Below are positions 1-64,000 of a stretch of DNA of 64,000 bases, one piece after another. The notes below the pieces were generated by a model. That model worked only from the letters and a program-made list of their open reading frames with translations, was not told the origin of the DNA and did no database searches. Every line of letters starts with the position of its first letter. Within the stretch, counting starts at the first letter, position 1. The DNA is from Kordiimonas sp. SCSIO 12610 (GTDB lineage Bacteria; Pseudomonadota; Alphaproteobacteria; Sphingomonadales; Kordiimonadaceae), in contig NZ_CP073747.1 of the NCBI RefSeq assembly GCF_024398015.1, forward strand, positions 2,973,001-3,037,000, given 5' to 3'. The translations under genes and the position numbers were made by a program.

Positions 1-268
1 CGCGACTAAAATCATTAACCCATTCACCTCGGTTTTTATCGGCATACACATTATCGCCAATAAAAAGGAAAAGCTCAGGGTTATCCGCAGCAATTTGTTT
101 CCAGATTGGCTGTGCAATTTCTTCGTCAGCGCAGGAACCAAATGCAATCCTGGTCAAATTCTGTGAAGCATCTGGTAGTTTTGCAATTTTAGGTGCGTCA
201 GCGAGGAGCGCCTCATGACTAAAAACCACACTAGACATCAAGTAAACTGGAATAATAAACCGTTTCAT
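1..268 (-). CDS. PhoD-like secreted metallophosphatase, N-terminal part (cut by window edge)
   Basis: Only about the first 89 residues are in the window; the rest lies left of position 1. The translation begins MKRFIIPVYLMSSVVF, a signal peptide, followed by a mature region with FGSCAD and then LFLFIGDNVYAD. FGSC and GDNxYAD are metal-binding signatures of the PhoD/alkaline phosphatase D family of phosphomonoesterases and phosphodiesterases, which act outside the cytoplasm. The ATG at 268 has a good AGGTGG ribosome site. It starts 12 bases after the deoB stop, so it is probably the last gene of the cdd-deoA-deoB operon. Supplying nucleosides by removing phosphate from external nucleotides is an inference from that context. 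Confidence 0.75.
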   Translation of the reverse strand, partial: MKRFIIPVYLMSSVVFSHEALLADAPKIAKLPDASQNLTRIAFGSCADEEIAQPIWKQIAADNPELFLFIGDNVYADKNRGEWVNDFSR

Positions 269-280
269 ATTACCACCTTT

Positions 281-1504
281 CTATGTGGTTAGTGCACAAA
301 CACCCTCTTCGAGTGGTGCAATATTCAAATGACTAGCGACCGTTTGTCCAATATCGGCAAAACTGTCTCGCACACCAATATTACGCGCAGCAATATTTCG
401 TCCAAACGCAACAAAAGGGACATGCTCTCGTGTGTGGTCTGTCCCTGGCCATGTTGGGTCACACCCATGATCCGCCGTCAGGATCACCATATCATCATCT
501 TGTAATAGCGCCATTAATTCAGGAAGTCTGCTATCAAAATATTCAAGTGCCGCTGCATACCCGCCTACATTTCGGCGATGTCCAAAATTTTGATCAAAAT
601 CTACAAAATTTGTAAAAATTAACGATCCATCCGGTGCTGCTTTCGCCTCACTAAGTGTTGCGTCAAACAAAGCGGCGTTTCCAGTCGCTTTAATTTTTCG
701 CGTCAGTCCTTGATGGGCGAATATATCGGCAATCTTTCCAATAGAAATTACCTCGCGGCCATTTGCAGCAAGTTTATCAAGTAATGTTGGCGATGGTGGC
801 GGTGTCGCATAATCTCTGCGATTTCCCGTACGCTCGAATGTACCCTTTTCACCAATAAACGGGCGCGCAATGACACGACCAATTTCATATTCATCAACCA
901 ACTCACGGGCAACTTCACAAACGCTATATAGGCGGTCCAAACCAAAATGCTCTTCATGTGCAGCAATTTGAAATACACTATCGGCTGATGTGTAAACAAT
1001 CGGCATACCAGTACGAATGTGCTCTTCGCCCAATTCCTCTAAAACAACTGTACCTGAAGCATGTTTATTCCCAATAACACCGGGAAGTTTACATCGTTCT
1101 ACAAGCGCATTCGTTAACGCTTCTGGAAAACTAGGATATTCAGGTGGGAAATACCCCCAGTCAAATCTGACCGGAACACCAGCCATTTCCCAATGACCCG
1201 AGGGCGTATCCTTCCCATAGGACTGTTCCGCGCAAGCCCCGAACATGCCAGTCACCTCACCATCAAATCCAAGTTTTGCTGGTTCGTTTCCAGTTACGTT
1301 CTGATAGGCTTTGCCTAAACCTAGCTTTATCATGTTAGGTATCGCCAATGGCCCGGGCGTTGGGCGATCATCATTTACGTTCCCATTAGCGCACCATTCA
1401 GCAATATGGCCAAGCGTGTTCGCCCCAACATCGCCAAACTTATCAGCGTCAGTAGTTTCACCAATACCAAAACTATCGAGCACTAAAATGAACGATCTAG
1501 CCAT
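281..1504 (-). CDS. deoB: Phosphopentomutase DeoB
   Basis: This cytoplasmic enzyme moves the phosphate of (deoxy)ribose-1-phosphate to the 5 position, linking nucleoside phosphorylases to DeoC or the pentose phosphate route. The 407-residue length is normal for the family. It opens [16 protein letters not shown], with the metal-binding Asp at residue 10, and has the alkaline-phosphatase-superfamily metal sites [15 protein letters not shown] and [21 protein letters not shown]. The ATG at 1504 lies five bases after the deoA stop behind AGGATAGG, so it is translated from the same message as cdd and deoA. Confidence 0.97.
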
Positions 1505-1509
1505 TGTAC

Positions 1510-2859
1510 CTATCCTTCAATCACATTCGTAACAACCGGGGACATATTGGGTTGCCCCTCAGACACAACAAATGCACCCTTTAATGTTTCTTCGGCAATA
1601 TCTGCATCCGCTTCATTCTTCGCATAAACCATAGCGATTGGTTTATCCCGGTCTACTCGATCACCGATTTGAGCAATCTCTGTAATACCGACAGAGTGAT
1701 CAATAGCATGGCCAGGGTTTACTCTTCCACCACCAAGGGCCACAACTGCTACACCAATAGCCCTCGTATCCATAGCAGAGACAAAACCAGTATCCTTCAC
1801 ATAGACCGCGCGCTCGACTGGCGCAATATCAAGATACTTGGTTGGATTTTCTATGAAATCAATCGGGCCCTTTTGAGCGGCTACCATCTTTGCAAATATT
1901 TCAAGGGCTCGCCCGTTTTCAAGAGCAGCTTTTGCATGAGACCTCGCCTCTGACGGCGTTGAATATATTTTCCCAAGCGACGCCATATGAGCAGCCAGAC
2001 CAAGTGTCACATCAACAAGCCGCTGGTCTGCAGAACCAGGATTACGCAGGAATTCGACAGTCTCAATCAGCTCTACAGCGTTACCAGCTGTTCGCCCTAA
2101 AACCTGATTCATATCGGTGAGGAGTGCTGTTGTAGGCACGCCGGCCGCGTTTGCCACTCTTACTATATTCTCAGCAAGTATTTGGGCTTTCGGTGCGCTA
2201 TCCATAAAAGCACCGTTCCCAAACTTCACATCCATAACCAAGGCATTAAGGCCTGCTGCCAGTTTCTTGGACAGAATAGATGCGGTAATCAGAGGAACTG
2301 ACTCCACTGTTGCTGTAACGTCCCGAACACCATAAAATCTTTTGTCAGCAGGGGCCAAGTTTGCTGTTTGCCCAATAATTGAACAGCCAATTTCCTTCGT
2401 GATACCTGCAAATACCTCTACATCTGGAAAAGCATCGTAACCCGGTATAGACTCTAGCTTATCTAGTGTACCGCCAGTATGCCCAAGCCCACGACCAGAA
2501 ATCATAGGGACATACCCGCCAATCGCTGCAACGATCGGAGCAAGCATAAGGCTAACTTTATCACCAACGCCGCCTGTAGAATGCTTATCAACGATTGGAG
2601 CATCTTTGTCGAAACCATAGTCGCCCCAATTAATAACAGTCCCGGAATCGCGCATCGAAAGCGTAAGCGCAGCCCCCTCTTCCGGTGTCATTCCATTGAA
2701 AAACACTGCCATCGCTAACGCTGATATTTGTGCGTCAGTAACGCTAGCATCTGTAATACCAGCAACAAAGTCTGCAATCTGAGCGTCAGTCAAAGTGGCG
2801 CCATCGCGTTTTTGCCGAATGATTTCCTGTGGTAAAAAACTACCCTTATTATCCATCAT
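1510..2859 (-). CDS. deoA: Thymidine phosphorylase DeoA
   Basis: It splits thymidine or deoxyuridine with phosphate into base and deoxyribose-1-phosphate, which DeoB encoded next to it takes over. At 449 residues it matches the bacterial DeoA length. The signature [12 protein letters not shown] (residues 90-101) of the phosphate and nucleoside site is intact, as is the glycine-rich [17 protein letters not shown] stretch that follows. Two ATG codons occur in tandem at the start (2859 and 2856). The gene begins 11 bases after the cdd stop and ends 5 bases before deoB, a tight operon arrangement. Confidence 0.97.
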
Positions 2860-2870
2860 AATTCTCGTTT

Positions 2871-3278
2871 TTATTTTTCTAGATTTTCTGGCCCAAAGGA
2901 GTAAGGCAACAATTCATCTAAAGTAGTCTCAAGCAAGACAGTATTTTCATTATCACAAACATATATTGCCGTTTTTGCATCGCTGAATTCACGAATTCGC
3001 TGCCGACATCCACCACAAGGTGAACATAAGTGTTTTCCTGGCCCACTAATAACAATAGCCTCAATCTTGGATGAATGCTCAGCCAAGATCATATTTCCAA
3101 TCGCCAGAGCTTCTGCGCACATCCCAAGAGGATAGGCCGCGTTTTCAACATTACAGCCAGTATATATTTTACCATTTGATGATAAGACTGCAGCACCAAC
3201 AGGATGATCTGAATACGGCGCATGCGCGGATTGGCGTGCAACACTGGCAGCAGAAATTAATTTATCAATCTCAGACAT
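2871..3278 (-). CDS. cdd: Cytidine deaminase
   Basis: It converts cytidine and deoxycytidine to uridine and deoxyuridine, which DeoA and Upp can then use. The 135-residue form is the short, tetrameric zinc type. The zinc and proton-transfer residues are visible as C54-A-E56 and the PCGGC pair C88/C91, and the substrate motif GCNVENAAYP is at 41-50. It is the first gene of the leftward cdd-deoA-deoB-phosphatase operon. Its upstream region, shared with upp, carries the palindromes described at 3370-3400. Confidence 0.96.
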   Translation of the reverse strand: MSEIDKLISAASVARQSAHAPYSDHPVGAAVLSSNGKIYTGCNVENAAYPLGMCAEALAIGNMILAEHSSKIEAIVISGPGKHLCSPCGGCRQRIREFSDAKTAIYVCDNENTVLLETTLDELLPYSFGPENLEK

Positions 3279-3369
3279 ATCACTCTCAAATGTAAGTTTT
3301 CTTTTATAACGCTTCTTTTATTATCGACACAGCGTATAGATATCACGTAAAAAACCAGAGAGATAGAAT

Positions 3370-3400
3370 TTGGTCAATCATTTTTGACCAATCAGTCAAG
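3370..3400. promoter_or_regulatory. Candidate operator cluster between cdd and upp
   Basis: Three half-sites of GGTCAA/TTGACC type lie in the 217-base divergent gap. TTGGTCAA at 3370-3377 and TTGACCAA at 3384-3391 form a perfect 8-base inverted repeat with six bases between. TTGAC at 3384-3388 also pairs with GTCAA at 3395-3399 across six bases. The second form is nearly the same as the palindrome upstream of deoC at 9105-9122. Half-sites on both strands resemble TTGACC-type -35 elements, so a bound repressor could block promoters in both directions. The regulator is not encoded here, and its family is unknown. Confidence 0.6.
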
Positions 3401-3495
3401 ATTCATTCGACAATTAAATTAGAATTGCATATGAAGATTTACAAAAATACTCATTTAACAGAAATCAAGACTGGTATTTTGAAGGGCAATTTTCA

Positions 3496-4134
3496 ATGAC
3501 ATCAAATGTTACCATCGTCGATCATCCTCTTGTGCAACATAAGTTAACACTTATGCGCAGACGCGAGGCAAGCACCGCAGAATTCAGAAAATTATTACGC
3601 GAAATCGGCTTATTCCTAGGATACGAGGCCCTTCGGGACCTCCAGTTAGGCAAGATAAATATCGAAACACCCGTATGCGCAACAGAGGCGCCTGTTCTGG
3701 CTGGGAAGAAATTAACATTCATTTCTGTTCTACGTGCTGGCGATGGCCTTCTTGGACCGATGTTGGATCTGGTTCCATCAGCACGTGTTGGCCAGATCGG
3801 CCTTGCCAGAGATGAGAAAACGCTGCAACCAACCAAATATTTCTTCAAAGTTCCAAAAGGTTTGGCAGAACGAACCACTGTTGTTCTGGACCCAATGCTG
3901 GCAACTGGGAATTCGGCTGTTCGTGCAATCGAAGAGATTAAAGCGGTTGGCGCAAAAGATATTCGCTTCGTCTGCTTACTTGCAGCGCCCGAAGGAATTG
4001 AGACATTTACAAAAGCACATCCTGATGTTCCTGTGGTGACAGCGTCAATTGACGAAAAACTTAACGAGAAAAGTTATATTGTTCCCGGACTCGGCGATGC
4101 TGGTGATCGTTTGTTCGGAACTAAAGGGGTTTAA
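3496..4134 (+). CDS. upp: Uracil phosphoribosyltransferase
   Basis: It joins uracil to PRPP to give UMP, saving the base released by pyrimidine nucleoside breakdown. The 212-residue length fits the family. The PRPP-binding loop is seen as [14 protein letters not shown], and the conserved C-terminal [15 protein letters not shown] segment that contacts uracil is complete. The ATG at 3496 follows AAGGG at a suitable distance. It leads the rightward operon with the purine phosphoribosyltransferase, only five bases downstream, and the purine nucleoside phosphorylase, and it faces cdd across the shared operator region. Confidence 0.96.
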
Positions 4135-4139
4135 GGTTT

Positions 4140-4697
4140 ATGAGTGTTCAAAAACATTATGTAACAGCACAGGAATTACTGGACGATTCCTTTCAGCTTG
4201 GCATTCAAATTCTTAAAAGTGGTTTTCTTCCGAAGTTTATCGTTGGCGTATGGCGCGGAGGCACCCCAACAGGTATAGCCGTTCAGGAGATACTGGATTA
4301 TTACAAGGTTCAAACCGACCACATTGCTATTCGCACTTCCAGTTACATCGGTATGCAGCAACAGAAAGAGGTAAAAGTTCACGGCATGGAATATATCGTG
4401 AACAACATCAATGCAGAAGATAGCCTTCTGATTGTTGACGATGTATTTGATTCTGGTCGTTCAATCGACGCTATTATTGCGCATTTGAAAGAAAAGTGCC
4501 GTAGAAACACACCGGAAGTTATCAAGATTGCTACCGTTTTCTACAAGCCGGAACGCAACGTTACCAAGCTTGTGCCTGATTTCTATTGCCACGAAACAGA
4601 TGACTGGCTCGTATTTCCGCATGAGCTAACGGATATGAGCGTAGAAGAAATCAAAGAACACAAAGGGCTAGAGCTACCAGAAATCGACCTCGGTTAA
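4140..4697 (+). CDS. Hypoxanthine/xanthine-type purine phosphoribosyltransferase
   Basis: This 185-residue type I phosphoribosyltransferase probably makes IMP, XMP or GMP from the free base and PRPP. The PRPP loop LLIVDDVFDSGRS is clear, and IVGVWRGGTPTG near residue 36 is the pyrophosphate-binding loop. The C-terminal half carries a WLVFPHE motif typical of Gpt/Hpt-like proteins. Sequence alone does not fix the base preference. It sits between upp and purine nucleoside phosphorylase, so taking the purine base released by the latter is the simplest reading. Confidence 0.85.
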   Translation: MSVQKHYVTAQELLDDSFQLGIQILKSGFLPKFIVGVWRGGTPTGIAVQEILDYYKVQTDHIAIRTSSYIGMQQQKEVKVHGMEYIVNNINAEDSLLIVDDVFDSGRSIDAIIAHLKEKCRRNTPEVIKIATVFYKPERNVTKLVPDFYCHETDDWLVFPHELTDMSVEEIKEHKGLELPEIDLG

Positions 4698-4725
4698 CTG
4701 GTTTACCTGATACAAGGACAAAACT

Positions 4726-5544
4726 ATGTCATATGAAAATATTCAAGCATGCGCAGAATTTGTACGCGGCAAAGTGAACGGTGATATCCCAAAAACCGCG
4801 ATGATTCTCGGAAGTGGGCTCAATAGCCTCGCTGATTCAATAGAAGACGCAGTGGTATTCCCTTTCAATGAGCTCCCTCATTTCCCTGTTACAACTGTGC
4901 AAGGGCATGCTGGTCGAATGCTGATCGGAAAATTGGAAGGCGTACCTGTTATTTGCATGCAAGGCCGTGTTCATGGCTATGAAGGGCATAGCGGTGAGAA
5001 ATTGGCTTTCGCTACACGCGTCTTGTGGGCTCTCGGCGTTGAAACTCTCGTCGTTACAAATGCAGCAGGCAGCCTTGATACAGAAGCGGCTCCTGGTAGT
5101 TTGATGGCAATCACTGACCATATCAATCTATCAGGGATTAACCCGCTTACCGGTATTAACGATGACCGTATTGGTGTTCGCTTTCCCGATATGGGGAACG
5201 CATGGGACGCTGAATTAACACAAAAGCTACACAAGGCCGCTGATGGTCTTGATTTCCCATTATTCAGCGGGGTCTATATCATGGTTAAAGGGCCAAACTT
5301 TGAAACACCGGCTGAAATTCGCGCCTTTAGAACAATGGGTGCAAACGCGGTTGGCATGTCAACCGTTCCGGAATGTCTGGCTGCCCGCCACTGCGGCATG
5401 AAAGTTGTTGGCATCAGCTCAATCACCAATTATGCCGCTGGAATGGTGGAAGGTGAGCTCACTCATGATGAGACAATGGAATATGGTGCAAAGGCGGCGG
5501 TTAATCTTGAAAAATTACTGCGTAAATTTGTGCAGGATATTTAA
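4726..5544 (+). CDS. Purine nucleoside phosphorylase (trimeric, type I family)
   Basis: It cleaves inosine, guanosine and their deoxy forms with phosphate, giving a purine base and (deoxy)ribose-1-phosphate. The 272-residue protein has the features of the trimeric PNP/MTAP family: MILGSGLN, VQGHAGRMLIG, GYEGHSG, the base-site KGPNFETPAEIR and VGMSTVPE. These set it apart from the hexameric DeoD type. It starts 28 bases after the preceding phosphoribosyltransferase behind AAGGACA and ends just before a strong terminator. The sugar phosphate it releases feeds DeoB and DeoC. Confidence 0.93.
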   Translation: MSYENIQACAEFVRGKVNGDIPKTAMILGSGLNSLADSIEDAVVFPFNELPHFPVTTVQGHAGRMLIGKLEGVPVICMQGRVHGYEGHSGEKLAFATRVLWALGVETLVVTNAAGSLDTEAAPGSLMAITDHINLSGINPLTGINDDRIGVRFPDMGNAWDAELTQKLHKAADGLDFPLFSGVYIMVKGPNFETPAEIRAFRTMGANAVGMSTVPECLAARHCGMKVVGISSITNYAAGMVEGELTHDETMEYGAKAAVNLEKLLRKFVQDI

Positions 5545-5568
5545 TCCGTTACATTTACTCCATGACCC

Positions 5569-5601
5569 AAAAAGCCGACGAGAGTTTCGTCGGCTTTTTT
5601 T
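5569..5601. terminator. Bidirectional intrinsic terminator
   Basis: A perfect 13-base inverted repeat, AAAAAGCCGACGA (5569-5581) and TCGTCGGCTTTTT (5587-5599), has a five-base GAGTT loop. It is followed by T residues on both strands. It sits between the convergent ends of the purine nucleoside phosphorylase and ALDH16-type genes and can stop transcription from both. Confidence 0.92.
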
Positions 5602-5618
5602 ATAAGTAAGGTTACACC

Positions 5619-8027
5619 CTAGTAACTTCCGCTTTTTGTATTCTGGTCACCATATGGTACCCAGATATTTTTAACCTCGATTGCTTTTTCAAGGATAAAG
5701 CGGCTTGCCAGTGTTTTGGTATCGAACCAATCGTAGGCCTTGCCATAACTAACCCACGTGCGCTTCATGTTTTCAGCGGCATGTGTTTCAACCATTGCAG
5801 CACCCTTCTGGTCGCCAAAATACCACAAACCATCTATACCCAAGTGCTTCGCAAGCGGCGCAGCAAGAGCATCACGGCCACCAGTCACAATATTCACAAC
5901 ACCCGCAGGCAAATCAGATGTTTCCAGTATTTGATAGAAATCCGTTGCAAATGATGGATACCGTTCGCTCGGAATAATAATCGTACTGTTCCCCATGGCA
6001 ATTGCATGGCTCATTAACGTTACAAACCCAAGAAGTGGCGCTTCGTCCGGGCAAGCAATTCCCATCACGCCTAGCGGTTCATTCATTGCAATTGCAACGC
6101 CGCGCATTGGCGGCTCATGCACGCGCCCTTCAAATTTGTCTGCGTATGCAGCCGCACTGAACAGACGCTGGATAGAAAGTTCTACTTCTTCGTTCGCCCG
6201 TTTCGCAGACACGCCTGTCAGGCTTTGAAGTTTGTTTGAAAACTCCTCGAACCGATAGCCGAGGTTTTCTGCGATATAATATAAAATCTGAGCCTTTAAA
6301 TGCGATGTTGTCGCTGCCCAACCACCAGCAGCCGTAGCCGCCTCAACAGCGTTTCTTATATCTTTATAATTACCCTCAGCAACAAGGCCTGCATATTTGC
6401 CCTTATGATCCCATATTTCCCGAGAGTCACCACCGTCTGGGCGTGCTTGCTTGCCGCCCATATAATGCTTTGCAGTTTGGTCCACACCAGGCATGCCACC
6501 AGTATTTTTGGGCATAGTCAATTGCTCAGGCATTTGTATAGGCGTAGCATTCTTCAATTTTGCTTCAAACTTAGGTTTCAGGTATGCGAGCATACCCTCA
6601 TGACCGCCCTCGCGTCCAAATCCTGATTCGCGGTAACCACCAAAGCCAACGGCTGCATCAAACATATTGGCGCCATTAACCCATACTACACCCGCCTTAA
6701 GCGCAGGAGCAACTTCAAGCGCCCGTGAAACGCTCTCGGACCAAACGCTGGCTGCAAGCCCGTAGCGGGAGTTATTTGCGAGCGAAACTGCTTCCTGCTG
6801 TGTGCGGAAAGTGATTGTCGTCAAAACAGGGCCAAAAATTTCTTCCCGCAGAAGCGTATTTTCCATTCCGACATCTGTCACCAGTGTCGGAGCCATAAAC
6901 ACGCCCTCACCCGGTAACTGGCATGGTGCCTGCCAGACACTTGCGCCTTCTTCAACACCAGTTTTTATAAGGCCCTCAATGCGTTCCTTTTGAACCTTAT
7001 CGATCAAGGCACCTACATCAATACATTTATCAAGGCTATCACCTACACGAAGCTGAGACATACGCGCCTTGAGTTTCTCAATGAAACGGTCGGCGATGCC
7101 CTCTTGAATCAAAAGACGAGAACCAGCGCAGCAAACCTGCCCTTGGTTAAACCAGATGGCATCCACAAGACCTTCAATTGCACCATCGATATCAGCATCT
7201 TCGAAGACAATATAAGGCCCTTTACCGCCTAACTCCAATGTCAGTTTCTTACCCGTTCCCGCAACCGAACGACGAATTAATTTACCCACGTCAGTTGATC
7301 CGGTGAAAGCAACCTTATCCACATCGCCGTCAACAACCATCGCGCCAACATCACCATCACCGGTTACAATATTCAGAACGCCTTTTGGAAGGCCCGCTTC
7401 TTCACACAATTCAGCAAACTTGATAGAGGTTAAGCTTGTGAACTCAGCTGGCTTGAGAACAACAGTGTTACCTGCCGCGAGCGCTGGCGCAACTTTCCAA
7501 GCAAGCATCAAAAGCGGGAAATTCCAAGGAATAACCTGACCTGCTACGCCGAGCGCTTCATAGTCAGCATATTCGTCATCAATCAACTGCGCCCATCCTG
7601 CGTGATGGTAGAAATGGCGCGCCACAAGTGGAATATCGAGATCACGGCTTTCGCGGATAGGTTTGCCGTTATCAAGCGATTCCAGAACCGCCAAGATACG
7701 GGAATGCTTTTGAACCAACCGCGCTAATGCATATAAATAACGCGCACGACCATGCCCACCAAGGGCGCCCCACTTTGCCTGGGCTTTGCGCGCTGAAGCA
7801 ATCGCAAGATCAACATTTTCTTGGCTAGCAACTGTAATATCTGTCAGCTTTTCGCCTGTAGACGGTGCGTACGATGCTATTTTGGCAGCACCCTCAGGCT
7901 TGATCCATTCACCGTTAATATAAAGACCCAACTGCCCACCATGTGAAGACAGCCATTCATCGGCTTTTGCCCTGCTTTCAGGGGCTGGTGCATAATCCAT
8001 GCTTGCAAACTTTTCTGCTACACTCAT
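5619..8027 (-). CDS. Two-domain aldehyde dehydrogenase, ALDH16-like
   Basis: At 802 residues it is far longer than a usual ALDH (about 500) and matches the ALDH16 family, in which a second, non-catalytic ALDH-like domain follows the first. The N-terminal domain looks active: PWNF at 167-170, general base E265 in LELGGKG and nucleophile C299 in NQGQVCC. The second half (from about 540) repeats ALDH fold segments such as GVMGIACPDEAPLLGF but lacks the Cys motif. The gene starts 12 bases after deoC, so its likely job is oxidising the acetaldehyde made by DeoC. Cofactor and substrate range are not visible. Confidence 0.9.
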   Translation of the reverse strand: MSVAEKFASMDYAPAPESRAKADEWLSSHGGQLGLYINGEWIKPEGAAKIASYAPSTGEKLTDITVASQENVDLAIASARKAQAKWGALGGHGRARYLYALARLVQKHSRILAVLESLDNGKPIRESRDLDIPLVARHFYHHAGWAQLIDDEYADYEALGVAGQVIPWNFPLLMLAWKVAPALAAGNTVVLKPAEFTSLTSIKFAELCEEAGLPKGVLNIVTGDGDVGAMVVDGDVDKVAFTGSTDVGKLIRRSVAGTGKKLTLELGGKGPYIVFEDADIDGAIEGLVDAIWFNQGQVCCAGSRLLIQEGIADRFIEKLKARMSQLRVGDSLDKCIDVGALIDKVQKERIEGLIKTGVEEGASVWQAPCQLPGEGVFMAPTLVTDVGMENTLLREEIFGPVLTTITFRTQQEAVSLANNSRYGLAASVWSESVSRALEVAPALKAGVVWVNGANMFDAAVGFGGYRESGFGREGGHEGMLAYLKPKFEAKLKNATPIQMPEQLTMPKNTGGMPGVDQTAKHYMGGKQARPDGGDSREIWDHKGKYAGLVAEGNYKDIRNAVEAATAAGGWAATTSHLKAQILYYIAENLGYRFEEFSNKLQSLTGVSAKRANEEVELSIQRLFSAAAYADKFEGRVHEPPMRGVAIAMNEPLGVMGIACPDEAPLLGFVTLMSHAIAMGNSTIIIPSERYPSFATDFYQILETSDLPAGVVNIVTGGRDALAAPLAKHLGIDGLWYFGDQKGAAMVETHAAENMKRTWVSYGKAYDWFDTKTLASRFILEKAIEVKNIWVPYGDQNTKSGSY

Positions 8028-8039
8028 TGTCCTGTTCCC

Positions 8040-9026
8040 CTAACCTATTGGATGCCTGTATGATGCTGAATATCCACCAATAGCATGATATTCGAGCTGC
8101 CGTTCGATGTCACCGAGAAGCCCTGATGCACCAAACCTAAACAATTCAGGCTCCAACCACGCGCGGCCTAATTCTTCTTTCATAAGTACAAGGTACGTCA
8201 CAGCATCTTTTGCTTTTCGAATGCCACCCGCCGGCTTGTAGCCAACCTTAATACCTGTGCGTTCGTAAAAATCACGAATCTGCCGGACCATAACTAATGA
8301 AACCGGTAAGGTCGCGTTGACGCCTTCCATACCCGTGGACGTTTTGATGAAATCCGCACCGGCCATCATGGCTGTCATTGAGGCCTTGGCAACTTGTGTC
8401 AGGTTACCGTGCTCACCTGTTGCCAAAATAGCTTTCATGTGTGCACTGCCGCATGCTTCCTTAAAAGCTTTCACTTCTTCATAAAGCGCATGCCAATTGC
8501 CAGTCAGCACATGCGAACGCGTAATCACGATATCAATTTCTCTGGCACCAGCCGCTACAGATTTCCTGATCTCTTCTATGCGGGTTTCAATCGGCGCCAG
8601 TCCTGCTGGAAAGCCTGTTGAAACCGCAGCGACGGGAACGCCCGTCCCTTCAAGGGCTTTAACAGCGGTTTCAACCATTTCATGATAAACACAAACGGCA
8701 CCTGTTGTTAGCCCAAGGCTCTCCATCTCAAAGGATTTTAAGATGCTTTTCTGAACCGGGTTTCGGGCTTTCGCACATAAGCGCTTAACCCGACCAACCG
8801 TGTCATCACCAGCGAGTGTTGTCAGGTCAATACAACTGATCGCTTTTAACATGAAAGCAATCTGAGAGTCTTTTTTTACAGACCTACGCGCGCCCAGCGT
8901 GCCCACGCGGCGCTCGACAGCGCTTTTGTTGATCCGAATATCATCTAACCATTCTGGATGAAATGACGTTCCCTGGTTAACACATGTCGGGGCTCGTTCA
9001 ACGCCAACAGAAGTTTCTAGTGTCAT
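8040..9026 (-). CDS. deoC: Deoxyribose-phosphate aldolase DeoC
   Basis: It cleaves deoxyribose-5-phosphate to glyceraldehyde-3-phosphate and acetaldehyde. The Schiff-base lysine lies in ADFIKTSTG and the second active lysine in VGYKPAGGIRK. At 328 residues it is the long form, with about 60 extra N-terminal residues compared with the E. coli type. I use the ATG at 9026, which has GAGG six bases upstream, rather than an in-frame TTG four codons earlier. It is followed at once by the ALDH16-like gene. A palindrome at 9105-9122, about 80 bases upstream, probably controls it. Confidence 0.95.
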   Translation of the reverse strand: MTLETSVGVERAPTCVNQGTSFHPEWLDDIRINKSAVERRVGTLGARRSVKKDSQIAFMLKAISCIDLTTLAGDDTVGRVKRLCAKARNPVQKSILKSFEMESLGLTTGAVCVYHEMVETAVKALEGTGVPVAAVSTGFPAGLAPIETRIEEIRKSVAAGAREIDIVITRSHVLTGNWHALYEEVKAFKEACGSAHMKAILATGEHGNLTQVAKASMTAMMAGADFIKTSTGMEGVNATLPVSLVMVRQIRDFYERTGIKVGYKPAGGIRKAKDAVTYLVLMKEELGRAWLEPELFRFGASGLLGDIERQLEYHAIGGYSASYRHPIG

Positions 9027-9104
9027 AATAAACCTCAATCACATAACCGTACCTTAAGGGTATCGCTCAAGTGTTTCATTTTTGCTGGCGCTAAAAAGCC
9101 AAAT

Positions 9105-9122
9105 CTTGACCAAATGGTCAAG
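9105..9122. promoter_or_regulatory. Candidate operator upstream of deoC
   Basis: CTTGACC (9105-9111), four bases AAAT, then GGTCAAG (9116-9122) make a perfect 7-base inverted repeat. Written as TTGAC-N6-GTCAA it matches the site at 3384-3399 between cdd and upp at 14 of 17 positions when the trailing G is included. It overlaps the TGA stop codon of the upstream permease gene. It would allow deoC and the aldehyde dehydrogenase to be controlled separately from, or together with, read-through from the permease. TTGACC on the minus strand could also serve as a -35 element. Confidence 0.6.
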
Positions 9123-10737
9123 TATTACCTTCAATTTTATTATCACTTTTTGTCAGCGAGAATAAAACCAGCATCAAACCAGCTATTAAATATCCAATCG
9201 CCAACCTATGAGGCAAGATTTCAGCGCCCCCAAGATCAGGAATATTCCACGGCGTATACATGCCTGACGATGGTAATACCGAATGAATGATTCCAAATTC
9301 AACGAGAATGGCAGCACTGAAGGCTGCGACAGCCGCACGGATCAATTTACGGTCAATAATCCAAACAATCATTGCACCCCAAATGAGGCTAGTTAAAATA
9401 TAGCCGCGCGACATTGCCCCCAACAAAGTGTAATTATACATCCAATCAGCCGGTAACGTGCTAACAACGTCCCCAACTCTACCGTACAAGTCTGAAACCT
9501 TTGTATAGGCATAATTCAGAATACCCGGCACCGCTGCAAATAATAATGCTGGTGCATGGGCAACCGACCCGCCAGAAAATGCAAGACGCAGAATGTCCGA
9601 AGCAACGACAACCAAAATCGGTTTCAAAACGGCTTCAGGGATCATTTGGGACGCAAAGGCAATAACGCCCAGGAAACCACCAACCGCAACAAAAGCTGAT
9701 ACCCCAATCGCGTATCCAGTACGGGCCCCCATTCGTTTGTATGTCGTGTGCCCGAAATACGGTGTTGTTTGTACCATTCCACCAAACAAAGCGCTAATGG
9801 CTGTTGTTGCGGAATCGATACGAACAACCTTGCCCGGATCATATGTGTCACCAATAATCCGAGCACCCGCGACAACGTTTACACTGCTTGCGGCAATCAA
9901 AATCGCAAATGGAATAATAATCCCGAGATATCCTGTTACTTCACCAAACATCCCCGTAGGCCCTGCGAGGGTTGGCATCGGAAATGCTGATTGAAGGTCT
10001 GGGGCCGTCTTCAAAATATAGCCTGCGTCGGAAAATCCACTGAATGCAAGCACGTAGTAGAGGACGGTTCCTGCGACAATTGCCAGAATCGCACCCGGCA
10101 GAGCAAATGGCAGTTTGTGACCAGAAATTAATGAGAACGCCATGATAATGAGAGAAATAATTCCCACCTCAGGCAATGCAAAAATACCAAAGATTGCTTC
10201 GGCACCCAGCCATACCAACGAAATCCCCGCCATCGCACCGATAAGTGCCATTTGCGGCAATTCTTTTTGCATTCGGCTACCAAAGAAGGAAAAGATGAAT
10301 TTAACAATTGCCATCCAGAATGCACTCGCCACACCCAGATGCCATGCTTTCTCAGCTGCTGCCAACTCACCCAACTCGGCGACATTCATTGCATAAACGG
10401 GCCCCACTATGAAAAACACCATTCCAAGCACTGTCGGAAGGTCGATACCAAGGGGGATACTCGTGATCGCTTCATTCCCGGTTTCTTTAGCAACCTTTTT
10501 AGCGTGCCAGATGAAAAGACCATTACCAACGACAATACCAACAATTGAACCCGGAATAATTTTACCAAACACGACCTCGCTCGGAAACTGGAAGGCCCCA
10601 ATCAACAGTCCCGAAAGCACAAACAAATTCACAACACAATCGAGGAAAAACGCAAAACCCGCATTAATATCAGCTGCCAACTGCGATGTAGGTTTCGCTA
10701 CCCCTGCAAGAACACTATTTTCTTGTTCCGAAGCCAT
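9118..10737 (-). CDS. NCS2-type nucleobase permease
   Basis: This is a 539-residue polytopic inner-membrane protein with about a dozen hydrophobic segments. Stretches such as GSIVGIVVGN, ITSIPLGIDLPT and the ARTGYAIGVSAFVAVGGF region resemble the NCS2/AzgA-like xanthine, uracil and purine permeases. The ATG at 10737 has AAGGGAAG upstream. It lies between a small CxxC protein and deoC, so uptake of nucleobases or nucleosides for the salvage enzymes around it is plausible. The substrate cannot be read from the sequence, and a SulP-like anion carrier is a weaker alternative. Confidence 0.75.
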   Translation of the reverse strand: MASEQENSVLAGVAKPTSQLAADINAGFAFFLDCVVNLFVLSGLLIGAFQFPSEVVFGKIIPGSIVGIVVGNGLFIWHAKKVAKETGNEAITSIPLGIDLPTVLGMVFFIVGPVYAMNVAELGELAAAEKAWHLGVASAFWMAIVKFIFSFFGSRMQKELPQMALIGAMAGISLVWLGAEAIFGIFALPEVGIISLIIMAFSLISGHKLPFALPGAILAIVAGTVLYYVLAFSGFSDAGYILKTAPDLQSAFPMPTLAGPTGMFGEVTGYLGIIIPFAILIAASSVNVVAGARIIGDTYDPGKVVRIDSATTAISALFGGMVQTTPYFGHTTYKRMGARTGYAIGVSAFVAVGGFLGVIAFASQMIPEAVLKPILVVVASDILRLAFSGGSVAHAPALLFAAVPGILNYAYTKVSDLYGRVGDVVSTLPADWMYNYTLLGAMSRGYILTSLIWGAMIVWIIDRKLIRAAVAAFSAAILVEFGIIHSVLPSSGMYTPWNIPDLGGAEILPHRLAIGYLIAGLMLVLFSLTKSDNKIEGNT

Positions 10738-10769
10738 ATTCTTCCCTTTGCCCCTCTATATATTTGTAG

Positions 10770-10958
10770 TCATTTCTTTGAATTGGCAATTGCTTGCTTG
10801 AGCGCTGCATTCGCATCAATATCGCTACCGCAATCTTCACATTCCATCGGTGCCAACTCATCATTCATGTCAATCTCATCAACTGGCATTTCCGCTAGAT
10901 ATTCAGCGTTGCAGTTTTTACAAACCAACAAAAATTCCAACACATTATTATCGTTCAT
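10770..10958 (-). CDS. Small CxxC...CxxC protein, possible zinc ribbon
   Basis: I do not recognise the family. The 62-residue product starting MNDNNVLEF has two cysteine pairs, CKNC and CEDC, about 28 residues apart, which could bind one zinc ion. The region between them is acidic. I prefer the ATG at 10958, preceded by TGGAA, but an in-frame ATG at 11003 would add 15 residues. The stop is 32 bases before the permease start, so the two may be cotranscribed. No enzymatic function is suggested. Confidence 0.6.
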   Translation of the reverse strand: MNDNNVLEFLLVCKNCNAEYLAEMPVDEIDMNDELAPMECEDCGSDIDANAALKQAIANSKK

Positions 10959-11052
10959 AGAAAATTCCAGCCAATAACCATTTTTACCGAAGGGTTTTAG
11001 CATCCCATTCGTATCATGGATACTTTATTCGTTTTACCTCCCTTAAATAAAC

Positions 11053-11090
11053 GAAAAAGGCCGGAACACCCACTGCTCCGGCCTCCTTTT
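11053..11090 (-). terminator. Intrinsic terminator after the M14 peptidase gene
   Basis: AGGCCGGA (11058-11065) pairs with TCCGGCCT (11077-11084) around an 11-base loop. On the minus strand the stem is followed by TTTTT (complement of 11053-11057). On the plus strand it is followed by a mixed C/T run. It lies 18 bases past the M14 peptidase stop. Confidence 0.85.
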
Positions 11091-11107
11091 TTCCTTAGTT
11101 TGACGTA

Positions 11108-13729
11108 TTATTCTGCGTGCGCATCCTCATCGGCCTCACCAGAGAGATTGGCACGGTCAAATACACCTGAGAAAAAGATTGAATTCAGGAACAATTTCTC
11201 TGCTCCTACATATGTCGCACGGAAATTAGGATCATCTGCAAACAGAATAACCGACCCCTGGCCCATACGCTCAGCGGTAAGCATTGGTGTCCCCTTCAAT
11301 TCTTGAAGGCGTCGATCAGATGCATAACCAGACATCAAAGGATTATCTTGATATACAGCAACCTGTGCGTACGGATCTTTTGGCACAGGTAATTTGAAAC
11401 TGGTGTTACGGTTTGTTGCAACAAGTGAGCGCGTAAAACCAAAACCCAGTGGATGCGTAATATCAAGTTCACTACCAAAGACCGCACCGCCAATCACATG
11501 ACGCGCATCATCTTGCCCCTTTCCAGAGTAAGGAAGGCGTTCAACCTTTGACTTACCTACCGTTTTCTTTTCGCTAGCAGACGCGGTGCTGAGGATATTT
11601 TTGATAGCCCACTGAGCACCGTGGCGATGCGCTACCAATGTGCCGCCAGCACGTACCCAGTCCTGAACTTTCTTGGTCATGGACTTCGGTACATTAGAGC
11701 CATTACCCCCCACTAGGATAAGGTGCGTGTACTCATTAAGGTTAACTCGGCCAAGGCGTTCCTTACGAACTAATGTCAGAGGCATATGCATACGCTTATC
11801 AAAAAGGTGCCACACTTCACCCGCGTCATAAGGGGAAACGCCAGTGCCTGTAACCAATAATGGTTTTGGTGCCTTCAAGTCACGAACACTATTGCGGCCA
11901 CCCAGTTCAACACCAGGATTAACCGTACGGCCGCTAATCGCTGAATGAACGGTGATTTGATTATCAAAAGCCAATTGTTCCATCATACGATGGATACTAT
12001 CAAGCGACAGCGTCTGACGCTCAAGCGGTACAATGATAGCGCCGCGGTCCAGGCTAACCTGCCCCTTGGTTGTCAATAGTTCCATGGGTTCTGTGGCAAC
12101 GCGGGCCAATACCCCTGCCTGCAACAGATGATTAAGAGCACGCGGTGCATAATAATCAGACCAACGGAACACATAAGCATATGGCGCTTCATCAGGAACG
12201 GAAACTTTCACAGTTTCAGGAAGGGCAATTTCACCTATTTTACCGCGAAGACTGCCTCTAACTTCTGCATAGTCAAGCCCATATGCGAGCGGCATCGTCC
12301 AACCCGATACATCATAGAACACCTTATCAGGAAATTCCGTAATCCGGTTCATCAAGCCTTTGGCCATACGATACTGCGCTTGATTTAAGGAAATGATGTA
12401 ACTATCAGATCCAAAATTCTTGCCGTCAGCCTTGATCGTTCCTTTGACTTTGTTGACAATAATATGGTGCCTCTGGAGCAAATCCAGGAACATATTTACC
12501 CGAACCGGGTCCTCTGGTGCACGGAAAACATAGGCTTTAACCGGATCATCTTTTGCAAGCTCCAAAGCGCTTTCGAAAAACTCTCGCTGATAACCATGCA
12601 GTCTGGTGCGCATCGCGGCGGCACCTTCGATTGTTGTGAGTGACGTACGGAAATGAATACGAATATTATTTGCATACGTCTTTAAGCCTTGGCGACTTTC
12701 CCACGCAATACCAGCCTGAGCGCCCGCTTCAAACAGGATACCCAAGCCTCCGTTAACTTGTGGGTAGGTAGAACCTTTCCCGATGTAATAATTATCAAAG
12801 CCTTCTTCTGTAAAATACAGCTTGGCTTCACTATCAAGAAATCTTGCATGATAGTCGCCAATTTCTACCAACAATTCACGACCTTTATTCGGAATCAAAG
12901 GATATTTTCTAGTTGGGACACCCGGGTGGAAATAGTAGGTGCTTTCACGCCCCATTTCGTGAAAGTCTGCTGAAACTTCTGGCTTCCATTTATGCCAAGC
13001 TGTTAACCACGCCTGACTTTCGGGCTGGGTTTGTAATAGCCACTGGCGATTAAGATCAAACCAATAGTGGTTTGTGCGACCACCTGGCCAAGCTTCGTTG
13101 TGAATTTCATGCGCAGGGTCCGTTGCAACAACGTTTGAACCATAGCGTGAAACCCAGCTGATACGGCGGCTGTGCCCATCAGGGTTAAAGACAGCAACCA
13201 TTACAATGACACTGTTTTTGAGAGTTGTTTCAATGTCTTCACCTTCAGCAGCCGCAAGATGATAAACCGTTGGAATAGCTGCTTCCATGCCGCTCGCTTC
13301 GGCGCCGTGAACACCATAATTTATCCATGTTACAACGGGCAAATCATCAGACGCTTCACCAGCGGTTTCAGGGTTAACACGCTTTAGGTGGTTTTCCCGA
13401 ATTTCATCAATGTTAGCAAGATTATCAGGATGAGAAATTGTAAAGAAAAGTATTGGGCGCCTTTCATGACTATAGCCAATAGTTTCAACTTTCATTCGAG
13501 GGCTTTGTTCTGCAACCCTGCGAAGATACTCAACCATTAAATCATGACGAGCAGGCTGGTCACCAATATCGTGACCGAACACCTCGGCAGGTTTCAAAAC
13601 TGATTGATCATATTTCGTGCCTTGCACCAAATAATAATCCAACTCTTCAGCGTGAAGACCGGAAAAACTAGTAAATGACAACAAAGCACCAACTGCAGCA
13701 GCTTTTAAACCCATTAATGAAAATCGCAT
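11108..13729 (-). CDS. Secreted M14-family zinc carboxypeptidase-like protein
   Basis: This 873-residue protein begins with a signal peptide ending near residue 27 (SGLHA-EE). The M14 domain follows: HGAEASG gives zinc ligands H141 and E144, FNPDGHSRR and the DFHEMG segment are typical later motifs. From about residue 620 a Rossmann-like region (PLLVTGTGVSPYDAG, LILVGGNGSN, VRAGGTLVAH) resembles a class I glutamine amidotransferase-like fold without a recognisable Cys-His-Glu triad, as seen in large bacterial M14 proteins. It probably trims peptides in the periplasm or outside. Its flanks suggest a single-gene unit. Confidence 0.88.
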   Translation of the reverse strand: MRFSLMGLKAAAVGALLSFTSFSGLHAEELDYYLVQGTKYDQSVLKPAEVFGHDIGDQPARHDLMVEYLRRVAEQSPRMKVETIGYSHERRPILFFTISHPDNLANIDEIRENHLKRVNPETAGEASDDLPVVTWINYGVHGAEASGMEAAIPTVYHLAAAEGEDIETTLKNSVIVMVAVFNPDGHSRRISWVSRYGSNVVATDPAHEIHNEAWPGGRTNHYWFDLNRQWLLQTQPESQAWLTAWHKWKPEVSADFHEMGRESTYYFHPGVPTRKYPLIPNKGRELLVEIGDYHARFLDSEAKLYFTEEGFDNYYIGKGSTYPQVNGGLGILFEAGAQAGIAWESRQGLKTYANNIRIHFRTSLTTIEGAAAMRTRLHGYQREFFESALELAKDDPVKAYVFRAPEDPVRVNMFLDLLQRHHIIVNKVKGTIKADGKNFGSDSYIISLNQAQYRMAKGLMNRITEFPDKVFYDVSGWTMPLAYGLDYAEVRGSLRGKIGEIALPETVKVSVPDEAPYAYVFRWSDYYAPRALNHLLQAGVLARVATEPMELLTTKGQVSLDRGAIIVPLERQTLSLDSIHRMMEQLAFDNQITVHSAISGRTVNPGVELGGRNSVRDLKAPKPLLVTGTGVSPYDAGEVWHLFDKRMHMPLTLVRKERLGRVNLNEYTHLILVGGNGSNVPKSMTKKVQDWVRAGGTLVAHRHGAQWAIKNILSTASASEKKTVGKSKVERLPYSGKGQDDARHVIGGAVFGSELDITHPLGFGFTRSLVATNRNTSFKLPVPKDPYAQVAVYQDNPLMSGYASDRRLQELKGTPMLTAERMGQGSVILFADDPNFRATYVGAEKLFLNSIFFSGVFDRANLSGEADEDAHAE

Positions 13730-13765
13730 ATTATTTTCCCTTTAACCCCAAAAATCATATGATCA

Positions 13766-15001
13766 TTATTGTTCGATCATTGCCTTATAATCGATTGGTT
13801 GATGACGGTCGAGTGTCTTAGAATTTTCCTGCATAGGATACTTAAGTCCATTACCACAATTATATAGCACAACCCTATCTGTCTTGGATACGCGCCCATC
13901 AGAGAGGGCAGCCTTATATGCCGCATATGTTGCAGCACCTTCAGGGCATACAAGAATACCTTCCCGAGTTCCGATCTCAGTGCGTGCGTCTTCGATTTTG
14001 TCATCATCTACAGCAACAGCGAAACCGTTTGATTGCCTAACAGCATCCAAAATCAAGTGATCACCAACTGCAACAGGAACCCGGATCCCTGCGGCAAAAG
14101 TATGGGCATCCTGCCATAATTCAGCGTGCTTCGCCCCTTCATCAAAGGCCTTAACAATCGGCGCACATCCCGTTGACTGCACTGCAATCATTTTCGGCCG
14201 TTTGGAGCCAATCCAACCTAGCTTTTCAAGTTCATCAAAGGCTTTCCACATACCGATCAGGCCAGTACCACCGCCGGTCGGATAGAAAATCGCATCCGGA
14301 ACATCCCAACCCAGCTGCGCTGCAAGCTCCAGCCCCATGGTTTTTTTACCTTCAATTCGGTACGGCTCTTTCAATGTTGAAACATCAAACCATCCCATCG
14401 CTTCCTTACCTTCTCCAACAATCTTGCCGCAATCATTAATCAGGCCGTTAACGCGCCATACCTTACCCCCTTGAAGGGCAATTTCACGCACGTTGGCATC
14501 AGGTGTATCATCCGGGCAGAAAATATAACTCTCCATCCCTGCAAACGTTGCATAAGCCGCCATCGCTGCACCCGCATTACCGTTGGTTGGCATGGCGAGG
14601 CGTTTGATACCAAATTCTTTTGCCATTGCGACAGCAAGTGCGAGGCCCCGTGCCTTAAAACTGCCTGTAGGTAAACGCCCTTCATCCTTGATAATTATTT
14701 CACCCGAAACACCCAAGTCTTGAGCTAGGTTTGGGCAGTTCAAAAGCGGTGTGTCCACTTCGCCGAGGTGAACGACATTCTCAGTTTTTGTAACAGGTAA
14801 AAGTTCGCGCCATTTCCAAAATCCTCCGGGGCGAGACCAGACTTCATCACGGCTAACCGTATTTTTGATACCGTCTAAATCATATCGAACCAATAATGGT
14901 CGCCCGGCACGGGACAGGCCATGCACTTTCCCCGCCTCATAGTCGTCTTCACCTGTAAGACCACATTCTAAATTTGTTACAAAAGTCTGATATTGTTTCA
15001 T
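13766..15001 (-). CDS. Threonine-synthase-like PLP-dependent enzyme
   Basis: This is a fold type II PLP enzyme of 411 residues. The PLP lysine is K116 in TGSFKARG, the phosphate-binding loop is PTGGGTGLIG, and NGNAGAAMAAY is the substrate loop. The family is that of archaeal-type threonine synthase, but related enzymes act on other amino acids, so the pathway is uncertain. I choose the ATG at 15001, which has GGGA five bases upstream. An in-frame upstream ATG at 15055 would read through a palindrome (15025-15037) that looks like an operator. Confidence 0.82.
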   Translation of the reverse strand: MKQYQTFVTNLECGLTGEDDYEAGKVHGLSRAGRPLLVRYDLDGIKNTVSRDEVWSRPGGFWKWRELLPVTKTENVVHLGEVDTPLLNCPNLAQDLGVSGEIIIKDEGRLPTGSFKARGLALAVAMAKEFGIKRLAMPTNGNAGAAMAAYATFAGMESYIFCPDDTPDANVREIALQGGKVWRVNGLINDCGKIVGEGKEAMGWFDVSTLKEPYRIEGKKTMGLELAAQLGWDVPDAIFYPTGGGTGLIGMWKAFDELEKLGWIGSKRPKMIAVQSTGCAPIVKAFDEGAKHAELWQDAHTFAAGIRVPVAVGDHLILDAVRQSNGFAVAVDDDKIEDARTEIGTREGILVCPEGAATYAAYKAALSDGRVSKTDRVVLYNCGNGLKYPMQENSKTLDRHQPIDYKAMIEQ

Positions 15002-15024
15002 GACGTCCCAACCCTGTTGCACGG

Positions 15025-15037
15025 TGCACATTGTGCA
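15025..15037. promoter_or_regulatory. Palindrome upstream of the threonine-synthase-like gene
   Basis: TGCACA and TGTGCA face each other across one base, and a further TTGCAC copy lies just to the left at 15017-15022. The cluster sits 16 to 36 bases upstream of the chosen start codon, in the short divergent gap to the HNH gene. It is a plausible regulator site of unknown family. Confidence 0.4.
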
Positions 15038-15091
15038 TCCGCCATATTCTGACATATTGATAAATATGGAACTTCTAGTAAACTATGATCC

Positions 15092-15412
15092 ATGCCGAGA
15101 AAAGACACATGGACGTTACCCCCACAAGAATCAGAAATGGAACAAAGATGTGCGTTGTGTGACCGTATCCTGGGCGAGAAAATTGAGATGCATCACCTAG
15201 TTCCAAAATCACAAGGTGGTAAGGAAACAGTCCCTCTTCATCCCATCTGTCACCGTAAAATACACACGACCTTCAAAGAAAAAACGCTTGCCCGTAATTT
15301 CGCCACAATTGATTGTTTGCGTAATGATCAAGAAATACAGCGTTTTATTGCGTGGTTAGAGGGTAAACCACCAGACTTCTTCAAACGAACAAGTCAAACC
15401 CAGAAACGTTAA
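15092..15412 (+). CDS. Small HNH-domain protein
   Basis: The 106-residue product holds CALC, then MHHLVPKSQGG, then HPICHRKIH, the zinc-bound beta-beta-alpha metal core of HNH nucleases. The first His of HH is the expected general base. The rest is a short helical extension with no other domain. Such stand-alone HNH proteins are common and mostly uncharacterised, and activity on DNA is not shown. The start is uncertain: the ATG at 15092 has no good ribosome site, and one at 15137 would still keep the domain. Confidence 0.75.
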   Translation: MPRKDTWTLPPQESEMEQRCALCDRILGEKIEMHHLVPKSQGGKETVPLHPICHRKIHTTFKEKTLARNFATIDCLRNDQEIQRFIAWLEGKPPDFFKRTSQTQKR

Positions 15413-15432
15413 ACAAGCAGTCGGGGCAAATC

Positions 15433-16377
15433 ATGTGGCCAGCACCAATTAGTTACCAAGAATGGAAAAATCGCGGCGATTATTACCTGTGGAATGGTCA
15501 TAAGGTTTTTTACCGTGTGATAGACAAACCCGATTCTGAGGCACAAGAAAGCCTGGCACTGGAGAAAAGCTCTTCTGATAAACCCGTTTTGCTTCTCATC
15601 CATGGTTTTCCAACTGCCGGGTGGGATTGGTGCTGGGTTACGGACACTCTTTGTCAGTATTTCACGCTCATTGTCCCTGACTTGCTGGACTATGGCCTTA
15701 GTGAGAACCAGTATAAACGAACCTGCTCGATATTGGATCAAGCTGCAATGTTAGAGGCCTTGATGCGTGAACTAGGCTTTGATAAAGCGCACATATTAGC
15801 CCATGATGTTGGTGATACAGTTGCACAAGAATTGTTTGCACACCAACAAGCACGAAATTTGGATTTTCGTATTTTATCCTCGGTATTTTTAAATGGTGGC
15901 ATGTTACCAGACCTTCACAGACCGCGCCCCGCCCAACTCGCACTCGCTGGCAAATTAGGCTGGCTGTGGGCACGATTGGTCAAGCGCGAAAAAATGCTGG
16001 CCGGATTCGCTGATGTCTTTGGAAGCAACACCAGACCGGAAGGTGAATTTTTAAACGAATTTTGGCCAGTCATGAAAGGTGAGAATGGCCGCTCTTCGTT
16101 TGCAAGGCGCATTCGGTATATGTTGGAACGGAAACAATATGCAGACCGATGGGTTGGTGCATTAAAGGGCACAACGGTACCCCTGATATTGATTAATGGG
16201 ACTGCTGACCCGGTATCCGGCGGGCACGCCGCTGACGGATTTGAAAAAAGAATCCCCAATGCAACTGTTAAACGCTTGGACGGGATTGGCCATTACCCAC
16301 AGATTGAAGCACCGGACGATGTTCTAAACCATATTCTCGCGTTCCATAACCTTGACGCATCCCCCGATAAGGCGTAA
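15433..16377 (+). CDS. MEST-like alpha/beta hydrolase
   Basis: This 314-residue cytoplasmic protein has HGFP at 57-60 (oxyanion region), nucleophile elbow AHDVGD with D125, acid D259 in NGTADP and H287 in GIGHYPQ. An Asp nucleophile points to the epoxide hydrolase/haloalkane dehalogenase branch and not to a Ser esterase. Segments such as LNGGMLPDLHRP, VFGSNTRP and RWVGAL recall animal MEST (mesoderm-specific transcript) proteins. No substrate is known for this group. The ATG at 15433 has GGGG six bases upstream. An MFS exporter gene follows 28 bases later. Confidence 0.82.
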   Translation: MWPAPISYQEWKNRGDYYLWNGHKVFYRVIDKPDSEAQESLALEKSSSDKPVLLLIHGFPTAGWDWCWVTDTLCQYFTLIVPDLLDYGLSENQYKRTCSILDQAAMLEALMRELGFDKAHILAHDVGDTVAQELFAHQQARNLDFRILSSVFLNGGMLPDLHRPRPAQLALAGKLGWLWARLVKREKMLAGFADVFGSNTRPEGEFLNEFWPVMKGENGRSSFARRIRYMLERKQYADRWVGALKGTTVPLILINGTADPVSGGHAADGFEKRIPNATVKRLDGIGHYPQIEAPDDVLNHILAFHNLDASPDKA

Positions 16378-16405
16378 CCACGGCCCTAATTGATGGGGCA
16401 GTATA

Positions 16406-17629
16406 TTGACAAACGCAAACAATAATGATGATGAAAGCATTCAGGAAACAACTTCTTTAAATGCAGCACTTGCAGCATTTTTCCTCATTGTTACAGGAAC
16501 AATACTCGCACTTGCGGGAATTGACCTGATATTGCCAACAGTTCCTGACTTCCCGGCAATATTCTCAACCTCAACTGTCAAAGCACAATATGTGCTGGCG
16601 GTTTTCGTTGCGGGCACATGTGCAGGCCTTTTTTTGTTTGCCTCAATATCCAAACATTTTGAACGAAGAACATTATTCGCAGGTTCATTACTGGCATATG
16701 CTTTATTTTCAGCGGCAGCAGCTTATGCTAGCTCGATTGATATCCTTATTATTATTCGTTTCCTACAGGGCGCTGCATCAAGTGGTGCTTCAGTGCTCGC
16801 GCCTGGCCTGATTAGAAAACTGTTTTCCACCACAGGCGCTATTCGTGCAGCGAGCGCGATGGGAAGCATCGAATCGTTAGTGCCCGCATTTGCACCCATA
16901 TTGGGCGCGTGGCTATATAGCCAATATGGATGGACAAGCTCGTTCTCGCTCACCGCTATTCTAACCAGCTTGGTTGCTATCTTTGTGATCGTAAAGGCTG
17001 ATATTTTTCCAAAAGGAAAGCCCAGAAGACATCACGGCTCTATAGGATATATTGGGCTACTCAAACACGGCACGTATATACGCTACTCACTTGGTCATGC
17101 CCTTATTCTCGGCGGATTACTTGTATTTGTGTTCAGTGCACCAACCGTAATCAAGAACTCAATGGGCGGCAGCATTGATGATTTCATCTTCATGCAGATC
17201 GTTGGGATCATTACATTCATATCGGTTTCCAATCTATCCGGTTGGCTAGCCGCTCATTTAAATGTGGAGAAGATCATTTGGGTCGGTTCTTTTGTGTCTG
17301 TCGCTGGATGTAGTATTTTAACAGCATACGCAATTTGGGGGCGCAATGATCCTGATGATCTTAAATACATGTTTTGGGTTCTGAATGTAGGCTTGGGCAT
17401 CAGAGGCGGACCGGGTTTTGTCCGAGCCCTAATGGCCGCTGGCGAAAATGATGAAAAATCATCTGCTTTGATGATCCTCGGCATTTTCGGGGTTACATCG
17501 ATAGGCACCGCAATTGTAGCACCATTTCTGGAGCATGGTTTGATTGCGAGTGCATTGGGCGCATTATTGATTACTGCGCCCACACTAATTTTGATGGCGT
17601 TACTTCCTGAATATAAAGAAGAACATTAG
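16406..17629 (+). CDS. MFS transporter, Bcr/CflA-like drug exporter
   Basis: This is a 407-residue, 12-helix inner-membrane protein. The first helix region GIDLILPTVPDFPAIF, the cytoplasmic loop FERRTLFAGS and the RFLQGAASSGASVLAPGLIRKLF stretch are typical of the Bcr/CflA subgroup of multidrug exporters. The gene starts at TTG 16406 behind GGGG (16395-16398), the only start with a suitable ribosome site. It is probably cotranscribed with the MEST-like hydrolase upstream. The exported substrate is unknown. Confidence 0.82.
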   Translation: MTNANNNDDESIQETTSLNAALAAFFLIVTGTILALAGIDLILPTVPDFPAIFSTSTVKAQYVLAVFVAGTCAGLFLFASISKHFERRTLFAGSLLAYALFSAAAAYASSIDILIIIRFLQGAASSGASVLAPGLIRKLFSTTGAIRAASAMGSIESLVPAFAPILGAWLYSQYGWTSSFSLTAILTSLVAIFVIVKADIFPKGKPRRHHGSIGYIGLLKHGTYIRYSLGHALILGGLLVFVFSAPTVIKNSMGGSIDDFIFMQIVGIITFISVSNLSGWLAAHLNVEKIIWVGSFVSVAGCSILTAYAIWGRNDPDDLKYMFWVLNVGLGIRGGPGFVRALMAAGENDEKSSALMILGIFGVTSIGTAIVAPFLEHGLIASALGALLITAPTLILMALLPEYKEEH

Positions 17630-17642
17630 TTCCTTACACTTT

Positions 17643-18068
17643 TTATTCAGTTACCGCCTTGGTCATTGACAATCCTTTTCCATGAAGGAAAGCAAGCAAA
17701 CTACCCACCATAACTCCAACAACCAAATGCATTATATCCATAGGGATACGGGCATCAGACGGGAAATCCTTGAGCGAAGTGAACCATATATTGTCACTGG
17801 CGAGCAAATACAGGCCAATCATAAATCCAAAAATTGCACCGTCTTTTATGCTGTTCGAGTTGACTGCCTTCGCAAAAAGCCAAACAACAACAACCGTTTG
17901 GGCAAAATGGTATGCTAACGTACCAACCATAATGTCTTCTTCCGGTCTCATTGCGGTACCCATCGCCGCATATTCTTCTGCGAACAGAATTTCTACACCA
18001 ACCGTGTAAAGAATACCGTAGGCGATGAAGGCAATAACAACGTTTGCTATATATTTTCCAAGATTCAT
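17643..18068 (-). CDS. Small four-helix membrane protein of unknown function
   Basis: The 141-residue product has four predicted membrane segments at roughly residues 5-27, 47-68, 77-93 and 108-130. Between the first and second is an acidic segment, EEYAAMGTAMRPEED. I do not recognise a named family with confidence. The ATG at 18068 has GGGGAGAA upstream, so the gene is well supported. It is convergent with the MFS gene and follows the MscS gene on the same strand at 65 bases. Confidence 0.7.
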   Translation of the reverse strand: MNLGKYIANVVIAFIAYGILYTVGVEILFAEEYAAMGTAMRPEEDIMVGTLAYHFAQTVVVVWLFAKAVNSNSIKDGAIFGFMIGLYLLASDNIWFTSLKDFPSDARIPMDIMHLVVGVMVGSLLAFLHGKGLSMTKAVTE

Positions 18069-18133
18069 AACTAGTTCTCCCCTTATGAATAGTGTTTGTA
18101 CTCAAAACAAACTCTATACACTCCCCAACCTTT

Positions 18134-19483
18134 TTATGAATTCGGCATTTCTCCTGATGGCACATCTGTTTTCAAATGTACAACACGCTGCGGATATGGA
18201 AACTCGATATCGTTATCCAAAAATTTATCCCATATCCTGATCATAACATCACTAGCAATATTTGAGACACCATCCTGCGGGTCCTGAATCCACATACGAA
18301 GTTCCAGATCCACACCATCAGCACCAAACCCTTTCAACAAGGTTTTAGGTGCAGGATTAGCCAAAATACGCTGCTCCTCTGAGGCTGCGTCAACCATCAA
18401 ACTCATCGCCTTTTTGATATCGCTTTGGTATGATACCTGCACCGGAATTCTTCGACGAACCAGCTTGTGAGAGTGTGACCAATTCACTACCGGCTGCGTA
18501 ATCATGTCCTCGTTCGGGATTAAAAATTCAGTGCCGTCTCTTGTTATTACGGATGTGTAACGAGCAGCCAATTTATTGATTCGCCCATAGGTTCCAGCAG
18601 TTTCAATCACATCACCCGGCTTGATTGACCGATCGATCAAAAGGATAATTCCCGATATGAAATTCCCCACAACCTTTTGAAGACCAAATCCAATACCGAC
18701 ACCAAGGGCACCACCAAATACGGCAAGTGCCGTCAGATCAATTCCCGTTGCATTCAAGGAAATCAGGAATGCAATGGCCAAGAGAATGATTCGGCCCGAT
18801 TTAGATATAAGAACAGCGGCACTGGGCGGAAGCGAGCTAATGGCTTTTATTCGAGTCTCTATGAGTCGTGATAACGCCAAGGCCAACCACATAAAGAATA
18901 CGAAACTTAAAACACCAACAATTACATCAAGGACAGAAATGTTCACTTCACCCAAAGAGAAGCGTGCGCCGTCCAATATATCGATAACAGGATCAAGTAG
19001 CCCAACAATATTGAGCGCAGCGAGTGCCCAAGCGAAAATAGCGACAACCCTTGCAAATTCACGATTTTCGATCAGGCCAACCGCTAATCTTATCACAATC
19101 CAAGCGGTTAAAAGACTAGTCGCAATTGGCAGCAGATAGATATTGGTCAGGAAAGGTTCTAGCGCAAACCTGCCGCTCCATAGGAAAAACAGTGCGATTG
19201 CACCAGAAAGAAGGGGCTGAAGAAACCGACGCCCAACGCCAGCCCAATCTATTCGATGCTGGCTAAACCCAACTGGTTTTCTATCGCTTTCTGTATCTCT
19301 GTATGTCTTGATAATACGAGTGGCGCTTTTGTGGGTCCAGCGCGTAATGATGCGTGCAAGAAAGAAGGCGATAATCAGTACAGCGATTTCAATGAGCCGC
19401 TCAGGCTCAAAGAAATTCACATTCAACCACAGCCAAATTTCATTCAGCCAAGCAATGACTTGTTTACCGACATCATCAACCAT
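18134..19483 (-). CDS. MscS-family mechanosensitive channel
   Basis: The 449-residue inner-membrane protein has several N-terminal hydrophobic segments followed by the MscS pore and beta-domain core: ALGVGIGFGLQKVVGNFISG, then IDRSIKPGDVIE, then a beta-rich part with IPNEDMITQPVVNWS. The family opens under membrane tension to release solutes after osmotic downshift. It has more membrane segments than E. coli MscS (three), as in YbdG/YnaI-like members. The upstream neighbour tadA on the same strand is 53 bases away. Confidence 0.9.
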   Translation of the reverse strand: MVDDVGKQVIAWLNEIWLWLNVNFFEPERLIEIAVLIIAFFLARIITRWTHKSATRIIKTYRDTESDRKPVGFSQHRIDWAGVGRRFLQPLLSGAIALFFLWSGRFALEPFLTNIYLLPIATSLLTAWIVIRLAVGLIENREFARVVAIFAWALAALNIVGLLDPVIDILDGARFSLGEVNISVLDVIVGVLSFVFFMWLALALSRLIETRIKAISSLPPSAAVLISKSGRIILLAIAFLISLNATGIDLTALAVFGGALGVGIGFGLQKVVGNFISGIILLIDRSIKPGDVIETAGTYGRINKLAARYTSVITRDGTEFLIPNEDMITQPVVNWSHSHKLVRRRIPVQVSYQSDIKKAMSLMVDAASEEQRILANPAPKTLLKGFGADGVDLELRMWIQDPQDGVSNIASDVMIRIWDKFLDNDIEFPYPQRVVHLKTDVPSGEMPNS

Positions 19484-19536
19484 ACAATTAGCCTAACCTA
19501 CTCACCTGCAGGGCATCAAGCCCGCATTTCCGAAAG

Positions 19537-19989
19537 TCACCGTTTGGACGCAAAGAAATCCTTTAATATTTCTGATGCCTCTGCCTCACATATTCCGCCA
19601 TATATTTCAGGCTTATGGTGCGTCGTTGGCTGATTAAATATTCTAGCACCAACCGTAACCCCCCCACCTTTCGGGTCATCAGCACCAAAATAAATACGCC
19701 TGATACGTGCGAAAGCAATGGCCTGAGCGCACATAGCACAAGGCTCCAAAGTCACATGCAGATCACAGCCTTCTAACCTTTCCGAACCAAATTTCTTTGC
19801 AGCTGCTCGGATTGCAAGGATTTCTGCGTGCGCAGTAGGGTCACATGTTTCCACAACCCTGTTACCAGCTTTCGCGAGCACTTCCCCGCTACTCGATACG
19901 ACCACAGCACCAACAGGCACTTCACCGCGGCTCGCAGCAGCACGCGCTTCATCAAGGGCAAGATGCATGAATGGAAACTGATCAATCAT
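19537..19989 (-). CDS. tadA: tRNA-specific adenosine deaminase TadA
   Basis: It deaminates A34 of tRNA-Arg(ACG) to inosine. The zinc deaminase motifs are H54-A-E56 and PCAMC with C84 and C87. The 150-residue length and the C-terminal GGVTVGARIFN region fit TadA better than free-base or cytidine deaminases. The ATG at 19989 has AAGGA upstream. It is divergent from the pseudouridine synthase gene. Confidence 0.93.
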   Translation of the reverse strand: MIDQFPFMHLALDEARAAASRGEVPVGAVVVSSSGEVLAKAGNRVVETCDPTAHAEILAIRAAAKKFGSERLEGCDLHVTLEPCAMCAQAIAFARIRRIYFGADDPKGGGVTVGARIFNQPTTHHKPEIYGGICEAEASEILKDFFASKR

Positions 19990-20102
19990 AGTATCCTTCT
20001 CGTAGCTTGTGCTTCAAAGGTCAAGTATAGAACAGTTTTATTAGGCGATATATCCAGCAAAGTTTGTTGCGGTCTGACTTAATCAGGCCTATTGTGCGCC
20101 CC

Positions 20103-21086
20103 ATGACAGAAGATAATAAAAAACAAGAGAATGAAGCAAAAGGCGAGCGCATTGCGAAAGCATTAGCGCGTGCAGGTGTAGCCTCCCGCCGTGAAGTCGA
20201 GCGGATGATTGAAGCTGGCCGTATCTATGTTCGCGGCAAAAAACTTGAAACCGCCGCCTTTTTGGTCACATCCCTAAGAGGAATAACTGTTGACGGCGTT
20301 CATGTGGCTGATCAAGTTTCGCACACAAGGTTGTGGCGGTTTAATAAACCGCGCGGTGTATTAACAACCCATCATGACCCACAAGGTAGGCCAACAGTTT
20401 TTGATAAATTGCCCGAACATATGGGACGCGTTATTTCTGTTGGGCGCTTGGATATGAACACAGAGGGGCTACTGCTTCTTACCAACGATGGTGAACTGGC
20501 GCGGTATTTGGAACTACCTTCCACAGCCTTGACCCGCCGGTATCGGGTTCGTGTTCATGGACGTGTTAATGAAAAAGCGCTTGCCAGATTGAAGGACGGT
20601 GTAACGATCGACGGAACCCATTATGGTGAGATTGAAGCCGCATTAGAACGCCAAACAGGTGCTAACGCATGGCTGACAGTAGCGATCAAAGAAGGCAAGA
20701 ACCGGGAAGTCCGCCGGATTATGGAACATCTCGGTCTTGAAGTGAACCGCCTGATACGCACACATTATGGTCCTTTCACAATGACCAATATCCCGCTTGG
20801 CGGTGCAACAGTGGTCGGCGAAAAGCAAATGTATGATGCGCTCGGCGATTATTTCAAAGATGCGCCGCAAAGCGTTGCAGCACCTGAGAAAAAACGTGAC
20901 CCATCCAAATGGGCAAAAGCAAAGCCAAAAACAAAGGTTGAACTTGGAGCATCACGGCGCCGGAAGGCAATGGCCGCCCGTAAGAACGAGGACAGCAGCA
21001 AAAAAGCAAAAAGCAAAAACACGAAGGCCAATGCAAAACCCAATACTAAACAGCCGCCTGCTAATCCGCGAAAGCCTAAAGCCTGA
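20103..21086 (+). CDS. RsuA/RluB-family rRNA pseudouridine synthase
   Basis: An N-terminal S4 RNA-binding domain (residues 15-65, RIAKALARAGVASRREVERM) precedes the catalytic domain with GRLDMNTEGLLLLTND, where D117 is the catalytic Asp. RluB, which modifies 23S rRNA U2605 in E. coli, is the nearest guess. The last 90 residues form a Lys/Ala-rich basic tail, a common addition in alphaproteobacterial members. I use the ATG at 20103 and not a TTG 13 codons upstream. The rsmD gene follows after two bases, making a small ribosome-modification operon. Confidence 0.9.
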   Translation: MTEDNKKQENEAKGERIAKALARAGVASRREVERMIEAGRIYVRGKKLETAAFLVTSLRGITVDGVHVADQVSHTRLWRFNKPRGVLTTHHDPQGRPTVFDKLPEHMGRVISVGRLDMNTEGLLLLTNDGELARYLELPSTALTRRYRVRVHGRVNEKALARLKDGVTIDGTHYGEIEAALERQTGANAWLTVAIKEGKNREVRRIMEHLGLEVNRLIRTHYGPFTMTNIPLGGATVVGEKQMYDALGDYFKDAPQSVAAPEKKRDPSKWAKAKPKTKVELGASRRRKAMAARKNEDSSKKAKSKNTKANAKPNTKQPPANPRKPKA

Positions 21087-21088
21087 CC

Positions 21089-21646
21089 ATGACACGTATA
21101 ATTGCTGGCAAATATAGAGGGCGTAAACTGAAAGTCGCAGAGGGTAGAGATATCCGCCCGACAACGGATCGCATGCGGGAAAGGGTTTTCTCAATGCTTG
21201 GCCATCATCGGTATCCAGATATGCATGACGCGAGGGTTGCAGACCTATTTGCTGGAACGGGTGCTCTGGGGCTTGAAGCCCTGTCCCGCGGGGCAAGACA
21301 CATAACCTTTGTCGAGAAATCCCAATCTTCGCTGGATAACCTTGATCATAATATCTCATCCCTCGATGTTCGCGATCACGTGACAGTCCTGAAGGTAAGT
21401 GCGCGCGCATTACCTCCAATTAGCGATCCCTATGATTTTATATTTATGGACCCGCCGTATCGTATGGGTCTATTGGAACCCACACTAGAAAGAATCACAT
21501 CTTCCAAGTGGCTGTCAAATGATGGCGTCATTATTGCTGAACTTGCTAGTGACGACGACATAGATTTTACAGATAGCCTTGAGCTGGTGGACGAACGTAT
21601 TCAAGGCCAACAACGCGTTGTTTTTCTGAAGCAAAAACCAATCTGA
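21089..21646 (+). CDS. rsmD: 16S rRNA (guanine966-N2)-methyltransferase RsmD
   Basis: This SAM-dependent methyltransferase of 185 residues acts on G966 of 16S rRNA in the assembled small subunit. Its N-terminal IIAGKYRGRKL and RPTTDRMRERVFSML motifs are RsmD signatures. The SAM loop FAGTGALG is at 54-61 and the catalytic DPPY at 121-124. It is directly coupled to the upstream pseudouridine synthase gene with two bases between them. Confidence 0.95.
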   Translation: MTRIIAGKYRGRKLKVAEGRDIRPTTDRMRERVFSMLGHHRYPDMHDARVADLFAGTGALGLEALSRGARHITFVEKSQSSLDNLDHNISSLDVRDHVTVLKVSARALPPISDPYDFIFMDPPYRMGLLEPTLERITSSKWLSNDGVIIAELASDDDIDFTDSLELVDERIQGQQRVVFLKQKPI

Positions 21647-21756
21647 CCTCTAGAAAATCAATTTAATGATAAGAGGAAATTTCATCACAACATATTGGCA
21701 AACATAGAAAAATCTGCGACATTTCTATCCAATGACAAATGCGATAAGGGTTTCCT

Positions 21757-24126
21757 ATGCACGAAAAGGAATTACGGCTAGCATTAGTATGCTACGGTGG
21801 GGCATCCCTTGCAGTGTATATGAATGGAATTTCCAACGAAATTTTAAAACTGGTCCGCGCTAGCCGCTCTTACCATCAGATTGCCGATCGCGAAGCCCGT
21901 AAATCTGCCACATACGGGTCAGTAGAAACTCTGCGAAATCACCCGTCTGATAGCGAAGATTTATACTTCGACCTTCTAAAATTATTGGGACATAAAATAG
22001 ACTTACGGGTTGTAGTTGATATTGTATCTGGCACTTCCGCTGGTGGCATCAACGGTATTTTTCTCGCTCGCGCCCTTGCTCATGACCTCTCTTTTGACCC
22101 TCTACGAACCATGTGGCTTGAGCTCGGTGATGTAGAAAAATTGATGGATGATCAAACAATCGCTGGAAAATGGAGCAAGGCATACATCTACCCATTCGTT
22201 TCCTTCATTCAGCGTAAAGTCCTTGGACGCCTCAAAACCGATGAAAATAGCAAAAGGAAGTTTTCACGCTTCATCCGTTCCAAGTGGTTTCATCCACCAT
22301 TCTCTGGGGAAACCATGCTGAAATGGATGCTTGATGCCTGTGAAAATATGGGAAATTCAGATCAGGATGCAAGCTTATTACCCTCAGGACACCGTCTTGA
22401 CCTGTTCGTTAGCTTAACCAACTTTTACGGGCGACCAAGGCGATTAAAACTGCACGACCCACAGGAAATTTCGGAGAGGGAGCACAGAGTTAATATTAGT
22501 TTCACCTATTTAAACTCACAGAAAAAAGCAGCTTTAAGCCAATTTACAGAAGCACACATACCAGGACTGGGCTTTGCGGCAAGGGCAACCTCGTCTTTTC
22601 CTGGTGCCTTCCCCCCCGTGCAACTTAAACATCTCGATACAATGCTTAAAAAGCGCAAACAATCATGGCCAGCCAAAGATGACTTTGTTCGTAAAAACTT
22701 TAAGCATTTCCGAAATATGCCTGATGAACTTGCCAATGTTTCGTTCATAGATGGCGGTGTTACCAATAATAAACCCTTTCAGGGTGTCATTAGCGCCATT
22801 CAAGAAAGACCAGCACACAGAGAAGTTGACCGAAGAATTATTTATGTTGAGCCCCTACCTGACGACCCGGATAAAATTCAAGCCTTAGGTAAGGACACAG
22901 AAAGTCCAGGTTTTTTCAAAAATATACTCGGCTCGCTCACGACAATACCACGCAATGAGCCAATTTATGATGATTTGAGAGTTATCGAACAGCATAACGC
23001 ACTCGCAAAAAATACAGATCTTGTTTCAGCTTCTGCCCAAGAGGAAGTTCAGCTTCTTATCGCGAAAAACCTTAAGTTCAAACCAAATAAGAAAATTGAT
23101 GAACAGCAATTAGCTAGCTGGCGTGATAAAACCCATGAACTCGCCAAGAAAAACGCAGGCTTTTCATACGCCAACTATCGTCAAATCAAAACAATACGTA
23201 TTCTTGAGCGACTAGCAAAACTAACTGCGAAATTGGTCTTAACGGATGAGGTTGACGACTATAATATAGCCTTAGAACACCTCGTTGAATGGGCATATTC
23301 AGAAGGTATTCTGAACAATTGCAATGGCCATACCGATACCCTTTGCGAAGCCCTCTATATTAAGTTTCTGAAAGAATTTGATGTAGATTTCCGCATGCGG
23401 CGCCTCAGGTTTATGATCAAACGCGTTAACCGCCTTCAGTCTGATCATGGATTTGACGGAATATCTGATGATCTACAAAATGCAAAACGTGAAATTTATT
23501 TACTTCTGGAGCGCTATAAATCACGTTGGCAACAAGGCTTCTATACTGATTTCTGGGAAGTAGAAAAGTTTTCCTCTACACACATCCCGACTGTCCTGAC
23601 TAAAATAGCAGGGCAAATGTTCCTTGAGGACCTGGACGCCGAGGCAGACCTTTCGATTACCAACCTCATCAATCAATCAGATGATGAAAAATTCAGAGAG
23701 TGCCTGTTCCACGGATATATTGGCTTTTCCTTCTACGATATTCTTGCACTACCGATGATGACAAAGAATGATTTGTACGAAATGGAAGAAATTCGTATAG
23801 ATCGCATCAGTCCACTCGACTGTAAAAACATTTCCGGTAAAAGCGAAACAGCGTATCGAAACCCATTGCTTGGAACAGAACTTGGCAACTTCGGGGCATT
23901 TTTCAGCAGAAAAGCGAGGGAAAACGACTATATCTGGGGTCGTTTACACGGTGCCCACAGAATGATCGACTTTCTTATTGATTCTGCGGGTCCTGATGCT
24001 TTGCCGAAAAGCTTTGACATTAAGCATTTCAGGAAGAGATTGTATCGCCGTATCTTAGAGGCAGAAAAGCAAAATATGCTAGAAACACAAGAGTTGATAG
24101 ATCAGCTTTTAGATGAACTTTGCTGA
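21757..24126 (+). CDS. Patatin-like phospholipase with DUF3376-type C-terminal region
   Basis: The 789-residue protein opens with LALVCYGGASLAVYMNG, the glycine-rich oxyanion segment, then has GTSAGG with nucleophile S94 and the catalytic D332 in DGGVTNNKPF. This Ser-Asp dyad belongs to patatin-type acyl hydrolases. After about residue 400 the protein is mostly helical and charged with no other motif, matching the long patatin-related proteins (TIGR03607/DUF3376 type). No signal peptide is evident, so it is probably cytosolic or inner-membrane associated. Its substrate is unknown. The 110-base upstream gap separates it from rsmD. Confidence 0.87.
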   Translation: MHEKELRLALVCYGGASLAVYMNGISNEILKLVRASRSYHQIADREARKSATYGSVETLRNHPSDSEDLYFDLLKLLGHKIDLRVVVDIVSGTSAGGINGIFLARALAHDLSFDPLRTMWLELGDVEKLMDDQTIAGKWSKAYIYPFVSFIQRKVLGRLKTDENSKRKFSRFIRSKWFHPPFSGETMLKWMLDACENMGNSDQDASLLPSGHRLDLFVSLTNFYGRPRRLKLHDPQEISEREHRVNISFTYLNSQKKAALSQFTEAHIPGLGFAARATSSFPGAFPPVQLKHLDTMLKKRKQSWPAKDDFVRKNFKHFRNMPDELANVSFIDGGVTNNKPFQGVISAIQERPAHREVDRRIIYVEPLPDDPDKIQALGKDTESPGFFKNILGSLTTIPRNEPIYDDLRVIEQHNALAKNTDLVSASAQEEVQLLIAKNLKFKPNKKIDEQQLASWRDKTHELAKKNAGFSYANYRQIKTIRILERLAKLTAKLVLTDEVDDYNIALEHLVEWAYSEGILNNCNGHTDTLCEALYIKFLKEFDVDFRMRRLRFMIKRVNRLQSDHGFDGISDDLQNAKREIYLLLERYKSRWQQGFYTDFWEVEKFSSTHIPTVLTKIAGQMFLEDLDAEADLSITNLINQSDDEKFRECLFHGYIGFSFYDILALPMMTKNDLYEMEEIRIDRISPLDCKNISGKSETAYRNPLLGTELGNFGAFFSRKARENDYIWGRLHGAHRMIDFLIDSAGPDALPKSFDIKHFRKRLYRRILEAEKQNMLETQELIDQLLDELC

Positions 24127-24138
24127 CATCAATATGGC

Positions 24139-26061
24139 CTAACGCCGCCCAAACAACTTTTCAATGTCTGCCAGTTTCAATTCAACATACGTTGGACGCC
24201 CATGATTACACTGTCCTGAATGGGGCGTGGCCTCCATCTCCCGCAAGAGTGCGTTCATTTCGTCAACATTTAGTCGCCGTCCCGAACGCACACTGCCGTG
24301 ACACGCCATTGTTCCACAAACTTCTTCCAGTTTTTCCTTTAGAGATAAAGCCTGATCATATTCAGTAAGCTCGTCCGCCAAGTCCCGCACTAACCCCTTA
24401 ACATCTACCTTACCAAGCAAGGCAGGCACTTCCCGCACGACAACAGCCCCCTCACCAAACGCTTCCAGTATCAAACCCAAATTCGCTAACTCATCAACCC
24501 GCGCCAATAAGCGTTCCGCAGGACCTTCTTCCAATTCAACAACTTCAGGCAATAACAAGGCCTGCCTCGCGACACCCGTTTCATCCATCGCTGCCTTCAT
24601 ACGCTCATAAACAAGGCGCTCATGGGCTGCATGCTGGTCAACAATAACGATGCCGTCCTCCGTTTGCGAAACAATATATGTTGCGTGAACCTGTCCGCGT
24701 GCGACACCCAGCGGGAAACTCTGCGGTTTATCGTCTGTAAAACTGTGGAAATTTTCAGTCGAAGTCTCTTGGACGAATTGCGCGCTTGGTTGATCGATCG
24801 CCCCTTTAGGGTCAAGTTTCAGTTGCGCGGAGTCAGAAAATACCAATCCTTCGCTTTGACCAGTAGGTGCGTATACTTGATTAACAACTTCACTAAAGCC
24901 TTTGGGTAAATTCGGCCTTTCAGCCTGACGAACCCATGGCAGTCCTGATGTGTGGCCCGTTTGCGCTTTCATTGCCCCAAGAGCCGCGCCCGCTACGGTC
25001 GTCGATGCACGGTGCCCAGCCTCCGCAAGGGCATGTCTGAGCGCCGATACAATTAATCCTCGAACAAGGCCCGCATCCTTGAAGCGGACTTCTGCCTTTG
25101 CAGGATGCACGTTCACATCAACAAATTCGCTTGGAACTTCAAGGAACAGCGACAGGATAGGATGTCTGTCACGGGCCAGATAATCCTGATAGGCGCCGCG
25201 AACAGCACCGATCAACAACCTGTCTTTAACGGGTCTGCCGTTTACAAATAAATACTGATGTTGCGCATTGCCGCGGCTATAGGTTGGCAGGCCCGCAAAT
25301 CCCGTTAAGCGAAGGCCTTCCCGCTCAGCGTCAATAGCTAATGCATTTTCGCGGAATTCCTTACCCAAAATCGCACCAAGACGTTCCAGGCGCGCATCTT
25401 CGGTTAATCCAGCGGTTGGTGGCGCTCTGAAGGTTGTGCGGTTTCCATCCGAAAGTGAAAATGCGATGTCCGGATGCGCCATCGCTAACCGCTTCAGAAC
25501 ATCGCCTGCCTGGCCATATTCAGTACGGGCCGTTTTCATGAATTTCAGACGTGCAGGTGTCGCATAAAATAAATCACGGACTTCAATTCTGGTACCGCCA
25601 TTAATGCTTGCGGGTTTCACATCCATTTTGGTGCCCGCATCAACACATATGGACCACGCCGCCCCGGCACCGCGCTCCCGCGACGTAACCTCTAATTTCG
25701 CAACGGCACCAATTGACGCTAACGCTTCCCCCCTGAAACCTAGTGAAGCGATATTAACCAGGTCCTCATCCGATAGTTTGGATGTTGCATGCCGCTCCAC
25801 GGCTAATAACAGTTCTTCCGAGCTCATGCCGCGACCGTCATCGATAACCTGTATAAGTGTACGACCGCCATCAATCATCGTAACATCAATACGTGTTGAT
25901 CCTGCGTCTATGCTATTTTCAACAAGTTCTTTAACAGCGCTCGCAGGGCGCTCAACAACTTCGCCCGCCGCTATCCGGTTAATTGTGCGCTCACTAAGAA
26001 GGCGAATAATACCTGCTGTTTTTGGCAAGGCTTCACGCATATGTTTTGAATGATCAGTCAT
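24139..26061 (-). CDS. mutL: DNA mismatch repair protein MutL
   Basis: This 640-residue protein has the GHKL ATPase motifs [16 protein letters not shown] and [10 protein letters not shown] at the N terminus. The C-terminal part has the metal-binding endonuclease motif [12 protein letters not shown], plus ACHGSVRSG and CNHGRPT. This is the nicking type of MutL found in bacteria that lack MutH. The gene converges on the patatin gene with 12 bases between them. A terminator upstream (26107-26142) separates it from the lipoprotein gene, so it probably has its own promoter. Confidence 0.96.
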
Positions 26062-26106
26062 GAAATAAAGTTAGAGGATGGAAGGAAACTAATCCAGTAG
26101 ATATCA

Positions 26107-26142
26107 ATAAAAAACCGCCAAATCATACAAAATTTGACGGTT
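26107..26142 (-). terminator. Intrinsic terminator after the BamF-like gene
   Basis: AACCGCCAAAT (26113-26123) and ATTTGACGGTT (26132-26142) form an 11-base stem with one G-U pair. On the minus strand it is followed by TTTTTT. It closes the ileS-lspA-lipoprotein unit before mutL. Confidence 0.8.
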
Positions 26143-26168
26143 ACAAAATTAAAAGCTATCAAGCGAGA

Positions 26169-26603
26169 TTATTCACGCGTCTCAGAGGATAAACGCTCGA
26201 TTTCAATATTATCTGGTCTGAACTGTCGATCTTCGATCTCTAGGAGATCAGCCAGTAAAAGTGTTTTTTTAACAACCTGTGCGTCCCCGCCATCCACATT
26301 CGAGCGGATATCTGGTTCTGAACTGCGAAGTTGTCTTAAGAGTGACAATTCACTGGAACTTTTAGGGACTTCCCGTTTAAATCGTTTTCCTGGAAACAAG
26401 GCCTCGAAAGCTTGCTGCGTTGGGTTGATTTCCTGTGCATGGGATTGACCCGCACGAGGAGGAGAAAGGGTTGCCTCTGGCGGCACAACAAGAGGTGAGC
26501 GACTAACGACTTCAAATTCATCGGGGCTAAACTTACCGCCGCCACCGCACGCCGAAACAACGCCAGCCATCACAACTATCATTGAAATTGATTTCAACTT
26601 CAT
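26169..26603 (-). CDS. BamF-like (DUF3035) outer-membrane lipoprotein
   Basis: The 144-residue product has a signal sequence ending in the lipobox VSAC with acylated C19, followed by glycines and SPDEFEVVSRSPLVVPPEATLSPP-type proline-rich sequence. This pattern is that of the DUF3035 family, found in alphaproteobacteria and described there as BamF, a subunit of the outer-membrane beta-barrel assembly machine. I use the ATG at 26603 with GGAGAG upstream, which puts the signal peptide at the N terminus. It follows lspA, the enzyme that would process its own precursor, by 31 bases. Confidence 0.82.
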   Translation of the reverse strand: MKLKSISMIVVMAGVVSACGGGGKFSPDEFEVVSRSPLVVPPEATLSPPRAGQSHAQEINPTQQAFEALFPGKRFKREVPKSSSELSLLRQLRSSEPDIRSNVDGGDAQVVKKTLLLADLLEIEDRQFRPDNIEIERLSSETRE

Positions 26604-26634
26604 TTTTTCTCTCCACATTCAGCAGACATAAACC

Positions 26635-27171
26635 TTATTCTACCTTTGAGGCATTTTTAGGGCTTTTTACGCTGGTTCGCAACCCATCAATAATAAGAAA
26701 TACAACACCGATTGAAATAGCACTATCGGCAATATTGAACACATAGAAACTATAGTCAAAAGCATAAAAATGCAGGAAGTCGACAACAGCACCATGAACA
26801 AAGCGATCAATCACATTCCCAATCGCACCGCCTAGTATCAGCGAAAGCGCAATCGCTTCTGGCTTACGTTTGGTATCCTTCAACCACCACAATAACCAAA
26901 GACTGATTAACCATGTCAGAACAATAATACCCCATTTCCCAAGATACTCGTCAAGCGGAAGCCCCATGGAAATACTATTATTCCACACCATAGTCAGACT
27001 GAAAAATGGTAGTATCTGCACACTGGATTTAAGAGGTAAATTATAAACTTCTAAAATCCACCATTTACTCAACTGATCAACGGCAAGAATACAAAAAGTA
27101 ATAACCAGCCCAATCATAAAATATGATCGCCCTATAGGCTCAGGCTGGTTATTTTCTTCAATTGACGTCAT
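26635..27171 (-). CDS. lspA: Lipoprotein signal peptidase LspA
   Basis: This inner-membrane aspartic peptidase removes the signal peptide from prolipoproteins after lipidation. The 178-residue protein has four membrane segments. The catalytic pair is seen as the Asp in GAIGNVIDRFVHGAVVDFL and the Asp in FNIADSAIS. The start codon overlaps the ileS stop by one base (TAATG), so the two genes are translationally coupled, an arrangement common in proteobacteria. Confidence 0.96.
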   Translation of the reverse strand: MTSIEENNQPEPIGRSYFMIGLVITFCILAVDQLSKWWILEVYNLPLKSSVQILPFFSLTMVWNNSISMGLPLDEYLGKWGIIVLTWLISLWLLWWLKDTKRKPEAIALSLILGGAIGNVIDRFVHGAVVDFLHFYAFDYSFYVFNIADSAISIGVVFLIIDGLRTSVKSPKNASKVE

Positions 27172-30032
27172 TAAACGGCGGCCGAGTCAATTTTCTCAAC
27201 AGCGGATTGACAACGGTTACAAAGATCACCGTTCTCGCTCACCTCAGGTGAAACAACCCAGCACCGTTCGCATTTTTGACCTTCTGCTACTGATGCTTGA
27301 ACGCTAAGAGCGTCCGCGAACACCTGCTCACCTTCTGGTGCAGAAACTAGCTGAGCGGCTGATGTGATGAATATTTCATCCATATCAAGGCCATCAAAAA
27401 GCGTGTTAAGTTCTTCAAAGTGTTGAGCTTCAATTGAAACATCCACACGTGCCTGCAAGCTTGAACCAATTGTTTTATCGCGGCGCATTTCTTCTAATTT
27501 ACCGTTTACTGCCGTTTTGACAGTACGAATTTTAGCCCACTTCTCTGCCAGAGCATCATTCTGCCACGCGGCTGGCGTATCTAACCATAGCTCGCGGTGT
27601 ACACTAGGAACGTCTGTACCAAAACGAGATTGCCAAACTTCTTCCGACGTGAACGATAGCACTGGAGCAAACCAGGTTACCAAACGTCGGAATACTGCAT
27701 CCAATACTGTGCGTGCAGCGCGGCGGCGTTCGTCGTCCGGATGATCACAGTAAAAACAATCTTTCCTGATTTCAAAATAGAAATTACTCAGATCAACGAT
27801 GCAGAATTGATAAAGTGCCTGAAATACAGGGTTAAAATCATATGTATTTGTTTTCGATTTGATCATGCTATCAAGCTCAAACAAGCGGTGTAGAACCCAG
27901 CGTTCCAATTCCGGCATCTTGTCTTCGCTCAAGCGCTCTTCTTCTGTGAAACCAACCAAGTTACCAAGCATATAGCGCATTGTGTTACGGATCTTACGGT
28001 AGGCATCTGCCTGCCCTTTCATGATCTCATCACCGATCCGCACATCGCTTGTGTAATCAACAGCAACAACCCAAAGGCGGAGAATATCTGCACCGTATTG
28101 CTCTATCACCTTATGCGGTGAAACGGTGTTCCCTAACGATTTGGACATCTTGCGGCCTTCACCATCCATTGTGAAGCCATGGGTTAATACGCCCTTATAG
28201 GGGGCAACACCGCGCGTTCCACAACTTTCAAGTAGGCTTGACTGGAACCAGCCACGGTGCTGATCAGAACCTTCAAGGTATAGATCAGCGGGGCTTTGCA
28301 AGTCATCGCGGTCTTCGCAGACAAAAGCATGGGTACAGCCGCTGTCAAACCAAACATCCAGAATGTCATGAACTTGCTCATAATCCTCAGCGTTGTAGTC
28401 GTCGCCGAGGAATTCCTGCGCCGGAATAGCAACCCACGCGTCTGCCCCGCCGTTTGTCACAGCATTAACAATGCGTGCGTTCACAGCGTCATCGTTCAAC
28501 ACTTCGCCTGTTGCCTTGTTTACAAAGACCGTAATCGGAACACCCCACGCACGCTGACGGGAGATTACCCAGTCCGGGCGATCAGCAACCATCGCTTCGA
28601 TGCGGTTTTTACCAGCTGCCGGGAAGAAATTCACATCCTCGCGGATCGCCTTCAACGCTTTATCACGGAGCCCCGTTTTCGACATTGAGATAAACCACTG
28701 TGGCGTATTTCTAAAGATGAGTGGCGCTTTTGAGCGCCAACTGTGCGGATAACTGTGAACCAATTTGCCCTTAGCCATAAGAGCACGAACCCCGGTCAAC
28801 AATTCACAAACATTGTCGGCAACCTTATAGACGTGTTGCCCTGCTACAAGCCCAACATGATCATAGTAACAGCCGGCTTCATTCACTGTATAAGGAACCG
28901 GGATGCCATTTTGAACATGAGCAACAACATAGTCATCATCACCGTGCCCAGGTGCTGTATGCACAAAACCTGTACCTGCATCGATAGTTACATGATCACC
29001 AGCAAGCATTGGCACATCAAAATCATAATGCCCGTCAGCGTCAGTATGGCCTCGCCACGGATGCGATAGAACAGTACCGCTTAAAACCTCACCTTTGAAT
29101 TGTGAAACGACTGAATGTCCTTCGATGCCAGCACGGGCAGCAAAATCGGAAACGAGCGCGGACGCAATAACTAACCTGTCGCCCGCCTCAACAAGCGCAC
29201 CTTCACCAACACCAGTAACTTCAAGAACCGAATAATCAACATTCGGGCCATAGCAAACCGCACGGTTTGCAGGGATCGTCCAAGGGGTTGTTGTCCAGAT
29301 AACAACTCGCGCGCCTTCTGGTAAATCCGCGTTTGTGCTCACAACATCAAACGCAACATCGATCTGTGTTGACGTGTGATCATGATACTCCACCTCTGCT
29401 TCCGCGAGTGCTGTTTTTTCAACAGGGGACCACATTACAGGCTTCGAACCACGATATAGCGAACCGTTTTTGGCAAACTTTAGAAGCTCCTCAACGATCT
29501 TGGCCTCTGCCTCGAACTTCATGGTTGTGTATGGGTTTTCCCAATCACCAAAGATACCAAGGCGCTTGAATTGCTCTTTCTGAACCCCGATCCAGTTCGC
29601 GGCAAATTCGCGGCACTCACGGCGGAATTCCACTGGATCAACTTCGTCCTTGTTCTTTTTCTTTTTGCGGTATTTTTCTTCGATTTTCCATTCAATCGGA
29701 AGACCGTGACAGTCCCAGCCAGGCACATAGGGGCTGTTTTTCCCCATCATCTGCTGAGATTTAACAATGACGTCCTTGAGGACCTTATTCATTGCGTGAC
29801 CGATGTGAATATCACCGTTGGCGTAAGGAGGCCCATCATGCAGGATGAACTTCTCGCGGTCTTTTGCGTCTTCACGCAGTTGCTTGTAAATATTTTCCTC
29901 TTCCCAACGTTTCAAAAACTCCGGTTCGCGCTTCGGCAAACCAGCACGCATCGGAAAGTCAGTTTTAGGAAGGAATACTGTATCGCGGTAATCGCGACCT
30001 TCGTTTTCTGGAGTATTTTTATCAGCAGCCAT
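27171..30032 (-). CDS. ileS: Isoleucyl-tRNA synthetase
   Basis: This class I synthetase of 953 residues has HIGH at 76-79 and KMSKS near residue 627. The editing domain lies between them (TTPWTIPANRAVCYGP is part of the CP1 site). The C-terminal zinc ribbon is present as CERCW and CNRCQ. It charges tRNA-Ile and edits misactivated valine. It has a leader of about 290 bases after terC that includes a GC-rich hairpin (30123-30146) but nothing like a T-box. Confidence 0.97.
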   Translation of the reverse strand: MAADKNTPENEGRDYRDTVFLPKTDFPMRAGLPKREPEFLKRWEEENIYKQLREDAKDREKFILHDGPPYANGDIHIGHAMNKVLKDVIVKSQQMMGKNSPYVPGWDCHGLPIEWKIEEKYRKKKKNKDEVDPVEFRRECREFAANWIGVQKEQFKRLGIFGDWENPYTTMKFEAEAKIVEELLKFAKNGSLYRGSKPVMWSPVEKTALAEAEVEYHDHTSTQIDVAFDVVSTNADLPEGARVVIWTTTPWTIPANRAVCYGPNVDYSVLEVTGVGEGALVEAGDRLVIASALVSDFAARAGIEGHSVVSQFKGEVLSGTVLSHPWRGHTDADGHYDFDVPMLAGDHVTIDAGTGFVHTAPGHGDDDYVVAHVQNGIPVPYTVNEAGCYYDHVGLVAGQHVYKVADNVCELLTGVRALMAKGKLVHSYPHSWRSKAPLIFRNTPQWFISMSKTGLRDKALKAIREDVNFFPAAGKNRIEAMVADRPDWVISRQRAWGVPITVFVNKATGEVLNDDAVNARIVNAVTNGGADAWVAIPAQEFLGDDYNAEDYEQVHDILDVWFDSGCTHAFVCEDRDDLQSPADLYLEGSDQHRGWFQSSLLESCGTRGVAPYKGVLTHGFTMDGEGRKMSKSLGNTVSPHKVIEQYGADILRLWVVAVDYTSDVRIGDEIMKGQADAYRKIRNTMRYMLGNLVGFTEEERLSEDKMPELERWVLHRLFELDSMIKSKTNTYDFNPVFQALYQFCIVDLSNFYFEIRKDCFYCDHPDDERRRAARTVLDAVFRRLVTWFAPVLSFTSEEVWQSRFGTDVPSVHRELWLDTPAAWQNDALAEKWAKIRTVKTAVNGKLEEMRRDKTIGSSLQARVDVSIEAQHFEELNTLFDGLDMDEIFITSAAQLVSAPEGEQVFADALSVQASVAEGQKCERCWVVSPEVSENGDLCNRCQSAVEKIDSAAV

Positions 30033-30122
30033 CTTTAGTGTGCTCGTCTTCTATATCAAATGCAACAAACAGGCCTGTAGCCCGGTGCATATATTCAATT
30101 GTCAGGATTTATAGTTAGAAGC

Positions 30123-30146
30123 CCCGGTCGCTCTTAAAGCGCCGGG
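30123..30146. other. GC-rich hairpin in the ileS upstream region
   Basis: CCCGG, a bulged T and CGCT pair with AGCG and CCGGG around a five-base loop. It lies about 90 bases upstream of the ileS start and has no U tract. It may be an RNA structure in the ileS leader or a weak terminator. The rest of the 291-base gap holds a 10-base palindrome, ACAGGCCTGT (30069-30078), and no gene that I can support. Confidence 0.35.
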
Positions 30147-30278
30147 CCAATAATTCGGCCACAAAATATTATGCCGTCTACAAACAGGCAGCTTCTCAAA
30201 ACGTTACTATGTGTTTCTGTCATCAACATGATAGTTTCTTTATCAGCGTATATAAAACGTGTCGAGCCTTCTCATACA

Positions 30279-30307
30279 AATAAGGAGCTACAATGTCACT
30301 CCTTATT
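30279..30307 (-). terminator. Probable terminator after the terC-like gene
   Basis: AATAAGGAG (30279-30287) and CTCCTTATT (30299-30307) form a perfect 9-base stem with an 11-base loop, beginning 17 bases past the stop. On the minus strand it continues TTATTTG, a weak U tract, so termination may be partial. Confidence 0.5.
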
Positions 30308-30323
30308 CCCTAGCAAACAAGCT

Positions 30324-31055
30324 TTAACCAACGTTTTTTTGTTTTTTCGCGGCTTTCCTACCACGAACCAGCAAATTCACCACTTCTACACCCAAGGCAA
30401 ATGCCATTGAGAAATAGATATATCCTTTAGGGATGTGCTGCCCTAGCCCTTCGGCGACAAGGAACACTCCGATCAATAGAATGAAAGCCAGTGCCAACAC
30501 TTTAAGCGTTGGGAAACGGGCAATAAAATCTGAGATATAGCTTGCTGAGAATAACATAACCGCCATCGCAACGGTCATAGCAGCAATAATAACACCGATA
30601 TTTTCTGTTAAACCTACGGCGGTCATCACTGAATCAAAAGAGAAGATAATATCGATCAATACGATTTGAGCCACAACCGCCATCATAACACCAGAATAAG
30701 CCTTGTATTCCCGTTCTTTATCTCCAGTGATTTCATCGTGGATACTATTACTTCCTTTATACAACAGGAACCCGCCACCAAAGAGCATCAAAATATCCTT
30801 GCCTGAGAAGGCATGATCAAACAGTTCAAAAAATGGTTCCTTGAGGCCAATAATCCACGAAACACCCAGCAAAAGAAGAATTCGTGCCACCAAAGCCAGA
30901 ATTAATCCCATATTTCTGGCGGTTTTAGCCTGTTTTTCTTCCAAATGCTCAACGACTAACGCGATGAAAACCACGTTATCTACACCCAAAATAATTTCAA
31001 GCGATGCCAACGTAATAAAACTGACCCACAGATTGTAATCCAGTAGAAAGTCCAT
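30324..31055 (-). CDS. TerC-family integral membrane protein
   Basis: The 243-residue protein has about seven membrane segments. It carries the TerC/YgdQ signatures LEIILGVDNVVFIALV near the N terminus and DIIFSFDSVMTAVGL in the middle, both with acidic residues inside membrane helices, as expected for a metal-handling transporter. Family members are linked to manganese export or tellurium resistance; the substrate here is not known. I use the ATG at 31055 and not a TTG three codons upstream. The gene lies between ribF and ileS on the same strand. Confidence 0.86.
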   Translation of the reverse strand: MDFLLDYNLWVSFITLASLEIILGVDNVVFIALVVEHLEEKQAKTARNMGLILALVARILLLLGVSWIIGLKEPFFELFDHAFSGKDILMLFGGGFLLYKGSNSIHDEITGDKEREYKAYSGVMMAVVAQIVLIDIIFSFDSVMTAVGLTENIGVIIAAMTVAMAVMLFSASYISDFIARFPTLKVLALAFILLIGVFLVAEGLGQHIPKGYIYFSMAFALGVEVVNLLVRGRKAAKKQKNVG

Positions 31056-31108
31056 CAGACTCAAAGCCCCCGATTTTTAATCATTATCAATACGCCAGAC
31101 ATATAGCA

Positions 31109-32152
31109 CTATACTGTATGCTTTACAGCAGCTTTATCATGCTGCGCTGGAAAACGGTCTAAATATTCGTCTAAACTTGGTAAATGAAGATGATCGCGGT
31201 CATTTTCAGGATCAGAGAGCAAACGCGCTGCACTTTCTACGTCCTTTGCAATTTGCTCCTTCAGGTCTTCCAGGCCAGCAAACTTTTGCTCAGAGCGTAT
31301 GAAAGAGACAATTTCAACACGTGCATCACAACCATAAATGTCACCAGAAAAGTTAAAGAGGAAAACCTCCATCAACACATCCCGTTTATCAAAGGTCGGT
31401 CTTTTACCGATATTGGCGACGCCGTTATATATAGTATCGTCTTCCCCTAATTTCACACGAACCGCATACACGCCGAGTTTCGGTTGCAAGTTCTCGCCAA
31501 GTTCAATATTTGCCGTTGGAAAATCAATGGTTCGCCCGCGTTGGTCACCTTTGACAACCTTTCCGTTGATTATCCACCAATGGCCTAAAAGTGCCGCTGC
31601 TTGGCGTGCCCGCCCATCACTTAATGCTGTTCGTACCAAAGTAGAGGAATAGACATCGCCTGCAAAACCCTCGATGCCAACAGTTACCGGATTGATGACA
31701 GTTAGGCCAAACCCTAACTCACGCCCGCTCGCCTCAAGCATATTAGTGTCGCCAGCACGTCCCTTGCCAAAGCGATAATCATAACCAACACAAACATGTT
31801 TTGTATTCAGTCGTTTAACAAGAATATCAGCAATAAAGTCTGAAGCAGACATAGACGCCAAGCTAGAATCAAAAGGCAAAACAACCAGCTGATCTACACC
31901 AAATTTTTCAAGCAAAAGTGCCCTTTCAGATGCTGTTGTTAACCGAAATGGTGGTTTATCAGGCGCGAAAAAACTAACCGGATGCGGCTCCATTACAACA
32001 ACCGTCAATGGAACCCCCAACTCCCTTGCCTTACGGCCGGCCTCCCCAACCACAACATGGTGTCCTCTATGAAAACCATCAAAGTTCCCAAGTGCGATCA
32101 CGCATCCATTGGCTTGATTATTGATTATGTCTATATGTTCAAAAATTTTCAT
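31109..32152 (-). CDS. ribF: Bifunctional riboflavin kinase/FMN adenylyltransferase
   Basis: It makes FMN from riboflavin and then FAD. The N-terminal nucleotidyltransferase domain has ALGNFDGFHRGHH and YDYRFGKGRAGD. The C-terminal kinase domain has RTIDFPTANIEL, KLGVYAVRV and GVANIGKRPTFD. The 347-residue length is somewhat above the usual 310. It heads the leftward ribF-terC-ileS-lspA series, similar to the ribF-ileS-lspA order found in many proteobacteria but with terC inserted. Confidence 0.95.
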   Translation of the reverse strand: MKIFEHIDIINNQANGCVIALGNFDGFHRGHHVVVGEAGRKARELGVPLTVVVMEPHPVSFFAPDKPPFRLTTASERALLLEKFGVDQLVVLPFDSSLASMSASDFIADILVKRLNTKHVCVGYDYRFGKGRAGDTNMLEASGRELGFGLTVINPVTVGIEGFAGDVYSSTLVRTALSDGRARQAAALLGHWWIINGKVVKGDQRGRTIDFPTANIELGENLQPKLGVYAVRVKLGEDDTIYNGVANIGKRPTFDKRDVLMEVFLFNFSGDIYGCDARVEIVSFIRSEQKFAGLEDLKEQIAKDVESAARLLSDPENDRDHLHLPSLDEYLDRFPAQHDKAAVKHTV

Positions 32153-32495
32153 ACCGGAAAAGCAACCTTATTTATGGCTGGGATTTTGTAATTAGCACCC
32201 TGTAATAAGCCATCATCCATAGCCACAGCAACAACAAGAATATTTTCACCATCAGTTAAGGCGTTAAACAAACACCAAATGCGTGAAATATACTATTTTA
32301 AACAACATACCGTTTGATTTATTAACCATATTCTCTAAGGTGACATACATAATTAATAAAAGTTGAGAAAATTTTGGAATGTTTTCTGTGAGTTAACCAA
32401 TTCTTCATAAGGATGGCGATACTGTCTGCATGAGCAAACGGGTAACTCAAAAGTTATTCATTAGGATTAATTAATATTTATTTAGAGGGAAGATC
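32153..32495. other. Divergent intergenic region between ribF and cheY
   Basis: These 343 bases are AT-rich and hold no gene that I can support. Two TTAACCA-type octamers occur at 32332-32339 (TTAACCAT) and 32393-32400 (TTAACCAA), resembling CtrA half-sites, but no TTAA-N7-TTAA pair is present. A purine-rich GAGGGAAG lies just before the cheY start. Promoters for both flanking genes should be here, but I cannot place them. Confidence 0.4.
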
Positions 32496-32882
32496 ATGGC
32501 CGTTGATTTGGGTATGCCGATCCTTATCGTTGATGATTACAAAACTATGCTTCGTATTGTACGCAACTTATTGAAGCAACTTGGTTTCAATAATGTTGAT
32601 GAAGCAACAGATGGTGCTATGGCTTTGGAAAAAGCAAGAGCGAAAAGCTACAGTCTCATTATTTCTGACTGGAACATGGAGCCCATGACTGGTTACGAGT
32701 TCCTGAAAGAAGTTCGGGCTGATAATCAGCTAAAAGACACTCCCTTTATTATGGTTACTGCCGAATCAAAGACAGACAACGTGATTGCTGCAAAAAAAGC
32801 GGGCGTAAACAATTATATTGTGAAGCCGTTTAATGCTGCAACATTGAAGTCCAAACTTGTCGCTGTACTCGGAGACTTCTAA
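32496..32882 (+). CDS. CheY-like single-domain response regulator
   Basis: The 128-residue protein is only a receiver domain. The acidic pair D13/D14, phosphoacceptor D58 in SDWNM, T88 and K110 (KPF) are all present. CheY-P normally binds FliM at the flagellar switch. The neighbouring cheZ starts on the base after its stop codon (TAAATG). No cheA, cheW or receptor gene is in the window, so its kinase lies elsewhere. The ATG at 32496 has GAGGGAAG upstream. Confidence 0.9.
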   Translation: MAVDLGMPILIVDDYKTMLRIVRNLLKQLGFNNVDEATDGAMALEKARAKSYSLIISDWNMEPMTGYEFLKEVRADNQLKDTPFIMVTAESKTDNVIAAKKAGVNNYIVKPFNAATLKSKLVAVLGDF

Positions 32883-33863
32883 ATGCTGAACGAAGAGCTT
32901 CCTCGCCAGATTGAGTTACTCGTAGACAATCTCCGTAAAAACGGTGATGAAGCTCGTTCGCTTACTGACGTCGCAATGGTTACCGAAGTTCTGATCGGTA
33001 CCATGCAGGCTTTCTTTAGAACGGTTGATACCGCGATATATAAAGAATGCCGGGAATTAGGCGAATATATCAGCAATGCCCGCAAGGAAATCGCAAGCCT
33101 ACAACCAGCCAGCAGTGACGATGACGACGAAAAAAGTGATCGCCTTCCAAGAGCGGGGATGGAGCTTGATGCAATTGTGCAAGCTACAGAAGACGCAACC
33201 AACACTATCATGGAAGCGGCTGAAGAAATCATGGGCGCAGATGTCAGCGACATTGATGCATACCAAGCCCTTACGACCGATGCCGTCATGCGCATTTTTG
33301 AAGCTTGTTCATTCCAAGATATTACAGGTCAACGTGTATCAAAAGTTGTCCAGACCCTTCATCACATTGAAGAACGTGTGGAAGAGCTTAGCCAACTTCT
33401 CGGAGTTAGCGAAAAAGACATTCTGGAGTCTAAAAAATTAGAAGCAGATAAGGTTACAGAAGACCAGGCACTATTGGCGGGACCTGCTCTTGACGGTGAA
33501 GGCATTGATCAGAGTGATATTGACGCACTGCTTAACGACGACCTTCCGGGTGATGTGGCACCAAAAGCTGCTCCTCTAGAGACACCTGCCCCCTCCCCTG
33601 AGCCCACGCCAGAACCAAAACCAACTCCACCTCCTGCGCCCGAACCTCCGAAGGCTGTGAACCCTAAGCAATTGGACAATATGTTCGAAGAAGATTTCGA
33701 CCCAATGGCTGAAATCGCAGCAAAAGAGGAAGAGAAGAAAGCGCAGAGAGAAGCAGAAGCAGCGCAATCTGTTGTCACAGACAATTCAGAACCTGAAGCA
33801 GAAATTGATATGCCCGAGGGTGAAGAAGTATCACAAGACGATATCGACGCACTCTTTGGCTAA
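32883..33863 (+). CDS. cheZ: CheZ-family CheY-P phosphatase with two docking motifs
   Basis: It removes phosphate from CheY-P. The helical core (about 1-175) carries the catalytic signature FQDITGQRV with Q145, matching the FQDLTGQ of E. coli CheZ. The 326-residue length exceeds E. coli CheZ (214). The extra C-terminal part is a Pro/Glu linker (about 231-257) and an acidic coil. It holds two near-identical peptides, DQSDIDALLND at 209-219 and SQDDIDALFG at 317-326, which resemble the CheY-binding peptide at the CheZ C terminus and the FliM N terminus. The gene is coupled to cheY. Confidence 0.88.
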   Translation: MLNEELPRQIELLVDNLRKNGDEARSLTDVAMVTEVLIGTMQAFFRTVDTAIYKECRELGEYISNARKEIASLQPASSDDDDEKSDRLPRAGMELDAIVQATEDATNTIMEAAEEIMGADVSDIDAYQALTTDAVMRIFEACSFQDITGQRVSKVVQTLHHIEERVEELSQLLGVSEKDILESKKLEADKVTEDQALLAGPALDGEGIDQSDIDALLNDDLPGDVAPKAAPLETPAPSPEPTPEPKPTPPPAPEPPKAVNPKQLDNMFEEDFDPMAEIAAKEEEKKAQREAEAAQSVVTDNSEPEAEIDMPEGEEVSQDDIDALFG

Positions 33864-33879
33864 TCGTCCTCAGTATTCA

Positions 33880-34776
33880 CTATATCTTTAACTCCTCAGC
33901 GACAGCCGTCGGAATTATTGTGTCGTCAAAATCAAATGATTCAGTGAAGACAGCTGAAGGTATAGCATCATTATCAACCTGATTTAAAACATTCGACAAC
34001 TCGTGTCGGTGAATACCGCCTGCGATTAACAGGCTGCTTAATCCTGCCCCAACAGCACCCGTGATATCGGTTTTCATGCTGTCCCCTATCATTAAAACTC
34101 TGCCTTTATTGATATCTGGCATATCAACTTCATCCAAGCAGGCATCAAATGCGGATTTCATAGGTTTCCCGTACCATCTAACATCACCGCCCATATCTGT
34201 ATAAATATCGGCCACAGCCCCGGCACAATAATATAGCCGGTCACCAACGTGCACAACACGGTCAGGGTTGGCACATAAAAAGGGAATGTCGTTTTGTCGT
34301 GCGACAGAGAGAAATTCACGATGTTTCTCAAGGTCAGAAAAGGCAAGGTCTGTTGCCAAGATAACATCCGCATCATCCGGGCTATTCACTAAAGATACTG
34401 GCAGTCCTTCGATTGTGTTAGAATCGCTCTCTGGGCCCATGTGATATAGTTTAGCACCAGAAAAATGGTTTCGAACTTCATCGCGGGCCAGCCCACCGGA
34501 TGTAACAACAAAATCAGTCAGTTGTTTCGGCAATCCCATGTTGATCAAATGATTGCGCACATATTCTCGAGGACGCGGCGCATTAGAGAGAAAAATCGTT
34601 TGAACGCCGTTTCTTCTGGCACATTCAATTGCTGCGCCCGCATTTTTATGCAACGTAACACCATCATGCATGACGCCCCAAAGGTCACAAATAATTAAGT
34701 CAAAACGACTTAAATGCTCTTCAATGCCATGCCACAACTCAATAGAAGCTGGATCAGTTACCACTGTCTCTGACAT
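33880..34776 (-). CDS. HAD-superfamily class IIA hydrolase (NagD-like, TIGR01459 type)
   Basis: The 298-residue protein has the first HAD motif as CDLWGVMHDG with D31, motif II as FLSNAPRP, and the C-terminal MIGDSMKTDITGA metal motif. The cap belongs to class IIA, as in NagD and 4-nitrophenylphosphatases. The substrate is unknown, but a small sugar or nucleotide phosphate is likely. It converges on cheZ at 16 bases and lies 42 bases after the TipF-like gene on the same strand. Confidence 0.87.
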   Translation of the reverse strand: MSETVVTDPASIELWHGIEEHLSRFDLIICDLWGVMHDGVTLHKNAGAAIECARRNGVQTIFLSNAPRPREYVRNHLINMGLPKQLTDFVVTSGGLARDEVRNHFSGAKLYHMGPESDSNTIEGLPVSLVNSPDDADVILATDLAFSDLEKHREFLSVARQNDIPFLCANPDRVVHVGDRLYYCAGAVADIYTDMGGDVRWYGKPMKSAFDACLDEVDMPDINKGRVLMIGDSMKTDITGAVGAGLSSLLIAGGIHRHELSNVLNQVDNDAIPSAVFTESFDFDDTIIPTAVAEELKI

Positions 34777-34818
34777 ATGTTTGCCCCAAATAAATTCGGA
34801 AATCAGAATAGTTAGGAT

Positions 34819-36165
34819 TTAAAAATCACGGTCCAAAGTCGCTGGTAGCGCGGGCTCTCCAAAATGATATCCCTGAGCATATTCAAGGCCGGCATCAATG
34901 ATCCGCGAGACCATTTCTTCATTTTCGATTCGACTCGCGATCAATTCCATTCCGTTACGGCGTAGCTCTGACTTTAGGCTAGCAATATCTTCTTCTTGAT
35001 CTCTCAAAAGCGGGACAGCATCAATCTTGATAAATTTGAAATAGTTACGCCCTAGATCATCATAATCCATTTTCAGGTCGTCAACTTGATCAAGCGAGAA
35101 GCCAAAACCTCGACGCCCCAGCGACTGAAGGCGTTCTTTTACTGTGCTGCTCAAAGCCATGTAGTCACGTTGTGAAATCTCGAAAACAAATCGCCCAGTA
35201 AATTCTTCATGTGACATCATGAAATCAACGAACTGCGGGAAAAAGTCCTGATCATCCATGGAGTATTTCGACAGATTACATACAAAGCTTACACCTGCTC
35301 TTCTAGGCCCAAGACGCCGGACAAGTTGAATTAGTCGGAACAATAGAAGATTATCAATAGTGCCGATCAGGCCTTCCTGCTCTGCAAGTTTGATATACTG
35401 ACGCGGTAAAATAATATTGCCATTCTCATCCCGAACCCTCGAAAAACACTCATAATGGGCAACGTTCCTGGATGGCATCGCCATAATGGGCTGTAGATAC
35501 AGGTCAACCCGGTTTTCCGATAGCGAGCTTTGAATAACCGAAAACAACTGCTCTTCATCTTGAACAACGCGTATAAGTGATTGATTAGAATCAGCCGACA
35601 AGGAGTTTTGATTTGATGCAGACGCGCCGTCGCGCTCATTCGAAATATAAATATCTCCGTCCGGGTTATCTTGTTCTAATTCCTGATCTTCATTTAATTC
35701 AAGAACAGCAGCATCTTCATTATCAAAATTAATGGCTTCGTTAGACGCTTTACGCTCTGCCAACTCACGCTCTTCTTCTGCGATTTGCTGGCTTTTTCTC
35801 TGCAATTCGTTTTCTTTTTGAACCACCTGTCCGATAAGCGTTTGCAGAACCTTCAGTTCGCTAACCAGCGTGTCCTTATTCACTTTAGAGTCTGGCTGGC
35901 TGCCAACAGCGCGCTTCGTTTTTTCCAAATCAGTCCGAAGGAAAACGGTTTTATCTTCCAACTTTTCGATACGCTCTGCATTTAATGTACGGCGCGCACT
36001 CGCGGCAAGTAACTGGTGGATATGGAGTGCCAGAAAAAACACAACCACCGCAGCCAGATTTGCATGATCCTGATCTACCTCTGCTAAACTTACGGGTAAA
36101 ACCGCTGTTGCAATAGCAAATACAAGATACGACAATATAAGAACTATATGTGTCACTGGCGCCAT
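34819..36165 (-). CDS. Membrane-anchored EAL-domain protein, TipF-like
   Basis: Two N-terminal membrane helices (about 4-27 and 35-57) are followed by a coiled coil (about 62-138), an acidic linker and a C-terminal EAL domain from about residue 200. The EAL signature reads ECF at 239-241, and later metal motifs look degenerate, so c-di-GMP binding is more likely than cleavage. Length and layout match Caulobacter TipF, which places new flagella at the cell pole. I use ATG 36165, with AGGAG at a good distance, rather than TTG 36168. The nearby cheY-cheZ pair fits a motility role. Confidence 0.78.
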   Translation of the reverse strand: MAPVTHIVLILSYLVFAIATAVLPVSLAEVDQDHANLAAVVVFFLALHIHQLLAASARRTLNAERIEKLEDKTVFLRTDLEKTKRAVGSQPDSKVNKDTLVSELKVLQTLIGQVVQKENELQRKSQQIAEEERELAERKASNEAINFDNEDAAVLELNEDQELEQDNPDGDIYISNERDGASASNQNSLSADSNQSLIRVVQDEEQLFSVIQSSLSENRVDLYLQPIMAMPSRNVAHYECFSRVRDENGNIILPRQYIKLAEQEGLIGTIDNLLLFRLIQLVRRLGPRRAGVSFVCNLSKYSMDDQDFFPQFVDFMMSHEEFTGRFVFEISQRDYMALSSTVKERLQSLGRRGFGFSLDQVDDLKMDYDDLGRNYFKFIKIDAVPLLRDQEEDIASLKSELRRNGMELIASRIENEEMVSRIIDAGLEYAQGYHFGEPALPATLDRDF

Positions 36166-36369
36166 CAAGTTACTCCTGAAATCATCAACATGTTGGTGTC
36201 TAATATAACAACGGACATGATTCTATTAAAAGCGATACTTTCATTCAAAATCACATGCTCGCACACCTTACCCGTCAGGTTAAGCCTTTTATATGCCCGA
36301 ACCTGATCAAAGCCTTAACATCACCACAAAAGCATGTCATCATCACAAACAAATTAAGGGAGAATTCAA

Positions 36370-37185
36370 ATGAAGCGAATTTTAATTGGGCTATTAGTTG
36401 TTGTCTTAGTTATAGCCGGCCTTGGATATTTCCAACTTAATAATATCGTGAAGACAGGCGTCAATGAATACGGACCTGAGGTGCTTAAGGTCGACGTTCA
36501 ATTAAACGGTGTGAATTTATCTCCTCTTTCCGGTGATGTTGCCTTCAATGGTTTCACTATTGGCCAACCCTCTGGATACGGCGATGGCCCCTTGGCATCG
36601 CTCGGTGCGTTCGACATGAAGTTAGAGACAAACACACTACTCTCTGACCACATTATAATTGATTCTATCCTGATTGATGCACCTGCGCTTGATGTTCGCA
36701 TCAAGGACGGCGAAAGTAACTTTGAAGCATTGCAGAAAGGAATGGAACTTGCTGCAAGCGATGAAGCAGCAACAGAAAGTGGTGAAATCACCCTAACCAT
36801 CCGCAAACTGGAGATTAGAACCCCTCAGGTTAGCTTGCAAAATGATGGCCTCTTAAAAGTTGATGAAACAATAAATTTGGCGTCCTTTACGTTGACCAAC
36901 CTTGGTACAGATGAAAAAGGCCTATCGCCATCAGAAATTGCACGCCACGTTATGGACACGCTACAGCCGCAAATCGCTAAGGCCTTAGTAGAAATTGGCG
37001 CGGGAAAAACACTCAAAAACCTTGCAGATGGTGCTAAGGATAAACTTGGCAAAGGTGTTGAAGGAGTTCTGAACAAACTCGACGAAACAACTGGTGGGTC
37101 ATCCGATAGCCTAAAAGAAAAGGCTGGCGGCTTGCTTGGTAAACTAACAAAAAAGAAAAAATCTGATGATGAAGATAATAATTGA
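36370..37185 (+). CDS. Membrane-anchored AsmA-like envelope protein
   Basis: The 271-residue product begins with one hydrophobic helix (residues 4-24). The following beta-rich region, VQLNGVNLSPLSGDVAFNGF and later DSILIDAPALDVRIKDGESN, follows the pattern of AsmA/DUF748-type periplasmic proteins. The C-terminal 70 residues are Lys/Gly/Asp rich and low in complexity. Family members are thought to act in outer-membrane lipid homeostasis, but nothing here proves a function. The ATG has AAGGGAG upstream. An SCP2 protein gene follows at 79 bases. Confidence 0.68.
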   Translation: MKRILIGLLVVVLVIAGLGYFQLNNIVKTGVNEYGPEVLKVDVQLNGVNLSPLSGDVAFNGFTIGQPSGYGDGPLASLGAFDMKLETNTLLSDHIIIDSILIDAPALDVRIKDGESNFEALQKGMELAASDEAATESGEITLTIRKLEIRTPQVSLQNDGLLKVDETINLASFTLTNLGTDEKGLSPSEIARHVMDTLQPQIAKALVEIGAGKTLKNLADGAKDKLGKGVEGVLNKLDETTGGSSDSLKEKAGGLLGKLTKKKKSDDEDNN

Positions 37186-37264
37186 TTGATTTCTAGACGG
37201 ATCATTCCATTATATCGCAAACTCATCAAATAAATGAGTCGACTGTCAACTTATGGAGAAAACT

Positions 37265-37564
37265 ATGACACTTGAAAAAATCACTAACGAAATGCGGTCA
37301 CGCGTTGGCGCACACTCCCCTATTTCTGCAATCATTAAGTTCGATTTTGGCGATGATGGCGTTGTACGAGTGGACGGCAAGGCTTCTCCTACCGTAGTTG
37401 ACAACGAAAATAGCGACGCAGATTGCACAGTTAAGGTTTCCATGGAGAACTTCATCAAAATTGCAGAGGGTGACCTGAACCCACAAATGGCGTTCATGAC
37501 TGGCAAAATCAAAGTTGAGGGCGATATGAGCCTTGCAATGCAGCTCGGAAGCATTCTGGGCTAA
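37265..37564 (+). CDS. SCP2 sterol-transfer-domain protein
   Basis: The 99-residue protein is a single SCP2-type lipid-binding domain. It has the strand pattern VVRVDGKASPTV and CTVKVSMENFIKIAEGDLNPQMAFMTGKIKVEGDMSLAM, where the MAFMTGKIKVEGD block is the family hallmark. Such domains bind lipids or fatty acyl-CoA in a hydrophobic tunnel. I use the ATG at 37265 with GGAG upstream, since the ATG at 37253 overlaps that site. It lies between an AsmA-like and a DUF1499-like gene. Confidence 0.88.
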   Translation: MTLEKITNEMRSRVGAHSPISAIIKFDFGDDGVVRVDGKASPTVVDNENSDADCTVKVSMENFIKIAEGDLNPQMAFMTGKIKVEGDMSLAMQLGSILG

Positions 37565-37585
37565 AACTGAATAGAGGATGCCGCT

Positions 37586-38122
37586 GTGCTCGAACGAATA
37601 AGAGGCTACATATTCTGGGTTTGCGGCGGCGTTGTTCTCTTGGGTGCGTTAGGGTACATCTTTGCCCTGACCGGCTCAGGTCAGTCGCTATTTGGCTCAA
37701 ACGACGGTACTTTAGAGCCGACAAATTTTGCACAGCTCACTTTCTCGACCAACGAGAATGGATACCTTCTCTGCAACAAATCAACGTGTCCGAACGCAAA
37801 TCCGAACAATATTGCTGCCAGATTTCTTTCCAATATCCGGTCTATTCGTTTGAATTTAGCAGATTATGCGGACAATAACCCACTAGTAAGACTAAGGTCA
37901 TTTGACCCGACAAATAATCAATTCGAGTTTCTGGAGCGATCGCCCGGGCGTCCCTATCCTGCAATTGTCAGTATTAAATTAACTGAAGCCCCTAACCAAG
38001 CAACAGATATTGCGATATACACTTATCAACCCATTGGTAACAGTACACCGGACGATCATAAGGACAGGGTTGAAAAATGGTTGCGCGTTTTAACAAACAG
38101 ACTTGCAAATTTTAATAATTAA
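37586..38122 (+). CDS. DUF1499-like membrane-anchored protein
   Basis: The 178-residue product has one membrane helix at residues 6-27 and then a probable periplasmic domain. The stretch FLERSPGRPYPAIVSIKL and the end TDIAIYTYQPIG...KDRVEKWLRVL follow the layout of DUF1499 proteins, in which an RS.+R.PD strand precedes a RV..WL helix. Two cysteines (LLCNKSTCP) could form a disulfide. It starts at GTG 37586 behind AGAGG, since the nearby ATG is out of frame. The function is unknown. Confidence 0.65.
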   Translation: MLERIRGYIFWVCGGVVLLGALGYIFALTGSGQSLFGSNDGTLEPTNFAQLTFSTNENGYLLCNKSTCPNANPNNIAARFLSNIRSIRLNLADYADNNPLVRLRSFDPTNNQFEFLERSPGRPYPAIVSIKLTEAPNQATDIAIYTYQPIGNSTPDDHKDRVEKWLRVLTNRLANFNN

Positions 38123-38144
38123 CAAATCGGCCAACCGTTACCCG

Positions 38145-38534
38145 TTATCTGACAATTGAGTTGCGACCGATAATGGTTTCTCTAATGCTCGACGCAGTAT
38201 TTGTATAACTACCTATCGCTCGCTCGATATTTGAAGGCGCGGGAAAAGTGCGAGCCGCCTCTGCTTCCTGAGTGCGAGTTTCTGCAAGCGCAAACAACAC
38301 AGGCGTTGACAGAAGCGCGCTCCCACCAGGGATGGGGGCATCACGCAATGTTGCAACATTATTATCAAGGGCACCCGTATTCAAAAACTGAGAATCTTGA
38401 AGAACTGGTCCAAAACCTGATTCTCGGTCGCTTAATTGTTGTGAACGTTGCGCAGGAGAAAATGAGCTGACACTTCGCGTACGCGAACCAGCTGACAGTA
38501 TCTGCCCTCCAGAATTAACCGAAGTTTCTGTCAT
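38145..38534 (-). CDS. Small protein of unknown function, Ser/Ala-rich
   Basis: I do not recognise this 129-residue product. It has no signal peptide, no membrane helix and no cysteine. The sequence is low in hydrophobic residues at the start (MTETSVNSGGQILSAG) and has a more ordered C-terminal half ending SSIRETIIGRNSIVR. It converges on the DUF1499-like gene at 22 bases. The reading frame is long for its strand and no better frame overlaps it, but the ribosome site (GGAT) is weak. Confidence 0.5.
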   Translation of the reverse strand: MTETSVNSGGQILSAGSRTRSVSSFSPAQRSQQLSDRESGFGPVLQDSQFLNTGALDNNVATLRDAPIPGGSALLSTPVLFALAETRTQEAEAARTFPAPSNIERAIGSYTNTASSIRETIIGRNSIVR

Positions 38535-38867
38535 TACATTACATCCAACTTTTACCCGCGCACATAATAGCCTAAAATATCAATATAAATCAAGGGCCTA
38601 GAAGTTATCAGTATGTTAACAACTAGTTCAATTTTGAATTAATCAAGGATTCCATGAATTAGTGGGCTTTCTGCTGTATTTTGCAAAAATCCACATAAGA
38701 GCTTAGATATGACGATATCCTTACAACAAGTTGCTGGTATATGGCTCGACCCTGTGGTAACGCTCGCTCTGTAAAGATAGGCTCTGGTGCCAACGTGCGC
38801 TTGCAGGATGACATCAGCCTTCGAATAATAAGAACTGTCAACAGACAAGGAACCTGAGAGTACCATT
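38535..38867. other. Divergent intergenic region before the histone-tail protein
   Basis: These 333 bases hold no gene that I can support. Near the left end an AT-rich part contains TTAACAACTAGTTCA (around 38617), a near match to a TTAA-N7-TTAA CtrA box with one mismatch. The right half is more GC-balanced and could be a leader. Short frames on the minus strand here look random. Confidence 0.35.
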
Positions 38868-39722
38868 ATGGATAATAATACTTTAGCGATTTATATTCAC
38901 GAACTTCGCAATCATTGCCTACATGTTCAAACTTCTTTTGATCTATTCAATCAGGCGATGGTCAATCAATCCACAGGCGGAGTGCTATATGGTGGCCAAA
39001 TGGTTCTCATCCCTGTTTCCCAAATCGCAGCGCTTCTGTGGCCGACGCGCGCACGTGCACGTGCTCGGGGCGAGTCATTGCGTAAAACATTACAACTTCC
39101 AGAAAAGCATCCTTTAAATGACCGCAGACTTAGCGAATTATGGGAACGTTCTGATGAAAAATTTGAGGAATGGATTTCGTCTACCAAGAATGCACAAGTT
39201 GTTTTTGATTTTGTAGGCGATCCAAGAACAATCCATGAAAGTGTAACCGAGAAAAGCATTTACAGAGCTTATCACCCGGAAACCAACATTTTCTACTATC
39301 GTGGTATTGCTTATAACCTGAAGGGTATAGCCCAAGCACTCAGTGACGTCGCAGGTCGCATTAATGCTCTTTATCGTCAACTCTTCCCGGAGCACGCAAA
39401 AGCTGAAGATGAAGCTATTCGTCAACGCCAAGCAGAAATTGCCAAAGCACAAGCAGAAGCAGAAAAAGCCGCAGCCGATGAGCAATCTGTCGCTGATACA
39501 AAAACGGCTGAATCAGATGAATCTGCAGAGCAGGCTGCCAAAGCATCAGCGAAGACAGCAGCCCCAAAAAAGGCAACGGCTAAAAAACCTGCTGCGAAAA
39601 AGGCACCGACGAAAAAAGCCCCTACGAAAGCTACTGCCAAGAAAACAACTACCGCAAAAACAGCAGCCAAGTCGAGCACTGCAAAGAAAGCGCCCGCTAA
39701 AAAGGCAACCACAAAGAAATAA
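38868..39722 (+). CDS. Unknown protein with a histone-H1-like Lys/Ala/Pro tail
   Basis: The 284-residue protein has three parts. Residues 1-180 form a folded-looking domain of unknown family with an Arg run (ARARARGESLRK). Residues 180-220 are a charged helix rich in Ala/Glu/Gln. From about 222 the tail consists of AKK, PKK and TKKAP repeats to the end, very like histone H1 and bacterial H1-like proteins, and would bind DNA or RNA nonspecifically. No membrane segment is seen. The role may be nucleoid or RNA related, but this is inference. A perfect hairpin follows 10 bases after the stop. Confidence 0.75.
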   Translation: MDNNTLAIYIHELRNHCLHVQTSFDLFNQAMVNQSTGGVLYGGQMVLIPVSQIAALLWPTRARARARGESLRKTLQLPEKHPLNDRRLSELWERSDEKFEEWISSTKNAQVVFDFVGDPRTIHESVTEKSIYRAYHPETNIFYYRGIAYNLKGIAQALSDVAGRINALYRQLFPEHAKAEDEAIRQRQAEIAKAQAEAEKAAADEQSVADTKTAESDESAEQAAKASAKTAAPKKATAKKPAAKKAPTKKAPTKATAKKTTTAKTAAKSSTAKKAPAKKATTKK

Positions 39723-39732
39723 AAACTGTGTA

Positions 39733-39767
39733 ATTGCAAGAGAGCAATATGGCTTCTCTTGCAATTC
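39733..39767. other. Perfect intergenic hairpin without U tract
   Basis: AATTGCAAGAGA (39733-39744) and TCTCTTGCAATT (39756-39767) form a 12-base perfect stem with an 11-base loop, 10 bases after the stop of the histone-tail gene. The sequence after it is CTACGGC, so it is not a textbook terminator. It may stabilise the 3' end of the mRNA or act as a U-less terminator. Confidence 0.5.
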
Positions 39768-39828
39768 TACGGCATAATACCATACTATTTATGGGTAATT
39801 GATACGCGAAATCGAAATGGATTTAGAT

Positions 39829-40191
39829 ATGAGAAAATTCACCGCACCGCTTCTAGCGATTTCTATAGTGGGCTCCTCGCCTCTTATGGCTGCGGACTGT
39901 GGAGAACCTCCTCAAGATAAACCAAATCTGCCAAAAACATCTCAGCAACTTACTGCCGATGATATCCGTACAGCCAGAAACGCTGTTGTAAGCTATTCCA
40001 GTAAAGTTACTGATTATCTTACATGTATGGACAATTGGATTGTTAAACTGCGGCCGTATATGACCAAAGAGCAATCTGCTCGATTCTCGGATGATACCGC
40101 CAATCTTCACGAAGATCGTATTTCACTTGAACAACAAATGAATGAAATCATCCGTGAATACCGCCGTAGTCGCCGTTCCAACAATAGTTAA
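39829..40191 (+). CDS. Small secreted protein of unknown function
   Basis: The 120-residue product starts with a signal peptide, MRKFTAPLLAISIVGSSPLMA, and is probably periplasmic. The mature part has two cysteines (ADCGEPP and LTCMDNW), which could pair, and is otherwise helical and charged, ending with an Arg-rich RRSRRSNNS. I use ATG 39829, preceded by GGA, which puts the signal peptide first; ATG 39817 is an alternative. No family recognised. Confidence 0.68.
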   Translation: MRKFTAPLLAISIVGSSPLMAADCGEPPQDKPNLPKTSQQLTADDIRTARNAVVSYSSKVTDYLTCMDNWIVKLRPYMTKEQSARFSDDTANLHEDRISLEQQMNEIIREYRRSRRSNNS

Positions 40192-40207
40192 ATTCGTCAA
40201 TAGACAA

Positions 40208-40239
40208 AACATAAATAGACTGCCGGGTCTATTTATGTT
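40208..40239. other. Perfect intergenic hairpin before the acyl-CoA dehydrogenase
   Basis: AACATAAATAGAC (40208-40220) and GTCTATTTATGTT (40227-40239) form a 13-base perfect stem with loop TGCCGG. It lies 17 bases after the small secreted protein gene. No U tract follows on the plus strand; the minus strand continues TTTG. Possible terminator or mRNA 3'-end structure. Confidence 0.5.
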
Positions 40240-40298
40240 GACTTAACCTGAAACGCTTTGCATCATCACCTGGGAAGTTTATTCATGGGAGAGTGATT

Positions 40299-41438
40299 AT
40301 GCTGGCAAAGCGCGCCGTATATGATGAAGAACATCATATTTTCAGAGATTCCGTTAGAAAGTTTTTTGTAAACGAAGCAGTTCCTCACGCTGAAAAATGG
40401 AGCAAAAACGGCATAGTAGACCGTGAGTTCTGGAACAAAGCTGGCGAAGCTGGAATTCTCTGTCCTGGGCTCCCAGAGGAGTACGGTGGTATTGGTGCAG
40501 ACTATCGTATGAACTGCATAATCAACGAAGAGCAAATATATAACCGTGCTGGCGGTGCAGCCCTAGCAGTACATTCAGACATTGTAGCTCCATATCTTCT
40601 TCACTATGGAACAGAAGAGATTAAATCAAAATTCCTACCCAAAATGGTTACTGGAGAGATGGTAGGCGCAATTGCCATGACCGAACCAGGCACCGGAAGT
40701 GATTTACAATCTGTCAGGACTACAGCCGTCAAAGACGGCGATGAATATGTGATAAATGGCTCCAAGACATTCATCTCTAATGGTCAAAACTGTGACTTTG
40801 TTATTGTTGTTGCTAAGACAGACCCAAGCGAGGGGGCGAAAGGAACCAGCCTCATTATAGTTGAGGCGGACAGGGCCGGCTTTCAACGAGGGCGCAACCT
40901 TGAAAAAATCGGCCAACATTCTTCAGACACATCTGAATTGTTTTTTGACAATGTAAGAGTTCCTCAGGAGAATTTAATCGGGCACGAAAATGCGGGCTTC
41001 ATGTATTTAATGAAAGAACTGCCCCAAGAGAGATTATCAATCGGTATAATAGCCATGGCGGGGGCACAGCGTGCTTTTGATATTACCAATCAATATATCA
41101 AAGAGCGCAAGGCGTTCGGTCGCCCAATCGCAAACTTTCAAAATACCCGCTTTAAAATGGCAGAGATGAAAACTGAAATCGAAGTTGGATGGGCATTCGT
41201 TGATCAGTGCCTTTCGAGACATATTAAAGGAGAATTAGACGCTGTAGGCGGTGCCATGTCCAAATTATGGTGTAGCGAAATGCAAGGCCGTGTCGTTGAC
41301 CAATGTCTGCAATTCCATGGTGGCTACGGATTTATGGCAGAATATGAAATCAGTCATCACTATACTGATTCTCGGGTTCAACGTATATATGGCGGAACAT
41401 CTGAGATCATGAAAGAACTTATCGGGCGTTCGCTGTAA
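40299..41438 (+). CDS. Acyl-CoA dehydrogenase, long-chain (LCAD)-like
   Basis: This FAD enzyme of 379 residues introduces a trans-2 double bond in acyl-CoA. The signatures AIAMTEPGTGSDLQ, ERKAFGRPI, QFHGGYGFM and IYGGTSEIMKELIGRSL agree with the long-chain subgroup. In that group the catalytic base is a Glu in the helix before ERKAFG. Here the matching position, as I align it by eye, reads Asp (D261 in RAFDITNQYIKERKAFG). I use ATG 40299 with GGGAG upstream and not GTG 40293. No electron-transfer or beta-oxidation genes flank it. Confidence 0.88.
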   Translation: MLAKRAVYDEEHHIFRDSVRKFFVNEAVPHAEKWSKNGIVDREFWNKAGEAGILCPGLPEEYGGIGADYRMNCIINEEQIYNRAGGAALAVHSDIVAPYLLHYGTEEIKSKFLPKMVTGEMVGAIAMTEPGTGSDLQSVRTTAVKDGDEYVINGSKTFISNGQNCDFVIVVAKTDPSEGAKGTSLIIVEADRAGFQRGRNLEKIGQHSSDTSELFFDNVRVPQENLIGHENAGFMYLMKELPQERLSIGIIAMAGAQRAFDITNQYIKERKAFGRPIANFQNTRFKMAEMKTEIEVGWAFVDQCLSRHIKGELDAVGGAMSKLWCSEMQGRVVDQCLQFHGGYGFMAEYEISHHYTDSRVQRIYGGTSEIMKELIGRSL

Positions 41439-41475
41439 TTCCTTGATTCGCTTTTTTAGAATTTTGAACCTTGAC

Positions 41476-41498
41476 ATTGAGCGTCCATGACGCTCAAT
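41476..41498. other. Short perfect hairpin after the acyl-CoA dehydrogenase
   Basis: ATTGAGCGTC (41476-41485) and GACGCTCAAT (41489-41498) form a 10-base stem with the three-base loop CAT. It is followed by TACCAGC, so no U tract is present. It lies 37 bases past the acyl-CoA dehydrogenase stop. Confidence 0.45.
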
Positions 41499-41552
41499 TA
41501 CCAGCACAGAATATTTATCAATCGCTATATACCAATCGGGAGATCGGCCAAG

Positions 41553-41732
41553 ATGCCGCGTCAAAAAGTTACAATGCAAGCAAGTCTGAACCGCGGAACA
41601 TTTTACTGGGTTACAGAAGTTGAAGCAAATAGCGAAGAAGAAGCCGTTGTAGCAGCAGAAAACCTTTTTCTAGCCGAAATGGAAACCGTCGATGAATGGG
41701 AATTCACCGACTATGATGTTACCAATCCATAA
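41553..41732 (+). CDS. Very small conserved-looking protein
   Basis: The 59-residue product begins MPRQKVTMQASLNRG and has one strand-like segment (FYWVTEVEANSEEEAVVAAENLFLAEMETVDEW in part) with an acidic helix. This alternation of strand, helix and strand suggests a small folded domain, but I do not recognise it. The start at 41553 is my choice; a longer frame from 41487 would overlap the hairpin at 41476-41498. No function can be given. Confidence 0.55.
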   Translation: MPRQKVTMQASLNRGTFYWVTEVEANSEEEAVVAAENLFLAEMETVDEWEFTDYDVTNP

Positions 41733-41750
41733 ATATTAGCACCACCTATA

Positions 41751-42359
41751 TTAATTAGGTGAACACTTTAAATCGGCTGTATTCAGCCAACGATCCAAAG
41801 CAGCCAGTGATACTTTCAGTCGCTCCGATTTAGCGCCTTTATCAAGAAAGGCCCAATAACGATCGCTATATTGATTTGGGAATATCACCTCAGTCATCAC
41901 AACCTTACTAGAACAATTTCCCATAGGCTCAATTGTTACTTCCAATGAGCGGGCCTCAAATTGAACATCATCCTGCTGAACTGTTTTATACTTCCTGTTC
42001 GCTTCGATTTCATTTGTTTGCTCAAAGGCAAACCATTCCTCGCCGTCACGTCGATAATAGGCTCTTCTCGTTGAGCCAAGTTCATAATCTGTTCCGCTAA
42101 ATTTTAAAAATTCCGTCACTTGGGCCTGCCATCGTGCCCTGTTTTCACTCTCGGCAATCCATGGATATATCTGCTCGGCATCAAAAGAAACAATACGTTC
42201 CTCGGTAACAAGATAAGTACCACCCTCCACCACAAAGACACCTCGAGCAAGGGCAGCGGAAAAGATCAAAACAAAAAACAAAACGACAGACTTATGAAAG
42301 ATATCCCAATCCTGAAAACGCTCTTTCACTACTAAAGATCTGTTTCTCCACTCAGCCAT
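41751..42359 (-). CDS. Membrane-anchored SRPBCC-domain protein
   Basis: The 202-residue protein has one membrane helix near residues 22-42 (HKSVVLFFVLIFSAALARG) followed by an SRPBCC/polyketide-cyclase-like domain. It shows VSFDAEQIYPWIAESENRARWQAQV, the usual opening of the fold, and ends with the long helix DKGAKSERLKVSLAALDRWL. Such domains bind hydrophobic ligands. I use ATG 42359, which has AGGA six bases upstream, instead of upstream TTG or ATG codons. This leaves a 98-base divergent gap to the MAPEG gene. Confidence 0.72.
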   Translation of the reverse strand: MAEWRNRSLVVKERFQDWDIFHKSVVLFFVLIFSAALARGVFVVEGGTYLVTEERIVSFDAEQIYPWIAESENRARWQAQVTEFLKFSGTDYELGSTRRAYYRRDGEEWFAFEQTNEIEANRKYKTVQQDDVQFEARSLEVTIEPMGNCSSKVVMTEVIFPNQYSDRYWAFLDKGAKSERLKVSLAALDRWLNTADLKCSPN

Positions 42360-42457
42360 AGGCTTTCCTTGACGCAAAAAAGATTCAGACTTACCGTCTA
42401 TCATTACTAATAAAATCAATAGAATATTATAAGTGGGAATTAAAGAGGGGATTTGTC

Positions 42458-42844
42458 ATGGGCATTACACTTATCACATCGAGCATCATCGGTATTTTAC
42501 TTGCTTTGCTTACATTCAATGTCGGTCGCTGGCGCATTAAGACAAAAACGAACCTGGGGTCCGGCGACAGCAACGAGCTTGAATGCGCGATCAGGGCTCA
42601 TGGTAATCTTATTGAATATGCCCCTGTTGTTCTCATCCTCATAGGCCTTTTAGAATATTCTGGTGCAAATTCAGCCCTCGTGCTCGGGCTTGGTGTTACA
42701 TTTGTTATTGCCCGCATAGCGCACGGCTACGGCTTGGGCTTTACCCCAGAAGGTAAATCAATTTTTCGCGCCATTGGAACGATGCTAACGATACTAACCC
42801 TGCTCGTTGCAAGCATTTCCGGCTTAGTCATTGCCTATAGTTGA
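42458..42844 (+). CDS. MAPEG-family membrane protein
   Basis: The 128-residue protein has four membrane helices. The MAPEG signature RAHGNLIEYAPVVLILIGLLE is intact, and RIAHGYGLGF follows later. The family contains microsomal glutathione S-transferases and related eicosanoid enzymes; bacterial members are mostly uncharacterised and may conjugate glutathione to lipophilic compounds. The ATG has AGAGGGG upstream. The M24 peptidase gene starts seven bases after its stop. Confidence 0.88.
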   Translation: MGITLITSSIIGILLALLTFNVGRWRIKTKTNLGSGDSNELECAIRAHGNLIEYAPVVLILIGLLEYSGANSALVLGLGVTFVIARIAHGYGLGFTPEGKSIFRAIGTMLTILTLLVASISGLVIAYS

Positions 42845-42851
42845 ATAAATC

Positions 42852-44243
42852 ATGAAACCAACAATACCTTTATTCATTCTACTCAAAGCATTGATTTCAT
42901 CGAATGTTGCAGCTCAAAAATCCGCTGATTTTGCTTATCCCAAGATATTATCGATGCAAGAACGCGCAGCAATCGAGGATGAGTGGCTAAATCAAAGATT
43001 AAACACCATCATTCCCAGAATAATGCGTCAAAACAATGTTGATATGTGGGTATTAATTTCCCGGGAATATAATGAAGATCCTGTCTTATCAACTATGCTA
43101 CCAGCGACATGGTTTGCGTCCAGAAGAAGAACAGTATTAGTTTTTCATGATCGCGGCTCAGAAAATGGCGGCGTTGAACGCTTTGCGATCAGTCGTTATG
43201 CCCTAAAAGGGATAGGCGGCGAAGATTTATTCCCTGCGAAATGGGACTCTGAAGAAGAACCCAATCAGTGGAAACGACTGGCGGATTTAGTCAAAGAACG
43301 CGATCCAAAAACAATCGCCGTCAACAGTTCAAAAACATTTGCCCTAGCAGACGGCATCAGCCACTCTCAATATTCTGAGTTCATGGCTAGTCTGCCTGAT
43401 CAATATAAGGCCAGGGTGTCAAACCATGATGCATTAGCCATTAGCTGGCTGGAAACCAGAATACCATCAGAAATGGAACGATACGGCAATATTGTGCAGA
43501 TTGCACATGCAATCATTGCAGAAGGCTTATCCGAAAAAGTGATAATCCCCGGTAAAACAACGGCCTCAGATGTTTCATGGTGGTACCGCGATAAAATTCG
43601 TTCTCTAAAATTACAAACCTGGTTTCATCCTTCAGTATCTATCCAGCGCGCCAAATCATTATCAGGGGATCAAAAATTTACCGAGCTCTTCTCTGGCACC
43701 AATCAAAATACGCTTCAAAAGGGTGATTTAATCCATGTCGATTTTGGCATTACCTACCTGGGCCTGAATACAGATACGCAGCAACATGCTTACATTCTAA
43801 GGGACGGTGAAACAGACACTCCAGCAGGTTTAAAAAACGCCCTTAGAAAGGGTAATCAATTACAGGATATTTTGGTAAGTTTCTTTAAATCAGGTCGTAG
43901 CGGCAACGAAGCGCTAAAACTGGCAAGGCAAAAAGCGCTAGCGGAAGGAATAAACCCAAGTATTTACACGCATCCTATTGGCTATCATGGCCACGCGGCA
44001 GGCGCCACAATTGGGTTATGGGACCAACAAGGAGGGGTAAAAGACCGTGGTGACTATCCGATTAACGATAATACTGCGTGGTCAATTGAATTATCAACAC
44101 TCCAGAAAATTCCTGAATGGAACGATCAAGAAATAAGGATTATGCTGGAGGAAGATGGCTTTTTTAGTGGAAGCGATTTCTACTATCTAAATGGTCGCCA
44201 AAAGGCTTTCCATCTTATTCCGAGGCAGTCCAATAATTATTAG
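42852..44243 (+). CDS. Secreted M24-family metallopeptidase (Xaa-Pro aminopeptidase-like)
   Basis: The 463-residue protein begins with a signal peptide (MKPTIPLFILLKALISSNVAA). The C-terminal pita-bread domain keeps the metal ligands: Asp in HVDFGI, Asp in GLNTDTQQ, His in HPIGYHGH, Glu in SIELS and Glu in MLEEDGF. The N-terminal creatinase-like domain covers about residues 30-200. It may clip N-terminal residues before proline in periplasmic peptides. It is cotranscribed with the MAPEG gene (seven bases). Confidence 0.85.
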   Translation: MKPTIPLFILLKALISSNVAAQKSADFAYPKILSMQERAAIEDEWLNQRLNTIIPRIMRQNNVDMWVLISREYNEDPVLSTMLPATWFASRRRTVLVFHDRGSENGGVERFAISRYALKGIGGEDLFPAKWDSEEEPNQWKRLADLVKERDPKTIAVNSSKTFALADGISHSQYSEFMASLPDQYKARVSNHDALAISWLETRIPSEMERYGNIVQIAHAIIAEGLSEKVIIPGKTTASDVSWWYRDKIRSLKLQTWFHPSVSIQRAKSLSGDQKFTELFSGTNQNTLQKGDLIHVDFGITYLGLNTDTQQHAYILRDGETDTPAGLKNALRKGNQLQDILVSFFKSGRSGNEALKLARQKALAEGINPSIYTHPIGYHGHAAGATIGLWDQQGGVKDRGDYPINDNTAWSIELSTLQKIPEWNDQEIRIMLEEDGFFSGSDFYYLNGRQKAFHLIPRQSNNY

Positions 44244-44473
44244 CTACTGAGTATCTATATGTTATTTGCAATCACCTATCAGTCCAGGAGAACCTTGGTG
44301 GGCTCCTAAAAGCTCAATGACACGAAACGCAATTTATAATTCCATTTTCAGCGTTATAGTTTTTGAACCCAATTTAGCCATTACAAACAAACGTATGAAA
44401 TTTATAATCTCAGTTGAACACTGCAAAATTATGTGGCTTATTGGCGAAAATAAACTTTACGCTAGGACACCCT

Positions 44474-45829
44474 ATGCCATCAGATACTGTCTCGATAAAC
44501 TCACTTGATATCCTTGAATACCTTGTTGACAGAGCCCTAAATGCCGGAGCTGATAATGCTGACGCCGTTGCAATAGACGCGCACTCCAAGGGGATTTCTT
44601 GGCGCGATGGCAGGCTAGAAGACACTGACAGTTCAGAGATCGAAGACATTGGCTTGCGGGTCATGATCGGCCAAAAACAGGCTATTGTATCAACGAGTAA
44701 TCGTTCAAGTGATAACCTTAACGAACTGGTAAGTCGCACCATTGAAATGGCAAAAGCTGTTCCAGAAGATGAATATTGTGGTTTGGCACCAGAAGACGCC
44801 CTTCACAAAGGTGACTTTGCCGACCTTGATCTTTATGATGATACAACAGTATCCGTTAGCAAACTGGCTGAGCTGGCTGCCACCGCCGAGACTGCTGCAA
44901 GATCAGTTTCCGGGGTTACAAATTCAGATGGTGCGAGCGCGAGTGCCAGTAGATATGGTATTACTCTTTTAACCTCACATGGTTTCACAGGGTATTCGCG
45001 TGGCAGCAGCTTCTCGGTCTCCGTCTCGGCGATTGCTGGTGAAGGAACCGGAATGGAGCGGGATTATGATTTCACGAGTGCCCGGCACTTTAGCGACCTA
45101 AAAGACCCACAGATTGTTGGACAAACCGCAGGCGGTCGGGCCGCGACGCGCCTAAATCCAATAAAGATCGAAAGCGGCACTAAACCAATTGTGTTTGCAC
45201 CGCGTGTTTCAAACACCCTTTTAGGCCATTTTTCTGGGGCAATTAACGGTAGCAGCATCGCAAGAGGCACAAGCTTCTTGAAAGATATGCTGAACGAAGA
45301 AATATTCGGGAAAGAGATTTCTATCATCGATGACCCTCTTATGACGCGGGGATTAAAATCTCGATTATTTGACGGCGAAGGCGTGAAGGTTCGTAAATGC
45401 AACCTGGTTGAAAACGGCACCTTGAAAACCTGGATGCTCAATAGCGCGACCGCGAAACAATTAGGTCTGGAGGTAACAGGGCATGCCAGTCGTTCCAGTA
45501 CGTCGACGCCCGGAATAACAACAAGTAATCTATATATGGCGCCCGGCAGTATTTCCCCTCAGGACCTGATAGCTGATATTCAGGATGGTATATATGTAAC
45601 CGAATTAATCGGTATGGGGGTCAATCCCGTTACTGGTGACTATAGTAGAGGCGCCGCGGGATTTCTTATCAAGGATGGACAGATAGCAGATAGCGTTAGT
45701 GAAATTACCATTGCAGGTAATCTTAAGGAAATGTTCAAGACTCTTGTGCCAGCATCGGACCTTAGTTTCACATATGGAAGCAACGCGCCAACGGTTCGTA
45801 TTGATGGAATGATGATCGCAGGCGCATAA
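44474..45829 (+). CDS. pmbA: PmbA/TldE-type metalloprotease subunit
   Basis: The 451-residue protein is of the TldD/PmbA family. It has the N-terminal SKGISWRDGRLED pattern, the central GEGTGMERDYDF and the C-terminal TSNLYMAPGSISPQDLIADIQDGIYVTELIGMGVNPVTGDYSRGAAGF block, of which GVNPVTGDYSRGA is typical. PmbA pairs with TldD, which carries the metal-binding HExxxH, to degrade unfolded peptides and mature some bacteriocins. PmbA itself lacks the metal site, as here. TldD is not in the window. I use ATG 44474 with AGGA upstream. Confidence 0.9.
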   Translation: MPSDTVSINSLDILEYLVDRALNAGADNADAVAIDAHSKGISWRDGRLEDTDSSEIEDIGLRVMIGQKQAIVSTSNRSSDNLNELVSRTIEMAKAVPEDEYCGLAPEDALHKGDFADLDLYDDTTVSVSKLAELAATAETAARSVSGVTNSDGASASASRYGITLLTSHGFTGYSRGSSFSVSVSAIAGEGTGMERDYDFTSARHFSDLKDPQIVGQTAGGRAATRLNPIKIESGTKPIVFAPRVSNTLLGHFSGAINGSSIARGTSFLKDMLNEEIFGKEISIIDDPLMTRGLKSRLFDGEGVKVRKCNLVENGTLKTWMLNSATAKQLGLEVTGHASRSSTSTPGITTSNLYMAPGSISPQDLIADIQDGIYVTELIGMGVNPVTGDYSRGAAGFLIKDGQIADSVSEITIAGNLKEMFKTLVPASDLSFTYGSNAPTVRIDGMMIAGA

Positions 45830-45860
45830 GAATTGCCTTATAAAAGCGAAAGCAAAAAAC

Positions 45861-46733
45861 GTGTCAACACCTGAAAAAACTGCCAATAATGATCATCTGT
45901 TAGATGATGATTGTTGCCCGTGGGATTTAGGCGAGGATGCAAAATTGGTCCGCAAAGTCACCAAAGAAGCGGGAAGAATAGCCCTGTCTTACTTTGCAAG
46001 GGATGTTCATACTTGGGAAAAATCACCTGATAATCCGGTATCCGAAGCCGATTTAGCTGTCGATGAGTTTTTACGCACAACCTTAATGCAAAATCGCCAT
46101 GGATATGGATGGCTCTCTGAAGAGACAGAAGACCAACCTGAAAGGCTAAAATGTGGCCGCATATGGATAGTCGATCCAATCGATGGTACAAAGGCTTTCC
46201 TAAAAGGAGGTGATGACTGGGGCATATCCGTTGCGCTCGTTCAAGACACCAAACCCGTGATCGCAGCCTTTTACGCACCAGTAAAAAATGCCTTTTATTT
46301 TGCTGAGCATAGCAAAGGCGTTACTAAGAATAATATCCCTGTTGTAACCTCACACCAAAACGACCTTTCATTATCAAGGATGATGGGCGACCCTAGTGCT
46401 TTCAAAATAAATAACTTCTGGCCGTGTTCATGGCCGCAAACAATGTATTGCGAACAAGCAAACTCCATCGCGCTCAGGATTTGCCAAGTCGCTGACGGAC
46501 AATTTGATTGCTGTGTTACCTTACGCCCTAAAAATGACTGGGATGTCGCAGCCGCCGATTTAATCATCCGTGAAGCCGGGGGTCTTTTAACAACAGGTGA
46601 CGGCGATAAACTTGTTTTCAACAGAAGTAAGCCCTTACATAATCATATCGTAGCAAGTTGCCCAAACCTTATGGATCAAGTTATGGAGCGTGTTTCACCT
46701 GCATTGATCCAATGGCGTCAACGAAATACATAA
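45861..46733 (+). CDS. Inositol-monophosphatase-family 3'(2'),5'-bisphosphate nucleotidase (CysQ-like)
   Basis: The 290-residue protein has the Li-sensitive phosphatase motifs LSEETED, WIVDPIDGTKAF (metal site) and WDVAAADLIIREAGG. These fit CysQ, which removes 3'-phosphate from PAP formed in sulfate assimilation, or an inositol monophosphatase. CysQ is favoured by the DNPVSEADLAVDEFL opening. The start is GTG 45861; I see no better ATG. It follows pmbA by 31 bases. Confidence 0.83.
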   Translation: MSTPEKTANNDHLLDDDCCPWDLGEDAKLVRKVTKEAGRIALSYFARDVHTWEKSPDNPVSEADLAVDEFLRTTLMQNRHGYGWLSEETEDQPERLKCGRIWIVDPIDGTKAFLKGGDDWGISVALVQDTKPVIAAFYAPVKNAFYFAEHSKGVTKNNIPVVTSHQNDLSLSRMMGDPSAFKINNFWPCSWPQTMYCEQANSIALRICQVADGQFDCCVTLRPKNDWDVAAADLIIREAGGLLTTGDGDKLVFNRSKPLHNHIVASCPNLMDQVMERVSPALIQWRQRNT

Positions 46734-46840
46734 AATTTCAACATAACAAGACTTTAGAAACTTTTATCCTATAGCCTGTGCAAAATTCGATAAGCGAGAG
46801 CGCGCTCGAAGATGATAAGTTGCTAAGGTAAAAGATTTTA

Positions 46841-48982
46841 ATGCGTCGTGTATCCCATATTATTTTAATTTTTTTATCCCTAACGGTTGCTAATATTTTT
46901 CACGGCTACCCTAGCAAAGCGCAAGAGACTCGCCTGATTACTGACGTTCAGAAAGACACTGCGCGAAAAGCTATCGAAACTCTAGACAGTCATGATCATT
47001 TGGATATTGGGTATATACGCGAGGCAATGCTTAAAACTATTGCTAGTGAAAATGACCTGGAGAAAAAAGGGTGGCATTATTTTACAATGCTGAACCTATT
47101 GCTCGATAATGACGACAAAGGGCTCAAATTTGATTTAGCTGATAAACTTAAAGGCATTGGCGAAGAAACGGGCAATCCCGAGTTTGAACTGCTTGCAAGA
47201 ATTAGCGTTGCCTATCAACAATCGCTCGAGGGTAAGGTTGCGGACTCCTACCAAGAAATAACAGACCTCAAAAACCTTGCCGACGATAGCAACACGCCAA
47301 TTTCCAGTCACCTTGCAGACAATCTGTTAGCCGTATTGGCCCCCGATTTAGGCTATTATACCGAAGGTCTGGCTCGAATGACGGAACGGGTTGAGCAGAA
47401 GGCTCAAAATAGCATTGAGCACCTTATGGTGATGAACAGTTACGCCAGTTTATCATATATCTATCAATCAATTAACGATATCGAAAAAACGCTGGAATAT
47501 GTATCAAAAGGGATCATGTATGCAGATGAGTATGACGCCTTATACGATAGGGAAGTCACACTCTACACATTGGCTAGAACACTCTTAAGAGCACAAGAAT
47601 ATCGCCTATCAGAAGATGCCTTCTTGGCCATGCAAAAAATCACTTACCGCAACAATAATCCCAGCAACCAATACTACGTGTTTTATGGCCTTGCCTTTAA
47701 TGCTCGAGAACAAGGTTTATATTATCAGGCGATCGAAAACGCCAAACGTGCAACAGAAGAATTTCCAGAAAACCTGTACTTCAATCTAAACCTGTTTTTT
47801 CTCCTCGCTGAATCTTATGCAAAACTTGGTGACGCAGAAAAAGCTCAAGAGTTTCTCAATAAAACTTTTTCAAAAGAATACGATGGCTATGAGCGTGAAA
47901 ATACTGGGTATGTAGAGAATGATCGCAACTTTGCTCGCGCAAATATCTTGTATGCACAAGGTCAATACCAAGATGCGTTTGACCAACTTAACAAGGTCAG
48001 AAGTAAAGACCGACAGTTCGCAACACAAAACCTACAAAATAGTATTCGCGGCCTAAACGCCAGTCTCGACAATATTCGCGCACGCCAAGAAGCCGAAAGA
48101 GAGCTGAAAAGTTCAGAGAATGCCTTCCTGGGCCTCGCTATTACAGGCAGTATTGTCATCATACTAATTTCATCGTTTGCTATCATAAATCAGCGAAAAT
48201 ATGCCAAATCATTGGAAATAAGTTCTCGTGAAGCGGAGGATGCCAACCGAGCGAAATCAGAATTTCTGGCCAGTATGAGCCATGAATTAAGAACACCGCT
48301 GAACGCAATTCTTGGTTTCTCAGAGATGTTCAAGAAAGAAATCTACGGCCCCCTGGGTTCAGAAAAATATTCGGAATATTCTGACCACATATATGAAAGT
48401 GGTAGTCACTTGCTATCTATCATTAATGATATTCTCGATCTATCCAAAGTGGAGGCTGGCAAGCTCTCACTTGCTGAAGAAGAAGTATTCATAGCTGACA
48501 TTGTCGAAGACGCCGTTAATCTAATCACTGACAAGGTTGATGAAAAAAATATTCACCTCTCATTAGAACAAGATAACCAAATTGAATATCTCTACTGTGA
48601 CCCAAGAATTACCAAACAAATTTTGCTTAACTTGCTTTCAAATGCTGTAAAATTCACGCCTCAAAACGGCCTCATAATTGTATCGTCTACCCTGAGCCTT
48701 CAGAACAATATTTGTATTTCTGTAAAGGATAATGGTATTGGCATGTCAGACGCAGACTTGGAGCGTGCTCTTCAACCTTTTGGGCAAGCGGGAAACGCCT
48801 TTACCCGGCAAAATCAAGGAACTGGGCTTGGACTACCGCTTGTTGAACAACTGATTGAGCAACACGGCGGTAGCATGCAAATCAAATCAGAACCAGGAAA
48901 GGGAACAGAGGTTACTTTGTGCTTCCCGGCTGAGAGAACAATCATCGAGGGCGATACATCAATCGCGCATAACACCATCTAG
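46841..48982 (+). CDS. Sensor histidine kinase with periplasmic TPR domain
   Basis: The 713-residue kinase has a signal sequence (about 1-28), a helical region of TPR-like repeats to about residue 425 (for example AESYAKLGDAEKAQEFLNK and ANILYAQGQYQDAFDQLNK), a membrane helix at about 427-448 and a cytoplasmic kinase core. The phosphorylated H481 lies in SHELRTPLNAILGF, with NLLSNAVKFTP, DNGIGM and GTGLGLPL ATP-site boxes following. The HisKA stretch resembles DivJ/PleC kinases. No response regulator adjoins it. The TPR domain outside the membrane probably senses a protein or peptide signal. Confidence 0.9.
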   Translation: MRRVSHIILIFLSLTVANIFHGYPSKAQETRLITDVQKDTARKAIETLDSHDHLDIGYIREAMLKTIASENDLEKKGWHYFTMLNLLLDNDDKGLKFDLADKLKGIGEETGNPEFELLARISVAYQQSLEGKVADSYQEITDLKNLADDSNTPISSHLADNLLAVLAPDLGYYTEGLARMTERVEQKAQNSIEHLMVMNSYASLSYIYQSINDIEKTLEYVSKGIMYADEYDALYDREVTLYTLARTLLRAQEYRLSEDAFLAMQKITYRNNNPSNQYYVFYGLAFNAREQGLYYQAIENAKRATEEFPENLYFNLNLFFLLAESYAKLGDAEKAQEFLNKTFSKEYDGYERENTGYVENDRNFARANILYAQGQYQDAFDQLNKVRSKDRQFATQNLQNSIRGLNASLDNIRARQEAERELKSSENAFLGLAITGSIVIILISSFAIINQRKYAKSLEISSREAEDANRAKSEFLASMSHELRTPLNAILGFSEMFKKEIYGPLGSEKYSEYSDHIYESGSHLLSIINDILDLSKVEAGKLSLAEEEVFIADIVEDAVNLITDKVDEKNIHLSLEQDNQIEYLYCDPRITKQILLNLLSNAVKFTPQNGLIIVSSTLSLQNNICISVKDNGIGMSDADLERALQPFGQAGNAFTRQNQGTGLGLPLVEQLIEQHGGSMQIKSEPGKGTEVTLCFPAERTIIEGDTSIAHNTI

Positions 48983-49020
48983 CCTCAAAACAGCCACGAT
49001 ATCCTCTACGACACACAGTC

Positions 49021-49710
49021 CTAGAAAAACAAACGAACTCCCAATACCAGGGCATCATCCGCAATATCTTGGTCGAGAGTGCTGTCTTCGTATACCAAAC
49101 TAAATTCAACATCACCCACAAACGCTGATAATCCTGCGGACCAATCCCAGATATCACTTCTATTCTGACGAATATCATAACCCAATCGAGAGATAATGGT
49201 TAGCGCCGGCAAGGTTGGAACTGGCAATTCAAGGTTGGTAGACCAGTATAAGCTATCGATACCAGGAGTGTTCCAGCGCCCTTCTGGTGCATAGGCCAAT
49301 CCAGATTTCAAATATGCGATACCAAAATCGCGAGCAATAGACGCTTTGAATTCCGGGAAATACTCATCTCCATTCCCACCAAAAAAGCTATCTAACTCAG
49401 CAGAAACATCATACTCAAATCCATTGCTTTCAAATTTGTATCCTGCGTAGAACTCTAATTGTGTATCTCGGTCAAATTGATCATCGATCAAAGCACCCTG
49501 TGTACCAATATAAAATCCACTTTTATGATTAAGCGTAACGGCAGCAACAAGCGTCGGATCTTGGTCTGAAAGAGATAGACCCCGATCCCGATAGTCTGAA
49601 ACACCTCCCACATATCCTGTTATCTCAATTTCTGGAACATCTTCTTGAGCATAAACAGGCTCAATAATCGCAAATACTGCTGCCCCAGCCAAAATTGCTT
49701 TCATCATCAT
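49021..49710 (-). CDS. TorF-family outer-membrane porin-like protein
   Basis: The 229-residue protein has a signal peptide (MMMKAILAGAAVFAIIEPVYA) and alternating beta strands ending in a terminal LVLGVRLFF, whose final Phe is the outer-membrane sorting signal. The repeated GGVSDYRDRGLSLSDQDP and GFYIGTQGA pattern matches the TorF/Gcw_chp family (TIGR02001). I use ATG 49710 behind GGGA. An upstream in-frame codon at 49752 would overlap the preceding peptidase gene. Substrate unknown. Confidence 0.84.
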   Translation of the reverse strand: MMMKAILAGAAVFAIIEPVYAQEDVPEIEITGYVGGVSDYRDRGLSLSDQDPTLVAAVTLNHKSGFYIGTQGALIDDQFDRDTQLEFYAGYKFESNGFEYDVSAELDSFFGGNGDEYFPEFKASIARDFGIAYLKSGLAYAPEGRWNTPGIDSLYWSTNLELPVPTLPALTIISRLGYDIRQNRSDIWDWSAGLSAFVGDVEFSLVYEDSTLDQDIADDALVLGVRLFF

Positions 49711-49735
49711 AGTTTTCCCGATTGTATCTTCACAT

Positions 49736-50563
49736 TTATTCTTCAAGGCCAATCAAAAGACCAGGATCTAACCGAACAGATTTCCAGTTTATTCGCCAAT
49801 CCACATGGGGGCCACTCGCGCGCCCCTTGGCGCCTATTGTACCGATTAAGTCACCTTTTACTACACGAGTTCCTTCTGAAACATTAACACTATCCATATG
49901 AAATAGAGTTGAAGTAACACCAAAACCATGATCAATGATTACGATTCCCCCTTCCAAGAGAAAGTCAGGTGCAGCAAGCCGAATAGTGCCCCCCGCAGGC
50001 GCATAGATAGGAGTTCCAGTTTTCGCAGCAATATCTAGCCCATAGTGCGGGCTTCTTGGCTTTCCATTCAAAATCCTTTGGCTACCATAGAAGCCGGAGA
50101 ACCGACCTTCCGCGGGTTTTTCGAAACCCCATGCCCAATTAAGGTCATCAGTATTGTAGGACCTCGCTGCCCTTACCCGGCCTGTTTCAAGCTTTCTCCT
50201 GGCAGACCATTCAGGTGGAGGGGTCACAGTTTTAGAAGGCAGCCCATTAACACGCTCGATATTAAACTTCCGCGCTTTAATTGACAGCGATATATTTTCT
50301 TCACGGCCATCAGGGTGTTCCACCTTTAAATTTGCGATGTTTTTGGCGTCTCTACCAAATCCAAATACAAAATGCCCCTTGTCCCCGACTTTAATCGGAT
50401 TGCCATCGAGGCTGATTTTTGTACCAGCTTCGACTTTTCCCCAAACCAGTCCTCCTTGGACCAGACTACCTTTCAGATCAACTGCATTCACCGCTTCCGG
50501 CATACAAAGACAGATTGAAACGGCGATCACCAGTACTTTAGCTTCTTTGAGCAATTTAATCAT
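49736..50563 (-). CDS. Secreted M23-family peptidoglycan endopeptidase
   Basis: The 275-residue protein has a signal peptide and an Ig-like N-terminal part. The C-terminal M23 domain carries zinc motifs HYGLDIAAKTGTP (HxxxD) and HVDWR (HxH-like) plus GSQRILNGKPRSPHYGLD typical of LytM/lysostaphin-type endopeptidases. It probably cuts peptide bridges in the periplasm or regulates amidases. It precedes the porin gene by 25 bases on the same strand. Confidence 0.88.
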   Translation of the reverse strand: MIKLLKEAKVLVIAVSICLCMPEAVNAVDLKGSLVQGGLVWGKVEAGTKISLDGNPIKVGDKGHFVFGFGRDAKNIANLKVEHPDGREENISLSIKARKFNIERVNGLPSKTVTPPPEWSARRKLETGRVRAARSYNTDDLNWAWGFEKPAEGRFSGFYGSQRILNGKPRSPHYGLDIAAKTGTPIYAPAGGTIRLAAPDFLLEGGIVIIDHGFGVTSTLFHMDSVNVSEGTRVVKGDLIGTIGAKGRASGPHVDWRINWKSVRLDPGLLIGLEE

Positions 50564-50612
50564 AATGATACGACTTCAACACTAAAACATGACACGAATA
50601 TGGCTCCTGATT

Positions 50613-52079
50613 CTAAAATAAAGATCCCTGATTTGTATCAACCTTTGAATTTACCTTATTTGGTTTTTTAGGCCTTGGCTTTTCCGAAGTGCGTTTCGGC
50701 ATATTCGCAGTTGCTTCATTCATTCCGCTACTGGTCTCAAAAGCAACAGATCCCGACGCGAATACAATTTCACCTTTGTCCCCAATTTTAAGGCCTTCAT
50801 GGGTTTTCACAATATTACCCGAATCGTTTTTGACCATTGCAAAACCACGGTTCAACACGTTTTGATACGATAAACTCGCAAGCATCCTTGCAGCAACCAA
50901 TATTCGGTCTTTTTTCTCCGTCAACAATCGCGCGGATATAGGCCGTAAGCGAGAAGATGCAGACAGTAATCGTTCACGGTTAAACCGGGCCGCCTGCTGT
51001 AACTTCCCAGAACTTAGACTGCCGGATAAACGCCCCAATAGAATAGACTTTTGTCGCGTTGAATTCAGCAAGGCCATTGGCAACCGCTCTGATAAATCAT
51101 CAAGTTTTTGACTGTTCATGCCAAGGATATCTTTTGGCTTAGGCAAAGCCCTTGCTAACGCAACTATCGCCTGCTTGCGGTCTTCTAACATTTTTGTTTT
51201 TTGAACAGATAAGCGGCGCCCTAAATCCGTCAGGCTAAATTCCAAATCCACTTTAACCGGAACCGCCTTTTCAGCAGCTGCTGTCGGCGTAGGGGCCCTT
51301 AAATCAGCCGCATAGTCAATAAGAGTTGTATCAGTTTCATGCCCCACGGCCGAAATCAAGGGAATTTGGCTTGCCGCAACAGCGCGAACCACCACCTCTT
51401 CGTTAAAAGACCAAAGATCTTCGATTGAGCCACCTCCGCGTGCTACAATCAGCAAATCGGGCCGCCCATTTTCCATGGCATTAAAGCCCGCGATCGCTTG
51501 AGAAACTTGTTCGGCCGCCCCTTCACCTTGCACCAAAACGGGCCACACCATAACATTTGAAGGAAACCTGTCTGACAGGCGGTGTAGGATATCACGAATA
51601 ACCGCACCTGTGGGCGACGTTACAACACCTATCTTACGTGGTAAAAACGGGATAGGAACTTTCCTCGACGGATCAAACAAACCTTCCGAAGCAAGCTTCT
51701 GTTTACGTTCTTCCAACAGTGCCATTAGGGCGCCAGCACCAGCCGGTTCCATAGCATCGACAACCATCTGATATTTGGATCGGGCAGCATATGTTGTCAG
51801 CTTGCCGCTACAAACAACCTCAAGGCCATCTTCTGGGACAAAGGAAAGCCGAGAAACATTCCCCCGCCACATAACACCATCCAAGACGGAACTTTCATCC
51901 TTGAGAGCAAAATAACAGTGCCCGGATGAAACACGTTTTACCCCTGACAACTCCGCTCTTACTCTCACGTAACCAAAACGGTCTTCAACGGTTCGCTTTA
52001 ACGCGCCTGATATCTCAGAAACAGTATATTCTGCAATATTCGCATTGGTTTGCTTCATATTCTCACTGTCAGTAATCAT
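50613..52079 (-). CDS. xseA: Exodeoxyribonuclease VII large subunit
   Basis: The 488-residue protein has an N-terminal OB-fold (YTVSEISGALKRTVEDRFGYVRVRAELSG), then the catalytic region GVVTSPTGAVIRDILHRLSDRFP, and ARGGGSIEDLWSFNEE and SAVGHETDTTLIDYAADLRAPTPTAAAE, all family signatures. It degrades single-stranded DNA with XseB, which is not next to it. A second start at M8 (52058) would better match the length of E. coli XseA. The divergent purD gene shares the 172-base gap with it. Confidence 0.95.
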   Translation of the reverse strand: MITDSENMKQTNANIAEYTVSEISGALKRTVEDRFGYVRVRAELSGVKRVSSGHCYFALKDESSVLDGVMWRGNVSRLSFVPEDGLEVVCSGKLTTYAARSKYQMVVDAMEPAGAGALMALLEERKQKLASEGLFDPSRKVPIPFLPRKIGVVTSPTGAVIRDILHRLSDRFPSNVMVWPVLVQGEGAAEQVSQAIAGFNAMENGRPDLLIVARGGGSIEDLWSFNEEVVVRAVAASQIPLISAVGHETDTTLIDYAADLRAPTPTAAAEKAVPVKVDLEFSLTDLGRRLSVQKTKMLEDRKQAIVALARALPKPKDILGMNSQKLDDLSERLPMALLNSTRQKSILLGRLSGSLSSGKLQQAARFNRERLLSASSRLRPISARLLTEKKDRILVAARMLASLSYQNVLNRGFAMVKNDSGNIVKTHEGLKIGDKGEIVFASGSVAFETSSGMNEATANMPKRTSEKPRPKKPNKVNSKVDTNQGSLF

Positions 52080-52115
52080 ACCGGGCCTTTTCTGGAAAAT
52101 AACGCCGCTTGTGAC

Positions 52116-52134
52116 GCTGAAACTTAATTTCAGC
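52116..52134. promoter_or_regulatory. Palindrome in the xseA-purD divergent gap
   Basis: GCTGAAA (52116-52122) and TTTCAGC (52128-52134) make a perfect 7-base inverted repeat across CTTAA. It lies 37 bases upstream of xseA and 118 bases upstream of purD and could bind a regulator of either. It does not match the E. coli PurR box. Confidence 0.3.
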
Positions 52135-52251
52135 CTTGAGCGAATATGAACCTATGATACAAGGAAGCCTTCTTCAAGCAATCTTCTATGATGATGAGCC
52201 AATATCGTATATCTCAAGCCATAGAAACCTGAATACAAAGGGACTTTAAAG

Positions 52252-53514
52252 ATGAATATTCTGGTGATCGGATCTGGTGGTCGTGAACATGCACTATGCT
52301 GGAAAATTCAACAAAGTCCACTTCTCACAAAACTATATTGTGCACCAGGAAACGGCGGAATAGAGGATGTCGCCAGCTGTGTGAACCTGGATAGTTCTGA
52401 CCATGAAGCCGTTATTAGTTTTTGCCAAACCAACAAAATTGATCTGGTTGTTGTGGGCCCTGAAGCACCACTTGTGAATGGACTTGTCGATGATTTAGAC
52501 AAAGCGGGGATATCCTCATTCGGACCAAATAAATTTGCATCCCAACTTGAAGGATCAAAGGGTTTCACTAAGGATATCTGTGCCAAATATAATATCCCAA
52601 CGGCTGCTTATCAAAAATTTCAAAATTCAGAAGACGCCGTCGCGTACATAAAAAAGAACGGTGCCCCTATTGTCATCAAGGCAGATGGTTTAGCCGCAGG
52701 CAAAGGGGTTATTGTCGCAATGTCAGAAAAAGAAGCGATTGATGCTGTGAATGATATGTTTGCAGGGTCTTTTGGCGACGCTGGTGCAGAAGTTGTTATC
52801 GAAGCATTTCTTGAGGGTGAAGAAGCAAGCTTTTTTGCATTCATAGACGGTGAAAACATCCTTCCACTCGCGACCGCTCAAGATCATAAGCGCGTTGGAG
52901 ACGGTGACACAGGGCCAAACACCGGCGGCATGGGAGCATATTCACCAGCACCCGTTATGACAGATGAAATGTGCGATCGTACAATTAACGAAATTATCAA
53001 ACCAACTGTACAAGCCTTGAAAGATATGGGTGCGCCCTACAAAGGCGTGCTTTTTGCAGGATTGATGATAACTGATAAAGGGCCTGAACTTATCGAATAT
53101 AACTGCCGATTTGGCGACCCAGAGTGTCAAGTGCTCATGACACGCCTAGAGAGTGATATACTGCCCGTACTAATGGCAACTGCAGAAGGCAACTTGGACG
53201 GGATCACCCCCAAATGGACTTCTGACGCGGCACTCACTGTTGTGATGGCTGCCAAAGGATACCCCGGTAGCTACGAGAAGGGTAGTGTCATCAAGAATAT
53301 CGAAGCCGCGAATGCACTTGAGAAAACCAATGTTTTCCAGGCTGGAACCCGCAAGGAAGGCGGCCAAATACTAGCGAATGGTGGCCGCGTTTTGAATGTG
53401 GCGGCGCTAGGGAAAACGGTAAAAGAAGCCAAAGATAATGCCTATAAAGCAGTAGAAGCCATTGAATGGCAAGATGGTTTTTACAGAAAAGATATCGGCT
53501 GGCGCGCACTATAA
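52252..53514 (+). CDS. purD: Phosphoribosylamine-glycine ligase PurD
   Basis: This ATP-grasp enzyme of 420 residues joins glycine to phosphoribosylamine in de novo purine synthesis. Signatures are [11 protein letters not shown] at the start, [26 protein letters not shown] and [18 protein letters not shown]. The ATP lid [19 protein letters not shown] is intact. It stands alone, divergent from xseA, and ends in a hairpin that overlaps the 3' end of the PAS kinase gene. Confidence 0.97.
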
Positions 53515-53530
53515 AACAACTTGTAAACGC

Positions 53531-53560
53531 GGTGCTAAATATGCTTTTAGCGCTCTTTTT
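53531..53560 (+). terminator. Probable purD terminator overlapping the PAS kinase 3' end
   Basis: GGTGCTAAA (53531-53539) pairs with TTTAGCGCT (53546-53554), including two G-U pairs, around ATGCTT-type loop bases, and is followed by CTTTTTT. It lies 17 bases past the purD stop and covers the stop codon of the convergent kinase gene. Confidence 0.55.
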
Positions 53561-55109
53561 TACGTTGTTCAGTCTTGCTACGGACTTTGAATTCAGGGAA
53601 AATAACTGACGCCGTGGTTCCTACACCAGGTTCGCTCTCGAGAGTAAACTGTGCATGAAGTTTGTCCGCAAACGAGGATACTAAAGGCAATCCTAGTCCT
53701 ACGCCATCCTTGTCGCGGCTTATGCTGGATTGAATTTGCCCAAACGGCCTTTTGGCAACCTTAATCTCTGCTGGCGTCATACCAACCCCAGTATCCTTCA
53801 CAGAAATACAGAGTTCACCGTTATCCAGCTTTTTGAGCGACAAGGAAACTTCCCCACCAGCGGGTGTAAATTTAACGGCGTTTGTTAGTAAATTTAAGCA
53901 AATCTGTCGAACCAGTTTCTCATCAGCCTCAAGCAGAATATCCTTATCAATATTTTCTACCAAATTCACCGAGGACTCAATAGCACGCTGTTTGACAAGG
54001 TTTAGGCAAATCTCCATACTTTCTAAAGGATCAATCCAAACCAAATGAGCCTGCAACTTACCGGCTTCAACCTTTGAAAGATCAAGAATATCATTAATTA
54101 TAGAAAGCAGATGAGTGCCACTATTATAGACATCCCCTGCATATTCTTTGTACTTGTCAATGCCAACAGGCCCTAGAATTTCATCCTTAATAATCTCGGC
54201 GAACCCAAGTATAGCATTAAGGGGAGTGCGCAGTTCATGGCTCATATTGGCCAAAAATTCTGACTTGGTTCTATTCGCTAATTCCGCAATATCCCTGTTT
54301 TTTTGAAGTTCTTCTGCTTGAGCAATATCTTCCGTAACATCGCGGCCAACAATGAGCATCGCAGGTTTTTTGGTGCTTGTAATTGTTTGGGCAAAAAACT
54401 TGAAATGCCTGACAATATTGCCCCGTGTTCTCATGATTACGGGCATATCCGTAATGGAGCTAGTAATTTTAAGCTCTTTTACAAATCTTTCATAAAAGGT
54501 TGGGTCTGCCCAAATATCCAGGTCTGTTGCTTTTTTTCCAACAACATCATCCCGTCGAGCGCCAAATATATTTAAAAACGCAGGGTTAATATCTATAATT
54601 TTTTCACTGGCAATTTCGGCAATTACCATAACCTCAGGGGTAAGCCTAAAAACATTGTGAAAAATCTGCTGCGAATATTCACGCTCACGCTCTGCCTCTA
54701 ATTGATCCGTGATATCAAACAAGCATGCAATGCTTGCCTTCGACCCCAGCCAGGTCCCGACACTTGCTCGGCAGCTAAAAACCCGTTTTTCGCCGTCCGC
54801 ACGCATTACACGGAATGTATAATTTACAGGTACATCCTCACCCATTGTGCGTGAATAATGATAGGTTCTAAGCGTATCAAGATCATCTTCATGAACCCAT
54901 GAAGCAAGTGGCTGCGAAAGGAAGTCATTTTTGCTGCCATCAAACCTCAGCATGTTTAGGAGTTGAGTATTACAAAATACAATCTCATTATTTTGACGGA
55001 CAAGAACCCCTTCTGCCAAGGCGTCAAAAATTGCGAGCTCGCTTGACGCGGATTCTTCGTGCATCACTGATAAAGCTGTTTGTCTCGTATTAAAACTTTG
55101 TTTGATCAC
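53547..55109 (-). CDS. PAS-domain sensor histidine kinase
   Basis: The 520-residue protein has no membrane helix. Two PAS-like domains (about residues 25-135 and 150-265) precede a HisKA domain with H291 in SHELRTPLNAILGFAE, and ATP-site boxes NLLTNAVKFTP, DTGVGM and GVGLGLPL. The kinase core is a close match to that of the TPR kinase at 46841-48982 and to DivJ/PleC kinases. No receiver gene is next to it. The start is GTG 55109; an ATG at 55064 is possible and would leave the PAS domains intact. Confidence 0.88.
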   Translation of the reverse strand: MIKQSFNTRQTALSVMHEESASSELAIFDALAEGVLVRQNNEIVFCNTQLLNMLRFDGSKNDFLSQPLASWVHEDDLDTLRTYHYSRTMGEDVPVNYTFRVMRADGEKRVFSCRASVGTWLGSKASIACLFDITDQLEAEREREYSQQIFHNVFRLTPEVMVIAEIASEKIIDINPAFLNIFGARRDDVVGKKATDLDIWADPTFYERFVKELKITSSITDMPVIMRTRGNIVRHFKFFAQTITSTKKPAMLIVGRDVTEDIAQAEELQKNRDIAELANRTKSEFLANMSHELRTPLNAILGFAEIIKDEILGPVGIDKYKEYAGDVYNSGTHLLSIINDILDLSKVEAGKLQAHLVWIDPLESMEICLNLVKQRAIESSVNLVENIDKDILLEADEKLVRQICLNLLTNAVKFTPAGGEVSLSLKKLDNGELCISVKDTGVGMTPAEIKVAKRPFGQIQSSISRDKDGVGLGLPLVSSFADKLHAQFTLESEPGVGTTASVIFPEFKVRSKTEQRKKER

Positions 55110-55265
55110 AATGAATAACTCAAAAACGACTGCATACTGATATACGCCTCACAAAATCGTAGAGGCATAGTGAACAACAAAATCTTTAAAGAGCTGTTAA
55201 CACTCATCAAGAATTAGATTTAAGAATAAATTTTCGTATTGCCCTAGAAAAGATTCGTCGTGACA

Positions 55266-55292
55266 ACTATATAGATTTGATATAGTACTATA
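55266..55292. promoter_or_regulatory. Overlapping inverted repeats before the RND efflux genes
   Basis: ACTATAT (55266-55272) pairs with ATATAGT (55280-55286) across seven bases. TATAGTACTATA (55281-55292) is itself a perfect 12-base palindrome. Three ACTATA half-sites therefore lie side by side. They overlap and follow the predicted -35 element TTGATA, where a bound repressor would block RNA polymerase. The regulator gene is not nearby. Confidence 0.5.
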
Positions 55293-55306
55293 GTGATAAA
55301 TATAAG
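55277..55306 (+). promoter_or_regulatory. Predicted sigma-70-type promoter of the RND efflux operon
   Basis: TTGATA (55277-55282) and TATAAG (55301-55306) are separated by 18 bases, 42 bases upstream of the GTG start at 55349. The spacing and match to TTGACA/TATAAT are good. The palindrome at 55281-55292 lies inside it. Confidence 0.5.
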
Positions 55307-55348
55307 TGGGCAAAAGACTCACACAATTTATACAGCGAGGATAAAAAA

Positions 55349-56551
55349 GTGAAAAAGATTTTGAAAGTTGCAGCACCAATCATGGTGCTAGCCGCAGGAT
55401 TAGGGTCATGTGCCGTTCTTGGTAACACTAAACCTGAACCAGAAAAAAAAGAAAACACCGTGCGCCCAATCGCCCTAAAGGTCGATGAGGTTAAATCTGA
55501 TACGGTTGTTCTTTCTGTTAATACGCAAGGCGAAGTTCGCGCAAAAACAGAAATCGATATCATTTCAGAGGTATCCGGACGAATAGTTTCGGTTTCATCT
55601 GAATTTGCCGAAGGTAGTAGTTTTGAGCCATCAACTACACTCATTAAAATTGACGATTCGAATTACAAGCTTGCTGTAACCCGTGCTGAAGCGCGTGTTG
55701 CCGATGCCTATGTTCAACTAGAGCAACAATTAGCCAATGCAAAGTTGAAACAAAAGCAATGGGACGACTCTAAAGCCTGGATCAAAGACGGCAAACCAAC
55801 TGCTCTTGCGCTAAACAAACCACAAGTTGCCCAGGCACAAGCAAACTTACGCGCTGCTGAGGCCGACCTGGCAGAAGCGAACTTAAACCTGTCACGAACT
55901 AATATTCGTATGCCCTTCAATGGCCGAGTGACAGAGCGTTCTGTAGGTGTAGGTCAATTTGTTACAACTGGCGCAAAATTAGGCCGTGTTTTCGGTACCG
56001 ACGTTGTTGAGATCAGATTACCACTAACAGACCTTCAGTTGGCTGAATTAAACCTACCTGTCGGATTTGAAGCAAAAAACAGCTACGCACCAAAGGTTAC
56101 ATTAAAAGCACGTATTGGTAATCAACAGCAAAGTTGGGAAGGCAAAATTGTTCGTACTCTTGCGTCAATCGACCAACAGACACGCCTTGCCTATGCTATG
56201 GCCGAAGTTGAAAAACCATACGCACAAGCTGATGGTAAATCACCTTTACCTGTAGGACTGTTTGTTTCCGCCGAGATTGAAGGCATAAAATCCCAGGCGG
56301 CGTTTGTTATGCCGCGTACGGCTCTACGTGAAGAAGATAAGGTTTATATTATTGATGACGGTAAACTCCGCATTAAAACCGTAGATGTATTAGCGACATC
56401 CAAAGATCGACTTCTTGTATCTTCAGGTGTTAACGTAGGTGACCAAGTTGTAACGTCTGCTGTTCGTACAGCTATCGAAGGCATGGCCGTTGAGCCAATT
56501 ACTACTGGCACTAACGTTGCTGCAGCACCTGCAGACGCTGCTTCACGTTAA
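55349..56551 (+). CDS. RND efflux periplasmic adaptor, lipoprotein type
   Basis: The 400-residue protein starts with a signal sequence ending in LGSC, so C21 is probably acylated and anchors it to the inner membrane. It then has the membrane-fusion-protein layout: a barrel-sandwich domain (TEIDIISEVSGRIVSVSSEFAEG), a coiled-coil hairpin (about residues 115-180), and NIRMPFNGRVTERSVGVGQFVTTGAKLGRVFGTD. Start is GTG 55349 with GAGG upstream. It is cotranscribed with the RND pump gene 11 bases downstream. An outer-membrane TolC-type partner is not in the window. Confidence 0.9.
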   Translation: MKKILKVAAPIMVLAAGLGSCAVLGNTKPEPEKKENTVRPIALKVDEVKSDTVVLSVNTQGEVRAKTEIDIISEVSGRIVSVSSEFAEGSSFEPSTTLIKIDDSNYKLAVTRAEARVADAYVQLEQQLANAKLKQKQWDDSKAWIKDGKPTALALNKPQVAQAQANLRAAEADLAEANLNLSRTNIRMPFNGRVTERSVGVGQFVTTGAKLGRVFGTDVVEIRLPLTDLQLAELNLPVGFEAKNSYAPKVTLKARIGNQQQSWEGKIVRTLASIDQQTRLAYAMAEVEKPYAQADGKSPLPVGLFVSAEIEGIKSQAAFVMPRTALREEDKVYIIDDGKLRIKTVDVLATSKDRLLVSSGVNVGDQVVTSAVRTAIEGMAVEPITTGTNVAAAPADAASR

Positions 56552-56562
56552 GGGAGGCAATC

Positions 56563-59500
56563 ATGAATAAATTAATCGAATGGTGGGCACGAAATACAGT
56601 TGCCGCCAACCTCTTAATGATTGGCCTATTTCTACTAGGTGCTATTTCATTCTTTAAAATGGAGCGTGAAATTGAGCCGACGGTTCGCTTTCCAGGTCTG
56701 GAAATTCGTGTCGCTTGGCCAGGTGCTTCACCAGAAGATGTTGAAAAACAGATAATTGAGCGAATTGAAGAGTCTGTTCGTGACCTGGATAATATCGATT
56801 GGGTGCGTTCCTTCGCGAGTGAAGGATCAGCGAACGTTGTTATTCTGGCGCTTGATGACGTTGATTTTGTTCAATTTCAAAATGACGTAAAAGTGCGCGT
56901 TGATTCCATATCTTCGTTTCCTCGCGACATTGAACCGCCTCAGGTTACCCAATTTATTAACCGCAATGAATATATCCGCATTGCTGTAAGTGGTGATATT
57001 GGCGAACGTAACCTCAAGCGTTTAGCTGAAGAATTGCGCAGAGAGGTTGCCGTTTTACCAGCGATCTCGCTTGTTGAGCTCTTTGGCGTAAGACGTGAGG
57101 AAGTAACGATCGAAGTTAGCGAAGATGCCCTTCGTCGATATAATCTGACGTTCTCGCAGGTTTCTGATGCGATTAGAGCAAGCTCTTTGAACCTTTCATC
57201 AGGGGCTCTTCAAACAGAAGCTGGTCAATACACCGTTGCCATTCGCAATCAAGCAGATACAGAAGCGCAATTCAGTAAAATCATAGTTAGACAAACTGTT
57301 GACGGTGCTACAATCAGGCTTTCTGATGTTGCTAACATCATTGATGGTTTTGAAGACAATGAAATATTAGCGACTTTAAATGGCCAACCTGCGGTTCTTA
57401 TTCAGGTTCTAACTACTGAATATATGAATATCGTACAGGCTTCTGAGTCCGTAAAAGAATGGATAACTAAACGTCAGGACAGCTTACCGGAAGGTGTGGA
57501 ATTAACACTTTGGACCGATCAGGCTGAAGCCTTTAATAGCCGCATGACCACAATAGGCGAATCTGCGCTTTATGGTCTTCTATTGGTTGTTGTTGTTCTA
57601 TTGTTAACATTAAGACCAAAAGTTGCCTTTTGGGTAACTGCGGGTATCGCAATAGCCTATGCTGGTGCGTTCTTTATCCTGCCATATGTTGGTGTTTCAA
57701 TTAACATGCTATCGACATTTGCCTTCCTTCTTGTACTAGGGATTGTAGTGGACGATGCAATCGTTGTTGGTGAAAATATTCACAGCGAATCCCAAAAAAC
57801 AGGGGGGGGTATTACTGCCGCCGTATTAGGGGCTCAATTGGTTGCGAAACCAGTGGTATTTGCTGTATTATCAACGATCATTATGTTCTTACCATGGTTG
57901 TTCCTATCGGGTTCGACAACAGAATTTACAAGAAATATTACATGGGTTGTCGTATCAGCGCTGACCATATCTTTGATCGAGTCTTTATTGATTTTGCCTG
58001 CTCACTTGTCGAAAATGAAGCCACGTGAGAAACTTAATGCGTTTGGACGTTTCCAGAAACGTATTGCCGACAGCATCATCAATTTCGCGCAAACCAAATA
58101 CCGTAGAATTGGAACGTGGGCTGTTAATCGCAGATATCTTAGCATGTCTATCTTTTTCGCAGTCATGTTCTTTGGTTTTGGTCTGTTCGGTTCTCCGTTT
58201 GTCAAAACTGGCTTTTTCCCGGAAATCGAAAGTGACCAGATTAACGTAAATGTTGTGATGCCTGAAGGCACGCCATATTCACGGTCACTGGAAGTTTTAA
58301 AACAGCTGCAGGATGCTGAGAAAGCACTCGAGCAAGAAGTTAATGCTCGGACAGGCGGTGAAGGAAAACTGATTGAAAACTGGTACACACGCTCTCGCAG
58401 AGATAGCGTACTGGCTATTGTAAAACTTGCGCCACCTGAAGTCCGTGATATGTCTGCAAAAGACGCTTCTATTCGGTTACGTGAACTGATGGGTGAAGTT
58501 CCTGATGCAGAGGAAGTATCAGTTGACTACACTCAAAGTGATGGTGACCCTGGTTTTGAACTATCAGTTAGGCACCCTGACCTCAAAGTCCTTCAGGATG
58601 CAGTGAACGCACTCGAAACCCAAATGCGGACATATGAAGCGCTTTATGACATTCGCAATAACTTGCAAGGCGATAGTCAGGAAATTCGTATGACGTTAAA
58701 GCCGGGTACCGAAAAGCTTGGTTTAACGCTTGCACAAGTTTCACAGCAAATCCGAAATGCATATTTTGGACTGGAAGTATCACGAATTCCTCGTAGCGGT
58801 CAGGATGTTCGTGTGATGGTTCGCTACCCTAAAGAAGCACGCAGGTCTATTGAAAGCCTCAAAGACTTTAGAGTGCGGACTGTGGACGGCAATGAAGTTC
58901 CATTAACAGCGATTGCAGACCTTGAATATGCCCCAGGCATCAAACGTATTGCGCGCTGGAACGGTAACAGAGCTGCCCGAGTGAGCGCTGACATGAAGGA
59001 TGATGTACGTGATGATATCATGAAGGACCTTGAGGAAAACTTCTTCCCCACCTGGGAAAAACAATTCCCTGGTGTCGTTCGTGGTAGCATCGGTCAAGCA
59101 GAAGGCGAACGTAGGTTCTTCCAAGAGCTTCTTCAGCTTAATCTCATCGCATTCTTTGTGCTCTATATGATGCTCGCTGTTGCGTTCAAGAGCTATTGGC
59201 AGCCGATACTGATTATGATTGCGATGCCATTCGCATTCGTTGGTGCCGTATTTGCCCACTTTGCGATGGATATGACGGTTGGCCTCTTTAGCTTCTTCGG
59301 TATAGCAGCCGCAATCGGGGTTGTGATTAATGATAATCTCGTTCTCATGGATTATTATAATCGCCTTCGCTTGAGAGGTATGGATGCCTATGAAGCGGTG
59401 GTAGAATCAGGCGTTGCACGCTTTAGGCCGATTATGCTTACAACTGTTACAACGATTATCGGATTGATACCAATGATGCTGGAACAGTCTATTCAAGCAG

Positions 59501-59682
59501 CTTTCTTGAAGCCAATCGTGCTTGCGTTAGCGGCAGGTGTATTCATTGCCTTCTTTGTTACACTTATACTCGTTCCAAGTATGTGTGCAGCAGGTGCTGA
59601 TGCATCAGCTTTCTTTGGTAGACTGAAGACCCGCATATTTAACCGCGGAAACGGTTATGAGGTCCCAAGCCAAGCTGAGTAA
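56563..59682 (+). CDS. RND-family efflux transporter permease
   Basis: This 1039-residue inner-membrane pump has 12 membrane helices in two similar halves with large periplasmic loops. The N-terminal VRFPGLEIRVAWPGASPEDVEKQI and the helix-4 motif VLGIVVDDAIVVGENIH, with its proton-relay Asp pair, mark it as an RND/AcrB-type proton antiporter. The matching helix 10 motif reads AAAIGVVINDNLVLMDYYNR. Substrates are not predictable. The adaptor gene lies 11 bases upstream and a shared terminator follows. Confidence 0.95.
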   Translation: MNKLIEWWARNTVAANLLMIGLFLLGAISFFKMEREIEPTVRFPGLEIRVAWPGASPEDVEKQIIERIEESVRDLDNIDWVRSFASEGSANVVILALDDVDFVQFQNDVKVRVDSISSFPRDIEPPQVTQFINRNEYIRIAVSGDIGERNLKRLAEELRREVAVLPAISLVELFGVRREEVTIEVSEDALRRYNLTFSQVSDAIRASSLNLSSGALQTEAGQYTVAIRNQADTEAQFSKIIVRQTVDGATIRLSDVANIIDGFEDNEILATLNGQPAVLIQVLTTEYMNIVQASESVKEWITKRQDSLPEGVELTLWTDQAEAFNSRMTTIGESALYGLLLVVVVLLLTLRPKVAFWVTAGIAIAYAGAFFILPYVGVSINMLSTFAFLLVLGIVVDDAIVVGENIHSESQKTGGGITAAVLGAQLVAKPVVFAVLSTIIMFLPWLFLSGSTTEFTRNITWVVVSALTISLIESLLILPAHLSKMKPREKLNAFGRFQKRIADSIINFAQTKYRRIGTWAVNRRYLSMSIFFAVMFFGFGLFGSPFVKTGFFPEIESDQINVNVVMPEGTPYSRSLEVLKQLQDAEKALEQEVNARTGGEGKLIENWYTRSRRDSVLAIVKLAPPEVRDMSAKDASIRLRELMGEVPDAEEVSVDYTQSDGDPGFELSVRHPDLKVLQDAVNALETQMRTYEALYDIRNNLQGDSQEIRMTLKPGTEKLGLTLAQVSQQIRNAYFGLEVSRIPRSGQDVRVMVRYPKEARRSIESLKDFRVRTVDGNEVPLTAIADLEYAPGIKRIARWNGNRAARVSADMKDDVRDDIMKDLEENFFPTWEKQFPGVVRGSIGQAEGERRFFQELLQLNLIAFFVLYMMLAVAFKSYWQPILIMIAMPFAFVGAVFAHFAMDMTVGLFSFFGIAAAIGVVINDNLVLMDYYNRLRLRGMDAYEAVVESGVARFRPIMLTTVTTIIGLIPMMLEQSIQAAFLKPIVLALAAGVFIAFFVTLILVPSMCAAGADASAFFGRLKTRIFNRGNGYEVPSQAE

Positions 59683-59705
59683 GCAATTTAATTAAACACT
59701 CAAAT

Positions 59706-59737
59706 AAAAAGGGCAGGAAAATTACCTGCCCTTTTTT
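59706..59737. terminator. Bidirectional intrinsic terminator
   Basis: AAAAAGGGCAGG (59706-59717) and CCTGCCCTTTTT (59725-59736) form a perfect 12-base stem with a seven-base loop and a T run on each strand. It separates the RND pump gene from the convergent gamma-glutamyltransferase gene. Confidence 0.92.
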
Positions 59738-59761
59738 CGTTCTTACCTGATTAAATCATAG

Positions 59762-61510
59762 TTAGAATGCTGCGGCGTGCGAACCAGGTCTGCGGGGGTC
59801 AGCCGCCCCCATCAGTATTCCATTTGGCGCAATTACGATGGACTGCGTTGAACCCAAAACACGGTCGCCTAAGCTATTAGCGTCAGTGTTCACATTATGA
59901 CCCATTGCCTTCAGGATGCGGCGCGTATCAATTGAATGGCCTGGCTCTATGAACAAACGGTCCGGAAACCATTGGTGGTGAATCCGCGGTGCAGCTGTCG
60001 CAGCCGCAGGGTTCATATCAAAGTCCATAACATTCAAAATCGTCTGCAATACCACGGTGATAATTGTGGAACCACCTGGGCTACCTGTTGTCATAAGTGG
60101 CTTGCCATCTTTAAACAAAAATACCGGTGTCATCGAACTTAGTGGGCGTTTTCCGGCTTCAATTGCATTCGCTTCGCCGCCCAATAGACCAAAGGCATTA
60201 GCAACACCAACCTTGGCAGAGAAATCATCCATCTCATTATTCAATAGGAACCCTGCACCAGCCACAGATTTACCATTCCCGTAGGTGAAGTTAAGCGTGT
60301 AGGTGTTTGCCACCATATTTCCAAATCTATCCACGACAGAAAAATGGGTAGTATCATTGCTTTCGTAAGGAAGACTTGGTGCAGGCGCAATCTCTGTTGA
60401 TGGTGTTGCTTTTTCAAGCTTAATCTTATCTCGGATAGACCCGGCATATCCTTTGTCCACGAGCGCCTCGACCGGCACATCAAAATAGTCTGGATCACCC
60501 AGATATTTTGAGCGATCAGCATAAGCATACTTCATTGTTTCCGTCAGGCGGTGAAGATAATCAGCACTATTGTGCCCCAAACCTTTAACATCCCATCCCT
60601 CAAGAACATTCAGCATTTGAACTACGTGAACGCCGCCAGATGATGGAGGCGGCATCGCAACAACCTTAAAGCCACGATATGTGCCAGATACGGCTTCCCT
60701 TTCGCGGACAACATAATTTTTCAGGTCATCATGGGTGATGATCCCGTCATTTGCCTGCATAGTTGCAACAATTTTGTCTGCAACCCATCCTTCATAAAAC
60801 CCTTTGGCACCGTTATCGGCAACAGCCTGCAATGTTGCAGCAAGATCAGTTTGCTTTAAAAGTTCACCCGCGACATAAGGCGTGCCATCAGTTTTATAAA
60901 AATACTTTGCAGTCGCTTCATCGCTCTTCAACCGTTGCTGGAACCTGTTCAGGCTATCTGCTAACGCCCATGGGACCTCAAAGCCATCCCGTGCCAGCCT
61001 AATGGCAGGGGCCATAACCTTATCAAGTGGCAATGTCCCATATTTTTCCAATGCTTGGGTCAGGCCCATTACAGTGCCGGGAACACCGGTGGATTGATAG
61101 CTAAAGCGAGCACGCGCGTTATCAACATCACCGTTTGCGTCCAAGAACAGATCCCGGTGGGCTGCTTTTGGCGCCATTTCACGGTAATCGATAGCAATCG
61201 TTTTATCCTGGTCCTTCAAGTAAACCATCATGAAACCACCGCCGCCGATATTACCTGCCTGTGGGTGCGTTACCGCCAGTGCGAAACCTGTTGCAACCGC
61301 CGCATCAACGGCATTACCGCCCGCTCGAAGGATTTCAAGCCCTGCTTCGCTTGCAAAATATTCCTGGCTTACCACCATGCCATTTCTGGCGAGGGTTGGA
61401 TGATGCTGGGTATTATAGGTTATTAACGGGGTGTTTTGTTGTGCAGTTGCGGGGGCAAACACAAATAGAAAACTCAAAATAACGAATGATATGGACCGCA
61501 TGTAATTCAC
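59762..61510 (-). CDS. ggt: Gamma-glutamyltransferase precursor
   Basis: The 582-residue secreted precursor cleaves itself before T387 (NDTTHFSVVD), which then acts as the N-terminal nucleophile. It hydrolyses or transfers the gamma-glutamyl group of glutathione in the periplasm. Other family motifs are AVTHPQAGNIGGGGFMMVY and the SSMTPVFLFKDGKP/TGSPGGSTII glycine loops. A signal peptide covers about the first 23 residues. I use GTG 61510, with AGGAG eight bases upstream, because the ATG three codons later has no such site. Confidence 0.94.
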   Translation of the reverse strand: MNYMRSISFVILSFLFVFAPATAQQNTPLITYNTQHHPTLARNGMVVSQEYFASEAGLEILRAGGNAVDAAVATGFALAVTHPQAGNIGGGGFMMVYLKDQDKTIAIDYREMAPKAAHRDLFLDANGDVDNARARFSYQSTGVPGTVMGLTQALEKYGTLPLDKVMAPAIRLARDGFEVPWALADSLNRFQQRLKSDEATAKYFYKTDGTPYVAGELLKQTDLAATLQAVADNGAKGFYEGWVADKIVATMQANDGIITHDDLKNYVVREREAVSGTYRGFKVVAMPPPSSGGVHVVQMLNVLEGWDVKGLGHNSADYLHRLTETMKYAYADRSKYLGDPDYFDVPVEALVDKGYAGSIRDKIKLEKATPSTEIAPAPSLPYESNDTTHFSVVDRFGNMVANTYTLNFTYGNGKSVAGAGFLLNNEMDDFSAKVGVANAFGLLGGEANAIEAGKRPLSSMTPVFLFKDGKPLMTTGSPGGSTIITVVLQTILNVMDFDMNPAAATAAPRIHHQWFPDRLFIEPGHSIDTRRILKAMGHNVNTDANSLGDRVLGSTQSIVIAPNGILMGAADPRRPGSHAAAF

Positions 61511-61608
61511 GAAAGATACTCCTGTCCCATGATATGTGCATGAATTGGCTATATCATAACAACTTTAGCTATAAGGTCTATATCTGGAGTAACTTTGTAA
61601 GAATTTAA

Positions 61609-62088
61609 TTACGAGAGGCTTTTGTAATCGCAGTAATGATATAGAAGCGTATCACTGCGTTCACTTGTAATCACTTCACGCACAAGCCCGATAAAAACAG
61701 TATGGGAACCATATTCGATCATTTGATCCCGTTCGCATAGAATTGAGCTAATACTATCCCTTAAAAGGGGCGCTTTAGTATTCTCCAGTTTCCAATCACC
61801 AGCAGAAAATCGTTGCTCCCCTTCGGCGCCACCGCTGCATAAATTCGCAATATCCACATGATCTGACCCCAACAGATTAATAGCGAAATATTTTTGACTA
61901 CTCATCACAGAATGCATCGTAATGTTACGGTTAATACAAACCAACATAGAAGGCGGTGACATCGAAACAGAGGTGACGGACGAAGCAACCATTGCATGAG
62001 GTTTTTCGTTCATGAATGACGTAATGACAGACACATTCTGTGCAAACGATTGCATCGCGCTTTTTAAATTTTCTTCAACTTCATCCAT
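61609..62088 (-). CDS. Flavin reductase-like (FMN-binding) protein
   Basis: The 159-residue protein has the flavin reductase fold: SVITSFMNEKPHAMVASSVTSVSMSPPSMLVCINR near the N terminus, where AMVASSVTSVSMSPP is the FMN-binding signature, and the end part GSHTVFIGLVREV. Such proteins supply reduced flavin to two-component monooxygenases. No monooxygenase gene is nearby. I use ATG 62088; a TTG at 62112 would add eight residues. Confidence 0.88.
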   Translation of the reverse strand: MDEVEENLKSAMQSFAQNVSVITSFMNEKPHAMVASSVTSVSMSPPSMLVCINRNITMHSVMSSQKYFAINLLGSDHVDIANLCSGGAEGEQRFSAGDWKLENTKAPLLRDSISSILCERDQMIEYGSHTVFIGLVREVITSERSDTLLYHYCDYKSLS

Positions 62089-62295
62089 GTGTACTACCGT
62101 CAACGAGACCAAATTTGCTACATGTCCAATCTATAAGCTATTGGCATAATTTTACTCATACGTACATCATCTATTATTCAGACCAGTCGAATTACCATCA
62201 TAAATCTGTTATTTAGAGGAAATATCTCGCAGTATCAGTGCTTGCAGAAAACTGAAACCGCATATTGCGCCGATGTGCTAGCGGCAATAATCAAG

Positions 62296-62335
62296 GAAAA
62301 ACCGTTTCAGACAAATCATCAAATTCTGAAACGGT
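62296..62335 (-). terminator. Intrinsic terminator after glmS
   Basis: ACCGTTTCAG (62301-62310) and CTGAAACGGT (62326-62335) form a perfect 10-base stem with a 15-base loop. On the minus strand it is followed by TTTTT (complement of 62296-62300). It starts eight bases after the glmS stop. Confidence 0.88.
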
Positions 62336-62342
62336 ACAGAAT

Positions 62343-64000
62343 TTATTCGACAGTTACAGATTTTGCCAGATTACGCGGCTGGTCTGCATCTGTCCCTTTT
62401 TCAACTGCTGCATAATAGGCAAGAAGTTGAACAGGGACAGCGTAAACGATCGGACTCGCGATATCATCGCACTTAGGCATTTTGAATGACATCAAGTCTT
62501 CGCCATTTGAGCCCACTGCGCTTGGGTCATGATCAGAGATAACAATCACCTGACCCTGCCGCGCCATAATTTCCTGCAGATTAGAGACTGTTTTATCAAA
62601 AAGCTCGTTATGCGGGGCAAGTCCGATAACAGGGACATTCTCGTCAATTAAGGCGATAGGGCCATGCTTCAGCTCACCTGCTGCATACCCCTCGGCATGA
62701 ATATAACTAATTTCCTTAAGCTTCAGCGCACCTTCCATCGCAATAGCGGAATGAAGCCCTCGTCCTACAAACAGAATATCACGCGCTTTTGCAATTTTAT
62801 GAGCAATCTTCTCGATGCCCTTATGATTGCTAAGAACATCAGCGACAAGCTTGGGAATTTCACCGACACTATTAATAGCCGATACAACACCTGCTTCATC
62901 AAGCTTTCCTCTTGCGCGCGCGATCTCGGTCGCGAGTGCTGCCAAAACGATCAATTGGCAAGTGAATGCTTTTGTACTTGCAACCCCAATCTCTGGGCCA
63001 GCATAAATCGGGAACACCATGTCGGACTCGCGGGACATGGACGATTCTTCTGCATTCAGGATCGAAAGGATCGACTGACCTGCCGCTTTCGCATGCTTTA
63101 ATGCTGCAAGCGTATCCGCCGTTTCTCCCGACTGAGATATAAAGATCGCCAACCCACCCTCAGTGTATACCGGATCGCGGTAGCGAAATTCAGAAGCGAT
63201 ATCCACTTCTACCGAAATTCTTGCCATTTTTTCTAGCCAGAATTTGGCGACAAGTGCCGCATAATAACTGGTTCCACATGCGATAATCGTGACCTTGCTA
63301 ACATTCGCAAAATCAAAATCACCGGCTGGTAACTTGACGCCTCCCCCTGTTTGGTCAAAATATTTACCAATGGTTTGAGCGAGGATAAATGGCTGTTCGA
63401 ATATTTCCTTCTGCATGAAATGCCGATAATTGCCTTTATCTGCAAAAGTATTCGACACTTGTGAGTATGTAACAGGGCGCGTAACAACGGCGCCAGTCAT
63501 ATCAAAGACCGTGACAGCCTCACGGGAAATCTCTGCCCAGTCACCTTCCTCAAGGTAGATTAACTTATTGGATAGACTAGCAAGAGCAATCGCATCTGAA
63601 CCAAGATAGTTTTCGCCCTTCCCCATTCCAACCACAAGGGGGCTGCCTCTACGCGCAGCAAAAATTCGCTCGTTTTCATTCTTTATAATGATCGCTAGAG
63701 CAAATGCTCCCTCAATTCGCTTCAAAGTTTCGAAAACAGCATCTTTTGGAGCAAGACCACGCGCCAAATATTCCGATATTAAATGAGCAACAACTTCCGT
63801 ATCGGTTTCACCTTCAAAATTGTGGCCATTTTCAATCAGTTCTTTTTTCAGTGATGCGAAATTTTCGATGATACCATTGTGAACAACTGCAAGACCATCT
63901 GCCATATGAGGATGCGCGTTCACTTCAACGGCTTCACCGTGCGTTGCCCACCGCGTATGTCCAATCCCGATATCACCTTTGATAGGTTGGTCTACAAGTT
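62343..64000 (-). CDS. glmS: Glutamine-fructose-6-phosphate aminotransferase GlmS, C-terminal part (cut by window edge)
   Basis: It makes glucosamine-6-phosphate for peptidoglycan and lipopolysaccharide. The frame stays open to the right edge, where GIGHTRWATHGEAVEVNAHPH, part of the glutaminase domain, is visible, so about 552 residues lie here and the catalytic Cys1 lies outside. The two SIS domains follow, with IACGTSYYAALVAKFWLEKMA and FISQSGETADTLAALKHAK, and the C-terminal DQPRNLAKSVTVE is the typical end of GlmS. The downstream neighbour is the flavin reductase-like gene. Confidence 0.96.
   Translation of the reverse strand, partial: LVDQPIKGDIGIGHTRWATHGEAVEVNAHPHMADGLAVVHNGIIENFASLKKELIENGHNFEGETDTEVVAHLISEYLARGLAPKDAVFETLKRIEGAFALAIIIKNENERIFAARRGSPLVVGMGKGENYLGSDAIALASLSNKLIYLEEGDWAEISREAVTVFDMTGAVVTRPVTYSQVSNTFADKGNYRHFMQKEIFEQPFILAQTIGKYFDQTGGGVKLPAGDFDFANVSKVTIIACGTSYYAALVAKFWLEKMARISVEVDIASEFRYRDPVYTEGGLAIFISQSGETADTLAALKHAKAAGQSILSILNAEESSMSRESDMVFPIYAGPEIGVASTKAFTCQLIVLAALATEIARARGKLDEAGVVSAINSVGEIPKLVADVLSNHKGIEKIAHKIAKARDILFVGRGLHSAIAMEGALKLKEISYIHAEGYAAGELKHGPIALIDENVPVIGLAPHNELFDKTVSNLQEIMARQGQVIVISDHDPSAVGSNGEDLMSFKMPKCDDIASPIVYAVPVQLLAYYAAVEKGTDADQPRNLAKSVTVE

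Follow-up and report, generated by a model that had tools for sequence, protein, structure and literature searches.

A conserved domain with a variable lysine-rich tail, probably of HEPN ancestry, in Kordiimonas sp. SCSIO 12610 and, encoded antisense in RcGTA-like clusters, in its relatives

What could a bacterial protein be doing that joins a domain of no recognised family to a tail resembling that of histone H1, and how did its gene come to lie where it does? The gene was found in a window, i.e. the whole stretch of 64,000 nucleotides that was analysed, which spans 2.973-3.037 Mb of the 3.50 Mb one-contig genome of Kordiimonas sp. SCSIO 12610; the open reading frame reported for it by the first-pass annotation is present, with its full 284 codons (Table 1). 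Related genomes were sorted into families f1 (the window's family) to f8, with G000 denoting the window's own genome. The reading favoured here, to which we assign a probability of about 0.5, is that the gene is an antisense passenger of a cluster related to that of the gene transfer agent RcGTA, and that its product is a domesticated, catalytically degenerate HEPN-like domain predicted to bind nucleic acid through its tail.

Table 1. Positions of the gene under study, its parts and its neighbours in the window.
Feature	Position	Strand	Description
SCP2-like gene, left flank	37253..37564	+	PF02036, E 1.8e-18
178-aa protein, left flank	37586..38122	+	No Pfam match; beside SCP2 also in G034, G045 and G050
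129-aa ORF between left flank and gene	38145-38534	-	No Pfam match
Gene under study	38868..39722	+	284 aa, ATG start; conserved helical domain and Lys/Ala/Thr/Pro tail
Conserved domain, residues 1-177	38868..39398	+	AlphaFold2 model; invariant residues
Codons 89-94 (S-E-L-W-E-R)	39132..39149	+	Aligns with the cousins' R-[NDH]-x3-H; degenerate
Charged, Ala-rich linker, residues 178-219	39399..39524	+	Read from the translation
H1-like tail, residues 220-284	39525..39719	+	Composition
c9, second passenger, ~120-130 aa	39799..40191	+	No Pfam match; adjoins the gene in f1
Acyl-CoA dehydrogenase gene, right flank	40293..41438	+	PF00441/PF02771/PF02770

The domain and its family

The N-terminal 180 residues had been described as resembling no known family, and this description held: no Pfam or NCBIfam family was matched above chance and no PHROG was found, sequence searches of the PDB returned nothing with support for the domain, and Foldseek gave no match to the domain model at E ≤ 0.001. 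Pfam matches to ADH_zinc_N, GAGA_bind, HC2 and Hid1, NCBIfam matches falling in the low-complexity tail, and PADLOC matches with E-values of 0.013-0.02 were all taken as chance.

The domain defines a genuine family, conserved and under purifying selection, and the annotation of an unrecognised domain fused to an H1-like tail was upheld. A single-copy match was present in 51 of 59 related genomes; the eight genomes without the gene comprise one from f3, all six sampled from f5, and one from f2 with a completeness of 85%. The closest named relative found (89% over the domain) is L031, from an uncultured Kordiimonas sp. Further afield, a single-protein search of a class-wide sample matched one of 289 genomes, namely the window's own, and a profile search of the phylum matched ten of 398 genomes at E ≤ 0.01, four of them members of the order; a further search of this phylum by profile matched six of the 398 at E ≤ 0.001. 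Ten residues (M1, E12, W58, R67, R72, L83, D96, D114, R133 and G146) are invariant in 50 distinct members. The AlphaFold2 model of the domain, built from 14 sequences (mean pLDDT 94.8, pTM 0.86), consists of helices at residues 3-32, 36-57, 62-74, 86-93, 95-105 and 151-172 and a beta hairpin at 133-150. The ratio dN/dS ranged from 0.015 to 0.13 in the six computable pairs, synonymous sites being saturated in two of the eight, including that of the window and L031.

Place in RcGTA-like clusters and retention in the window's family

In f4, f6, f7 and three of the five f8 genomes, a phage-like head-tail cluster harbours the gene in antisense orientation; for the genes of this cluster we use g numbers that we take to follow RcGTA usage. 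Direct searches for g13, g14 and g15 placed the gene between a g13-like hub gene and a g14-like NlpC/P60 gene, with g15 beyond, at 14 of 14 genome loci; the identical arrangement was seen in all three IMG/VR contigs, and a gene fragment in G048 also adjoins g13. In gene-less clusters for comparison (one from f3, four from f5), g13 and g14 are adjacent with no insert, as they are in the second clusters of G039 and G050. Tail proteins at locus L086 match Pfam Phage-tail_3 with Rcc01698_C, NlpC/P60, a baseplate-hub domain and DUF2460, and G034 and G050 have matches to terminase or portal, protease, capsid and connector. In these two genomes the RcGTA-like head and tail genes, including g11-g15-like ones, stand in order at a conserved chromosomal place, and the left flank of the window lies beside the cluster in both and in G045. 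Judged from its genes, the cluster is RcGTA-like (gene transfer agent-like).

Some clusters have further features of their own. A g12-like protein of ~690 aa (L086, 4425-6500), presumably longer than the g12 of RcGTA, is a fusion of DUF2460 to a non-contractile tail-sheath TIM barrel; the Pfam scan was made at L086, and homologues occur in linked clusters. One reading frame of G050 (L122, 6416-8692) combines a phage portal domain with a Pesticin-type lysozyme-like domain, and G046 has two near-identical clusters (L131, 2415-2430 kb; L103 and L112) in which g13 is split by ~800 bases and which have no insert.

When four distant cousins of the family (see below) were used to root a tree of 39 rows, f4 and f8 lay nearest the root, and three changes were required between members linked to the cluster and members that are not, the linked ones being basal; the supports of the backbone are moderate (84/64, 81/81 and 89/82) and the outgroup branches long.

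In f1, the cluster is gone from this ancestral place, and the gene and a second passenger, c9, remain between the old flanks. The order in the window is CheZ-like gene, HAD, EAL, DUF748, SCP2, 178-aa protein, 129-aa ORF, gene under study, c9 and acyl-CoA dehydrogenase, and the dehydrogenase gene is found beyond the other end of the cluster in G050 and of the reduced clusters of G029 and G042. Among 15 cluster-linked genomes, the SCP2 gene lies within 8 kb of the gene on the same strand in nine, far off in two, and on another contig in four. In all 29 f1 genomes the second passenger comes directly after the gene and shares its strand; at the ancestral place it lies antisense between terminase and portal in six of the seven genomes with both in view (G031, weakly, G034, G042, G047, G050 and G056; not G051). 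Its hydrophobic start and cysteine residues, noted by eye, suggest that c9 may be exported. Reduced clusters were seen in f2: G047 has kept terminase, c9, portal and the gene, G042 the same together with a protease/tail remnant, and G029 terminase, protease, capsid and other tail-like genes, searches for portal and c9 in the latter cluster giving no match. A g12-like gene was found in none of the 29 f1 and none of the six f2 genomes, and g13 in one f1 genome (G028, a weak match of 24% identity) and no f2 genome. The 129-aa ORF to the left of the gene is conserved in f1 loci alone (eight loci).

That f1 might be free of all phage-like genes was considered and rejected, since capsid homologues occur at other loci in 23 of the 29 f1 genomes and terminase homologues in 26; the loss is thus limited to the cluster at the ancestral place. 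In G000, a divergent phage-like cluster with homologues of terminase, portal, protease, capsid and connector occupies 975-1015 kb (L136 and L137); at ~984-999 kb, its capsid is 47% identical to that of G034 and its terminase and portal genes are adjacent with no c9 between them, and many unrelated genes are inserted further on. Because such homologues persist elsewhere in most f1 genomes, the gene might still serve a phage-like element. On such a view it would function within the gene-transfer or phage-like system, for example as a regulator of g14-g15, an immunity factor for particles or lysis, or a DNA-handling protein, and in f1 it would now work with the divergent cluster at the other locus. 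The gene stands head to head with g14 at all 14 linked loci, which is the usual layout of a divergent regulator. We nevertheless regard such a role as unlikely: the gene is present in G002, G015 and G022, which have neither a capsid nor a terminase match, and in G035, G046 and G055, which have no terminase match, and it is absent from the clusters read at the second place (in G000 and G009).

The lysine-rich tail

An H1-like tail of about 60 residues had been noted by the first-pass annotation and does exist; its composition, however, is Lys/Ala/Thr/Pro rather than Lys/Ala/Pro, the last 65 residues comprising 22 A, 21 K, 12 T, 5 P, 3 S, 1 Q and 1 E. It is rich in lysine, alanine and proline and of low complexity, as in H1-like proteins, with threonine above the level of the classical repeats. 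The arrays that Tandem Repeats Finder reported in the tail DNA were all short (2.1 to 3.3 copies), and the lysine-rich tails of relatives differ in their other residues and in length, so that the tail is more than a DNA microsatellite. A stable stem-loop at ~39732-39767 lies between the gene and c9 (interval 39723-39834); it may not be a terminator, as no run of T follows it.

The tail is variable and no fixed part of the family. With at least 12 Lys among the last 50 residues as the threshold, and the end-of-contig fragment in G048 left out, it is present in 34 of 50 homologues and missing in 16 (f2 3/5, f4 0/3, f6 3/6, f7 2/2 and f8 3/5 with a tail). Absence from close homologues, which had been named beforehand as grounds for giving up a chromatin-like role, applies in part, as six of the 29 f1 members are tail-less and 23 carry a tail. 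By eye, none of the ten aligned cousins has such a tail. That the tail is merely a disordered end of drifting composition, with no function in binding nucleic acid, would fit its absence from a third of the homologues, its variable length, and the comparison of the window with L031, in which pN is 0.222 in the tail and 0.073 in the domain; the retention of lysine and charge in the 34 tailed homologues despite changed letters, together with dN/dS values of 0.02 and 0.07 for the tail in two other computed pairs, makes this improbable.

Association with nucleic acid or the nucleoid would be the natural guess from such a tail, by analogy with AlgP and PhaF (available text of PMC9239181). The first-pass annotation had also raised a role in storage granules. 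If the protein positioned granules after the manner of AlgP and PhaF, the helical domain would sit on a polyphosphate or PHA granule and the tail on the nucleoid. The layout is that of Pseudomonas AlgP and PhaF, with a helical N-terminal part and a disordered Lys/Ala/Pro tail (PMC9239181), and PhaC_N is matched in the window's genome. The PHA part of the proposal was not supported: a role in PHA is disfavoured because 11 of the 51 carriers have no PhaC_N match of any kind (G004, G008, G014, G022, G029, G036, G042, G046, G047, G055 and G056). In six others (G009, G011, G017, G021, G025 and G028) the match is a short one at the end of the model, and no phasin profile of Pfam was matched at E ≤ 1. 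Given also that the place and relatives of the gene point to mobile elements, granule positioning appears decidedly improbable.

Mobile cousins, HEPN ancestry and comparison with known systems

In the phylum, the profile of the order's family identified cousins in G531 (4.6e-32), G622 (2.5e-23) and G682 (3.8e-11), and searches of plasmids added records in Rubrobacter, Alteromonas, Thiodictyon, Enterobacter, Tritonibacter, Rhodococcus and Klebsiella; matches in G451, G464 and G603 (E 9.8e-4 to 9.7e-3) were discarded as short, covering 39-45 positions. Several cousins lie on plasmids or near transposase or integrase genes, and their neighbours include a LA2681 HEPN protein, an Abi-family protein and a ToxN/AbiQ-type toxin gene, as well as ordinary genes. 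The cousins at L068-L070 had no relative in viral_contigs, and the Tritonibacter cousin had one there and none in phage records. In eight of ten aligned cousins (the Alteromonas one and G682 being 96% identical, and those of Klebsiella left out) a motif R-[NDH]-x3-H is present; it is missing in Rubrobacter and Enterobacter asburiae. The available text of PMC3710099 places the HEPN motif, Rx4-6H, where helix 3 ends and has its R followed by N, D or H; the motif of the cousins conforms in its spacing, in the residue next to the R and in lying where a helix ends.

Alignment of the order's family with the cousins by hhalign brought the motif columns into register, at a probability of 99.9% (E 1.9e-33), and in the window model these columns fall at the break between helices 86-93 and 95-105. 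The usual pair is degenerate throughout the order: R89-x4-H94 occurs in none of the 50 members, and residues 84-100 of the window protein contain no R-x4-6-H, residue 94 being R. The same source counts motif-less domains as HEPN members, as likely inactive binders of nucleic acid, so loss of the motif bears on activity more than on ancestry (PMC3710099). RNase activity would probably have gone, and a binding role in the host may be what remains. The loss of activity may be incomplete in some members, since spacers of six occur in some HEPN families (PMC3710099) and R87-x6-H94 is present in 17 of the 50, the window not among them.

The model of a motif-bearing cousin (pLDDT 85.1) matched 3jrt, listed as an integron HEPN in PMC3710099, with Z 8.4 over 133 residues (rmsd 4.5), in second place behind a designed protein (8.6) and near a p130Cas domain (8.1), and matched 4nqf with Z 5.8; the window model gave Z 6.2 for 7bxo and 5.6 for both 8xeh and 4nqf, with unrelated bundles up to 8.1, so that the values of both models lie within the background of helical bundles, tied with unrelated proteins. 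Foldseek returned no match to the cousin model at E ≤ 0.001, and the Pfam HEPN profiles matched neither the window protein nor the seven cousins scanned, single-sequence scans being weak for divergent HEPN families. Because Z values of this size are background for helical bundles, HEPN ancestry of the domain is likely and not proved. That the protein is still an active HEPN-type RNase, using R87-x6-H94 or R14-x4-H19 as an alternative site with the tail aiding RNA binding, is highly improbable, for although some HEPN families are described as having their histidine elsewhere (PMC3710099) and R14 and H19 (in HELRNQCxH) occur together in 26 of 50 members, the window included, position 19 is otherwise mostly Y or F, the window has R94, and neither pair is conserved across the family, unlike the ten invariant residues; R14-x4-H19 was accordingly kept as a rival site only.

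On the reading of a domesticated antisense passenger, the domain and the mobile accessory proteins with the HEPN RNase signature would share a common ancestor. In a forebear shared by several families the gene would have arrived, reversed, between g13 and g14; its product would have lost the usual catalytic Arg/His pair, and in most lineages a lysine-rich H1-like tail would be part of the protein. In f1 the cluster at that place would have vanished while the gene and c9 stayed side by side under purifying selection, and the protein would now act in the host as a nucleoid- or RNA-associated binder of nucleic acid, with the domain responsible for oligomerisation or target choice and the tail for electrostatic binding. 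A bolder version, which we consider unlikely, would make the protein a bacterial analogue of linker histones: a HEPN-type toxin, captured antisense in the gene transfer agent, would have lost its active site and acquired an H1-like tail, and would have survived the agent, alongside c9, as a module serving host chromatin or stress. If the favoured reading is true, domesticated phage clusters bear host-useful passengers on the opposite strand, such passengers can persist while the coding strand decays, and it is suggested how the fold of a mobile-element RNase could have given rise to a chromatin-like protein. The question of what hosts gain from GTA-like clusters apart from particles could then be put to the test on 38868-39722 and 39799-40191, both of which have homologues in culturable Kordiimonas. 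No mention of the gene was found in the available text of PMC10883770, PMC9836097 and PMC6821227, and no report of a GTA in Kordiimonas or Kordiimonadales, or of HEPN with an H1-like tail, among the open-licence papers searched.

Among known systems, HEPN proteins such as 3jrt share the all-helical core, and the cousins share with them the R-[NDH]-x3-H at a helix end and the setting in mobile elements, 3jrt being the best-ranked natural match of the cousin model (Z 8.4), within 1 of unrelated bundles; the window family differs in having no usual R-x4-H in any of its 50 members, in the beta hairpin that separates the motif region from the last helix, and often in an H1-like tail. The weak likeness to HC2 of Chlamydia (E 0.39) and to the Burkholderia H1-like family hist_H1_lk_Burk (E 0.027) is confined to the low-complexity tail and far below cut-off, the domain having no counterpart there. 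AlgP and PhaF of Pseudomonas resemble the window protein in their helical N-terminal part and Lys/Ala/Pro-rich C-terminal tail (PMC9239181), whereas the window protein has no phasin profile and no regular KPAA repeats in its tail, and its family has its place in a GTA-like cluster and includes carriers with no PhaC_N. Conserved genes of no assigned function that are foreign to RcGTA occur in alphaproteobacterial GTA clusters, the family described in the available text of PMC9765227 lying at the place of g7; the gene described here lies antisense between g13 and g14 instead, and differs further in having been kept where the cluster is gone.
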